From: a virus
Direction: 5' to 3' (one strand)
IMG/VR virus record: IMGVR_UViG_3300028925_014337
Coordinates: 1 to 37,958 of that record
Length of the DNA: 37,958 nucleotides
Shown: positions 1-37,958 of the stretch, piece after piece
How positions within the stretch are numbered: position 1 is the first letter of the stretch
How the letters are laid out: the number at the start of each line of letters is the position of its first letter
Made by a program: the position numbers and the translations under genes
The notes under the pieces: generated by a model
Databases searched by the model: none
Seen by the model: only the letters and a program-made list of their open reading frames with translations
Told to the model about the DNA's origin: nothing

Positions 1-436
1 CTGGGTCCATGCACCCTAATACTCTAGCAAATGTCGCAGTGCGCTGGGCTTCGATAGTTTTTTCTTCGCCGTCGGGGGGCGTTACCACACATGTTGCTCG
101 AAGTATTACACCTTGCTGAGATGCGGTTGGTTTAATAGCTGTGACTGTAACAGCGCTCGCCTCGTTCCCGTATGTAGTATCGGCCGTAACACTAATCAAC
201 TCTGGAAATGATGAGGTCCAATCGATCTGGTGGTCTAGAATTGCCTCATTACTCTCATCTAAAACTTGGAGCTGAGCTGTAATTGTTTTTGTCTGTCCCG
301 CTTCTGTAAACTGCAAAGTCTCATTAGTAAGCGGTTCGCCGGTCGCATCAAACAGCTTAAGCTCGGATCGTCCGGTGCTGGCTCTACGGCGACTTTTGTT
401 GGCGGGGGGCCAATCTCCATCGATGTACTCAGACAT
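1..436 (-). CDS. Partial Ig-like-domain virion/adhesin protein (C-terminus off window)
   Basis: An uninterrupted minus-strand frame runs from an ATG at 434-436 to the left edge, about 145 codons with no stop. A GGGAG-type ribosome site lies just upstream. The protein starts MSEYIDGDWPPANKSRRRAS and continues into a beta-rich stretch with phrases such as LISVTADTTYG and AVTVTAIKPTA, the cadence of bacterial Ig-like (Big_2/invasin-type) domains common in phage tail and head-decoration proteins. It follows the 259-aa gene in the same direction, so it is probably another virion gene of this operon. The exact domain family is inferred from pattern only. Confidence 0.7.
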   Translation of the reverse strand, partial: MSEYIDGDWPPANKSRRRASTGRSELKLFDATGEPLTNETLQFTEAGQTKTITAQLQVLDESNEAILDHQIDWTSSFPELISVTADTTYGNEASAVTVTAIKPTASQQGVILRATCVVTPPDGEEKTIEAQRTATFARVLGCMDP

Positions 437-493
437 TCAAATCTCCCATTACTAATAAGTCCTTAAAGTTCAAACTTGTTATCATTATCATCA

Positions 494-1273
494 TCATAAG
501 TACTTGTTTCCCTCTTCGGGGTCCGGGTCCGTGCCTCCGTCGCCGCCTCCGCCGCGGGTGACTGGCCGCTTCTTTGATAATTTTAACGTAACTTCAAGTG
601 GATGACCCCCTTGATCTTTATATATGTTGTTGTTTGTTAGCTTTAGTATAAACTTAGCAGGGGGTTGGTAGAGTCCTTGTTCGGCATCAAAAACCAACCT
701 TAATCTTGTAGGCTTGTCTTCCCGATCTTGAGATGATAACGTAACTAGTTGTTCAGACCGCTCGTCGGCTGCCGTGATGGAAAAGCCGTCAGCTGGCCAC
801 GCGTTTGTTCGCGTTTCGACGCCGGCCGTTGTCCTTACCTGTCGGAAATATACGTTGACTTCTTCTGTATCACTGGCGTCGAAGACCACGCTTTGTGGAT
901 CGGTCACAAGTTCATACCAAGGATCTGGTTGTACCGTCCCCGTCGTGGATTCTTCTGTTGTTGTAATCAATCCTCTAAAGGTTATATCACTAGATTGATC
1001 ATTTAATATGTCGTGAGAGACCCGTGTCATAAATTGAAACGTACCTCTATCTGGAATACTAACAGGAGCATCTATGGTCGTTGTGCCGTCGAGCTCACAA
1101 AATCTCAATGGACCATCGGTCTGAGAAAATTCTATTTTTAGGGTGTCCGAAATTGCATCTGAACTTTCATAAGCAATCGTATAGGGACCACCTGCAACAT
1201 CCGTTTCATATGGCGCATCCCAAGAACTTCTACCTAGTTCTATAAATAGCGGTGGACTAATCGTGACTGGCAT
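494..1273 (-). CDS. Hypothetical beta-rich protein with Gly-rich tail, probable virion component
   Basis: This 259-aa protein has no family I recognise. It is rich in Ser/Thr and short beta-type segments, and ends in a Gly/Asp/Pro-rich low-complexity tail (TRGGGGDGGTDPDPEEG). The tail codons are much more GC-rich than the surrounding structural genes. A GAGTGAG motif precedes the ATG. It lies 15 bases downstream of the 325-aa gene and shares its strand with the baseplate operon. A role as a fibre or decoration protein is an inference from position and composition. Confidence 0.6.
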   Translation of the reverse strand: MPVTISPPLFIELGRSSWDAPYETDVAGGPYTIAYESSDAISDTLKIEFSQTDGPLRFCELDGTTTIDAPVSIPDRGTFQFMTRVSHDILNDQSSDITFRGLITTTEESTTGTVQPDPWYELVTDPQSVVFDASDTEEVNVYFRQVRTTAGVETRTNAWPADGFSITAADERSEQLVTLSSQDREDKPTRLRLVFDAEQGLYQPPAKFILKLTNNNIYKDQGGHPLEVTLKLSKKRPVTRGGGGDGGTDPDPEEGNKYL

Positions 1274-1288
1274 TTATTTCTCACTCAT

Positions 1289-2266
1289 TTATTGATTCAA
1301 AAAAAGTTGACCATTTTCAGGAAACTTACTTAAATGGGAATTTGTATTAGATAATGAACCAAGAATTGTTCCAATTTTGTCTGCTAAAACTGCTTGAAAA
1401 TTATTATCAGTTATTCTAAATCTTTTAGCTTCTATCTCACCATCCACCCAAGTTTTTATTTCACCAAATACATCTTTAACAACATTTCTTAATACATCCT
1501 CAACTTGTTCACGGTGGTGTGCTTCAATATAATTCCATGTAAGTGTATCCAACCGCAATTGCTCAAGAATGTTATTCATTAAGGTTTCATACTTGTCTTC
1601 ATCATGTGGTCTATGCGTTTGAAATGCACGGACCAAGCTATATTTAAAATCTTTTGCAAAAATAGATGTATCAACAAACTGTTGAAACTGCGTTTGATCA
1701 ACCACGGTACCAGATATCGGCTCTAGAATTAATTCTTGTCTAGTATCAGAAATTTGTGCAATTTTCCAACTAGTTGCACTATGTTGACCATCAACTGAAA
1801 ACTGAGTATAATGTCCGATCTCTTTTGAAAAGAAATTAATTATTAAATTATATGTGCCAGGAGCTAAATCACTAAGATATTTTGAATAAAGACTAGTTTC
1901 TGGATCTTCTGGATTCCAAAGCTCCAAACCTAACTGTAGTGTCTCATAAGCAACATAATCCACATCTCGCGGCTGAGAATCCGAACTCGTTTTACGGTGT
2001 CTCGTTCGAGCGCTATCTCTAAACTGAAGATAATTTTCTGAAAGTGGGATCACTACACTCTTTACCAATTCATTAGTACCTCTAGTATAAAAGTGTAATT
2101 CAAGAAACTCATTACTAAGATCCAGCCCCAACTCACCATCAGCAACTACTTTAGAAACAATCTCATCATTAGGACTAGCAAATCTAAAAATAGTTTCTTC
2201 TATCTTTGCAAGATCTCCAGTAGCAATACTTCCTACGTCTTCTGCATAATTCTGTGGATACGGCAT
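1289..2266 (-). CDS. Probable virion structural protein of the baseplate operon
   Basis: A 325-aa protein without recognised motifs. The N-terminal half is mixed alpha/beta, with segments such as LELHFYTRGTNELVKSVVIP. The C-terminal third (about 225-300) is charged and probably helical (EQVEDVLRNVVKDVFGEIKT). It is separated by 2 bases from the 100-aa gene upstream and follows the gp6-like gene by two genes, where T4-like phages place baseplate wedge and fibre-linked proteins. Product assignment rests on position only. Confidence 0.6.
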   Translation of the reverse strand: MPYPQNYAEDVGSIATGDLAKIEETIFRFASPNDEIVSKVVADGELGLDLSNEFLELHFYTRGTNELVKSVVIPLSENYLQFRDSARTRHRKTSSDSQPRDVDYVAYETLQLGLELWNPEDPETSLYSKYLSDLAPGTYNLIINFFSKEIGHYTQFSVDGQHSATSWKIAQISDTRQELILEPISGTVVDQTQFQQFVDTSIFAKDFKYSLVRAFQTHRPHDEDKYETLMNNILEQLRLDTLTWNYIEAHHREQVEDVLRNVVKDVFGEIKTWVDGEIEAKRFRITDNNFQAVLADKIGTILGSLSNTNSHLSKFPENGQLFLNQ

Positions 2267-2268
2267 TA

Positions 2269-2571
2269 TTAAAATTCCTGAAATGCAGTGGGTCCAACGC
2301 GATTAAAAAATACCGAAGGGACCGTTTCAATTGTATTTGTTTCAATGTTTAACATTTGCATCGGTACCCTCTTTCTACTATTACCCTTTATGTATAATTT
2401 TTTAATCCTTGTTGGATATTCTTTAAGATCATAAACGTAAGTTCTCTGACTTTCACCATCGACATGAAATTTTTCAATAAACCTCAATTTATTTTGAAGC
2501 TCAAATTCAGAATAAAATACATCATTAAGTTCTGACCACTGAAGTCGTGGTCCTACCCAATTACTTTTCAT
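2269..2571 (-). CDS. Small hypothetical protein in baseplate operon
   Basis: A 100-aa protein with no recognised domain. It is basic and aromatic-rich (YVYDLKEYPTRIKKLYIKGN) and is likely a beta/alpha mini-domain. It is packed tightly between the DNRLRE-like protein and the 325-aa protein (3- and 2-base gaps), so it is very likely co-translated and either in the virion or needed for assembly. No functional claim is possible. Confidence 0.6.
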   Translation of the reverse strand: MKSNWVGPRLQWSELNDVFYSEFELQNKLRFIEKFHVDGESQRTYVYDLKEYPTRIKKLYIKGNSRKRVPMQMLNIETNTIETVPSVFFNRVGPTAFQEF

Positions 2572-2574
2572 TTA

Positions 2575-3615
2575 TTACACTACCTTAAATCTAAAGGATT
2601 TGGAAAAATAAACCTCACTACCCAATGTGGTCTTTAAACTTAAATCATAAAATCTATTTTTGTGCAATGGTTTTGTATCAATCATTACATAAGATCCGGT
2701 ACTATCACAATCAACGTGAGAATATAAATCAAATGGAACAACGGTTGTACCAGAACCCGCATCTACTATAGTGTAAATAGACCCAGATGGTAAATAATAT
2801 CTATTATCAAATCTTCTAGTATTTGCGAATGTTTTTACTGGATATCGGTCTCTGACCGTAAATCGCATTTTTGCAACTTCACCAACACTATATTGAGCCT
2901 TCATATTTTTTGGAGCAACTTCAATATCAAGCGAAGTTAGTGTTTTCAAACTTCCAGTGACAAAAGATTGATTCGACCAAACCAATTCCAAAACTGGTTC
3001 GTGAACCGTATGGGTCTGTCTTGAAAAGAATTTAATATTTCCCGTATTATTAATATCAGCTTCTGCGCTGCCCGAAAATGTTAATAGCAACCCATAATTG
3101 CTACTTTTAGACGAACCCGATATCATAGGCTGAACAACGTCAGTTACGTTTATTCTAAGTTCATCGTTTCTAATATCAACAACCGAAGCACTAACCACCG
3201 GAGTTAATTTATAATCACCACCAGCCCCATGATTAGGACCAGAGGAACCTGACCAATCGGAAGCTGATGCGTATGTGTTCCATGTAGCTCCATCATCAGA
3301 TTTGAAGGGGCTTTGTTCAAAATATCCCGATCCTTCTTCCCAAGAACGAGAAACTGGATAAACATAAACTAATGCATTTTGATTTAATTTTGTAGCATTG
3401 GCTACCTTCAAACTCAAATATGCATCAGAATTTGTTGGAGCACCAACAAGATCAGTCAAGGTAAACTTAACTAACGATCTAACCCGACCATTAGAACTTT
3501 CTAACTTGTCTTGTTTTTTACCAACTTCTAAAATTTCATCCTGACCAGTATTTAAGTTAGCATACCTTTCATAAATACTCGTATCTGAGCTGGCGGTTAT
3601 GTATATTCTACTCAT
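2575..3615 (-). CDS. Virion protein with DNRLRE/CBM96-like beta-sandwich N-terminus
   Basis: 346 aa. The N-terminal part (about 1-215) follows the pattern of DNRLRE/CBM96-type beta-sandwich domains: ASSDTSIYERYANLNTGQ, then RSLVKFTLTDL, a strand with SLKV, VYPVSRSWEEGSG, and a late LLLTFSGSAE strand. The remainder (about 230-346) is a second beta-rich domain. Its ATG overlaps the end of the gp6-like gene by 4 bases (3612-3615), indicating coupled translation. In marine T4-like phages such proteins sit next to gp6 and are thought to be structural, possibly glycan-binding. The fold call comes from motif cadence, not a search. Confidence 0.65.
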   Translation of the reverse strand: MSRIYITASSDTSIYERYANLNTGQDEILEVGKKQDKLESSNGRVRSLVKFTLTDLVGAPTNSDAYLSLKVANATKLNQNALVYVYPVSRSWEEGSGYFEQSPFKSDDGATWNTYASASDWSGSSGPNHGAGGDYKLTPVVSASVVDIRNDELRINVTDVVQPMISGSSKSSNYGLLLTFSGSAEADINNTGNIKFFSRQTHTVHEPVLELVWSNQSFVTGSLKTLTSLDIEVAPKNMKAQYSVGEVAKMRFTVRDRYPVKTFANTRRFDNRYYLPSGSIYTIVDAGSGTTVVPFDLYSHVDCDSTGSYVMIDTKPLHKNRFYDLSLKTTLGSEVYFSKSFRFKVV

Positions 3616-5561
3616 TGTACTGCGGACCCCATGATATCAATTTGTGGATGTCGTAATTCAAAAATACAAGGATCGGCGGAGGGATAAATAACTCTATCCT
3701 TTGTGTTTGCTTCTATATTGTATGAATATGGAGCATAGTCACTTCCATCTTTCTGTTGCCATTTGTTTATAAATGTTAAAGTTGTTACAGACTGAACACC
3801 GTCTACGTTTGCGATTTTTACCAACAAATCATCTTTTATTATAGGTTGGTTTATTTGCCAATCGTCAATATTAAAATATTTTCTAATCGTATCACTACAC
3901 TTAACCAACGTATCGGTGGTGTTAGATCCACGATAAACAACAATGGAATAATTAATACCAATAGATACCCTAAAGGCGTCTACAATATTAATTCTCTCAG
4001 TTAATATTCGATAACCTTTCAAAAATTGTTTTATATTTAATTTAACCGAATTGTTTACTGTAGTTAATCTATTATTAGAATCAAGTCCCATCACATACAA
4101 ATTAATATTTGTATTAATTGGAGAATTATCAACATAATTAATATCATCTTCTGGGTCTATTGACTCAATACCCTGTTGTTCTTCTTTGGTATATTTAACT
4201 ACAGCATTAATGGCATCATCTTTTATTACAAATGCTTTATGTATAGTTCCATATTTCGCGGGCATAGATAATACTCTTTTTTCATAATCTGTAGATGTCA
4301 CTATGCGACCTTGAGCATTTAAATATCCCATAGCAGATTGTCTGATTTGTTCAACACTTGGGGGACTCCCCCCTCCACTAGCAGCTTCATCATTAGTAAC
4401 AGTTACACTAGATAACATTGTACTATAAACAGCTTGATCTGCTGTGGAAAGAATTCTGGTTTCATTTCCTGTACTAAGATTACTGATTTTATTAATTAAT
4501 CCCGATCCAACATTTGAAGTTACTCCACCAGCTATTCTGTAGGTAATGGTTAATGTTGTATTACCGGGGGCTAAACCAAACGAATTACCAGTTGTAAAAT
4601 TAAGAGTATCTAAAGCAACGTTTGTCATATTTTGTAGATAATTTTCATCATAAACAGATTTATAATCTGGATTTTCATAAACATCTGACAAATCGCCGGT
4701 TCCACCCCCAAAAATCAATTCAGTTTTTAAATTTCTATTTAATCTTACAACAAACCTTCTATTTGTTTTAATTGTTTTAAGTTTATAAAATGGGACAACA
4801 GCAGTAGAACTTGGACTAGCTACTATATCTTGAAAAATATAATCCTGAGATAAATTATCAACTTGATGCCAAGTATTTCCTTCAGCATCTACTACTGATT
4901 TAATATCTACAACATTTGCTCCCGGCACTTCAATTTTTAAAAACTTAGTTGGTGTTGTAACAACCCGTTCAATAATTTTTTCTGTTCCTGACATGGTTTT
5001 TATAGGTTTTGATACCAAATAAAAATCCGGCAGTCCAGTGGCTTGAAGAGAAAACGGTCTTACATCTCTGTTAGTTGCATCTCCAAAATCACAAATATCT
5101 TTTGTAACAAAAGTTCCAACATCATTTTGTGTCGAAGCTGCGAAAGAAGAACCTGGCAAAAATCTTGGAAGATATTTTGTTTCTAGATTTCCTTCTGAGT
5201 CGGCTGGAATCAAAGCAGACATTGATACTGTACAAAACGCAGGAGTTACTAATCGGGGCTTATATCCAAATCCCTGAGCCAAGGAAACAATATTTTCCTT
5301 TTCTTCAGCGTGTGCTAATAGGCTCTCCTTAAAAGAATGATCTGTATAATAAGAAAGAACATCTCCAATATAAGACGATAAATCAAGAAAAATACTTCCG
5401 GGGGAAGCATCACTAAAATCTTGATATGTGTCTGAAAAGTAAAATTTAGTGAATTCAACTAAACTTTTCTTGAAATCCGAATAATCTTTATTCAAATATT
5501 TTACTTGTTTTTTATCAATGCGTTTATCTAATACAACATCAGATACTTGATTAATTGCCAT
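3612..5561 (-). CDS. gp6: Baseplate wedge subunit, gp6-like (baseplate J family)
   Basis: 649 aa, close to T4 gp6 (about 660 aa). The N-terminal region has the family hallmark: QDFSDASPGSIFLDLSSYIG at about 47-66, followed by GDVLSYYTD, ESLLAHA and a segment ending GFGYKP at about 97-102. The central and C-terminal parts carry the baseplate-J type beta regions and a late SVTTLTFINKW segment. gp6 forms the ring that holds the baseplate wedges together. The gene lies directly after gp25-like on the same strand (stop of gp25-like at 5571, start here at 5561), the order seen in T4-like phages. Confidence 0.9.
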   Translation of the reverse strand: MAINQVSDVVLDKRIDKKQVKYLNKDYSDFKKSLVEFTKFYFSDTYQDFSDASPGSIFLDLSSYIGDVLSYYTDHSFKESLLAHAEEKENIVSLAQGFGYKPRLVTPAFCTVSMSALIPADSEGNLETKYLPRFLPGSSFAASTQNDVGTFVTKDICDFGDATNRDVRPFSLQATGLPDFYLVSKPIKTMSGTEKIIERVVTTPTKFLKIEVPGANVVDIKSVVDAEGNTWHQVDNLSQDYIFQDIVASPSSTAVVPFYKLKTIKTNRRFVVRLNRNLKTELIFGGGTGDLSDVYENPDYKSVYDENYLQNMTNVALDTLNFTTGNSFGLAPGNTTLTITYRIAGGVTSNVGSGLINKISNLSTGNETRILSTADQAVYSTMLSSVTVTNDEAASGGGSPPSVEQIRQSAMGYLNAQGRIVTSTDYEKRVLSMPAKYGTIHKAFVIKDDAINAVVKYTKEEQQGIESIDPEDDINYVDNSPINTNINLYVMGLDSNNRLTTVNNSVKLNIKQFLKGYRILTERINIVDAFRVSIGINYSIVVYRGSNTTDTLVKCSDTIRKYFNIDDWQINQPIIKDDLLVKIANVDGVQSVTTLTFINKWQQKDGSDYAPYSYNIEANTKDRVIYPSADPCIFELRHPQIDIMGSAVQ

Positions 5562-5570
5562 TTATAATCC

Positions 5571-5945
5571 TCAAATTTGAATCAAAACTTGATCTGTTAA
5601 GTCGGGGGTTTCTATCAATCTATAACTCATATAAACTTTTGCTGTATATCTATCTTTGTCATCATCGGTGGTATTTATTTCAAAATTTTCTAATTCAATA
5701 TAAGGCATCCACGCAGCAACAGCTTCTTCTACTGTTCTTTTAGCTTCAGAATATAAATCATCATCATTAGAATCAAAAATAACTCGATGAATATCACACC
5801 CAAATGTTAAATTTCCTAGCCGTTCTCCCTTCATGGTGGAAACTAAATTAATAAAATTACTTTTTATTTGTGTCATATAGTCGTTGGACATTTCAAAATA
5901 TCCACCATCTGCTCGTCTAAGGGGAAGTGTAAATCCTAATGTCAT
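5571..5945 (-). CDS. gp25: Baseplate wedge subunit, gp25-like (GPW_gp25 family)
   Basis: 124 aa, the usual length for gp25. It shows the GPW/gp25 pattern: an N-terminal LGFTLPLRR segment, LTFGCDIHRVIFD in the middle, then a helix (EAVAAWMPYIELENFEI) and a C-terminal strand region ending TDQVLIQI. The family was once called gp25-like lysozyme but is a structural baseplate wedge protein. It shares one base with the upstream 124-aa gene (5945) and precedes gp6-like, so the three are translationally linked. Confidence 0.88.
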   Translation of the reverse strand: MTLGFTLPLRRADGGYFEMSNDYMTQIKSNFINLVSTMKGERLGNLTFGCDIHRVIFDSNDDDLYSEAKRTVEEAVAAWMPYIELENFEINTTDDDKDRYTAKVYMSYRLIETPDLTDQVLIQI

Positions 5946-6319
5946 TATACTCCCATCTTCTTCAGCAACGAACTATAATCCTTATTAATAGCGTCTAGAA
6001 CCTCTTCGTGGTCTTCGGTTAGTCTCTTACCCTCAAACGTCTGCGGCATACCGCCTTGGGGGGTTGCCGCTACGTTAGAGGTGTTTAAAAAGGAATCTTG
6101 TCCAGTTCCAAGGTTTTGTTGAAACATTTGTCTAAGATTATGCTTGGCAAGTTCTGCCCCTTCATTAATTTTAGAACTTTGTTTCGTATTAGGAGTTTTT
6201 TGAACAGCCATAATATCAAAAAGCTCAGCCTTAATCTCCTTAAGAATCTGTTCTTTTTGAGTAACCATCTCTCGTTCAACTATCTCTTTCACTAATTTTT
6301 TAAAATCTTTAATTTTCAT
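5945..6319 (-). CDS. Small charged protein between gp5-like and gp25-like genes
   Basis: I choose the ATG at 6317-6319 because GGAGG sits at the right distance just upstream; a start 11 codons earlier lacks such a site. The resulting 124-aa protein starts MKIKDFKKLVKEIVEREM, is strongly charged and probably helical/coiled-coil for its first 45 residues, then has a Gln/Asn/Gly-rich linker and a helical C-terminus (DHEEVLDAINKDYSSLLKKM). I do not recognise the family. Position suggests a baseplate assembly or scaffold-like role (inference). Confidence 0.65.
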   Translation of the reverse strand: MKIKDFKKLVKEIVEREMVTQKEQILKEIKAELFDIMAVQKTPNTKQSSKINEGAELAKHNLRQMFQQNLGTGQDSFLNTSNVAATPQGGMPQTFEGKRLTEDHEEVLDAINKDYSSLLKKMGV

Positions 6320-6357
6320 ACTGCCTCCATGCTTACTAATAAATAGTTTCAATACTT

Positions 6358-7629
6358 CTATTTTTCAATTCTTACCAAATAACTTTTAATTTTATTTAAA
6401 CTCCCGTCGATGATGAGCCCTTTGAGCGCGGCGACCGCTGGACTGGGTATGGCCGAGCCGAACGGAGTATTGTAAGCACCCACCGTGCTCAACGCGTTGA
6501 TCAATTTTGTAATTACTGCAATTACTTCTCCAGCAAGCGCTGCATTATCGTAACTTATTGGACTTGTTGAATTTTTTAAAAGATAAATTTGTTTTCCACC
6601 TATAACAAAATCTTGACCAGTATCAAGTATTGTATCTCTATTTGCTAGAGATACAACATCTTGATTAGAAGAAAGAATTATATTATTTGTTTTTGCATTC
6701 AAAACCAATCTACCACTATTCAATATGGATTGATTTCCATCTAATGGTGTTGTTATTAAATTACTCTGCGCATCGGACTCTCCAATTGGAGGATACTGTT
6801 TTTCGAATCTTTTTGAAGACCTAAAATGAACAGGATTGTCTGTACTCGCTAAATGAAAATTAATTATTTGATTACTTGATAATACAAATGACGAACCATC
6901 TAAATTAATATCTTCTACAATTAAACCCAAGGTAGAAGTTGTTGATGTGTTAGGCATATCCCGTTCACCAACACGCATGATTATAATCGGATCATTGTTT
7001 TTTGGTTGTGTTGGTCCCAAAATACTTCTACCTTCTACGGTCCCAGTCACAGTTTCTTGATTTAATGCACTTTCCAACTGTGAAGAACCAAATCGTAACG
7101 TTGCTCCATAACGATTTTGAATAATAACATCACCATCAAAATGTTTTAAAGTATGTAGTGATTCTCTTTCTTCATAATTTTTATTCTCAAAATGTTCTGA
7201 TGGTACCGCTGAAGAATGCTGCATAACATTTTCTTTTGATGCAGCTACATTACGATTTTTATCTTGAGGGGTTTTAGCAGGATTTAACCTAGATAATATA
7301 TTTGAAAATGAATTATATTGTAATTTATTATTAATGTTTATTCTACGAGAATAAAAAGGTATACCCAATACCTTTTGAATAAATACAATTTCTCCAATTA
7401 AAGGATATGATTGTACTTCCATATCTAATGAAGAAGCGTAAAACGAATTATCTGCAGAATCAAGGTGTCCACCCCATCCTACATATTTAAAACGGACAGT
7501 TCCTACATTAAATCCAGTACTAGAATAGTCTTCATGTTCTTCGTTGGTAATAACATCCAATACCGCAGCAAGACTTAAAGCTAGTCCTTGGGACTGTTGA
7601 CCTTCGGAAATAGAGCTATCCCAAGGCAT
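6358..7629 (-). CDS. gp5: Baseplate hub protein, gp5-like (OB-fold plus spike region)
   Basis: 423 aa. The N-terminal part has an OB-fold-like strand pattern including a segment LIGEIVFIQKVLG. The middle contains FDGDVIIQNRYGATLRFGSS, typical of hub/VgrG-like proteins. A repetitive strand region follows (VLNAKTNNIILSSNQDVV, then DFVIGGKQIYLL), as in triple-stranded spike helices. No lysozyme domain is visible, unlike T4 gp5. The last about 50 codons (6400-6520) are much more GC-rich than the rest, suggesting an exchanged C-terminus. It is located upstream of gp25/gp6-like genes in the same operon. Confidence 0.7.
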   Translation of the reverse strand: MPWDSSISEGQQSQGLALSLAAVLDVITNEEHEDYSSTGFNVGTVRFKYVGWGGHLDSADNSFYASSLDMEVQSYPLIGEIVFIQKVLGIPFYSRRININNKLQYNSFSNILSRLNPAKTPQDKNRNVAASKENVMQHSSAVPSEHFENKNYEERESLHTLKHFDGDVIIQNRYGATLRFGSSQLESALNQETVTGTVEGRSILGPTQPKNNDPIIIMRVGERDMPNTSTTSTLGLIVEDINLDGSSFVLSSNQIINFHLASTDNPVHFRSSKRFEKQYPPIGESDAQSNLITTPLDGNQSILNSGRLVLNAKTNNIILSSNQDVVSLANRDTILDTGQDFVIGGKQIYLLKNSTSPISYDNAALAGEVIAVITKLINALSTVGAYNTPFGSAIPSPAVAALKGLIIDGSLNKIKSYLVRIEK

Positions 7630-8012
7630 TATCCAACCTTAAGTCGGGTTAGTTCATCCTCAGCTTCTGTTGTTTCTTGCTGTAAATCGTCTATTTCTAG
7701 TTTGATATTACTCAACAGCTGTTGTTTCTCTTCTTCTGTCAAGAGTTCTGTAGAACCAACAGTTTTTGTCCCGATAGCAATTGCTCTTTGAGCAATTTGT
7801 GCGATTCGCACGATGTGTTCGTCGTTCCTAACATTACAATCCATAAAATCCTTAATAATGGGAGAGATGACTGCTGCATCTTCGGGGGTTCTTATTTGTC
7901 GAACGAGTTTAGTAACAAATGTATTTATCTGTTCTCGCTTACTGTCGGTATTTTTATAAATGTCTTTAAAAACATCAGAAAGTGTCTTGTCATCAAAAAT
8001 AATATAGTCCAT
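7629..8012 (-). CDS. Conserved-looking small helical protein, unknown
   Basis: 127 aa. It starts MDYIIFDDKTLSDVFKDIYK and ends in a heptad-rich helix (EEKQQLLSNIKLEIDDLQQE), probably a coiled coil. Its stop overlaps the ATG of the gp5-like gene by one base (7629), so the two are coupled. A clear AAGGAG site precedes the start. It may be a baseplate chaperone or a small virion part; no family is recognised. Confidence 0.6.
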   Translation of the reverse strand: MDYIIFDDKTLSDVFKDIYKNTDSKREQINTFVTKLVRQIRTPEDAAVISPIIKDFMDCNVRNDEHIVRIAQIAQRAIAIGTKTVGSTELLTEEEKQQLLSNIKLEIDDLQQETTEAEDELTRLKVG

Positions 8013-8038
8013 AGTATCGTCTCCTTTAGTATAACTAT

Positions 8039-8761
8039 TTAATTTTTAAAATAATCGTGAATCATACCAGTATTTTTATATTCTTCATATTGTTTATCTT
8101 TAATTTCCTGAACTTGTTTTACAATTTTTGTAATATGTGAAGTTTCACAATCTGTAATTTCTCTAATCATTAAGTAAATAGCTTTCTTATTAAAATTATT
8201 AATCATGTGTGCACGTTTTAATAATTCCAAAACAGCATAAGCTATTCCCAAATCTCGCTTCTTGGAAAAAACTTTATGAAGATTATAATCCCAATATTTT
8301 ATAAAGAGTTTTATAAATTCTACTCTTTCTGGTTCGTTATAAATTTCATCGGGATCTACAATCAATGTTTCTTGAGCAGAATAGCTTTCTGGAGATTTGT
8401 CTGACAAATGAAGAACTTTCTTTTCTTCTTTGTATCTTTTATTATTTTGTAAAATGCAATAATTCTTTGCAACCACAGAAAAATAACTAAAAGACTTTCC
8501 TTTATCTGCCGTGAAATTTGGGAGTTTTATAACTAGGTAGGAGACAACTTCATTTTTAACATCTTCAAATGTGCCATCTATATACGGAAATTTAAATCGA
8601 TTGATTATATTTTCCGCTAGTTTATCTAGGGGTTTGTATATGCTTTTGTTAAATAGTTCTTCGCGACGAAATTCATCTTCGCATATATTAAATTCAACAA
8701 TTGCTTGTTCTGTTTCTTGCGTCCAGTATAGGTTACGCGTCCTCGTCTTCCTCTTTCTCAT
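8039..8761 (-). CDS. gp55: Late transcription sigma factor, gp55-like
   Basis: 240 aa, slightly longer than T4 gp55 (185 aa). The region around 60-130 resembles the sigma-70 region 2 fold of phage late sigma factors: KLAENIINRFKFPYI, a segment LPNFTADKGKSFSYFSVVAK, then NYCILQNNKRYKEEKK. The C-terminal part is basic and helical. gp55 recruits host RNA polymerase to late promoters, so this gene should switch on the structural operon. Its start lies inside the 90-aa membrane gene (29-base overlap), with an AAGGGG site upstream. Confidence 0.75.
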   Translation of the reverse strand: MRKRKTRTRNLYWTQETEQAIVEFNICEDEFRREELFNKSIYKPLDKLAENIINRFKFPYIDGTFEDVKNEVVSYLVIKLPNFTADKGKSFSYFSVVAKNYCILQNNKRYKEEKKVLHLSDKSPESYSAQETLIVDPDEIYNEPERVEFIKLFIKYWDYNLHKVFSKKRDLGIAYAVLELLKRAHMINNFNKKAIYLMIREITDCETSHITKIVKQVQEIKDKQYEEYKNTGMIHDYFKN

Positions 8762-9005
8762 AAATAATACCCCTTAACTCCCCGATAACAGTTATTAACT
8801 GTTGAAATAAGGCACCAACTTCATCATCCTTTTCAAACATTTCTCTGTTATCTAAATGACGAGCTGTCCTTAAAATTTGTGTTGTTCCTTCATAAAACTT
8901 CATAATATTATCTTCATATATTTCTATTTTCTTAACTACAACATATGACGCATAAATTAACGCTACATTTAATACAGCAGATATAACCAACAATAACACA
9001 ATCAT
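8733..9005 (-). CDS. Small single-pass membrane protein with DNREMFE..DDEVG motif
   Basis: 90 aa. Residues 1-24 form one hydrophobic membrane segment (MIVLLLVISAVLNVALIYAS). The rest is cytoplasmic-like and charged, with DNREMFEKDDEVGALFQQL, a motif I associate with conserved T4-like phage hypotheticals near gp55. It lies directly after the lysin gene (stop 9007) and overlaps the gp55-like gene by 29 bases. Function is unknown. Confidence 0.6.
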   Translation of the reverse strand: MIVLLLVISAVLNVALIYASYVVVKKIEIYEDNIMKFYEGTTQILRTARHLDNREMFEKDDEVGALFQQLITVIGELRGIIYEKEEDEDA

Positions 9006-9006
9006 A

Positions 9007-9588
9007 TTAATCTTCTATCTCTTCTACATTGTAGTCAGAAAATTTCGTCATGTACTTACGAAGCGTCATTCCATTAGCATCGACCGTTCCAATAGAATCA
9101 AGCTTATTTAACAAAAATCGTTTCATTCCCATAGCCCCAGCAAAATGCGCTCCGGCCAAAATACTAGAAGTAGTAATATACATACCTTTATGGTTTGTAT
9201 TATTATACTCCTCAATATATGGCCTAAGAGTAACATAATTTTCTCTCATGTAAGCTAACATAACTTCATCCTGTAACCTGTTGTTTCTTAAAAAATCCTC
9301 ATTTAAAATATCATATCCAAGATGTTTTATTGTCCTTGGACTAAACTGATATCTTCCTAAATATCCATATGAATTTACAACATCATATCTATTATTACTT
9401 TCAAAAACTGCAATAGCTTCTAAAAACATTAAAATATCCTTCCTACTGTCACTTTCTTCTTCTACTTCTACAATCGGTATAGACAGTAGTGAAATGTCTA
9501 TTTGTTCTTTACCATTGACATTGGCACCATCAAGTGTCCACAACACAACAAAAACACACATAACCTTTAACAGTATGTTAATCTTCAT
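9007..9588 (-). CDS. Exported peptidoglycan lyase/lysozyme-like protein (endolysin candidate)
   Basis: 193 aa. An N-terminal hydrophobic segment (about 7-20) acts as signal or anchor. The core (52-185) resembles transglycosylase/lysozyme-fold proteins: EAIAVFESNNRYDVVNSYG with a candidate catalytic Glu63, then GYLGRYQFSPRTIKHLGY, and an AHFAGAMGMKRFL helix. A signal-bearing lysin could work with a pinholin-type system, or act as a virion-entry enzyme. It follows the IMPDH-family gene and precedes the small membrane gene by 1 base. Exact glycosidase family is uncertain. Confidence 0.68.
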   Translation of the reverse strand: MKINILLKVMCVFVVLWTLDGANVNGKEQIDISLLSIPIVEVEEESDSRKDILMFLEAIAVFESNNRYDVVNSYGYLGRYQFSPRTIKHLGYDILNEDFLRNNRLQDEVMLAYMRENYVTLRPYIEEYNNTNHKGMYITTSSILAGAHFAGAMGMKRFLLNKLDSIGTVDANGMTLRKYMTKFSDYNVEEIED

Positions 9589-9613
9589 AATATCTCCCTA
9601 CTGAATCAACAAA

Positions 9614-10729
9614 TTATAACAGATGTGGCATTGCTTCTTGTAAACCATTTGTAGTTATCTGAACAAATTCTGCATTAAGATAAAATTTATGAATTGATTC
9701 AGATCCCACATAACTCATGGCCGAACGTACCCCGTCCATTATTTCGTCTACAATTTCTTCCACAGATCCCTTATATGGTACCATAGTAGCGGTACCTTCA
9801 ATATTATTTAATTCTGCGGAAGAAATTGTCTTTTGAACATCACTAGCAGATCCATGATAGATCTTCATTTTGCGTCTATTACCATACTTACCAAAATGCT
9901 GTATGTCTCCGGGCGTTTCTTTTGTACCCGAAAACATAGACCCCAAAATAACTGAAGAGGCACCCGCGCCAAGTGCTTTAGCAACATCGCCTGGGTATCG
10001 GATTCCTCCACAAGAAATTATTGGAGTACTTGCAACATCAGAAATTGATTGAAGACAAGACATTTGTGGAATTCCGACTCCTGTTCGAATACGGGTTTCA
10101 CAAACCGATCCTCCCCCAATTCCTACACGAAGAGCATCTGCTCCCCATTTTTCTAAATCTTTAGCAGCCTCTGGTGTTGCAATATTTCCTGCTATCACTT
10201 CAAACGAAATATCCGAAGCGGTTGTTAGTGATCTCTTTAATGCACGTAAATCTCCAAGAATTTGTTTCATTGAAGAATGGTGACCGTGAGCAGTGTCAAT
10301 CAACAAAACATTAGCACCTGCTTGTAAAAGTGCTTTTGCTCTAAAGATATCCTTTTGTTTTGATCCAATAGCAGCAGCAATAACAGGATTTGTAAATCTA
10401 TGTTCTACTCTACCATCATGTTCTGAAACTTGGGAGGTGATTCTTTTGTATAAACTATTAACTATATCAGCTTGTTCATTAATGCTATTAAATCTATGAA
10501 CTATACCTACTCCTCCAAGGGCCCACATGGCATACGCCATTTCAGCCTCACAAATAGACTGCATTGGTGAGGCTATAAGGGGTATATCAATGTACCGTTT
10601 CTTGGTAAGTGAAGTTACAGTACTACAAACTTTTCTAGAACTTACATCACTATACTTTGGAATGATCTGAACATCATCAAATGTGAATGTCTTATGTTTG
10701 GAATTAAACAATGGTTCTGTATAATTCAT
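9614..10729 (-). CDS. IMP dehydrogenase/GMP reductase family enzyme, GMP-reductase-like
   Basis: 371 aa, a (beta/alpha)8 barrel with no CBS domain. Visible landmarks are FTFDDVQIIP near 15-24, IDTAHGHH (144-151), VIAGNIATPEAA (178-189), GIGGGSVCETRIRTGVGIPQ with catalytic Cys210, ISCGGIRYPGD, and EGTATMVPYKG with Glu311. The segment before Glu311 is short (YHGSASDVQ) and lacks the Arg-Tyr dyad of IMP dehydrogenases; with Thr212 and Glu311 kept this favours GMP reductase (GMP + NADPH to IMP + NH3). IMPDH activity is not excluded. The gene overlaps the GT2 gene by 26 bases. Confidence 0.85.
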   Translation of the reverse strand: MNYTEPLFNSKHKTFTFDDVQIIPKYSDVSSRKVCSTVTSLTKKRYIDIPLIASPMQSICEAEMAYAMWALGGVGIVHRFNSINEQADIVNSLYKRITSQVSEHDGRVEHRFTNPVIAAAIGSKQKDIFRAKALLQAGANVLLIDTAHGHHSSMKQILGDLRALKRSLTTASDISFEVIAGNIATPEAAKDLEKWGADALRVGIGGGSVCETRIRTGVGIPQMSCLQSISDVASTPIISCGGIRYPGDVAKALGAGASSVILGSMFSGTKETPGDIQHFGKYGNRRKMKIYHGSASDVQKTISSAELNNIEGTATMVPYKGSVEEIVDEIMDGVRSAMSYVGSESIHKFYLNAEFVQITTNGLQEAMPHLL

Positions 10730-11336
10730 TTTGACTCCTTTGTCGTTCTACATCTTTGATATGATAAAGTGACCATTCTTCTTCTTCGGGAAGGCGTGTC
10801 CATGTATTAAATCCAACGATTCGTTCATGGACCTTGCCTTGCCATTTAATATTTTTTGTATTTTGAAATATTCTGGTTTGAAAATCCGGCCACATGTTCC
10901 ATCCTTTTTCATTCTGAGACCAACCCCATTTTTTAATATCTTCCTGAGTTATGCCATTAACGATATTTACTCTTGGAACTAGAAAAAGTTCTACTTCAGA
11001 ATTTTCCAAAAGAAGCGAATGAACATTTTCTTCCAAAGCGGAGCCTAATGTTTCATCAGCATCAATTTGAAATATCCAATGTTTTGAACATTTTTCAATT
11101 CCAAAGTTTTTATGTGTGCTAAAATCTTTTTGTAAATGTCGTTGGTAAAACTGAATTTCTGGCCGGCTATTTCTCCAAGAAGATAAAATATCTAATGTTT
11201 CTTCATCGTCAGAATAATCATCTATAATAACAATCTCATCTTCACCATTATTCTTATCTAACATGGGTACTAATTGAGTTAATAGCCCATCAAGATACAA
11301 TCCTTCATTTTTTGTGGTAATGCAAAAACTTATCAT
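10704..11336 (-). CDS. Family 2 (GT-A) glycosyltransferase
   Basis: 210 aa. The N-terminus MISFCITTKNEGLYLDGLL and the DEIVIIDDYSDDE strand-loop are classic GT2 nucleotide-sugar binding features. The metal-binding DxD is in FQIDADETLG. The C-terminus is short, with WQGKVHERI typical of GT2 enzymes that modify glycans. Possible targets are virion proteins, host surface glycan or DNA; the sequence does not decide. It starts 3 bases after the membrane protein stop and overlaps the following IMPDH-family gene. Confidence 0.85.
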   Translation of the reverse strand: MISFCITTKNEGLYLDGLLTQLVPMLDKNNGEDEIVIIDDYSDDEETLDILSSWRNSRPEIQFYQRHLQKDFSTHKNFGIEKCSKHWIFQIDADETLGSALEENVHSLLLENSEVELFLVPRVNIVNGITQEDIKKWGWSQNEKGWNMWPDFQTRIFQNTKNIKWQGKVHERIVGFNTWTRLPEEEEWSLYHIKDVERQRSQNELYRTIV

Positions 11337-11338
11337 AT

Positions 11339-12292
11339 TTAATCCGGTCGATAATCTCTAACCAATCCCGAAAATCCCTTAAGATGTTCGGGCGAATCAT
11401 CTACTTCTTTAATTTCTTCCTTTAAATCTAACACATCTTGCCCTGCATTGTCAAGGGGTTCATTGGAGTTTTTCTCATCTTTTTCTTTTATTTTTACCGT
11501 TTTTGATGATGTTTCTAATAAATGAAGCCTATTATACGCAACAACCAAACTAACTGCTAGTGGATCAAAAACAAATATAATCAATAAAGCAAACGCATTA
11601 ACCACTTGATCCATAGGCCAGCCGGTCAGATTGGACAGGTAACGTAATGTACCTACTTCGGCGGTTACTTCACTGTCTATGGTTAGGCTTAGCGCTTGTA
11701 GGTCCATTTGAGTAACGCTATCGGTCAATTCTTCTATTCTTAGTCCTAAGTTACCTCTTTCCTGAGTAGCAATTTGTAACTGTTCTTGTAATACAAGTCT
11801 CGTATTTAATGAAGTAGTTGTTACAAGTTGACCAGTTTCTTCATCAACATATTGAATTACATTATTAGCCAGACCTCTACTTAATTCTCCAACGGTTAAA
11901 CTTAAGGTTTCGCGTTCTCCAATATAAAGATCCAATTGTTCTTGATATCGTTCTTTTCTCAAATCTAATACTTGGGTTTGTCTATCTAAAATACTAAGTT
12001 GGTCGGCGGTGGTTTGGTAGGCTGCTGTTAAAAACCCATAAATTCCCGCGGAAGTAATTACAATTAAAATAAAGGTTGCTGAGAGATAATATGCTCTCAT
12101 CAAACGAGTCAGGTCTTGCCAATGTCTGGTTAATAAAGAAGCGGTAACGAGTTTACCAGCTTCCAAAACAGATGCCATTATGACAACTGCTAGATATGCT
12201 CCTGCAAATAACTTTCCTAATCCAGATATAGAAAAGAAAGCAGCAACAGTGGCTATCAATATTGCTGATAATAATACTACATATTTAAACAT
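11339..12292 (-). CDS. Polytopic membrane protein with central coiled coil
   Basis: 317 aa. Hydrophobic segments lie at about 4-22, 28-46, 68-92 and 232-255. Between the third and fourth is a long charged helix-rich domain (about 100-215) with heptad-like Leu/Gln/Glu repeats, likely facing the periplasm. The C-terminus is charged and cytoplasmic. ACGGAGG precedes the ATG. I do not know its function; lysis control, superinfection exclusion or membrane remodelling are guesses. A promoter-like sequence sits in its 3' end. Confidence 0.65.
   Translation of the reverse strand: MFKYVVLLSAILIATVAAFFSISGLGKLFAGAYLAVVIMASVLEAGKLVTASLLTRHWQDLTRLMRAYYLSATFILIVITSAGIYGFLTAAYQTTADQLSILDRQTQVLDLRKERYQEQLDLYIGERETLSLTVGELSRGLANNVIQYVDEETGQLVTTTSLNTRLVLQEQLQIATQERGNLGLRIEELTDSVTQMDLQALSLTIDSEVTAEVGTLRYLSNLTGWPMDQVVNAFALLIIFVFDPLAVSLVVAYNRLHLLETSSKTVKIKEKDEKNSNEPLDNAGQDVLDLKEEIKEVDDSPEHLKGFSGLVRDYRPD
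11425..11454 (-). promoter_or_regulatory. Candidate internal promoter within the membrane-protein gene
   Basis: Reading leftward, CCCCTTGACA (-35 at 11454-11449) is followed after 18 bases by TAGATT (-10 at 11430-11425). The flanks match other promoters here (AACCCC before -35, GTGT before -10). It would start transcription about 80 bases before the GT2 gene. It is inside coding sequence and its spacer is 18 rather than 17, so it is less certain. Confidence 0.45.
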
Positions 12293-12317
12293 TTTAACCT
12301 CCGTAAATTACAATAAA

Positions 12318-12348
12318 TATGGGGGTAGAGAAAAACCCTACCCCCATA
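12318..12348 (-). terminator. Hairpin terminator after hsp20
   Basis: An 11-bp perfect stem, TATGGGGGTAG pairing with CTACCCCCATA, encloses a 9-base loop. Going leftward it is followed by an AT-rich run with several T. It lies about 100 bases beyond the Hsp20 stop and just before the start of the membrane-protein gene, so it should end or attenuate the hsp20 transcript. Confidence 0.65.
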
Positions 12349-12451
12349 TAATATTTTCCACACAACCCTCTTAAACCACCCCCTAATAAGATGTGTACAT
12401 AGTTATGTGACCGAAGTTGCTATTCATCGCTACCCCCGGTGTTAAAGTGTT

Positions 12452-12976
12452 TTATTTAATTGTAACCTTTTTAGCCAACTTAACCTCGTCGTGAACACGG
12501 GGTAAATTAATCGTAAGAAGTCCGTTATCAAAACTAGCGACAACATTTTCCATATCAAGATTATCGTTAATTTTAAATGAACGTTTAAATGAACTTCTCT
12601 TTAATTCACGAAGATAATATGTAGAATCAACAACATTAGTACATTTGCAGGGAATTTCTTTACAACCACACCCATCTTGTGTGGGGGATTTGCCAGAAAT
12701 TGTTAAAAGTCCTTCTTCAATCTCAAGATTAATATCCTTTTTAGAAAAGCCCGCAAGTTCTGCAACAATTTCTACTTTATCATTGTAAGAAATAATATTA
12801 ACCTTTGGGTACGCTCCCTTTGTCACGGATACACCCATATCCCTAATTGTAGGAAAGGTGGTGTTTAACATATCGTCAAACATGGAGTCGAAGGAACGGA
12901 TGAAAGCGTCTCTTTCATCAAAAAATGGTTTTAACTCATGTGAGTTACGCGGACGGAACAGTGATAGTGTAGTCAT
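12452..12976 (-). CDS. Small heat-shock protein Hsp20 (alpha-crystallin family) with Cys cluster
   Basis: 174 aa. An alpha-crystallin domain spans about 57-160: YPKVNIISYNDKVEIVAELA, GFSKKDINLEIEEGLLTISG, then SSFKRSFKI and FDNGLLTINLPR. The chaperone holds unfolding proteins and is a known auxiliary gene of aquatic T4-like phages. An unusual loop insert at 101-113 carries four cysteines (103, 105, 110, 112) in the pattern CxCx4CxC. The gene has its own promoter at 13061-13089, a 5' hairpin, a good AAAGGAG site and a terminator, so it is probably a separate early or stress-responsive unit. Confidence 0.93.
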   Translation of the reverse strand: MTTLSLFRPRNSHELKPFFDERDAFIRSFDSMFDDMLNTTFPTIRDMGVSVTKGAYPKVNIISYNDKVEIVAELAGFSKKDINLEIEEGLLTISGKSPTQDGCGCKEIPCKCTNVVDSTYYLRELKRSSFKRSFKINDNLDMENVVASFDNGLLTINLPRVHDEVKLAKKVTIK

Positions 12977-13018
12977 GGTTTTTCTCCTTTATTAAATGTT
13001 AGACCAGTTGTGCGTCTT

Positions 13019-13044
13019 TTGTGTCCCTACACTAGGCGACACAA
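13019..13044 (-). promoter_or_regulatory. Hairpin in hsp20 5' leader
   Basis: In the hsp20 leader, TTGTGTC pairs with GACACAA, and inside it CCTA pairs with TAGG around a 3-base loop, with one bulged G. It starts about 10 bases after the predicted transcription start and ends about 42 bases before the ATG. It does not cover the Shine-Dalgarno, so it may protect the 5' end or act indirectly as a thermosensor. Confidence 0.5.
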
Positions 13045-13060
13045 ATATAAGTATGACATA

Positions 13061-13089
13061 AGCATAACAAAATTACGCTTTTTTGTCAA
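13061..13089 (-). promoter_or_regulatory. Sigma-70-type promoter for hsp20
   Basis: Leftward TTGACA (13089-13084), 17-base spacer, TATGCT (13066-13061). It overlaps the short gap between the HD-domain gene stop (13097) and hsp20. The predicted leader is about 80 bases. Confidence 0.7.
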
Positions 13090-13096
13090 GCGGACA

Positions 13097-13729
13097 TTAA
13101 AACTTCCCTTTGGCCTTTTCAATTACCATAGCAAGATAATCTGAAACATGGACAATATATGGTATGTTTGTTTTCATCGGATATGGATACATATTGTTCT
13201 TTAAATATGATTTATTCGACTCATCATACATGCCGTCAGATAAATGGATACCCAACCATTCATTCTTTGTAATTTTAATATCATACTGTTGCAACATATA
13301 ATGAGCCCTATCGGTTACACTCATATATTGAATAGTATTATTATATTTATAATTTTGGCCGAGCGTTTTTCTGTGCCAATCGGAATCTTGTTCTACATAA
13401 TAAGGTTCGTTAGGTTCTCCTAATTTTCCTAAATCGTGGTGGAGAGTAGCAAACTGTAGTTCCTGTGAGGTGAAATCCAATTCACCTCCAAACGCATGAA
13501 ATGTTTTTGTCATTTCCACCGAAATATCATAGACCCTAAGAACGTGGTCAAGATAGCCGCCTGGGAAAGCGTTATGGTGGTGTTGTACAGCTGCGGCGGG
13601 TGCTTCTGATAACTCTTGATCTAAATCTCCATACATTCTTTTAAGATTTTCAGAACGCGGGTCTTCTTCAATCAAAGACATAAACCTATCATAGTCTTCT
13701 TTAATTTTATTTTCATCTAAGAAAATCAC
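13097..13729 (-). CDS. HD-domain phosphohydrolase-like protein
   Basis: 210 aa. Metal-binding motifs of the HD superfamily are visible: VQHHHNAFPGGYLDHVLRV (about 48-66), then LHHDLGKLGEP with the HD pair near 97-98, a later GIHLSDGMYDE and HVSDYL near the C-terminus. HD proteins hydrolyse phosphoesters of nucleotides or RNA/DNA ends; in T4-like phages such genes are conserved but poorly characterised. A dNTP-directed activity is possible given the purine enzymes nearby, but no residue decides it. AGGAGG precedes the start. Confidence 0.8.
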   Translation of the reverse strand: MIFLDENKIKEDYDRFMSLIEEDPRSENLKRMYGDLDQELSEAPAAAVQHHHNAFPGGYLDHVLRVYDISVEMTKTFHAFGGELDFTSQELQFATLHHDLGKLGEPNEPYYVEQDSDWHRKTLGQNYKYNNTIQYMSVTDRAHYMLQQYDIKITKNEWLGIHLSDGMYDESNKSYLKNNMYPYPMKTNIPYIVHVSDYLAMVIEKAKGKF

Positions 13730-13784
13730 ATAACCTCCTAATCGGATATTTTAATATAACACTAAACAGCTCATCTGTTAAGTA

Positions 13785-14096
13785 TTAAATGTTTTGACTG
13801 TCAGAAATTAATTTATTAATTTGAAAATCGTGTATCAATTTCTTACAATCGGATGCTAATTCATACAATTCTTTTTTTATAAATGCTTCTTGCATTTCAT
13901 ATAGAGTATCCAAATAATCTTCTTCTTCTACACCTGCAACAATATTTGTCCCTTCTATTCTATAAAATTTTGCTTTATTTTTATTTCTAATTATAGCTTC
14001 TTCTATTATTTTTAAATAATATTTATATACAATTTCTGGATATTCCCTTTGAAATTGATCTAATTTTGGTATATATTTATTTGGAATTTCTAACAT
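13785..14096 (-). CDS. Small hypothetical protein
   Basis: 103 aa, no recognised family. It is mostly helical and Lys/Glu/Tyr-rich (KYYLKIIEEAIIRNKNKAKF, then YLDTLYEMQEAFIKKELYE). Its start overlaps the end of the zinc-ribbon gene by 7 bases, and GGAG precedes the ATG. It belongs to the run of small AT-rich genes between 13.7 and 15.9 kb. Confidence 0.55.
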   Translation of the reverse strand: MLEIPNKYIPKLDQFQREYPEIVYKYYLKIIEEAIIRNKNKAKFYRIEGTNIVAGVEEEDYLDTLYEMQEAFIKKELYELASDCKKLIHDFQINKLISDSQNI

Positions 14097-14380
14097 TTTT
14101 TTCTCCGGCTATTTTTTTTCTTTTGTTTTCCGAATGAATAAATTGTCCCATCTGGTGCTTTGAACTTTTTCTTTAAATTCCAACCACGTTCAAAATTAAG
14201 TTTTGTAGTTTGTATCTGTGACTCTGATTTAAAAATTTCTCTTGCAAAACAATCTCCACATATAAGTTCTTTAACATCGTCCCAACTTATTATAGAGATT
14301 TCTGCACATCTACTACACCAAATTCTTTCCTTTTCACGATATATTAATTTTGCATTTTTTCTTCGTTTTGATACTGCCAT
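14090..14380 (-). CDS. Small zinc-ribbon-like basic protein
   Basis: 96 aa. Two CxxC pairs (WCSRCAEI near 22-25 and ICGDCFAR near 40-43) form a probable zinc ribbon, followed by a basic tail rich in Lys/Arg. Small zinc-ribbon proteins of phages often touch nucleic acid or RNA polymerase, but no family is recognised. The stop of the 93-aa gene and this ATG share a base (TAATG at 14378-14382). Confidence 0.6.
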   Translation of the reverse strand: MAVSKRRKNAKLIYREKERIWCSRCAEISIISWDDVKELICGDCFAREIFKSESQIQTTKLNFERGWNLKKKFKAPDGTIYSFGKQKKKNSRRKKC

Positions 14381-14661
14381 TAAATTTTCTTATGATCAGA
14401 CCACCTATAACCTCTTGCTCTCAATTCACGCTTATATTCTCTGAGTAATTTATTATAATGAACATGGGGTTTAGATCGTACCATATCCAGACTATTCCAC
14501 TTATAATTAAATTTTCTTATTTTTTTCTTACAAAAAACAAAATCTTGTAAAGAATCTGAGTACTTTATTAAATACATTAAAACCTCATATTCCGTTTTCA
14601 TCATTTTTACAGTTTGAGCTTCTTTCCTTCTTTGAAAAAATCTCTTTATAAAATTAATCAT
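14380..14661 (-). CDS. Small basic hypothetical protein
   Basis: 93 aa, strongly basic, with an N-terminal RRF-type amphipathic stretch (INFIKRFFQRRKEAQTVKMM) and a C-terminal HYNKLLREYKRELRARGYRW segment. No family is recognised. It is the first gene of a tightly packed set (14661 to 13785). The 44 bases upstream are very AT-rich and contain GAGG before the ATG. Confidence 0.55.
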   Translation of the reverse strand: MINFIKRFFQRRKEAQTVKMMKTEYEVLMYLIKYSDSLQDFVFCKKKIRKFNYKWNSLDMVRSKPHVHYNKLLREYKRELRARGYRWSDHKKI

Positions 14662-14705
14662 AACCTATTCCTCACAATTAGTATATTTTATAAATAGAAC
14701 CTAAT

Positions 14706-14981
14706 CTAGAAACTATGTACTTCTTCCGTCTTTCTCAACTTGGATGTAGTTGCATACAGTGGGTTTTTATAATCATAGTCATTGACTAAATAAACCCTCG
14801 TATTAATGGTAGCCGCCAGCATTTCTATCTTATTTTTACATTCTTTATTAAGATTTAAGCTACCTTGCCAAAGTTTTCCAAATTCTCTGGTAAATAGAAA
14901 TACATTCGATTGTGTATTCTTTCCGAAAATCTTTTCTGCCAAATCAACACTAGGTTGAATATCTTTACCTGTCCAAAACAT
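14706..14981 (-). CDS. Small hypothetical protein
   Basis: 91 aa, MFWTGKDIQPSVDLAEKIFG at the N-terminus, no recognised domain. Its start is 2 bases from the stop of the 152-aa membrane protein (14984), so the pair is probably co-translated from the promoter at 15469-15497. Confidence 0.55.
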   Translation of the reverse strand: MFWTGKDIQPSVDLAEKIFGKNTQSNVFLFTREFGKLWQGSLNLNKECKNKIEMLAATINTRVYLVNDYDYKNPLYATTSKLRKTEEVHSF

Positions 14982-14983
14982 AT

Positions 14984-15442
14984 TTACTCCTCATTAGTAT
15001 CTTCTTCGTCATTACTTTCTTTAAATTTTTCAATATCCAAGAAAATGTTTTTTAAATTTTCCATAGCGTTTCCATCTGGCCTAGGTTTAGATCTATTTAA
15101 TTTATCAACAAAATCTTCTGCAGAAAACTCTATAGACTCTGTAGTTCTCCGTTCATCGTCGTGAGGCGACTCGCGAGGAAATTTCATAGCAGAATCAAAC
15201 ATACCCGCCATCACATCATCAATTGAAATTGAAAAATCACGAAGTTGTGATGATAATTCTATAAGATTTTTTGCTACTTGTTGTTGATCAGCGATATGTC
15301 TATCCGTTAATGTACTCAATTTTACCAACATTGTTTTATTTTCTTGTATAATCAAAGATTGAGATGTAGTCATCATACCAATAAATAAAATTAGTAAAAT
15401 TATAACGGTTATAGCGATTGAAACAGCAATTGTAGTAATCAT
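14984..15442 (-). CDS. Single-pass membrane protein with charged C-terminus
   Basis: 152 aa. Residues 1-28 contain one strong hydrophobic segment (TIAVSIAITVIILLILFIGM). The rest is hydrophilic with a helical mid-part (about 30-75) and an acidic end (KESNDEEDTNEE). It is the first gene after the promoter at 15469-15497. Function unknown; topology resembles small phage inner-membrane proteins. Confidence 0.6.
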   Translation of the reverse strand: MITTIAVSIAITVIILLILFIGMMTTSQSLIIQENKTMLVKLSTLTDRHIADQQQVAKNLIELSSQLRDFSISIDDVMAGMFDSAMKFPRESPHDDERRTTESIEFSAEDFVDKLNRSKPRPDGNAMENLKNIFLDIEKFKESNDEEDTNEE

Positions 15443-15468
15443 AATTTTTTGTGTTTTGGGTTAATGTA

Positions 15469-15497
15469 AATATACAACAGTATGTTCTGTTTGTCAA
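15469..15497 (-). promoter_or_regulatory. Sigma-70-type promoter for 15442-14706 genes
   Basis: Leftward TTGACA (15497-15492), 17-base spacer, TATATT (15474-15469). The TGA stop codon of the upstream 123-aa gene (15494-15496) lies inside the -35 box. The leader to the ATG at 15442 is about 20 bases. Confidence 0.75.
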
Positions 15498-15865
15498 CCC
15501 CCCCCTAACTCAAACTTAAGTTTATTTAATTGAGCAAACTCAAAATTAAGTTTAGTTAGTTGAGCAGAGGTGGTAGCATTAATTTCAACTTGATGATAAT
15601 ACTTTTCACGGGAAAGGTCAAGTTCGTCACGAAGTCTCTGATATTCCTTTTTTAATTCTTCGTTTTGTTCTCTTAAATCTTCTACAGTTTTTTGTACTTC
15701 TTCAAACGCCATTTCTACCAATTCTAAACTTTTAGAATTAGAATCTATCCCATTTCTTTTTTTTCTACGCTCAAGAAAAATAGTCGCGGCTGCAGCAACT
15801 GCAGTGAAAATGACAGCAAGAAAGCTTTCGTTTACAAGATGTGTAAGTGGGGTAATGAGATCCAT
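15494..15865 (-). CDS. Membrane-anchored coiled-coil protein
   Basis: 123 aa. A hydrophobic segment at about 14-32 (ESFLAVIFTAVAAAATIFLE) is followed by a basic stop-transfer and a long coiled coil (about 45-115: EEVQKTVEDLREQNEELKKE). The layout, one N-terminal anchor plus a long soluble helix, resembles i-spanins, and a short hydrophobic protein follows at 15922. A lysis role is inferred and not proven. The end of the gene forms part of a promoter. Confidence 0.6.
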   Translation of the reverse strand: MDLITPLTHLVNESFLAVIFTAVAAAATIFLERRKKRNGIDSNSKSLELVEMAFEEVQKTVEDLREQNEELKKEYQRLRDELDLSREKYYHQVEINATTSAQLTKLNFEFAQLNKLKFELGGG

Positions 15866-15921
15866 GAGTCTATAAATAGCAAGAGAAGAACCACATAACC
15901 GTTCTCCTATAACTAATTAAA

Positions 15922-16110
15922 TTACGAACCTAAATTGAAGAAAGACTTGGTAATATGGAAAGTTGACCCAGACAGGGCGGTGATTACGGTATTGTAGATA
16001 ATATCCGCGTTGAACACAGTTAACCCGATAAATAGACCTAACATAAAAGGAACCGCATTTGTTGGGGTTGAAAAAGCACTCTTAAGACAGGTTAACACCT
16101 TTGATGTCAT
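15922..16110 (-). CDS. Small hydrophobic protein (holin-like candidate)
   Basis: 62 aa with one or two hydrophobic stretches (NAVPFMLGLFIGLTVFNADI, then TVITALSGSTFHI). A strong AAGGGGG site precedes the ATG. Holin is suggested only by size, hydrophobicity and the neighbouring anchored coiled-coil protein. It could equally be a membrane effector. Confidence 0.5.
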   Translation of the reverse strand: MTSKVLTCLKSAFSTPTNAVPFMLGLFIGLTVFNADIIYNTVITALSGSTFHITKSFFNLGS

Positions 16111-16141
16111 TATAAACCCCCTTGACTGATCTTGTACTTGT

Positions 16142-17377
16142 TCATCGGTTGTGAGCCCAGCCCTTCTCTGACTTCCCTCTTGGCCGATTCGCGAATGAAC
16201 CCACGGCGGGTTTTACATCAACCACCTCAGCACCGTCACCTGACTTAGCAATAGGGTTCCCGCCCTTAGAAACAAGACCCTTCGATCCCTTACTCTGCAT
16301 CGTTGAAAGATGCTGTTTTGCGGTTTTTAAATCCCTAAAGGATTTTGTAATCGTGGTACCATACTTACCCTTAGCATACTTAACATCATATGTAGCTTTC
16401 CGAGCATCGGGTTCCGTACTAGCTATATCTTTAAAACGATCAATTTCTTTTTTTCCTAGTGTATCGTCTTCCAACGCCCGTTCTAACTCAGCCCTTCGTT
16501 TGGGACTTAATCGTAATGATACTCTAGCTAGTTCCTCATCCTTAGTCTTAGCAAAAACTAATTGAGCAACATCATGAGCATGGCCTGGCGGTTGTGTGGC
16601 CGCCCGATCTTCCTCATCAGGCACCGCTTTCTGCGGCATTTTATACCCAGGCGTTGGTTCCGACCGTGTGGTACTCGTTCTATATGAAGCATCGTATTTT
16701 TCAGCATCCCACTTGGTCGGTGGCTGAGGAATTAGTTCTGCACCTTTCTGTCCACGTTTAACGTCTTTAGTTATTTGAATTCGGCGCCTCATTACGTCTT
16801 TATACATATTTGTAGTAAATGTTTCACCAGCAACTGACGTACCGTGTTTAGTGGACTTCCCACCCGCATTTCTAAATATTTGTTTTGTTTGTGAATATGT
16901 AAATCCAGATTTTGCTATTGTATCCATTAATTTATTTTCTTCACGTTCGCCCTTACTCCACGTTGAGTGGTCATCAGATTTATCATATGACCAATCATGA
17001 TTGTGGATTTGATCAGCAATATCCTTGACAGTTGTTTTAGTTTGTTCTCGGCGCGCAAATCGTTTTTCCCTTGTCTCTCGTTCACCCGGAGCGCCGAGTC
17101 TTGGAGATTTGTCCTTCATTCTTGCTTGGGTTTCTGGATCTGTACTAGTAACGCTGCCGGCATCTTTCTCTACACTAGGATCATCTAATCCCAGTTTTGT
17201 TTGAGCGGGATCAACCTTTGTTAATTTACCACCATCAGTTTTATGAGTGACCTTATCGGTACGAGAGTCAGCCCAGCGGCCGAAGCCCTTGTAAACTAAG
17301 CCCATCTGTTTAGCTTGATCAGCAGCATCCGATCCTTCATTATAAATCAAATCTGTCAATAATTCTGATAACAACAT
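16142..17377 (-). CDS. Large hydrophilic phage protein with KQMGLVYKGFGRW motif, unknown
   Basis: 411 aa, highly charged and probably largely disordered, with many Lys/Asp/Thr. Near the N-terminus is AKQMGLVYKGFGRWADSRT followed by KVTHKTDGGKLTKVD, a motif I associate with conserved T4-like phage proteins of unknown role. A helical section (SLRLSPKRRAELERALEDD) lies near 280-300. Its GC content is higher than that of the flanking genes. AGGAAT precedes the start. No enzymatic motif is seen. Confidence 0.6.
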   Translation of the reverse strand: MLLSELLTDLIYNEGSDAADQAKQMGLVYKGFGRWADSRTDKVTHKTDGGKLTKVDPAQTKLGLDDPSVEKDAGSVTSTDPETQARMKDKSPRLGAPGERETREKRFARREQTKTTVKDIADQIHNHDWSYDKSDDHSTWSKGEREENKLMDTIAKSGFTYSQTKQIFRNAGGKSTKHGTSVAGETFTTNMYKDVMRRRIQITKDVKRGQKGAELIPQPPTKWDAEKYDASYRTSTTRSEPTPGYKMPQKAVPDEEDRAATQPPGHAHDVAQLVFAKTKDEELARVSLRLSPKRRAELERALEDDTLGKKEIDRFKDIASTEPDARKATYDVKYAKGKYGTTITKSFRDLKTAKQHLSTMQSKGSKGLVSKGGNPIAKSGDGAEVVDVKPAVGSFANRPRGKSEKGWAHNR

Positions 17378-17380
17378 ATT

Positions 17381-17572
17381 CTATTCCTGTGTTAAACTCT
17401 CTGGCCAAAACGTCTCAACTTCGTCTTCTAATATTTCCGCGCTAAAAATCCCATCTTCAAAAACCAATTCATCTAACGCATGTTCGACATAATTTACAGC
17501 GTCAGATTCCGACTCTCCATAGCTTACAATGAAGACTGGTACAATGTATTTCTTCAAAGCCTTTTTGTCCAT
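17381..17572 (-). CDS. Small acidic hypothetical protein
   Basis: 63 aa, starts MDKKALKKYIVPVFIVSYGE and becomes acidic (YVEHALDELVFEDGIFSAEI). The pattern of a strand, ESESDAVNYVEHAL helix and strand is like small dodecin/DpnD-type modules, but no family is certain. It is 3 bases upstream of the 411-aa gene. The ribosome site is weak. Confidence 0.5.
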   Translation of the reverse strand: MDKKALKKYIVPVFIVSYGESESDAVNYVEHALDELVFEDGIFSAEILEDEVETFWPESLTQE

Positions 17573-17621
17573 TTTTCTTCATCCCCGCCGTCGATACCTT
17601 ATTGGTTTTCTATATATAGTA

Positions 17622-17942
17622 TCAGTTCCAGTCATCAATTGGAAATGGATCTGCTTCATTTGATTCATTTGCTTCATTTAAAGCTTTAAAAAGATTTGGA
17701 ATTAAAATGTGTCTTGAATAGTATGCCATATTATAAACATTTCTTGATTCGCTACGCGCAAACATATTTCCGGCTAAATCATGCTGTGTAAAGAACAATA
17801 ATTCATCTAAAAATTCTGTGGTTCTTTCTAATTTGTGTTCAGGCGATCCACGATAATGATTCATCACATTAAGTAAAAATTGTTCTGCTTCATTCTTAAC
17901 TTCAAATATACCATGAATGCTGTTCTGGTCTTGTTGAGTCAT
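17622..17942 (-). CDS. Small hypothetical protein
   Basis: 106 aa, mostly helical and acidic at the end (NEANESNEADPFPIDDWN). No family recognised. Its start overlaps a 42-aa membrane ORF (17902-18030) by 41 bases. Confidence 0.55.
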   Translation of the reverse strand: MTQQDQNSIHGIFEVKNEAEQFLLNVMNHYRGSPEHKLERTTEFLDELLFFTQHDLAGNMFARSESRNVYNMAYYSRHILIPNLFKALNEANESNEADPFPIDDWN

Positions 17943-18030
17943 CGATTACCTGCTTTTTTTGTTTGAAAAGAAAAAAACTTCCCATAATTCCCAACGTAGC
18001 TACTACACTATAAAACCAATACCGTTTCAT
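17902..18030 (-). CDS. Very small membrane protein
   Basis: A 42-codon frame starts with ATG at 18028-18030, preceded by a very strong GGAGGAGAGAGG site. The product begins MKRYWFYSVVATLGIMGSFF, one membrane span, then a basic QKKQ and a short polar end. It overlaps the next gene in another frame by 41 bases. The ribosome site and fit into the otherwise empty gap support it; nothing indicates function. Confidence 0.5.
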   Translation of the reverse strand: MKRYWFYSVVATLGIMGSFFLFKQKKQVIDDSTRPEQHSWYI

Positions 18031-18057
18031 TCTCCCTCTCTCCTCCGTTATATGTCA

Positions 18058-18552
18058 TCAGCCGCGGGCTGTTCTCCTATCAGATCTAACGGCCATAATA
18101 ATCCTATGTAACAGTTGTCGTGTACGTTTAACAATTGGTCTTATTTCTCGACTACATTGTTCTACAGTAACATCTGACGCTCTACATTCCACACGGATCG
18201 TCCGTATTCTGTCAAGATTAGCTTGAGCGTAGGTCAATCCCGCTTCCACCCGCTTCTGGGCTCCTCTTTCATCTGATAATGGGTGTTTTTGTATATATCT
18301 CTGTAATCGGCGAATTACTGCCCGCAAACTTGGTTTACTATTACGAAAACTTCGATCTCCCCGCTTTACAGCTTCCCGCTTTGCAGCTTCGGCCCTCGCG
18401 ACTGTGACCGCACCGTGTGGATCTACATCATCCACCATACTAAGCATCGTTTCAATGGAAGTTAACTCATTTACATCTTCTAGTGCTGTGGGTCCATTAG
18501 CACACCCATCCAGAACCAAAAGCGCGGTTAGACTTAAAAATATATTTTTCAC
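18058..18552 (-). CDS. Lipoprotein-like exported protein
   Basis: 164 aa from a GTG start (18550-18552), preceded by AGGAG. A signal sequence with a lipobox-like LVLDGC (Cys17) is seen; Asp at -2 is atypical. The mature part is Arg-rich and helical. Its GTG overlaps the TGA of the small upstream gene (GTGA), indicating coupled translation. An o-spanin would be shorter and Pro-rich, so that role is not supported. Function unknown. Confidence 0.55.
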   Translation of the reverse strand: MKNIFLSLTALLVLDGCANGPTALEDVNELTSIETMLSMVDDVDPHGAVTVARAEAAKREAVKRGDRSFRNSKPSLRAVIRRLQRYIQKHPLSDERGAQKRVEAGLTYAQANLDRIRTIRVECRASDVTVEQCSREIRPIVKRTRQLLHRIIMAVRSDRRTARG

Positions 18553-18707
18553 TTTTTTCTCCTACTTTTAATGTTATCAATTTTAGTATAATACTGAGGA
18601 TCTTTAAGATAATATTCCTTAACGATCTCTTTTGCAATACTAACATCGTTAGTTTGCTCTAATTCAATCGTAAGACCCTTTTTTAATTCTTCTTTTATTT
18701 TTACCAT
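18549..18707 (-). CDS. Small 52-aa protein with DPQYYTK motif
   Basis: A 52-codon frame fills the gap between two genes: ATG at 18705-18707, TGA at 18549-18551. The product starts MVKIKEELKKGLTIELEQTN and has IAKEIVKEYYLKDPQYYTKI, a pattern I recall from small T4-like phage proteins (helix followed by a D-P-x-Y-Y motif). It overlaps the upstream gene by 7 bases and the downstream gene by a GTGA junction, so the arrangement is typical of a real coupled gene. Confidence 0.65.
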   Translation of the reverse strand: MVKIKEELKKGLTIELEQTNDVSIAKEIVKEYYLKDPQYYTKIDNIKSRRKK

Positions 18708-19093
18708 TTTCTACAAGACCAGTATCTTGCCTTGTGTTTTGGTCCAGGCGAATCACAGTTGTGTCTAGCTCTAAATGCTTTTCTTGCAGCTGGATTAGAT
18801 TTTCTGATTGACATAGTTTTCTCTCCTGCTTTTTTTGCAGTAGTTCCACCATGTCCAAAGTTTACCTTTACCACATTACCTTTGGGGTTATTAACATACA
18901 CTTTAAATTTTTTAACATCACCCCTCATTGGCTTACCTAACTTTACAGTCCTACCTTGATATTCACCTTCGGTTATGTTAGATTTATATTCTTTCATAAA
19001 TTCGGTGAATTCTTTTATATCGTCATAGTTCTCTACTGTGTATTCTTCGCAGTAATTTTGGCTTTCTGATAATAAATTATATAATGATATCAT
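18701..19093 (-). CDS. Conserved-looking T4-like phage protein with basic Cys/Arg C-terminus
   Basis: 130 aa. The N-terminus is helical (LYNLLSESQNYCEEYTVENY), the middle beta-like, and the last 40 residues are basic: MSIRKSNPAARKAFRARHNC then a segment ending ARYWSCRKW. I recognise this C-terminal pattern as recurrent in T4-like phage proteins, but cannot name a function. Its ATG overlaps the stop of the upstream gene (19090-19093). Confidence 0.65.
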   Translation of the reverse strand: MISLYNLLSESQNYCEEYTVENYDDIKEFTEFMKEYKSNITEGEYQGRTVKLGKPMRGDVKKFKVYVNNPKGNVVKVNFGHGGTTAKKAGEKTMSIRKSNPAARKAFRARHNCDSPGPKHKARYWSCRKW

Positions 19094-19308
19094 ATCTTGG
19101 TTTTCTTCTTCACTGTCCTCTTCTTTGGAGCAGCCTTCTTCTTAGGAGCATTCTTCTTCGGAGCAGCCGGAACAGCCTTCTTCTTAGGAGCAGCCTTCTT
19201 CTTTCCACTTCCACCACCAATTGGCCACGTTCCCGGCCATTTGCGCATATGGTTCCAAACAACCCCACCAATTACCAAAAGAACTACAACTGTTATTACT
19301 ATATTCAT
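19090..19308 (-). CDS. Membrane protein with Lys/Ala/Pro repeat tail
   Basis: 72 aa. An N-terminal span (IVITVVVLLVIGGVVWN) is followed by a Gly-rich linker and repeats of the type KKKAAPKKKAVP resembling histone-H1-like tails. Such basic tails can bind nucleic acid; membrane-linked DNA binding is a guess. It is the first gene of the minus-strand operon behind the promoter at 19392-19420. GGAGAG precedes the ATG. Confidence 0.6.
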   Translation of the reverse strand: MNIVITVVVLLVIGGVVWNHMRKWPGTWPIGGGSGKKKAAPKKKAVPAAPKKNAPKKKAAPKKRTVKKKTKI

Positions 19309-19391
19309 TATAATTTACTCTCCTATTATATATTTTAATATAAATATCATGTATACATGTATTCCTTGTATTCCTTTCCGGCGGACAGTAG

Positions 19392-19420
19392 AATATAATA
19401 GGTTTTTGCAGGCTTGTCAA
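19392..19420 (-). promoter_or_regulatory. Sigma-70-type promoter of the leftward operon
   Basis: Leftward GGTTGACA (-35 at 19420-19415), 17-base spacer, TATATT (19397-19392). It is back-to-back with the purA promoter at 19449. Its predicted leader to 19308 is about 75 bases. Confidence 0.8.
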
Positions 19421-19448
19421 CCCCCTTTAACAAATTTTTTCACAAGTG

Positions 19449-19477
19449 TTGACTTTTTTGTTGATTTTAGTTATATT
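19449..19477 (+). promoter_or_regulatory. Sigma-70-type promoter for purA
   Basis: TTGACT (19449-19454), 17-base spacer, TATATT (19472-19477). The predicted start is about 35 bases before the purA ATG, whose ribosome site is AGAAGGG. Confidence 0.8.
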
Positions 19478-19519
19478 ACTATGTAATTTAATCACTTTAA
19501 TCACAACACAAGAAGGGTT

Positions 19520-20686
19520 ATGAAACAGAAACATCCATTCGAAGAACTCCGTAAAAGTCCTGACATACTGGTCGGCCTCCAATGGGGTGATGAGGGTAAG
19601 GGCAAGATCACTGACGCTCTATCAAATGACTACCAATGGATCGTTCGATACCAAGGTGGTAGCAATGCTGGCCATACGGTCTATATTGATGGTGAAAAAT
19701 TTGTAACTCATTCTATTCCTACTGGTATTCTAAATCGTAACTGTAAAGTTGTGATTACTCATGGATGTGTAATTAATATACCCGAATTGATTCAAGAAGT
19801 CAAGCTTTTAGAAGAAAACGGAATTTCGTTCAAGGATCGGTTCTATCTATCAGAGAATGCACATCTTATTACACCAGAACATTTAAAAGAAGATAAATCT
19901 AACCAAATAAAATTTGGAAGTACTGGAAAGGGAATAGGACCAGCATATAGAGATAAGATATATCGCGAAGGACTCCGTGTAAAGGATTATCCTCAAGTCA
20001 TAGATGAAGATAAGATTATAGTGACCGATACCCGAAAACTACTTCGGGATGTAATATATAAAGGAGACAAAGTACTATTTGAAGGAGCACAAGCGGCTAT
20101 GTTGGATATTGAAATGGGAACATACCCCCATGTCACATCATCTCCATGTATAGCTTCTTATGCTCCTGCTGGTTCTGGACTCCCCTTGACTTTCTTCAAA
20201 CATTCTATTATATTAGGCGTAGCAAAAGCATACACTACTCGCATTGGAACAGGGCCATTTCCTAGTGAGATTCACGATAAGAAAGTTGCACAAAATATTC
20301 AACTTACCGGAAAGGAATATGGAGCAACGACGGGTAGGCTTAGAAAAGTAGGTTGGTTGGACATTCCACAATTGAAATATGCTTGTGAAGTAAATGGAGT
20401 TTCCAGTATAGCACTAACAAAACTAGACATCTTTTCCGAAGCGGATTATGAAATTAAAGTAGCAACAGAATATAAGATTAATGGAAAATGGACAACGGAG
20501 TATTGTGACGAACCAGAATCCATCCGTTATGAAAGTTTTTCTGCTTGGCCAGAAATTACTGAAACCAATTGGGACGGCTTGCCAGATAATCTTAAAAAGT
20601 ATGTTGATTTTATTGAAGAATCTGTTGGTGTAAATATTTCCATGATAGGTGTGGGCCCAGACCGCAATCAATTAATACACAGGTAG
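19520..20686 (+). CDS. purA: Adenylosuccinate synthetase family enzyme
   Basis: 388 aa. PurA hallmarks: QWGDEGKGKI with Asp24 and the P-loop at 21-30, GGSNAGHT with His52, TGKGIGPAYRD near 135-145, FEGAQAAMLDIEMGTYPHVTS near 187-207 and GATTGRLRKVGWLD. PurA condenses IMP and aspartate using GTP to make adenylosuccinate. It is shorter than bacterial PurA (about 430 aa) because the helical part after GLRVKD is reduced, approaching the compact archaeal/phage forms. The catalytic Asp is kept, so the Ser seen in phage PurZ (2-aminoadenine pathway) is absent. Own promoter upstream; a glycosyltransferase follows after 4 bases. Confidence 0.92.
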   Translation: MKQKHPFEELRKSPDILVGLQWGDEGKGKITDALSNDYQWIVRYQGGSNAGHTVYIDGEKFVTHSIPTGILNRNCKVVITHGCVINIPELIQEVKLLEENGISFKDRFYLSENAHLITPEHLKEDKSNQIKFGSTGKGIGPAYRDKIYREGLRVKDYPQVIDEDKIIVTDTRKLLRDVIYKGDKVLFEGAQAAMLDIEMGTYPHVTSSPCIASYAPAGSGLPLTFFKHSIILGVAKAYTTRIGTGPFPSEIHDKKVAQNIQLTGKEYGATTGRLRKVGWLDIPQLKYACEVNGVSSIALTKLDIFSEADYEIKVATEYKINGKWTTEYCDEPESIRYESFSAWPEITETNWDGLPDNLKKYVDFIEESVGVNISMIGVGPDRNQLIHR

Positions 20687-20690
20687 ACGT

Positions 20691-22034
20691 ATGGACTTTT
20701 TTGAATTTGGATCGAATGATGTAACTAAAACAAAAAGAATTTTAGTATATCCAAATATAACCTTTTCAAAAGATCTTGAGCAAGATTCATATGTTCAAGT
20801 TATGAAGAAACTTATATTTGAACTTTCCAAGGTAAGGGATGATTTATACTGGTACATAATAAGTCCAGAAAAAATTAAAGGATTACAATTTGATAATGTA
20901 TATCAATTTATAGCGCCGTTTCCAACATACCCTCCTACAATGAGATGCCATTTTGACACATTTAGCATAAAAGAACATTTATCAAAAAAGTATGACTTTG
21001 ATTTAATTTTCAGTCATCTACCAGAACACACTTGGAATTTAGTAAATTTATTAAAAAACAATACCTATCACAATGTTCCTGTTCTTGGATATTCTCATTG
21101 GTTTGATTTCGATCATATACAATCGTGGCCAGTTGGAGCATTTAACGAAAATATGTTAGGTCTTTTGGAAATGGAAAAGTGCTATATAAATACGGAGTAT
21201 CAAAAACAACTAGTATTAAAAGAAGCAGAAAAAACATTTAATCAAAATACTATAGATAAATTATCTAATATCTTAGAACCCTTTTATTTAGGAGTATCTA
21301 GAGAAGATCTAAGTCCACCAAAAGAATCAAAAAAATGTATTGTATTTAACCACAGACCCCACGCATATAAAAACTTTACTCCCTTCCTTAATATGTGTAG
21401 TAAATTATACAAAACAAGACAAGATTTTGAAGTATGGGTTCCGCTGTGGGAAACGAAAGTTACAGAGAAATTTAAATGGTTAAATACTGATAAGTTTGAT
21501 AAAGAAGGATATTATCGAAAACTTCAAACCTGTAGAGTTGGCTTTTCACCAGAACAAACGTATGGTGGGTGGTCTGTAGCAACTACAGATGGGTTGATGA
21601 ATGGGTGTCCGTTTATTATGTATGATGCTGATTATTATAAAGAACTAAACCCAACCGCTGATTTCTTTACTACAGAAGATGAAGCTATAACTTTACTAAA
21701 CAAATATCTAGATGATGACTCTTATCGTAATGAAAAAGCAACAGAATCCTTTAATTATGTTTCTGAAAATCTTCTTTATGAGTATTCTATTGGAAAACTT
21801 TCAAACGATATTGATAGTATAATAAACAATTCATATGGTGTTGGTAATTCGAAAAAACTTACTAACATGATCAACTATATTAAAGATAAAAAAGTTGTAT
21901 CAAAGGCTGATCTAATTGAAAAGACCGGATGGGGAAGAGGAATTAAATTTTCTCCATACCGAAGATCGTTGATGAATCATCCAAATATTTTTGACAAAAT
22001 GGGAATGCTTCCATATTATACTTGGTTAGACTGA
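20691..22034 (+). CDS. GT-B-type glycosyltransferase
   Basis: 447 aa. The C-terminal nucleotide-sugar domain is suggested by IVFNHRPHAYKNFTPFLNM (about 220-240) and by GGWSVATTDGLMNGCPFIMY (about 300-320), typical of GT4-like enzymes. The last about 60 residues (KADLIEKTGWGRGIKFSPYR) look like a helix-turn-helix-type add-on, unusual for a sugar-polymer enzyme. DNA base glycosylation as in T4 would be one possibility; virion or surface glycan is another. It is 4 bases after purA and overlaps the end of the convergent DUF1552 gene by 9 bases. Confidence 0.7.
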   Translation: MDFFEFGSNDVTKTKRILVYPNITFSKDLEQDSYVQVMKKLIFELSKVRDDLYWYIISPEKIKGLQFDNVYQFIAPFPTYPPTMRCHFDTFSIKEHLSKKYDFDLIFSHLPEHTWNLVNLLKNNTYHNVPVLGYSHWFDFDHIQSWPVGAFNENMLGLLEMEKCYINTEYQKQLVLKEAEKTFNQNTIDKLSNILEPFYLGVSREDLSPPKESKKCIVFNHRPHAYKNFTPFLNMCSKLYKTRQDFEVWVPLWETKVTEKFKWLNTDKFDKEGYYRKLQTCRVGFSPEQTYGGWSVATTDGLMNGCPFIMYDADYYKELNPTADFFTTEDEAITLLNKYLDDDSYRNEKATESFNYVSENLLYEYSIGKLSNDIDSIINNSYGVGNSKKLTNMINYIKDKKVVSKADLIEKTGWGRGIKFSPYRRSLMNHPNIFDKMGMLPYYTWLD

Positions 22035-23456
22035 AAATATTCCAGTACTATTTCCAAACGATGTAAGATCGTTTGTAATCGGAACTCCAATCTCATTATT
22101 AGTAGAAATTTGAGTTACATTCATCTTATGTAACAAATCCAAGAATACGTTTGCCATTGGAGTTCCCCTCGGCGCTTTCACATGCGACTCACCTGCTAGA
22201 ATGCCATTTCCACCACCAACAAGGAATAATGGACATTTAACGTGATTATGAAGATTACTATCTCCCATTGCAGACCCATATAACAGTAAAGTCTTATCTA
22301 ACAGGTTAGAATCCCCTTCCATTGTATTTTGAAGTTTTTCAAGGAAATACGGCAATATTCCTACATGATGTTTATTAATCTTCGCAAATTCTAAAATTCT
22401 CTCTTCGTTACCACCATGATGTGAAGCAACGTGGAATGGTTGATCAGATCCACTATTCGTATAAACTCTAGGTGATGCATCTCGTCCTAACTTCAAAGAG
22501 AAAACCCTAGTACTGTCAGATATAAATGCTGCGAGTTGCAGATCAAACATTAATTTAACATGTTCCTCAAAGTCATCGGGGACACCGACTGGAGCTGTAG
22601 GTATGTTACGTTCATCACCACTTAAATTTTGGGCTTCAATTCGTTGAATTCGTTGTTCAAGTTCTCTAACGTTTTGCATATAGCTATCTAGTCGGTGCTG
22701 ATCTACTGGACCTAACTTCTTTTGCAAAGTAGACATTTCATCTAAAACCCAATCAAGAATACTACTATTAGATCTTGATCGTTCACTTCGTTGAGCAGCT
22801 GAACCCCCAGCACCAAATAATTGTTCAAATATTGCACGAGGGTCGCGAAGCATTGGTAATGGCTTATCTGGTGCTGACCAACTAAGGGTATCAGTATACG
22901 CACATGAGTATCCATAAGCACACCCTCCCGCTTGATCAACATTTTCAATTGACATCTGTAATGAAGGAATTGGAGTTTCATGTCCATACTGTTGTGCAAA
23001 TACTTGGTCAAACGAAGTTCCAACGTGAAGGTCAGATCCTTGTGTTTGTTTTGGATGTGATTGGGTCAAGAAAACAGCAGTAGATCTAAAATGATCACCA
23101 CCAATCTCTTGGGGTGAGAAAGCATCTGCCATTCTACAATCTGTATCACTAACAATTGTTAAATATTTTCGGAATGGTTCTAGGGATTGGAGACTAGTTG
23201 GAGAAAGATCAAAATTTCGACCCTCATCTGCAGGACTCCAAAGATTTTGTGATCCACCCCAATCGTTACTACCTGCGGCGCCGTGTACTTGTTCAATACA
23301 AACTAATCGGGGAGTATCCGCCGACTTACCAGCTTCAGTAGCCATCAAGTGTTTTCCTGCAGGAATCATTGCATCAAGCAGTGGCAATCCAAGTGTAGTT
23401 CCCACACCACGAAGCATGGTACGACGAGATATACGCTTTCCAGTAATAAAAGTCAT
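22026..23456 (-). CDS. DUF1552 family Tat-exported protein (copy B)
   Basis: 476 aa from the ATG at 23454-23456, chosen for its AAAGGAAA site and because the Tat signal starts there: KRISRRTMLRGVGTTLGLPL. DUF1552 landmarks are VCIEQVHGAAGSNDWGG, ICSYGYSCAYTD-like text around GGCAYGYSCAY, VFSLKLGRDASPRVY, ASHHGGNEERI and GSAMGDSNLHNHVKCPLFLVG. Family members are exported proteins of unknown role in Planctomycetes and other bacteria. It lies 10 bases after the A-type Fe-S carrier and is a paralogue of copy A. Rare in phages as far as I know. Confidence 0.85.
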   Translation of the reverse strand: MTFITGKRISRRTMLRGVGTTLGLPLLDAMIPAGKHLMATEAGKSADTPRLVCIEQVHGAAGSNDWGGSQNLWSPADEGRNFDLSPTSLQSLEPFRKYLTIVSDTDCRMADAFSPQEIGGDHFRSTAVFLTQSHPKQTQGSDLHVGTSFDQVFAQQYGHETPIPSLQMSIENVDQAGGCAYGYSCAYTDTLSWSAPDKPLPMLRDPRAIFEQLFGAGGSAAQRSERSRSNSSILDWVLDEMSTLQKKLGPVDQHRLDSYMQNVRELEQRIQRIEAQNLSGDERNIPTAPVGVPDDFEEHVKLMFDLQLAAFISDSTRVFSLKLGRDASPRVYTNSGSDQPFHVASHHGGNEERILEFAKINKHHVGILPYFLEKLQNTMEGDSNLLDKTLLLYGSAMGDSNLHNHVKCPLFLVGGGNGILAGESHVKAPRGTPMANVFLDLLHKMNVTQISTNNEIGVPITNDLTSFGNSTGIFSV

Positions 23457-23466
23457 TGTGTTTCCT

Positions 23467-23790
23467 TTAAGCTGTGAATGAACTCCCACAACCACAACCA
23501 CCTGTCGCGTTGGGGTTGTTAAAAACAAAACCCTGTCCCATCATACTTGATGTATAATCAATTTCTATACCATCAAGATATTGTGAACTAAAGGCATCAA
23601 TAAAAATTTTGATCCCTTGCAACTCAAAAATTTCATCATCTGGCTCAGAAGTTTCTTCAATATTTAATCCATATTGAAAACCCGAACAGCCTCCGGGGAG
23701 AACTGAAACACGAAGTCCAGCATTTTCAGTGGCTTCCAAATTTTCAATAAAATCACGAACTTTTTCCGTTGCCGCAGTTGTTAATGTCAT
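23467..23790 (-). CDS. A-type iron-sulfur carrier protein (IscA/ErpA/HesB family)
   Basis: 107 aa, the usual length. The three family cysteines are in LPGGCSGFQYGL (Cys35) and GGCGCGSSF near the C-terminus. Such proteins carry Fe-S clusters to apoproteins and are known auxiliary genes in aquatic T4-like phages. It sits between the two DUF1552 genes in one transcript. TAAGGAAC precedes the ATG. Confidence 0.93.
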   Translation of the reverse strand: MTLTTAATEKVRDFIENLEATENAGLRVSVLPGGCSGFQYGLNIEETSEPDDEIFELQGIKIFIDAFSSQYLDGIEIDYTSSMMGQGFVFNNPNATGGCGCGSSFTA

Positions 23791-23811
23791 ATTGTTCCTT
23801 AATTTACATTT

Positions 23812-25191
23812 TCAAGCTGATAACGATAATGCTTCTGTACTATCCCCAAAGGATTCTACATGGTCCATTCCCAATGTATGTAGAAAGGATAACATGGCGT
23901 TTGCCATTGGAGTTCCATTTGGAGTACTTATGTGATTTTCTCCACCAATCCGACCATTGGCTCCACCAAGAACTATAAGAGGACAGCGTTTATGATTATG
24001 TAGATTACTATCTCCCATCGGCGAACCATAGACGATCATTGTCTTATCAAGCATATTGCTATCACCTTCTGTTATATCTTTAAGTTTATCTAAGAAATAT
24101 GGAAGTGTACCAACATGATATTTGTTAATTATTTCAAAATTAAGAACCGCCTCTTCATTTCCACCGTGATGTGATGCTGGGTGGAATGGAGAATCCGTTC
24201 CACTTTCTGGATAAACTCTTGAAGACGAATCCCGTCCCATTTTAAATGAAAATACTCTTGTAACGTCTGACGCAAAAGCAAGTGCTTGTAAATCAAACAT
24301 CTGTCGTGTATGTTCACCAAATGAGTCAGGTACTCCCGCAGGAGCTTGTGGCATTTCTCTCAATTCACCACTTAGGTTTCGAGCTTCAGTTCTTTCAATC
24401 CTACGTTCAAGTTCTCTAAGATAATCAAAATATTTTTCAAGTCGCTCAGTATCATTGGGACCAAGTTGTCGCATAAGTTGCGGCATTTGAGACTGTACCA
24501 TATCAATAATACTTTGTTTTGTTTTCCTACGAATCGCGCGGTCTTTAGGAGTACCCCCAGAACCAAAGAGTTGTTCAAAAGCAACTCGCGGGTCGCGAAT
24601 AACAGGCAACGGCTCAGTGGGTGACGCCCAACTAATCGAATCGGTGTATGCACATGTGTATCCATAAGCACATCCACCAGCTTGGTCAATGTTCTCAATA
24701 CAAAGTTGCATCGAAGGAATAGCTGTATCTTGTCCAGCCCACTTGGCGTATAATTGATCTAGAGAAGTACCTACATGAACATCAGACCCTTCTGTTTGTT
24801 TTGGATGTGATTGGGTTAGGAAAACCGCACTAGACCTGAAGTGATCTCCTCCAATTTCTTTTGCTTCAAACGCTTCAGCCATTCTAACATCAGTATTACT
24901 GATAATAGTAAGATCTTTACGATATGGATCTAGGGGACTGAGAGAAGACGGAGTTAAATCAAAATTTCGACCAGTCTCTTGGGGGGACCATAAGTTCTGG
25001 GTAGCACCCCACTCGTTACATCCAGCGGCTCCGTGAACCATTTCTATTGTTACAAGCCTCGTAGGGTCCGCCGCATGTGATGACATCCGTCCAGCGGGAC
25101 GCATTACATCTAAAAACGGTAGTGCTATTGTTGCACCCATGCCACGAAGCATTGTACGTCTAGAAATGCGTCTTCCAGCATTAAAATTCAT
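23812..25191 (-). CDS. DUF1552 family Tat-exported protein (copy A)
   Basis: 459 aa from the ATG at 25189-25191, supported by a CTGGAGAAA ribosome site. The Tat motif RRISRRTMLRG is at residues 7-17, followed by a hydrophobic ATIALPFLDVM. DUF1552 landmarks match copy B throughout (VTIEMVHGAAGCNEWG, GGCAYGYTCAYTDS, VFSFKMGRDSSSRVY, GSPMGDSNLHNHKRCP). The two copies align along their length, indicating an ancient duplication within the cassette. It is the first gene after the promoter at 25228-25256. Function of the family is unknown. Confidence 0.87.
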   Translation of the reverse strand: MNFNAGRRISRRTMLRGMGATIALPFLDVMRPAGRMSSHAADPTRLVTIEMVHGAAGCNEWGATQNLWSPQETGRNFDLTPSSLSPLDPYRKDLTIISNTDVRMAEAFEAKEIGGDHFRSSAVFLTQSHPKQTEGSDVHVGTSLDQLYAKWAGQDTAIPSMQLCIENIDQAGGCAYGYTCAYTDSISWASPTEPLPVIRDPRVAFEQLFGSGGTPKDRAIRRKTKQSIIDMVQSQMPQLMRQLGPNDTERLEKYFDYLRELERRIERTEARNLSGELREMPQAPAGVPDSFGEHTRQMFDLQALAFASDVTRVFSFKMGRDSSSRVYPESGTDSPFHPASHHGGNEEAVLNFEIINKYHVGTLPYFLDKLKDITEGDSNMLDKTMIVYGSPMGDSNLHNHKRCPLIVLGGANGRIGGENHISTPNGTPMANAMLSFLHTLGMDHVESFGDSTEALSLSA

Positions 25192-25227
25192 TAGTTTCTC
25201 CAGTTCTCCAATATATAATGTGTGTAT

Positions 25228-25256
25228 AATATACAACTGTAGCAGTAAAAAGTCAA
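25228..25256 (-). promoter_or_regulatory. Sigma-70-type promoter of the DUF1552-FeS-DUF1552 operon
   Basis: Leftward TTGACT (25256-25251), 17-base spacer, TATATT (25233-25228), about 36 bases before the DUF1552 copy A ATG. Matches the other promoters of the window. Confidence 0.78.
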
Positions 25257-25345
25257 GAGAATTTTTCAACCCCCATACTAATAAATATCAAATTAGTAAA
25301 ACAAACAACCTATTTATAGTAAGTGGCAGTTATATATTTTTAGTT

Positions 25346-25861
25346 ATGAAACGTAAACAGATTAAAACGAGAATTATTTTGACCATTTTAACACTCTTAC
25401 TTTCTCTTACCCTGGGCATTAGTGATCCTCCTCAAGAGAAAGTTATCGACATTGAAAAGATTACTAATTCAATTAAAATAGGTAAATTAGCAGGCAACCG
25501 CAATCTTGCATTTGGTGTAAGAAATGTTTTAGAAGAATATTTGTTTGAAGTGGGGTATGATCTTAATCCAAATGCACCTCTCAAATTACAAGTAGAACTT
25601 GTATTTTTAGATGTTTTGAAAACTAAAAGAAACTTTTCAGTTTTACATAGAAACAGCGAAGCTGTGGTAATTAGATTAAAAGGAACGTTATTAAAAGATG
25701 GTAAGAAAATAAAAGAAGTTACTGCGGAGGAATCTTCTTCTGAAATTTCCATATCCACGGTAATTATTGACAATGGCGGACAGTTTAATCAGACAAGTTT
25801 GAGTAATGCTATTAAGAAAGCTTGTGAAACTTTAATTCTTGAGTTGGAGAAATATTTATGA
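25346..25861 (+). CDS. Small exported protein, first gene of the CsgG cassette
   Basis: I choose the ATG at 25346 since the longer frame would run across the divergent promoter and gene. The 171-aa product has a basic N-terminus and a signal-like hydrophobic core (IILTILTLLLSLTLGI), then a soluble alpha/beta domain (GVRNVLEEYLFEVGYDLNPN, VVIRLKGTLLKDGKKI). The end (IKKACETLILELEKYL) is helical. The domain resembles periplasmic proteins paired with CsgG-type pores but no family is certain. It overlaps the next ATG by 4 bases. Confidence 0.65.
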   Translation: MKRKQIKTRIILTILTLLLSLTLGISDPPQEKVIDIEKITNSIKIGKLAGNRNLAFGVRNVLEEYLFEVGYDLNPNAPLKLQVELVFLDVLKTKRNFSVLHRNSEAVVIRLKGTLLKDGKKIKEVTAEESSSEISISTVIIDNGGQFNQTSLSNAIKKACETLILELEKYL

Positions 25862-27615
25862 AAAAAATAGTTTTATTTTTGTTCCTTTTATTACCAACTC
25901 AAGTATCAGCACAAACACGACCTGAAGTTTATTTAGAAACAAATGCTATTACAGCAGTCCGTGGAGATACGATTGAAATTTGGGCAAATTTTAATAATAA
26001 TAATACACAAACTAGAACCATTTATTTTGATTTTCAATATCAAAGAACAGCGTTTTCATTAATTGATGTATCCTTTGCCGTCGCTGGAGCAGATTCAAGT
26101 GCTATTCCTACGGGAACAACTACGTCTTTAACGAATATCAATTTTCCGGGCTACAAGTGGGTCCAAACTTCAGCAAACACAACTACCAATGGGTTGACAA
26201 ATTATCAAAATATGGGTTACGCATTTACAACCGGAGGCCCACATACCATTAGAAGATTATATGCTACGGTTGCTCCACCAACTAATACAAATTTGGGAAC
26301 TGGTAGATTTATGAAATTAAAGTTTGAAGTACAAAATACTGCTCACGATTTTGTATATGATTCCCTTTATATGAACTTCGCATTTGCAAATTCCAATAAC
26401 GCTGGATGGCTTGCTACAGATAATGCTGTAAGCACAGGACATCGTTCAGCATTTTTTACCATAGGTGGTGGTACTGCTGACGTATTGGTTTATGGTACTT
26501 TAGGTTTACCATCCAATGTTAATATAAATCTTTTACAACCACGTTTGAAATTTTTTGAAAAATATAACAATGTACCTGACACCTTACGACACACTGAATC
26601 GATTGGAACAGCTGGAACCTTTTCAATAACACCCAGCGAGGTAGACACTGATACAGATTATAGAATTTATCTTTCTTTGGGAGGACCAGGCGGAGACAGT
26701 ATACCTTCCCTTTTAAATACTGCTATAACCGTTTCAGACTTTACAGCCGCTGAAACTGAATTTTCCTGGCAAAGTTTAGCCACAGGAAACTTCATTGACA
26801 CACTGTTTACAAAAGGCGTTCATTATATGGCCGCTGATATTAATGATTCCAGAGGATTTGATCCTGGCGATACAGGAACATTATTCGCTCAGGTTGCTGG
26901 GGTTGAAACGATTGAAATGACCGATACCAGTCAGATGTTATTAAAATCAGTCTTTGATACGATAAGTACAGCATATTGGCGGGTCACTGATAGTATACTT
27001 GATACTCAGTCAGGAGGTCCATATGGTCTGGATTTTCATACGGATACCACCACAACAGATACACTTAATCTTAAATATTTCATTCCTGGCGATGTAAATT
27101 TAAGTTATTCTTCAGCACTAAACGTTTCATCTCCCGGCTCCCAATACAGGGCCCAGAACTATCAAGCATCCCCGGTTTTAACTAATACATCAATTGATGT
27201 TAATTTAAATAATTTGGTTGTAACTTCCAATTCTATAGAAATACCATTTGAAGTTAGTACGGGTGATCAAGAAATTTCTGCTTTACAATTTGAAGTATTA
27301 TATGACCCCAGTAAACTACGATTTGAAACGATGGACCTTGGAGTTTCCAGTTGGATAGCATTTATTGATAATAAGCTAGGACAGGTAAGGTTCGGGGCCA
27401 TTGATAGATCTAGAGAATTTGCTTTGTCTGGCGATTTCACACCATTCATCTTAAAATTTGTAACCGTAAATAATCCATTAGATATTGTTACACAATTACA
27501 CCTAACAAGCAATATGGATGCAAGCAGTAAGTCAGGACACCAAATTGGTATTACATTAAACTCAAACACAATAAGACTTATAGGATACAACAATTATGCA
27601 AACCCCGGTTCATAA
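25858..27615 (+). CDS. Large secreted beta-sandwich protein with cohesin-like domains
   Basis: 585 aa with a clear signal peptide (MKKIVLFLFLLLPTQVSAQ). The N-terminal domain starts RPEVYLETNAITAVRGDTIE, and the C-terminal domain near 465-570 (ISALQFEVLYDPSKLRFETM, then GQVRFGAIDRSRE and FTPFILKFVTV) has the cohesin/dockerin-partner strand pattern. A GDVN motif (about 408) resembles dockerin-type linkers. It overlaps the first gene by 4 bases and the following lipoprotein gene by 20, so the set is an operon. Probably cell-surface or adhesive; not a known phage structural family. Confidence 0.65.
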   Translation: MKKIVLFLFLLLPTQVSAQTRPEVYLETNAITAVRGDTIEIWANFNNNNTQTRTIYFDFQYQRTAFSLIDVSFAVAGADSSAIPTGTTTSLTNINFPGYKWVQTSANTTTNGLTNYQNMGYAFTTGGPHTIRRLYATVAPPTNTNLGTGRFMKLKFEVQNTAHDFVYDSLYMNFAFANSNNAGWLATDNAVSTGHRSAFFTIGGGTADVLVYGTLGLPSNVNINLLQPRLKFFEKYNNVPDTLRHTESIGTAGTFSITPSEVDTDTDYRIYLSLGGPGGDSIPSLLNTAITVSDFTAAETEFSWQSLATGNFIDTLFTKGVHYMAADINDSRGFDPGDTGTLFAQVAGVETIEMTDTSQMLLKSVFDTISTAYWRVTDSILDTQSGGPYGLDFHTDTTTTDTLNLKYFIPGDVNLSYSSALNVSSPGSQYRAQNYQASPVLTNTSIDVNLNNLVVTSNSIEIPFEVSTGDQEISALQFEVLYDPSKLRFETMDLGVSSWIAFIDNKLGQVRFGAIDRSREFALSGDFTPFILKFVTVNNPLDIVTQLHLTSNMDASSKSGHQIGITLNSNTIRLIGYNNYANPGS

Positions 27616-27997
27616 AATAAAACTTCTCACATCCCTTGTATTAATTTTAGGATGTACATTTGATCCAGCAACCCCATTTGATATTGACGATAATACTACT
27701 CCCACTTTTGATTTAGGGGAAGTCCCACAAAGTACAAAAATTGTAAACGTAGAAATAGATGCGTTAACTAAAACTACAATAAAATTACATATGGATGTTA
27801 CAGCCGGTGCAATGTACACCATACATTTATTACATCCCCTTGGAGGAGATCCTTCGGCGGTTACTGGATTTACAGCAACTACACAACTTGTAACAGTAGA
27901 ATTAGATTATTCTACTATTAGTAACGGGTTATACGACATTGTTTTAATAGATACTCAAGGTAATTCAACACGAATTCCAATAATACTAGAGAGGTAA
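27596..27997 (+). CDS. Small lipoprotein
   Basis: 133 aa. A signal peptide ends in a lipobox (LVLILGC, Cys20). The mature part is beta-rich (KIVNVEIDALTKTTIKLHMD, LVTVELDYSTISNGLYDIVL). It begins 20 bases before the stop of the cohesin-like gene. Likely an outer-membrane-anchored accessory of the cassette. Confidence 0.65.
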   Translation: MQTPVHKIKLLTSLVLILGCTFDPATPFDIDDNTTPTFDLGEVPQSTKIVNVEIDALTKTTIKLHMDVTAGAMYTIHLLHPLGGDPSAVTGFTATTQLVTVELDYSTISNGLYDIVLIDTQGNSTRIPIILER

Positions 27998-28001
27998 TAC
28001 C

Positions 28002-28271
28002 GTGGGAGATACTACAGATTCGGGAATGGCCGGATTGAAAAAAGCAGTCATTGGTGCATTAACCGTATTGGTGACAGCAGGAGCGGGGTGGTTTGCAACC
28101 ACCTTTATGGGAGGAGAATCGGATTCAGCCGTGAGTCCTCCTCCAATTGAAGTTATCATCAACAACGAAAACAACCAAACACAAGCCGGTCCAACGGTTA
28201 TTGTGATTGAATCTACAGATACCGTTGAAGCTGAAGAAACCGATCCAGCAAAAAAGAAACCTAAATGGTAA
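28002..28271 (+). CDS. Small single-pass membrane protein
   Basis: 89 aa from a GTG start (28002), AGAGAGG before it. One hydrophobic segment (AVIGALTVLVTAGAGWFATT, about 15-34), then an acidic, Gln/Asn-rich end with a basic tip (KKKPKW). It lies 4 bases after the lipoprotein and 10 before the CsgG-like gene. Function unknown. Confidence 0.6.
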   Translation: MGDTTDSGMAGLKKAVIGALTVLVTAGAGWFATTFMGGESDSAVSPPPIEVIINNENNQTQAGPTVIVIESTDTVEAEETDPAKKKPKW

Positions 28272-28281
28272 GGAGAGTATT

Positions 28282-28995
28282 ATGAAAAAACTATTATTGA
28301 TGTTGTTCTTACTACCCACGGCTCTCTCTGCACAAACGGTGGGTTCAACAAGAACTGAAGCATATGTCAGTCCCTTTGAACGTCAGATTGATATTTCTGA
28401 TTATCTAGATTATGTCGGACCAAAAATTCCAATTCAACTATTAAACATTGGTATTGGTGAAGAAGTTTATAACCTATACCCAGAATTAAAAGATAGAAGA
28501 GTTGGATTAGGCGTAACCAATATTGTTGTTGCATTCTTTGAATTCCTAGATCGCTTTGATTTTACAGAAGAAAAAGCTGAAATTAAAAATCGTATGGTAA
28601 CCCAATTTGAAGCTAGTGAAGCTGGCATTTCATCCAACCAACTTGAAGGGTGGGGTAATATTAAATTAGCAGAATATTTTGTTACTGTAGAAGTATATGA
28701 TTATAGTGTAAGTGAAGACGAAACCATCAATCTTGTAGATGGTATTAAAAATACCGTAGTAACAAGATTAGGATTACAGATTCGTTTTACTGATGCCACT
28801 ACTGGAACATACTTTACTGGTTCGGGTTTAGGAACAGCCACCACAGTTCGTGAACTTACTTTTATGAATGATGATAATTTTAGTGAAGTACAATTTAATC
28901 AATCAACAATAGGTACATCTAGTCGAAAAGCTTTAGAAATTGCCACAGCTCGCATTTTAGACAGGATGATTAAACGAGGGATTTTTGAAAGTTAA
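28282..28995 (+). CDS. csgG: CsgG-like outer-membrane secretion pore
   Basis: 237 aa from the ATG at 28282, which has AGGAGAG upstream; the longer frame is less likely. Signal peptide MKKLLLMLFLLPTALSAQ. CsgG-like features: RVGLGVTNIVVAFFEFLDRF, KAEIKNRMVTQFEASEAGIS, LAEYFVTVEVYDYSVSE, LGLQIRFTDATTG and SSRKALEIATARILDRMIKR. CsgG forms the curli export pore in the outer membrane. Csg genes are reported in pelagimyophages, which I cite from memory. No lipobox cysteine is visible, unlike E. coli CsgG. Confidence 0.78.
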   Translation: MKKLLLMLFLLPTALSAQTVGSTRTEAYVSPFERQIDISDYLDYVGPKIPIQLLNIGIGEEVYNLYPELKDRRVGLGVTNIVVAFFEFLDRFDFTEEKAEIKNRMVTQFEASEAGISSNQLEGWGNIKLAEYFVTVEVYDYSVSEDETINLVDGIKNTVVTRLGLQIRFTDATTGTYFTGSGLGTATTVRELTFMNDDNFSEVQFNQSTIGTSSRKALEIATARILDRMIKRGIFES

Positions 28996-29004
28996 GGAAC
29001 GTTT

Positions 29005-30801
29005 GTGTTTAAATATATTCTTGCTCTATTACTTGTCTTCATATACACAACAGAGGCCGAAGCCCAAGCTATAACACAAACTTGGATTGACCCCTGTACT
29101 GGTGATGTCCAAACCGCTATATTTGTTGTTGGAATGGGCGCAATTACTATAATGTATCGAGGCCAGGGGCGAGCATTTACCAAACAGGACTTCATAGACG
29201 GAACCTTAATGTCATGGATAACGGAAACTACCGCAAGCATTCCCTGTCCTGTTAATCCTGTTGTCGCCGCTACCGTAAATGCAGCCGCACAAGCAGCTGC
29301 TAGAGCCGCGGCCGAAGCTGCAGCTAGAGCCGCTGCACAGGCTGCAGCGGAAGCTGCGGCAGCATCCGCAGCAGCAGCCGCAGCAGCTGCCGCAGCAGAA
29401 GCAGCTGCCCAAGCAGCCGCCGCAGCGGCCGCCGAAGCGGCTGCAGCCGCAGCTGCCGAATCCGCAGCCGCCGCAGCGGCAGAAGCAGCCGCAGCCGCCG
29501 CAGCAGAAGCCGCAGCCGCAGCAGCGGCCGAAGCCGCGGCCTCTGCAGCCGCGGAAGAAGCTGCGGCCGCAGCCGCCGCAGCCGCTGCAGCCGCTGCATC
29601 CGCAGCTGACGCATCTACTTCTACAACTACTACTGGAACTACTACGACCACAACCACTTCGGGAACCACGACTAGCGGTAGTACCACAACGTCAACAACT
29701 AGTTCTACGTCTACTGATGCTTCAACGGGTAGTACGTCCACCACGACCAGTTCTACGTCCTCTGACGCAAGTACGGGTAATGCTAGTGAAACAACTACTA
29801 CCACATCTACTGACACAAGTACGGGTGAAACTACCACCACCTCATCTACTACCGAAACGGATGCAAGTACTGGTGAAACAACTACTACCGAAACTTCTAG
29901 TACTACTGAAGAATCTAGTACGGCCACAACTGAAACTGAAACAGAAGCCCCGGCTGAAACTGAAACAGAAGCCGCGGCTGAAACTGAAACGGCTGAACCG
30001 GAAGCTGAGGCCGAGGTCGAAGCTGAACCGGAAGCTGAGGCCGAAGCCGAAGCTGAGACTGAAACAGAAGAAACTGAAGCTGAGGCTGAAGCTGAAGAAA
30101 CGGAAGAGGAAACTGAAGAAACTGAATCTTCTGAAGACGAAGCTCCCCAAAACCCTCTTCTAATTGCATCTGATTTAACGGTTGGTCAGAATATGGACAA
30201 AAGTTTTTCAACCATATTGACAATGGGAATATCTCAATCTTCTATGGCTGGTGATGTAACTTTCGGAGCAACTGGAATGGTTTGGTCTAATTTAAATCAA
30301 TTTGCTTTGGCCGGATCATATACAAAAATGAACTTTACTCCAGAAGGCGCCTTGAATGATATTGACAACTATACCCTCGCTACCGCTTATATGAGTGGAA
30401 GTTATATGACAATGTTTGGATACACTTGGGTTAAATCACATTTAAAATATGGAACGTATGGTTACAATGTAGGAGTCATTGGTATGTTTACAAAAAACAA
30501 TGACAAATTTGAAAAATCTTTTATAGGTAACGTTGCTACGTTCTGGACAAAACCCTTTGTCGTATCAGAAAGACTTGCAATTTCTCCTCAAATATTTGTA
30601 ACAAACAGTCCAGTAATGTATCAACATAATATTAACGAATTCATATCTAATCAAGAGTTAAGCGGAATGGTTGGAGCAGCATTTGATTTTGCAATCACCA
30701 GAAGATTCGCTTTCAGTACTGCATATCGGTTCTCCGGTGCTACAGTCTCAGAAGTTCCTATCCTTCACTTCTTTATGGTAGGATCAAGATATACGCTCTA
30801 G
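29005..30801 (+). CDS. Large low-complexity (Ala/Thr/Glu) exported protein with probable beta-barrel C-terminus
   Basis: 598 aa from a GTG start (29005). Signal peptide 1-20, a small Cys-containing domain (21-90), an Ala-rich block with spaced Glu/Gln/Arg (92-202), a Thr/Ser block with TDASTG-type repeats (203-310), a Glu/Ala/Thr acidic block (310-380), then a folded domain (383-598) rich in alternating strands and aromatic residues (ALAGSYTKMNFTPEGALNDI, FAFSTAYRFSGATVSEVPIL) like an outer-membrane barrel. It is next to the CsgG gene. It may be an adhesin or displayed stalk. Repeats make it prone to length variation. Confidence 0.75.
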   Translation: MFKYILALLLVFIYTTEAEAQAITQTWIDPCTGDVQTAIFVVGMGAITIMYRGQGRAFTKQDFIDGTLMSWITETTASIPCPVNPVVAATVNAAAQAAARAAAEAAARAAAQAAAEAAAASAAAAAAAAAAEAAAQAAAAAAAEAAAAAAAESAAAAAAEAAAAAAAEAAAAAAAEAAASAAAEEAAAAAAAAAAAAASAADASTSTTTTGTTTTTTTSGTTTSGSTTTSTTSSTSTDASTGSTSTTTSSTSSDASTGNASETTTTTSTDTSTGETTTTSSTTETDASTGETTTTETSSTTEESSTATTETETEAPAETETEAAAETETAEPEAEAEVEAEPEAEAEAEAETETEETEAEAEAEETEEETEETESSEDEAPQNPLLIASDLTVGQNMDKSFSTILTMGISQSSMAGDVTFGATGMVWSNLNQFALAGSYTKMNFTPEGALNDIDNYTLATAYMSGSYMTMFGYTWVKSHLKYGTYGYNVGVIGMFTKNNDKFEKSFIGNVATFWTKPFVVSERLAISPQIFVTNSPVMYQHNINEFISNQELSGMVGAAFDFAITRRFAFSTAYRFSGATVSEVPILHFFMVGSRYTL

Positions 30802-30805
30802 GGCC

Positions 30806-30834
30806 TTGACAACCCTCCCATATAGTGTTAGATT
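30806..30834 (+). promoter_or_regulatory. Sigma-70-type promoter for the 30861 gene
   Basis: TTGACA (30806-30811), 17-base spacer, TAGATT (30829-30834). The -35 starts 5 bases after the TAG of the low-complexity gene. The next ATG with a ribosome site is at 30861. Confidence 0.78.
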
Positions 30835-30860
30835 TATACTTCATTCAACGAGAGGTATTA

Positions 30861-31265
30861 ATGCAAACTTTCTTACCACATTCGTCATTTAAAAATACAT
30901 TTAAAGTATTAGACTATAAACGTCTTGGTAAACAACGAGTTGAAGCACATCAAATATTAAATATACTTTTAGATAGAACAGAGACAAAAGGATACCGTAG
31001 TCACCCCATTGTCAAAATGTGGAAAGGGTACGAACCCGCACTACAGCTATATTTTAATTTATGTGTTACGGAATGGATTAGACGCGGCTATAATAATAAT
31101 ATGAAATTAGAAAATATTAATAAACCAATTGAATATCCACCTTGGTTGGGTAATAAAGAGTTTCATTCTTCTCATAAATCAAATTTGCTTAGAAAGGACG
31201 AGGTACATTACTCACAATTCAATTGGGTAGAAAATCCAACCGATCCCTATGTGTGGTACACTTAA
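30861..31265 (+). CDS. Pyr_excise/MSMEG_6728-like protein (pyrimidine-dimer glycosylase family as commonly annotated)
   Basis: 134 aa from the ATG at 30861, which follows a GAGAGG site; an upstream in-frame ATG lies inside the promoter. It begins MQTFLPHSSFKNTFKVLDYK, then LGKQRVEAHQILNIL, SHPIVKMWKGYEPALQLY and EWIRRGYNNN, matching the family usually named pyrimidine dimer DNA glycosylase/endonuclease V. Enzyme activity of this branch is not proven. It would repair UV damage of the phage genome. Confidence 0.75.
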   Translation: MQTFLPHSSFKNTFKVLDYKRLGKQRVEAHQILNILLDRTETKGYRSHPIVKMWKGYEPALQLYFNLCVTEWIRRGYNNNMKLENINKPIEYPPWLGNKEFHSSHKSNLLRKDEVHYSQFNWVENPTDPYVWYT

Positions 31266-31270
31266 AGGTC

Positions 31271-31299
31271 TTGACAAACTCCCCCAATTGTGTTAGATT
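31271..31299 (+). promoter_or_regulatory. Sigma-70-type promoter for tRNA-Gly
   Basis: TTGACA (31271-31276), 17-base spacer, TAGATT (31294-31299). The tRNA 5' end is at 31308, only 9 bases later. Confidence 0.75.
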
Positions 31300-31307
31300 T
31301 ATACTTC

Positions 31308-31379
31308 GCGAGAGTCGTATAACGGCTATTACCTTAGCCTTCCAAGCTAATGATGTGGGTTCGACTCCCTCCTCTCGCT
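31308..31379 (+). tRNA. trnG-UCC: tRNA-Gly (UCC)
   Basis: Acceptor stem GCGAGAG/CTCTCGC, anticodon stem TTAGC/GCTAA with loop CTTCCAA giving anticodon UCC, and T-arm with GGTTCGACTCC. No CCA is encoded. It stands alone between two coding genes behind its own promoter. Confidence 0.9.
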
Positions 31380-31429
31380 TCAAAGTGTTGCATAAACAAC
31401 CTTGAATATTATCCCTAAAGGAGAAATGT

Positions 31430-31900
31430 ATGTTTAGTTTTAAGAATTTTTTTTATTACCCTGTTCGAAATTTTTTTCGATGGAAAGTGTGGGAACCTAT
31501 TAACCCCTCAACGTTAAAGCATTATTACCAAAGAGCACGCTACGGCCACTCTTATAGAGATACTGGGTCTGTTGACTATTGGTTACTTGATAACCTAATT
31601 CCAATGATTAAAAGATTACGAGACAGAGATATAGGTGTCCCCAATGACTTTATTAAAGAAGAAGATGGTATTAAGGATGACGGCAATCCAACTGAGAATG
31701 CTGTAGAGTTAGCTTCACTACGTTGGAAAAATACGCTGGGTGAAATCCTATATGGTTTGAAATGTGCACGATTTATTAGAGATAACAGTGACGAGGGTAC
31801 AATGGAACCTCTTGGTAAACGTAGAAATAAAAAGATGAATAAGAGTGTTGAAAAATCATTTAATTTGATCGGTGAACATCTATTTAGTCTGTGGGATTGA
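31430..31900 (+). CDS. Conserved-looking hypothetical protein
   Basis: 156 aa. The N-terminus is aromatic and basic (SFKNFFYYPVRNFFRWKVWE). The body has a helical pattern with VDYWLLDNLIPMIKRLRDRD and ELASLRWKNTLGEILYGLKC, which I associate with T4-like phage hypotheticals. AAAGGAG precedes the ATG. It is followed after 1 base by the 75-aa gene. Function unknown. Confidence 0.6.
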   Translation: MFSFKNFFYYPVRNFFRWKVWEPINPSTLKHYYQRARYGHSYRDTGSVDYWLLDNLIPMIKRLRDRDIGVPNDFIKEEDGIKDDGNPTENAVELASLRWKNTLGEILYGLKCARFIRDNSDEGTMEPLGKRRNKKMNKSVEKSFNLIGEHLFSLWD

Positions 31901-31901
31901 T

Positions 31902-32129
31902 ATGATGTTTAATAAAAACAATACTAATGGTAAAGAATTGTGGAACCTTGCAATGGAATTTCTTGAAACCGTTAAAACACCCAAAGAAGCTTGGGATATA
32001 CTTTATTCCGTAAATACCGATATTGATAATCGCGAAGTTATGTTCCATCTTGATTTTAATCCAATTTTAAATTATACTATATTGGAAAACTACGAAACTA
32101 GCTCAGCCTCCGAACTTAGAGAAGGGTAG
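31902..32129 (+). CDS. Small hypothetical protein
   Basis: 75 aa from the ATG at 31902, just past the TGA of the upstream gene; a longer start would overlap that gene. Helical and acidic (GKELWNLAMEFLETVKTPKE). No family recognised. A strong terminator follows. Confidence 0.55.
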   Translation: MMFNKNNTNGKELWNLAMEFLETVKTPKEAWDILYSVNTDIDNREVMFHLDFNPILNYTILENYETSSASELREG

Positions 32130-32135
32130 ATAATG

Positions 32136-32163
32136 AAAAGGCCCCACCGAAGTGGGGCCTTTT
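32136..32163. terminator. Bidirectional rho-independent terminator
   Basis: AAAAGGCCCCAC pairs with GTGGGGCCTTTT around a 4-base CGAA loop. T-runs follow in both directions, fitting a convergent junction between 32129 (plus) and 32204 (minus). Confidence 0.9.
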
Positions 32164-32203
32164 CGAACGCGTTGTTAAGTGAAAACTTCAAATAGAACCA
32201 GTT

Positions 32204-32443
32204 CTATCCTCGTCTGTCTTTAAGGATATGGTATAGAACGAAAGCACCTACTAATCCTAGTAGACCTTCGTTACTTAATGAACCAACGATTCCCATAATA
32301 TTACTTACTACAGAAATGTCAGGCCAAAAGGGAATTCCTACTCCGTTGAATAGCACTTCAAGTACCACTCCAAGAGCAATAACGCCCACACCAACTTCCG
32401 TGAGTTGATTGACCCAAGAGCCAACCCGCTTTAAGAAATCCAT
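32204..32443 (-). CDS. Small polytopic membrane protein
   Basis: 79 aa with two hydrophobic segments (VGVGVIALGVVLEVLFNGVG, and GLLGLVGAFVLYHIL) and a basic end (KDRRG). GAGGAG precedes the ATG. Size and topology allow a holin, but no motif proves it. It is alone on the minus strand and shares the terminator at 32136. Confidence 0.6.
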   Translation of the reverse strand: MDFLKRVGSWVNQLTEVGVGVIALGVVLEVLFNGVGIPFWPDISVVSNIMGIVGSLSNEGLLGLVGAFVLYHILKDRRG

Positions 32444-32532
32444 AAAATACTCCTCTGCTTTGGTTATAGAAAATAACTTCTTTTAACAAAACACAAAACA
32501 TGGGCACCCGTCATATAAGTAGTCTGAACCCC

Positions 32533-32561
32533 TTGACAAATGGACCAAAGTAGTATATATT
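32533..32561 (+). promoter_or_regulatory. Sigma-70-type promoter for glutamine synthetase
   Basis: CCCCTTGACA with -35 at 32533-32538, 17-base spacer, TATATT (32556-32561). The leader to the ATG at 32601 is about 33 bases and has only a weak ribosome site. Confidence 0.78.
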
Positions 32562-32600
32562 ATAGTAAGAAGAAAGTATATTTATATCGGACAACGTATC

Positions 32601-33620
32601 ATGCTAAAATCGAAACTGGAGTACATCTGGCTGGACGGAAATCGCCCGGCTCAGAGCCTGCGTAGCAAAACCAAAGTTTTGGCTGACTTCACCGGCAACC
32701 TTGAAGAGTGTCCTATATGGTCGTTCGATGGAAGTTCGACGGGACAAGCCCCCGGCGGTACGTCAGACTGTTTGTTGAAACCCGTTGCAATCTTCCCAGA
32801 CCCCGGCCGCCACAACGCATTTTTGGTAATGACGGAAGTATTGAATGCGAACGGAATGCCACATGAATCAAACGCCCGGGCGATGATTGAAGATGACGAT
32901 AGCGACTTCTGGTTCGGTTTTGAGCAGGAGTACTTCCTATGGGACACGATCACCGATCTCCCGCTCGGATTTCCGGTGGGTGGTTTCCCCGGTCCACAGG
33001 GACCGTATTACTGCTCTGTCGGAGCAAAGAACACCTTCGGGCGGGAAATTGTCGAAGAACATTTGGACATGTGCCTCGAAGCGGGCCTTAACATCCACGG
33101 CATCAACGCCGAAGTAGCTTCAGGTCAGTGGGAATTCCAGAGTTTCGCAAAGGGCGCTGCGGCCGCCGGCGACGAGACTTGGATCGCACGTTATCTGCTC
33201 GAGCGAACGGCTGAGAAGCATGGAATATCGGTGAACTGGCATTGCAAGCCCATTGGGGGTGATTGGAACGGTTCGGGAATGCACTGCAACTTTTCGAACA
33301 CCACGTTACGGGAATCTGGCGATCAGGCGACGGTTGAGTCGATCTGTGAGGCTTTCGGTACATCGCCTGAGGTTATCAAAGACCATATCGCCGTGTATGG
33401 TTCACAGAACCACCTTCGGTTAACCGGACTACACGAAACTCAATCAATTGACAAGTTTAGTTATGCCATTTCAGATCGTGGCGCATCGATTCGAATTCCG
33501 ATTGGCATGGTCAACAACGGTTGGAAAGGATATCTTGAGGATCGCCGTCCCGCTTCGGACGCTGATCCGTACAAGGTTGCATCAGCGATCATTCGCACGG
33601 TTAAAGGTGTGGTGTTATAA
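32601..33620 (+). CDS. glnII: Type II glutamine synthetase (GSII)
   Basis: 339 aa, the compact eukaryote/GlnII-type length. Landmarks: WSFDGSSTGQA (40-50), FGFEQEYFLWD with metal-binding Glu108 and Glu110, GINAEVASGQWEFQ (167-180), WNGSGMHCNFS (222-232), NHLRLTGLHET, RGASIRIP and YLEDRRPASDADPYKV. It makes glutamine from glutamate, ammonia and ATP. GC content and codon choice are clearly higher in GC than neighbouring genes, as if acquired recently. A tRNA-Glu follows. All listed active-site motifs are intact. Confidence 0.92.
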   Translation: MLKSKLEYIWLDGNRPAQSLRSKTKVLADFTGNLEECPIWSFDGSSTGQAPGGTSDCLLKPVAIFPDPGRHNAFLVMTEVLNANGMPHESNARAMIEDDDSDFWFGFEQEYFLWDTITDLPLGFPVGGFPGPQGPYYCSVGAKNTFGREIVEEHLDMCLEAGLNIHGINAEVASGQWEFQSFAKGAAAAGDETWIARYLLERTAEKHGISVNWHCKPIGGDWNGSGMHCNFSNTTLRESGDQATVESICEAFGTSPEVIKDHIAVYGSQNHLRLTGLHETQSIDKFSYAISDRGASIRIPIGMVNNGWKGYLEDRRPASDADPYKVASAIIRTVKGVVL

Positions 33621-33647
33621 ACAATCCAGTTTTAAATTGAATTAACG

Positions 33648-33717
33648 GCCCCATCGTCTAACGGTTAGGATACTAGGTTTTCACCCTAGAGATTGAAGTT
33701 CAATTCTTCATGGGGCT
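33648..33717 (+). tRNA. trnE-UUC: tRNA-Glu (UUC)
   Basis: Acceptor GCCCCAT/ATGGGGC, anticodon stem CTAGG/CCTAG with loop TTTTCAC giving anticodon UUC, T-arm with AGTTCAATTCT. No CCA encoded. It lies 27 bases after the glutamine synthetase stop and is probably on the same transcript. Confidence 0.87.
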
Positions 33718-33757
33718 ATTAAATATTTATATATGTGAAATTGTTGTGTAGAACCCC

Positions 33758-33786
33758 TTGACAATTGACCGGATATGTGTTATATT
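33758..33786 (+). promoter_or_regulatory. Sigma-70-type promoter for tmRNA and tRNA cluster
   Basis: CCCCTTGACA with -35 at 33758-33763, 17-base spacer, TATATT (33781-33786). About 19 bases of leader precede the tmRNA 5' end. Confidence 0.8.
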
Positions 33787-33811
33787 ATATTATGTTTGAA
33801 AAGTTAGGTTT

Positions 33812-34156
33812 GGGCCCGTCCCGGTTTCGACGTATTAATGGAATGATGTTAATGCTGTGAACGGAGTGGTAACCGTAATTACCACAAGCTAAATTGAATT
33901 GACAATTACGCTAAGGCTGCTTAGTCACAAGTAAGCCGTTTATTTGATTCTCCTTCAAGAAAATAAACGTACAGCGAAGGATGACTTCTAAGAAAGAATA
34001 GATGCAGAATCAAGGCCAGAGATCCTTGGTCGAACTTACCATATCGTTAAGAGTAATGAGGAATGTCTCGCCGTCCTAATGGTAAAAGAGACTGACACAG
34101 GGAATACGACAGAAATGAAGTTAGTGCGGACGCGGGTTCGACTCCCGCCGGGTCCA
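33812..34156 (+). ncRNA. ssrA: tmRNA (ssrA)
   Basis: 345 nt. The 5' end GGGCCCG pairs with 3' CGGGUCC, giving the alanine-identity G3-U70 pair. The tRNA-like domain has GGTTTCGACG at the 5' side and GCGGGTTCGACTCCCGC as T-arm. A PK1-like hairpin GTGGTAA/TTACCAC (33866-33885) precedes the tag. The tag frame reads IDNYAKAA then TAG (33898-33924), close to the usual DENYALAA end. An in-frame TGA lies just before it (33895-33897). CCA is not encoded. tmRNA rescues stalled ribosomes and tags products for proteolysis. Confidence 0.9.
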
Positions 34157-34180
34157 CTTTTAGATGTATGGAAATGTCGA

Positions 34181-34253
34181 GCTGGTGTAGCTCAACTGGT
34201 AGAGCAGCTGTTTTGTAAACAGCAGGTTGGGGGTTCAAGTCCCTTCGCCAGCC
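34181..34253 (+). tRNA. trnT-UGU: tRNA-Thr (UGU)
   Basis: Acceptor GCTGGTG/CGCCAGC, anticodon stem GCTGT/ACAGC with loop TTTGTAA, anticodon UGU. Part of the cluster behind tmRNA. Confidence 0.9.
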
Positions 34254-34257
34254 TTTA

Positions 34258-34329
34258 GTCGCTATAGCCAAGTTGGTAAGGCAGGGGACTGCAAATCCCC
34301 GATCCTTGGTTCGAATCCAAGTGGCGACT
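34258..34329 (+). tRNA. trnC-GCA: tRNA-Cys (GCA)
   Basis: Acceptor GTCGCTA/TGGCGAC, anticodon stem GGGGA/TCCCC with loop CTGCAAA, anticodon GCA. Only 4 bases separate it from tRNA-Thr. Confidence 0.9.
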
Positions 34330-34331
34330 CT

Positions 34332-34414
34332 GGAGAGTTGGCAGAACGGTTATTGCACCAGTCTTGAAAACTGGCGTCCAATTGGACTTCTGGGTTCGAA
34401 TCCCAGGCTCTCCG
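34332..34414 (+). tRNA. trnS-UGA: tRNA-Ser (UGA)
   Basis: Acceptor GGAGAGT/GCTCTCC, anticodon stem CCAGT/ACTGG with loop CTTGAAA, anticodon UGA, and a long variable arm as expected for serine. Confidence 0.9.
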
Positions 34415-34420
34415 TAACGG

Positions 34421-34504
34421 GGAGGGATGGCCGAGTGGCTTATGGCGACGCCCTGCTAAGGCGTTGGTGGTAACACCGCGTGGGTTCGAATCCCACTCTC
34501 TCCG
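34421..34504 (+). tRNA. trnS-GCU: tRNA-Ser (GCU)
   Basis: Acceptor GGAGGGA/TCTCTCC, anticodon stem ACGCC/GGCGT with loop CTGCTAA, anticodon GCU, long variable arm. Confidence 0.9.
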
Positions 34505-34505
34505 T

Positions 34506-34578
34506 GGGGCTGTAGTGTAGTGGTTAACATACCTGACTGTCACTCAGGTGATCATGGGTTCAAATCCCATCAGCCCCG
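34506..34578 (+). tRNA. trnD-GUC: tRNA-Asp (GUC)
   Basis: Acceptor GGGGCTG/CAGCCCC, anticodon stem CCTGA/TCAGG with loop CTGTCAC, anticodon GUC. Last tRNA of the cluster; the SNase gene follows after 54 bases. Confidence 0.9.
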
Positions 34579-34580
34579 TT

Positions 34581-34625
34581 ACTCCTAAACTAAAGATACT
34601 TATTAGATGTCTTTATCTAAGGAGT
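34581..34625 (+). promoter_or_regulatory. Hairpin that can mask the SNase ribosome site
   Basis: ACTCCT (34581-34586) directly after tRNA-Asp pairs with AGGAGT (34620-34625), which contains the SNase Shine-Dalgarno. An inner AGATA/TATCT pairing is also possible. It could lower translation when the transcript is full length. Confidence 0.4.
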
Positions 34626-34632
34626 TATTCAA

Positions 34633-35115
34633 ATGGCATACGATGGTCTTTCAATTGAACGAGTATATAAGTGTACGATCCTCAAAATCATAGACGGGGA
34701 TACGGTAGATGTTGATGTAGATTTAGGATTTGGTATGAAGTATGCTAAACAAAGAGTACGCTTGCTTGGAATAGACACTCCCGAATCACGAACGCGTGAC
34801 AAGGTCGAGAAGTTCTACGGAACACTTGCAAAAGATTATCTTAAAGGAAAATTGACAGTGGGCGAACAATACAAGCTCCGAACTACAAAGAGTAAAGGTA
34901 AGTTCGGAAGGATTTTAGGAGAATTTTTTACGTTAGAAGAGGATCTTGAAATTAATCAAGTTGTTGAAATCAATGTCAACCAAGCATTAGTCAAAGAAAA
35001 CCACGCCGTTGAGTATCATGGACAGAGTAAAGAAGATATTCAAGACGGCCATATGGCTAATAGAAAATTACTTGTCGAGCAGGGATTGGTACCATACCCC
35101 GGATACCAGATATAG
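34633..35115 (+). CDS. Staphylococcal-nuclease-like (SNase) nuclease
   Basis: 160 aa. SNase motifs: IIDGDTVDVDVDLGF (about 19-33, Ca-binding Asp21), RVRLLGIDTPESRTRD with Arg43 and Glu51, and KFGRILGEF with Arg93, i.e. the catalytic Arg-Glu-Arg set. Calcium-dependent cleavage of DNA/RNA is expected. No signal peptide, so it acts in the cell, possibly in host-nucleic-acid breakdown. AAGGAG precedes the ATG but may be masked by a hairpin. No obvious promoter of its own; likely read from the tmRNA/tRNA transcript. Confidence 0.88.
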   Translation: MAYDGLSIERVYKCTILKIIDGDTVDVDVDLGFGMKYAKQRVRLLGIDTPESRTRDKVEKFYGTLAKDYLKGKLTVGEQYKLRTTKSKGKFGRILGEFFTLEEDLEINQVVEINVNQALVKENHAVEYHGQSKEDIQDGHMANRKLLVEQGLVPYPGYQI

Positions 35116-35311
35116 CTTTAAGATAAACAAAAAGCCCTTTTTAGAAGTAATCCTAGACGCATTTCCTCCAATACCGCACAAACCAACGCCTTATCCGTAT
35201 ATTTCAAATACTATTGAGCAGTGTATACAAGAATCGTACCACTTCTCAGGCCAACGCACTGGGCGCGCCCCGTAGAGGATATTAAAAAGGCTTATTTAAA
35301 AGAGTAGTAAT

Positions 35312-35450
35312 TTATTATAACAAAAAAAATATGCTGCCAATATTTTATAATAGCAAGTTATTATAGTAAAAAACGGTGCCGACGATACGGATGACGCTAA
35401 AAAGAATAGCAAGTTATTATAGCAAAAAAATATGCCGCCGATGTGGATGT
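35312..35450. repeat. Three imperfect tandem repeats
   Basis: Units begin TTATTATA[AG][CT]AAAAAA near 35312, 35358 and 35414, each followed by a TGC[CT]GCC- or TGCCGACG-like part; AATAGCAAG precedes the second and third. Spacing is 46 and 56 bases. No protein is encoded. Confidence 0.6.
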
Positions 35451-35554
35451 CGCCCAGGCCCACCCCTTTTTTGAAGGGGGGGTACCCCCTGTTTACAATT
35501 AAGTATCCTCCTACCCCGGTCCCAACGACCCCCTACATCCGACCCGTTTTCCCC

Positions 35555-35583
35555 TTGACTTTATACTCCAAAACCGTTAGCTT
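35555..35583 (+). promoter_or_regulatory. Sigma-70-type promoter, leaderless gene 35591
   Basis: CCCCTTGACT (-35 at 35555-35560), 17-base spacer, TAGCTT (35578-35583). Only 7 bases (TAAGGGT) separate it from the ATG at 35591. Confidence 0.75.
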
Positions 35584-35590
35584 TAAGGGT

Positions 35591-35899
35591 ATGATTTTAC
35601 ACACCCCCTCCAAGGTAAACTATGGAATATGTAAAAGGTTGGATCTCATTTATGGTCTGTTTCGTCGTAGGTTGGATTTATGGAAAGGTATACCTCTCTC
35701 AAGAGAGTCAAGAGAGCGATTCCTAATGACCTCTCAGGAAACCACCGACGCACACTTCACCGCCGACTTTTGTGTGAGGGTCTTGTATCGTGCCTCTAGG
35801 GACGCCTGGATCTGTGGTGATGAGGTGGAAGCGGATCGGTTAGCCGACCTGGCATACCAAACCCGGATTGACATGACTCCGACAACCACCGGGGTCTAG
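35591..35899 (+). CDS. Small hypothetical protein, predicted leaderless message
   Basis: 102 aa. The longer upstream frame crosses the promoter, so the ATG at 35591 is taken. The product is basic at the N-terminus (MILHTPSKVNYGICKRLDLI) and has a helical ADRLADLAYQTRIDM end. No family recognised. The -10 box is 7 bases upstream, so the transcript should start at or next to the ATG. Confidence 0.6.
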   Translation: MILHTPSKVNYGICKRLDLIYGLFRRRLDLWKGIPLSRESRERFLMTSQETTDAHFTADFCVRVLYRASRDAWICGDEVEADRLADLAYQTRIDMTPTTTGV

Positions 35900-35904
35900 A
35901 TCTA

Positions 35905-35952
35905 TAAGTCGTTGTCTCCCTTCCGATTACAGTGGGGGTTTACCCCTTGACA
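35905..35952. repeat. Pre-promoter repeat, copy 1
   Basis: TAAGTCGTTGTC, then CGATTACAGT, then GGGGGTTTACCCC and TTGACA. It matches the copy at 37221-37268 over about 45 bases. The G/C palindrome sits directly before the -35 box. Confidence 0.65.
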
Positions 35953-35975
35953 ACCCTCCCCAATTGAGTTAGCTT
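35947..35975 (+). promoter_or_regulatory. Sigma-70-type promoter, leaderless gene 35982
   Basis: CCCCTTGACA (-35 at 35947-35952), 17-base spacer, TAGCTT (35970-35975). Six bases (TAGGGT) then ATG at 35982. Confidence 0.78.
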
Positions 35976-35981
35976 TAGGGT

Positions 35982-36458
35982 ATGAAAGATAAGACAAGAG
36001 ACTCCAAGTCTCACGACGGCACCGTCCGATACGACCTGTCCATCTCAGAGACGGAATTAGGAACAGAGGACATTCACCGCTACCTGTTGAACGGGTGGGT
36101 CCAAGGGTTCGGATCTAGGACCGACACGTTTACCAACGACGAAGGAGTTGAACAGTTCTTCGACCCCACAGAGTTCGGTCCCTATGACTGCCGGGATTGG
36201 TTGAAGAATGTCCTTCCCGTCGAAGTTCTAGACACCCTCTGGTTTGACTGTGAGTCTTCTGAGTTCTTCTGTTACTCTACGGATGGGAAGATGCTTGAGA
36301 TCGTTGTTGATGTCCTGACCGACACCATCGACCGGATGAACCGAATCTGGGAGAAGTCCACTCACCGGACGATGCAGTTGTTCAACGTAAAAGACACTCG
36401 ACTCCGTGGCCACGACAGGATGGAGAGACATTGGGCTCAGATGGGACTAGGTGTATAG
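35982..36458 (+). CDS. Hypothetical protein, predicted leaderless message
   Basis: 158 aa, acidic, no recognised domain. Text such as EDIHRYLLNGWVQGFGSR and GPYDCRDWLKNVLPVEVLDT suggests a mixed fold. It is the first gene of a three-gene unit (35982, 36460, 36999) starting 6 bases after a -10 box. GC content is higher than in the left arm. Function unknown; probably an early host-takeover gene by position and promoter type. Confidence 0.6.
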   Translation: MKDKTRDSKSHDGTVRYDLSISETELGTEDIHRYLLNGWVQGFGSRTDTFTNDEGVEQFFDPTEFGPYDCRDWLKNVLPVEVLDTLWFDCESSEFFCYSTDGKMLEIVVDVLTDTIDRMNRIWEKSTHRTMQLFNVKDTRLRGHDRMERHWAQMGLGV

Positions 36459-36459
36459 G

Positions 36460-37002
36460 ATGATTATCACACGACCAGCATATCAGAACTTCCACTACAA
36501 TGGGACGAACTTCAGACAGTCGATTCAAGACCCCGACTCTCGTCTTCGGAAGTTGATTGAGTATGTCCACAACACACAGGGTCCGTTGAGATACAGCCTC
36601 AAGATCACCAAGCACGACTTCTATCAGACCATCCAACCCAAACGTGCATTTGAGGACAGGTATCGTCATGGTCCCCAAGCACCTAAGAAGTTGGGTGTGC
36701 GTGACATCGCCCCACGGGGGGCTCAACGGAGTAGAGTTCTTCGGACGGGATGGAACCAGACGTTCTGGTCCGCAATCCAGAAGGCTGGTGTCATCAAACG
36801 ACACCCCCGGAATTTGAAAGATCAGAGGGGACGGTGGTACTACACCCACGGTGAACGTTGGGATTGGTGGTTGGCCACCTATCTGTTCTTCACAAAGGAT
36901 AACACTGCATCACGGTGGATCGATGATGAGGAAGATATCCCCGAAGGTTGGACCGCCAAACCAACCCCTATCACAGACTGTGGGTGGGATCACAACCGAT
37001 GA
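36460..37002 (+). CDS. Hypothetical basic protein
   Basis: 180 aa from the ATG at 36460 (a GTG three codons earlier is also in frame and overlaps the previous gene). Arg/Trp-rich, with LGVRDIAPRGAQRSRVLRTG and GRWYYTHGERWDWWLATYLF. No family recognised. The next gene starts at its stop (ATGA overlap 36999-37002). Confidence 0.6.
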   Translation: MIITRPAYQNFHYNGTNFRQSIQDPDSRLRKLIEYVHNTQGPLRYSLKITKHDFYQTIQPKRAFEDRYRHGPQAPKKLGVRDIAPRGAQRSRVLRTGWNQTFWSAIQKAGVIKRHPRNLKDQRGRWYYTHGERWDWWLATYLFFTKDNTASRWIDDEEDIPEGWTAKPTPITDCGWDHNR

Positions 37003-37223
37003 CCAAGTACAAGATCAGTCAAGCTGTCTTCACACGACAGAGTAGAGAAGTTGAGATCTGTGCAGATTCCAAGGAGGAAGCCCTTCGGATCTACTTGTCG
37101 AGAGATGATGAATGTGTCACCCCGGAGGGCTACGAGTGGGAGGATGACCCCGACTACTGGGAAGCGACGGAGCCTCAGGTAACCATTGAAACCGACTACG
37201 CGAAGCTTCGGAGGTTGGTGTAA
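36999..37223 (+). CDS. DpnD/PcfM-like small protein
   Basis: 74 aa from the ATG at 36999, which overlaps the previous stop as ATGA. The pattern MTKYKISQAVFTRQSREVEI, then ADSKEEALRIYLS and a WEDDPDYWEATE end, matches the short DpnD/PcfM-like family often found in phages. Its role is unknown. The TAA stop begins the pre-promoter repeat copy 2. Confidence 0.6.
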   Translation: MTKYKISQAVFTRQSREVEICADSKEEALRIYLSRDDECVTPEGYEWEDDPDYWEATEPQVTIETDYAKLRRLV

Positions 37224-37268
37224 GTCGTTGTCCCACACACGAATACAGTTGGGGTTAACCCCTTGACA
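37221..37268. repeat. Pre-promoter repeat, copy 2
   Basis: TAAGTCGTTGTC, then CGAATACAGT, a perfect palindrome GGGGTTAACCCC, and TTGACA. Second copy of the block at 35905-35952; the palindrome could be an operator or a short terminator stem. Confidence 0.65.
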
Positions 37269-37291
37269 TATGACCCACAACCTGTTATATT
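37263..37291 (+). promoter_or_regulatory. Sigma-70-type promoter, leaderless gene 37298
   Basis: CCCCTTGACA (-35 at 37263-37268), 17-base spacer, TATATT (37286-37291). Six bases (ATAGGT) then ATG at 37298. Confidence 0.8.
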
Positions 37292-37297
37292 ATAGGT

Positions 37298-37492
37298 ATG
37301 AATAAGACAATCTACACCGATCAAGAAGACCTCGTATTTTCCTTCCTCGACAGACTTCGGGAGTCGGGTGTCACGAATATGTACGGTGCCGGACCATATG
37401 TCGAAGAGCACTTCGATCTCAACCGACGAGTCGCTGGAAATCTGGTCATTAAATGGATGACAACGTTTGAGGATCGCCACCTTGACAAATGA
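37298..37492 (+). CDS. Small conserved-looking protein, predicted leaderless message
   Basis: 64 aa: MNKTIYTDQEDLVFSFLDRL, then GVTNMYGAGPYVEEHF and a WMTTFED end. The pattern (DLVFSFLDRLRESG, then NMYGAGPY) recurs in phage hypotheticals I recall, without a known role. Its last codons contain the -35 box of the next promoter (TTGACA within His-Leu-Asp-Lys-stop). Confidence 0.6.
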   Translation: MNKTIYTDQEDLVFSFLDRLRESGVTNMYGAGPYVEEHFDLNRRVAGNLVIKWMTTFEDRHLDK

Positions 37493-37510
37493 CCCACAAC
37501 CTGTTATATT
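37482..37510 (+). promoter_or_regulatory. Sigma-70-type promoter, leaderless gene 37517
   Basis: TTGACA (37482-37487), 17-base spacer, TATATT (37505-37510). Twelve bases of the spacer (TGACCCACAACC) are identical to the promoter at 37263. Six bases then ATG at 37517. Confidence 0.8.
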
Positions 37511-37516
37511 ATATAT

Positions 37517-37958
37517 ATGAAAACTAAAGAAAACGAAGACATGGTGAGAGCGGAAGCTTTCGAGAAGTTGGTTAATGCAGTTTCATTGATCGGACTGACT
37601 TTAGAAACCGCAGAGTATCTGTCCGAACACGATCCTCAGGCTTTAAAGTCAATTGACGCTGCTTTGGAATCAATCGGAACCCCTGTCAAAACGTTGAGGA
37701 ACCGATCACGGGATTGGCACTTTGAAGACGCCGAACGAATGGACCGATACCTCCCGAACGATGGGAGTGCTGGATCGTTCCAGAGGCTGGGAAACACATT
37801 CCTCACCACCCGTGTTGATGGGATCTGTGCGAGGAGTGTCGAAGTGTACATTGAGGATCACCTTCAGTCACCAGATGGAACATGGGAAATGGTATTCTTC
37901 CCTCACGGGGAACCGGAGCCTAAGGGAGTGCCTGAAGATTATATGGCCATGTACGATG
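37517..37958 (+). CDS. Partial hypothetical protein running off the window
   Basis: An open frame from ATG 37517 to the right edge, 147 codons, no stop. It starts MKTKENEDMVRAEAFEKLVN, with a helical first third (LIGLTLETAEYLSEHDPQAL) and a beta-like end (RSVEVYIEDHLQSPDGTWEM). No family recognised. Start is supported by the leaderless promoter spacing seen at three other genes. Confidence 0.65.
   Translation, partial: MKTKENEDMVRAEAFEKLVNAVSLIGLTLETAEYLSEHDPQALKSIDAALESIGTPVKTLRNRSRDWHFEDAERMDRYLPNDGSAGSFQRLGNTFLTTRVDGICARSVEVYIEDHLQSPDGTWEMVFFPHGEPEPKGVPEDYMAMYD

What the first reader, a model, noticed from the sequence alone, without database searches (positions are those of the whole stretch)
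35555..37519. Four genes with predicted leaderless messages
At 35591, 35982, 37298 and 37517 the -10 box is followed by only 6-7 bases and then the ATG. Transcription normally starts about that far from the -10, so these mRNAs should lack a Shine-Dalgarno. Flanks are also conserved (GTTA around the -10, and GGT just before the ATG in three of the four). Repeated use for small, probably early, genes points to a deliberate translation mode.
Basis: partly seen in the sequence, partly recalled or inferred. Interest (0 to 1): 0.75.

Follow-up and report, generated by a model that had tools for sequence, protein, structure and literature searches.

The report
Leaderless early genes in marine phage
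Three of four small neighbouring genes at one end of this marine phage fragment sit so close behind their promoters that their messages should begin directly with the start codon; related and unrelated viruses repeat the layout, so it looks like a real, selected way of switching on early genes, though no RNA data confirm it.

Summary
Sigma-70-type promoters (TTGACA/T, 17 bp, TATATT or TAGCTT) end 6-7 bases before an ATG at 35591, 35982, 37298 and 37517. Dinucleotide shuffles of the tail give 0.015 such sites, against 4 seen.

The leaderless reading holds for three of the four (35982, 37298, 37517): the ATG is the first start of its frame, no in-frame start carries a Shine-Dalgarno (36 of 50 other genes do), and codon usage fits. 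The first (35591) is better read as a 31-nt leader with an AAGG site for a 34-aa ORF at 35622.

Independent support: (1) DNA primase genes of related phages keep TTGACA-17-TANNTT-6-ATG while the bases between differ. (2) A related phage has three more such genes at the same locus. (3) In 2.96 Mb of viral contigs, start codons cluster 5-9 nt after the -10 box, are scarce at 10-20 nt, then reappear; one unrelated virus group carries 8-16 such cassettes per record.

'Flank conservation' mostly reflects duplicated promoter copies, and 'early' is inferred. Leaderless phage genes are known (lambda cI; predicted in cluster O mycobacteriophages), so this is a new member of a known kind. No transcription start has been mapped.

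The parts
35555..35593 (+). Promoter 1: -35 TTGACT 35555-35560, -10 TAGCTT 35578-35583, 7 nt, ATG 35591
35591..35899 (+). Frame opened by the promoter-proximal ATG (102 aa); probably not the real start
   Evidence: codon-usage score worst forward frame over 35591-35725
35622..35726 (+). 34-aa hydrophobic ORF with AAGG 6 nt before its ATG (preferred first product of promoter 1)
   Evidence: sequence; best frame
35726..35899 (+). 57-aa ORF whose ATG overlaps the previous stop (TAATG), probable translational coupling
   Evidence: best frame
35935..35946 (.). Palindrome GGGGTTTACCCC abutting the -35 of promoter 2 (possible operator)
   Evidence: repeat D3
35947..35984 (+). Promoter 2: TTGACA 35947-35952, TAGCTT 35970-35975, 6 nt, ATG 35982
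35982..36458 (+). 158-aa ORF, predicted leaderless; TAG stop in frame 2 codons before the ATG; followed by ORFs 36460-37002 and 36999-37223
37251..37262 (.). Palindrome GGGGTTAACCCC abutting the -35 of promoter 3
   Evidence: repeat D3
37263..37300 (+). Promoter 3: TTGACA 37263-37268, TATATT 37286-37291, 6 nt, ATG 37298
37298..37492 (+). 64-aa ORF, predicted leaderless
37482..37519 (+). Promoter 4: TTGACA 37482-37487 (overlaps the end of the preceding ORF), TATATT 37505-37510, 6 nt, ATG 37517; 93% identical to promoter 3 over 42 nt
37517..37958 (+). ORF of at least 147 aa (cut by the contig end), predicted leaderless

Best explanation
The window is a fragment of an uncultivated T4-like myovirus, probably infecting marine Gemmatimonadota. 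Near one end, past the tRNA/tmRNA genes, small genes are driven by strong host-type sigma-70 promoters whose predicted +1 is the A of the ATG (6 nt after the -10), so the mRNA starts with 5'-AUG and is translated without a leader or Shine-Dalgarno, presumably by 70S or initiator-tRNA-dependent leaderless initiation. This applies to 35982, 37298 and 37517; promoter 1 more likely makes a short-leader mRNA. The layout is kept by selection and copied as a cassette. Shown: promoter geometry, absence of SD, frame usage, conservation of geometry in relatives. Inferred: actual TSS, translation, early timing, host.
For: Excess over shuffles, 4 vs 0.015. ATG is the first start of the frame, and no SD lies before any in-frame start in the first ~50 codons, while 36 of 50 other window genes have an SD (random ATGs 10%). 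Codon scores favour 37298 and 37517 over all five other frames, and 35982 over the other forward frames. Primase orthologues (PHROG DNA primase, E 2e-42): about seven distinct upstream sequences all have a 6-nt gap and no SD; six have TTGACA-17-TANNTT and a more distant one TTGATT-17-TATCAT, with differing spacer and gap bases. Related phage L083 has three more at the corresponding locus. In IMG/VR loci, first-ATGs of ORFs >=50 aa: 61 at gaps 5-9, 13 at gaps 10-20, 65 at gaps 21-32; 71% of ATGs at gap 6 open an ORF >=50 aa vs 12% at gap 10. The same two-mode leader lengths with none between 4 and 14 nt were measured in Lactococcus cremoris (PMC10986495).
Against: No TSS or proteome data. The tmRNA promoter (33758) and the tRNA-Lys promoters of two relatives (L083 8704-, L087 213-) also have an ATG 5-6 nt after the -10 although no gene follows, so ATG there is not proof of translation. 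The tail proteins have no detectable homologues. For 35982 one antisense frame scores slightly higher (0.083 vs 0.067), and two of the three L083 ORFs are not the best frame. The closest cultured relative, Mel-JY01, shows no such sites.
Confidence: 0.78

Rival explanations
1. The ATG is part of the promoter's initially transcribed sequence (a TATG initiator context) and translation begins elsewhere; the short-gap ATG is a transcription feature.
For: ATG at gap 5-6 also follows promoters of tmRNA and tRNA-Lys with ORFs of only 22 and 2 codons.
Against: 71% of gap-6 ATGs open ORFs of at least 50 aa against 12% at gap 10; primase and array proteins are conserved from residue 1; other stable-RNA promoters (31271, L083 9233-) lack the ATG; no alternative SD-led starts in the three genes.
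Confidence: 0.1
2. These are 5'-terminal upstream AUGs on ordinary leadered mRNAs; real genes start downstream at SD sites (dual-mode messages as described in E. coli).
For: Fits promoter 1: AAGG-6 nt-ATG at 35622, best frame, TAATG coupling to the next ORF. The class is known (PMC4965119).
Against: No SD-led in-frame start exists in the first ~50 codons of 35982, 37298 or 37517.
Confidence: 0.08
3. The geometry is inherited by recent duplication of one promoter cassette, without selection for leaderless translation.
For: Copies 37261/37480 are 93% identical and 35905/37221 83% identical.
Against: Primase promoters keep the exact 6-nt gap while spacer and gap bases differ; unrelated virus groups show the same peak in 88 protein families on 94 loci, GC 0.26-0.72.
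Confidence: 0.06

Closest known systems
Predicted leaderless SigA promoters of cluster O mycobacteriophages (Corndog group; PMC4351075)
   Different: Those serve a few operons in an actinobacterial phage; here several small genes at one end of a T4-like genome each have their own promoter.
Lambda leaderless mRNA (lambda phage is cited as the first leaderless case in PMC3160421; lambda cI named as naturally leaderless in PMC4965119)
   Same: Phage mRNA starting at AUG and translated without SD.
   Different: A single lysogeny repressor gene, not repeated cassettes of putative early genes.
'-10 adjacent to ORF' leaderless genes of Deinococcus-Thermus and TA-led genes of bacteria (PMC12340547, PMC3160421)
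   Same: -10 box a few bases before the start codon, no SD.
   Different: Chromosomal genes, described as driven by the -10 motif with the -35 as an enhancer; here a near-consensus -35 at 17-bp spacing. The putative host MAGs are mostly SD-led.

Membership tests
Leaderless sigma-70 transcription units | -10 box ending about 6-7 nt before the start codon | tested here: met
   All four sites
Leaderless sigma-70 transcription units | Recognisable -35 at 16-18 bp spacing | tested here: met
   TTGACA/T at 17 bp in all four
Leaderless sigma-70 transcription units | The promoter-proximal ATG is the real start (no SD-led alternative) | tested here: met
   Met for 35982, 37298, 37517; not met for 35591, where an SD-led ORF at 35622 is preferred
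Leaderless sigma-70 transcription units | Mapped transcription start at the A of AUG (leader under 5 nt) | not testable with these tools
   Needs TSS sequencing
Leaderless sigma-70 transcription units | Geometry conserved in orthologues despite sequence divergence | tested here: met
   Primase promoters of related phages; not testable for the window's own ORFs, which lack homologues
E. coli 5'-uAUG mRNAs with downstream SD | 5'-terminal AUG plus leader with SD before the gene | tested here: inconclusive
   Sequence fits at promoter 1 (35591 ATG, AAGG then ATG 35622); function unknown

The most novel reading that the evidence does not exclude
'One strong promoter, one small leaderless gene' cassettes form a widespread, independently adopted early-expression architecture of uncultivated phages, with viruses of otherwise SD-using hosts favouring leaderless initiation for these genes.
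Probability: 0.4. Interest if true: 0.65.

Novelty: new member of a known kind. Interest (0 to 1): 0.45.

Why it matters
If true, standard gene callers that weigh Shine-Dalgarno sites will misplace or miss a class of small phage genes, many likely to act on the host early in infection. It also gives a simple sequence signature (TTGACA-17-TATATT-6-ATG) for finding such genes in uncultivated viruses, and raises the testable question of why phages use leaderless initiation for them when their other genes (and apparently their hosts) use SD sites.

Tried and rejected
Homologues of the tail ORFs: none in IMG/VR for 35982 or 36460, none above noise in Pfam or PHROGs, none in fetched loci, so direct conservation of the window genes could not be tested. 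Relatives cannot be drawn for a virus record. A host-wide leaderless habit as explanation: the Gemmatimonadota MAGs closest by DUF1552 are SD-led, with at most a faint excess of -10 boxes at 6-7 nt and few strict promoter matches. The closest cultured relative, Microcystis phage Mel-JY01, has no ORF-opening sites at gaps 5-8. GGT before ATG as a functional element was rejected (not kept in relatives).

Full report
WHAT IS THERE. The window is a linear 38-kb virus record. Its 649-aa baseplate-like protein is 34-36% identical to proteins of Microcystis phage Mel-JY01 and Flavobacterium phage immuto, where the latter is annotated as baseplate wedge; Mel-JY01 is annotated with a T4-like capsid, so this is a T4-like myovirus fragment. 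Near the right end come tRNAs and a tmRNA, then a jump in G+C from 37% to 50% at about 35.5 kb and a run of small ORFs without detectable homologues.

CHECK OF THE OBSERVATION. All four sites are exactly as described: TTGACT/TTGACA, 17 bp, TAGCTT or TATATT, then 7, 6, 6 and 6 bases and ATG. Four such sites in the tail against 0.015 expected from dinucleotide shuffles is far beyond chance. The two strongest promoters match 11 of 12 consensus positions. Part of the similarity between sites is duplication, so they are not four independent inventions.

ARE THEY REALLY LEADERLESS? With a 6-nt gap the usual +1 falls on the A of the ATG (established knowledge). For 35982, 37298 and 37517 the ATG is the first start codon of its frame, no later in-frame start within about 50 codons carries an SD, and SD sites are the rule elsewhere in the window, 36 of 50 genes against 10% of random ATGs (the gene count allows any start in the first 80 codons, 29 of 50 at the first start). 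Codon scoring with a model from a G+C-matched Gemmatimonadota MAG gives the leaderless frame the best score of six for 37298 and 37517, and the best forward score for 35982, where one antisense frame scores slightly higher. Promoter 1 is different: its ATG frame scores worst of the forward frames over 35591-35725, while a 34-aa hydrophobic ORF at 35622 with AAGG 6 nt upstream scores best, followed by a TAATG-coupled ORF at 35726 that is best in its stretch. I therefore read promoter 1 as making an SD-led message with a 31-nt leader that may also carry a 5'-terminal AUG, like the E. coli class in PMC4965119.

RELATIVES. A viral-contig search with the baseplate protein gave 37 loci. One relative (G020, L083) has its tRNA/tmRNA array near a similar AT-rich spacer, and beyond it three further small genes with TTGAC-17-TATATT-5/6-ATG, with ORFs unrelated to those of the window. 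In that relative the promoters share TTGTTACAAT-like elements upstream of the -35, whereas in the window two carry GGGGTTAACCCC-like palindromes abutting the -35; both could be operators or activator sites (inference). Better evidence comes from the DNA primase gene (PHROG match E 2e-42): in about seven distinct upstream sequences from related phages the gap is always 6 nt and no SD is present. Six of the seven have TTGACA-17-TANNTT; a 48%-identical homologue has TTGATT-17-TATCAT. The six gap bases differ between lineages and so do the spacers. Primase is an early gene in T4 (established knowledge), which supports but does not prove early expression here.

BEYOND THIS GROUP. In 324 viral loci (2.96 Mb), after removing the seed matches, ATGs that open ORFs of at least 50 aa occur 61 times at gaps 5-9 from the -10, 13 times at 10-20, and 65 times at 21-32. 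This two-mode pattern matches leader lengths measured in Lactococcus cremoris, where none lay between 4 and 14 nt (PMC10986495). In all, 134 such genes (seed matches included) lie on 94 loci, in 88 protein families, G+C 0.26-0.72, with A at 75% directly after the ATG. One group of five mutually related records, which share no convincing homology with the window's phage, carries 8-16 such cassettes each, against none for the reversed control pattern, concentrated away from the structural genes.

COUNTER-EVIDENCE. The window's tmRNA promoter and the tRNA-Lys promoters of two relatives also have ATG 5-6 nt after the -10, followed by only 22 or 2 codons. A promoter-context bias for TATG may therefore contribute. 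The closest cultured relative lacks the layout.

HOST. The two DUF1552 proteins point to Gemmatimonadota: the one searched is 71% identical to a Gemmatimonadales MAG, and the next hits are 58-62% in other Gemmatimonadota. Sampled stretches of two of those MAGs have 51-52% G+C, like the tail of the window; the MAGs are mainly SD-led. Host assignment rests on gene transfer and is tentative.

LITERATURE. Leaderless phage messages are known: lambda (PMC3160421; PMC4965119) and predicted cluster O mycobacteriophage promoters with +1 on the start codon (PMC4351075). A '-10 next to the ORF' is a common chromosomal mode in Deinococcus-Thermus (PMC12340547). I found no paper describing arrays of leaderless single-gene cassettes in T4-like or other uncultivated phages, but the library holds only part of the literature.

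VERDICT. Observation confirmed; leaderless reading likely for three of four; mechanism known in kind. The more interesting result is that the layout recurs, with exact spacing, across related and unrelated viruses.

Noticed in passing
window 33812-34159 (+): A tmRNA gene (Rfam 80.8 bits) that ARAGORN misses; the reading frame at 33901-33924 suggests a tag ending DNYAKAA, while related phages encode DEPYLMAA and the putative host MAGs ANDNLALAA-like tags.
   Followed up: partly
window 22026-23528 (-) and 23812-25269 (-): Two DUF1552 (HXXSHH) genes in a phage; the one searched is 71% identical to a Gemmatimonadales MAG protein, suggesting a marine Gemmatimonadota host.
   Followed up: partly
window 9614-10729 (-), 19520-20686 (+), 32601-33620 (+): Metabolic genes: IMPDH/GMP reductase family, adenylosuccinate synthetase, glutamine synthetase (Pfam).
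   Followed up: no
window 35550-37958: G+C jumps from 37% to 50% in the leaderless-gene region, close to the putative host MAGs; the related phage G020 shows a similar rise at its matching end.
   Followed up: partly
L083 181-9233 (-) and L087 213-607 (-): Phage promoters share TTGTTACAAT-like elements upstream of the -35; in the window GGGGTTAACCCC-like palindromes occupy a similar place. Possible phage-specific operators.
   Followed up: no
L083 8704- and L087 213-: tRNA-Lys promoters followed at 6 nt by ATG and a stop after two codons (ATG ATT TAA; ATG AAT TGA): possible two-codon minigenes or promoter-context ATG.
   Followed up: no
L031, L137, L172, L188, L272 (records G046, G052, G056, G047, G053): A separate virus group with 8-16 strict leaderless cassettes per record and a highly uniform TTGACA-17-TATATT signature; terminase only about 24% identical to cultured phages.
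   Followed up: partly
window 29005-30801 (+): 598-aa protein with long Ala-, Thr/Ser- and Glu-rich low-complexity stretches; no Pfam match.
   Followed up: no
window 35349-35397 and 35405-35453: Direct repeat of 49 nt (84%) in the AT-rich spacer before the leaderless genes; a similar spacer occurs at the matching place in L083.
   Followed up: no
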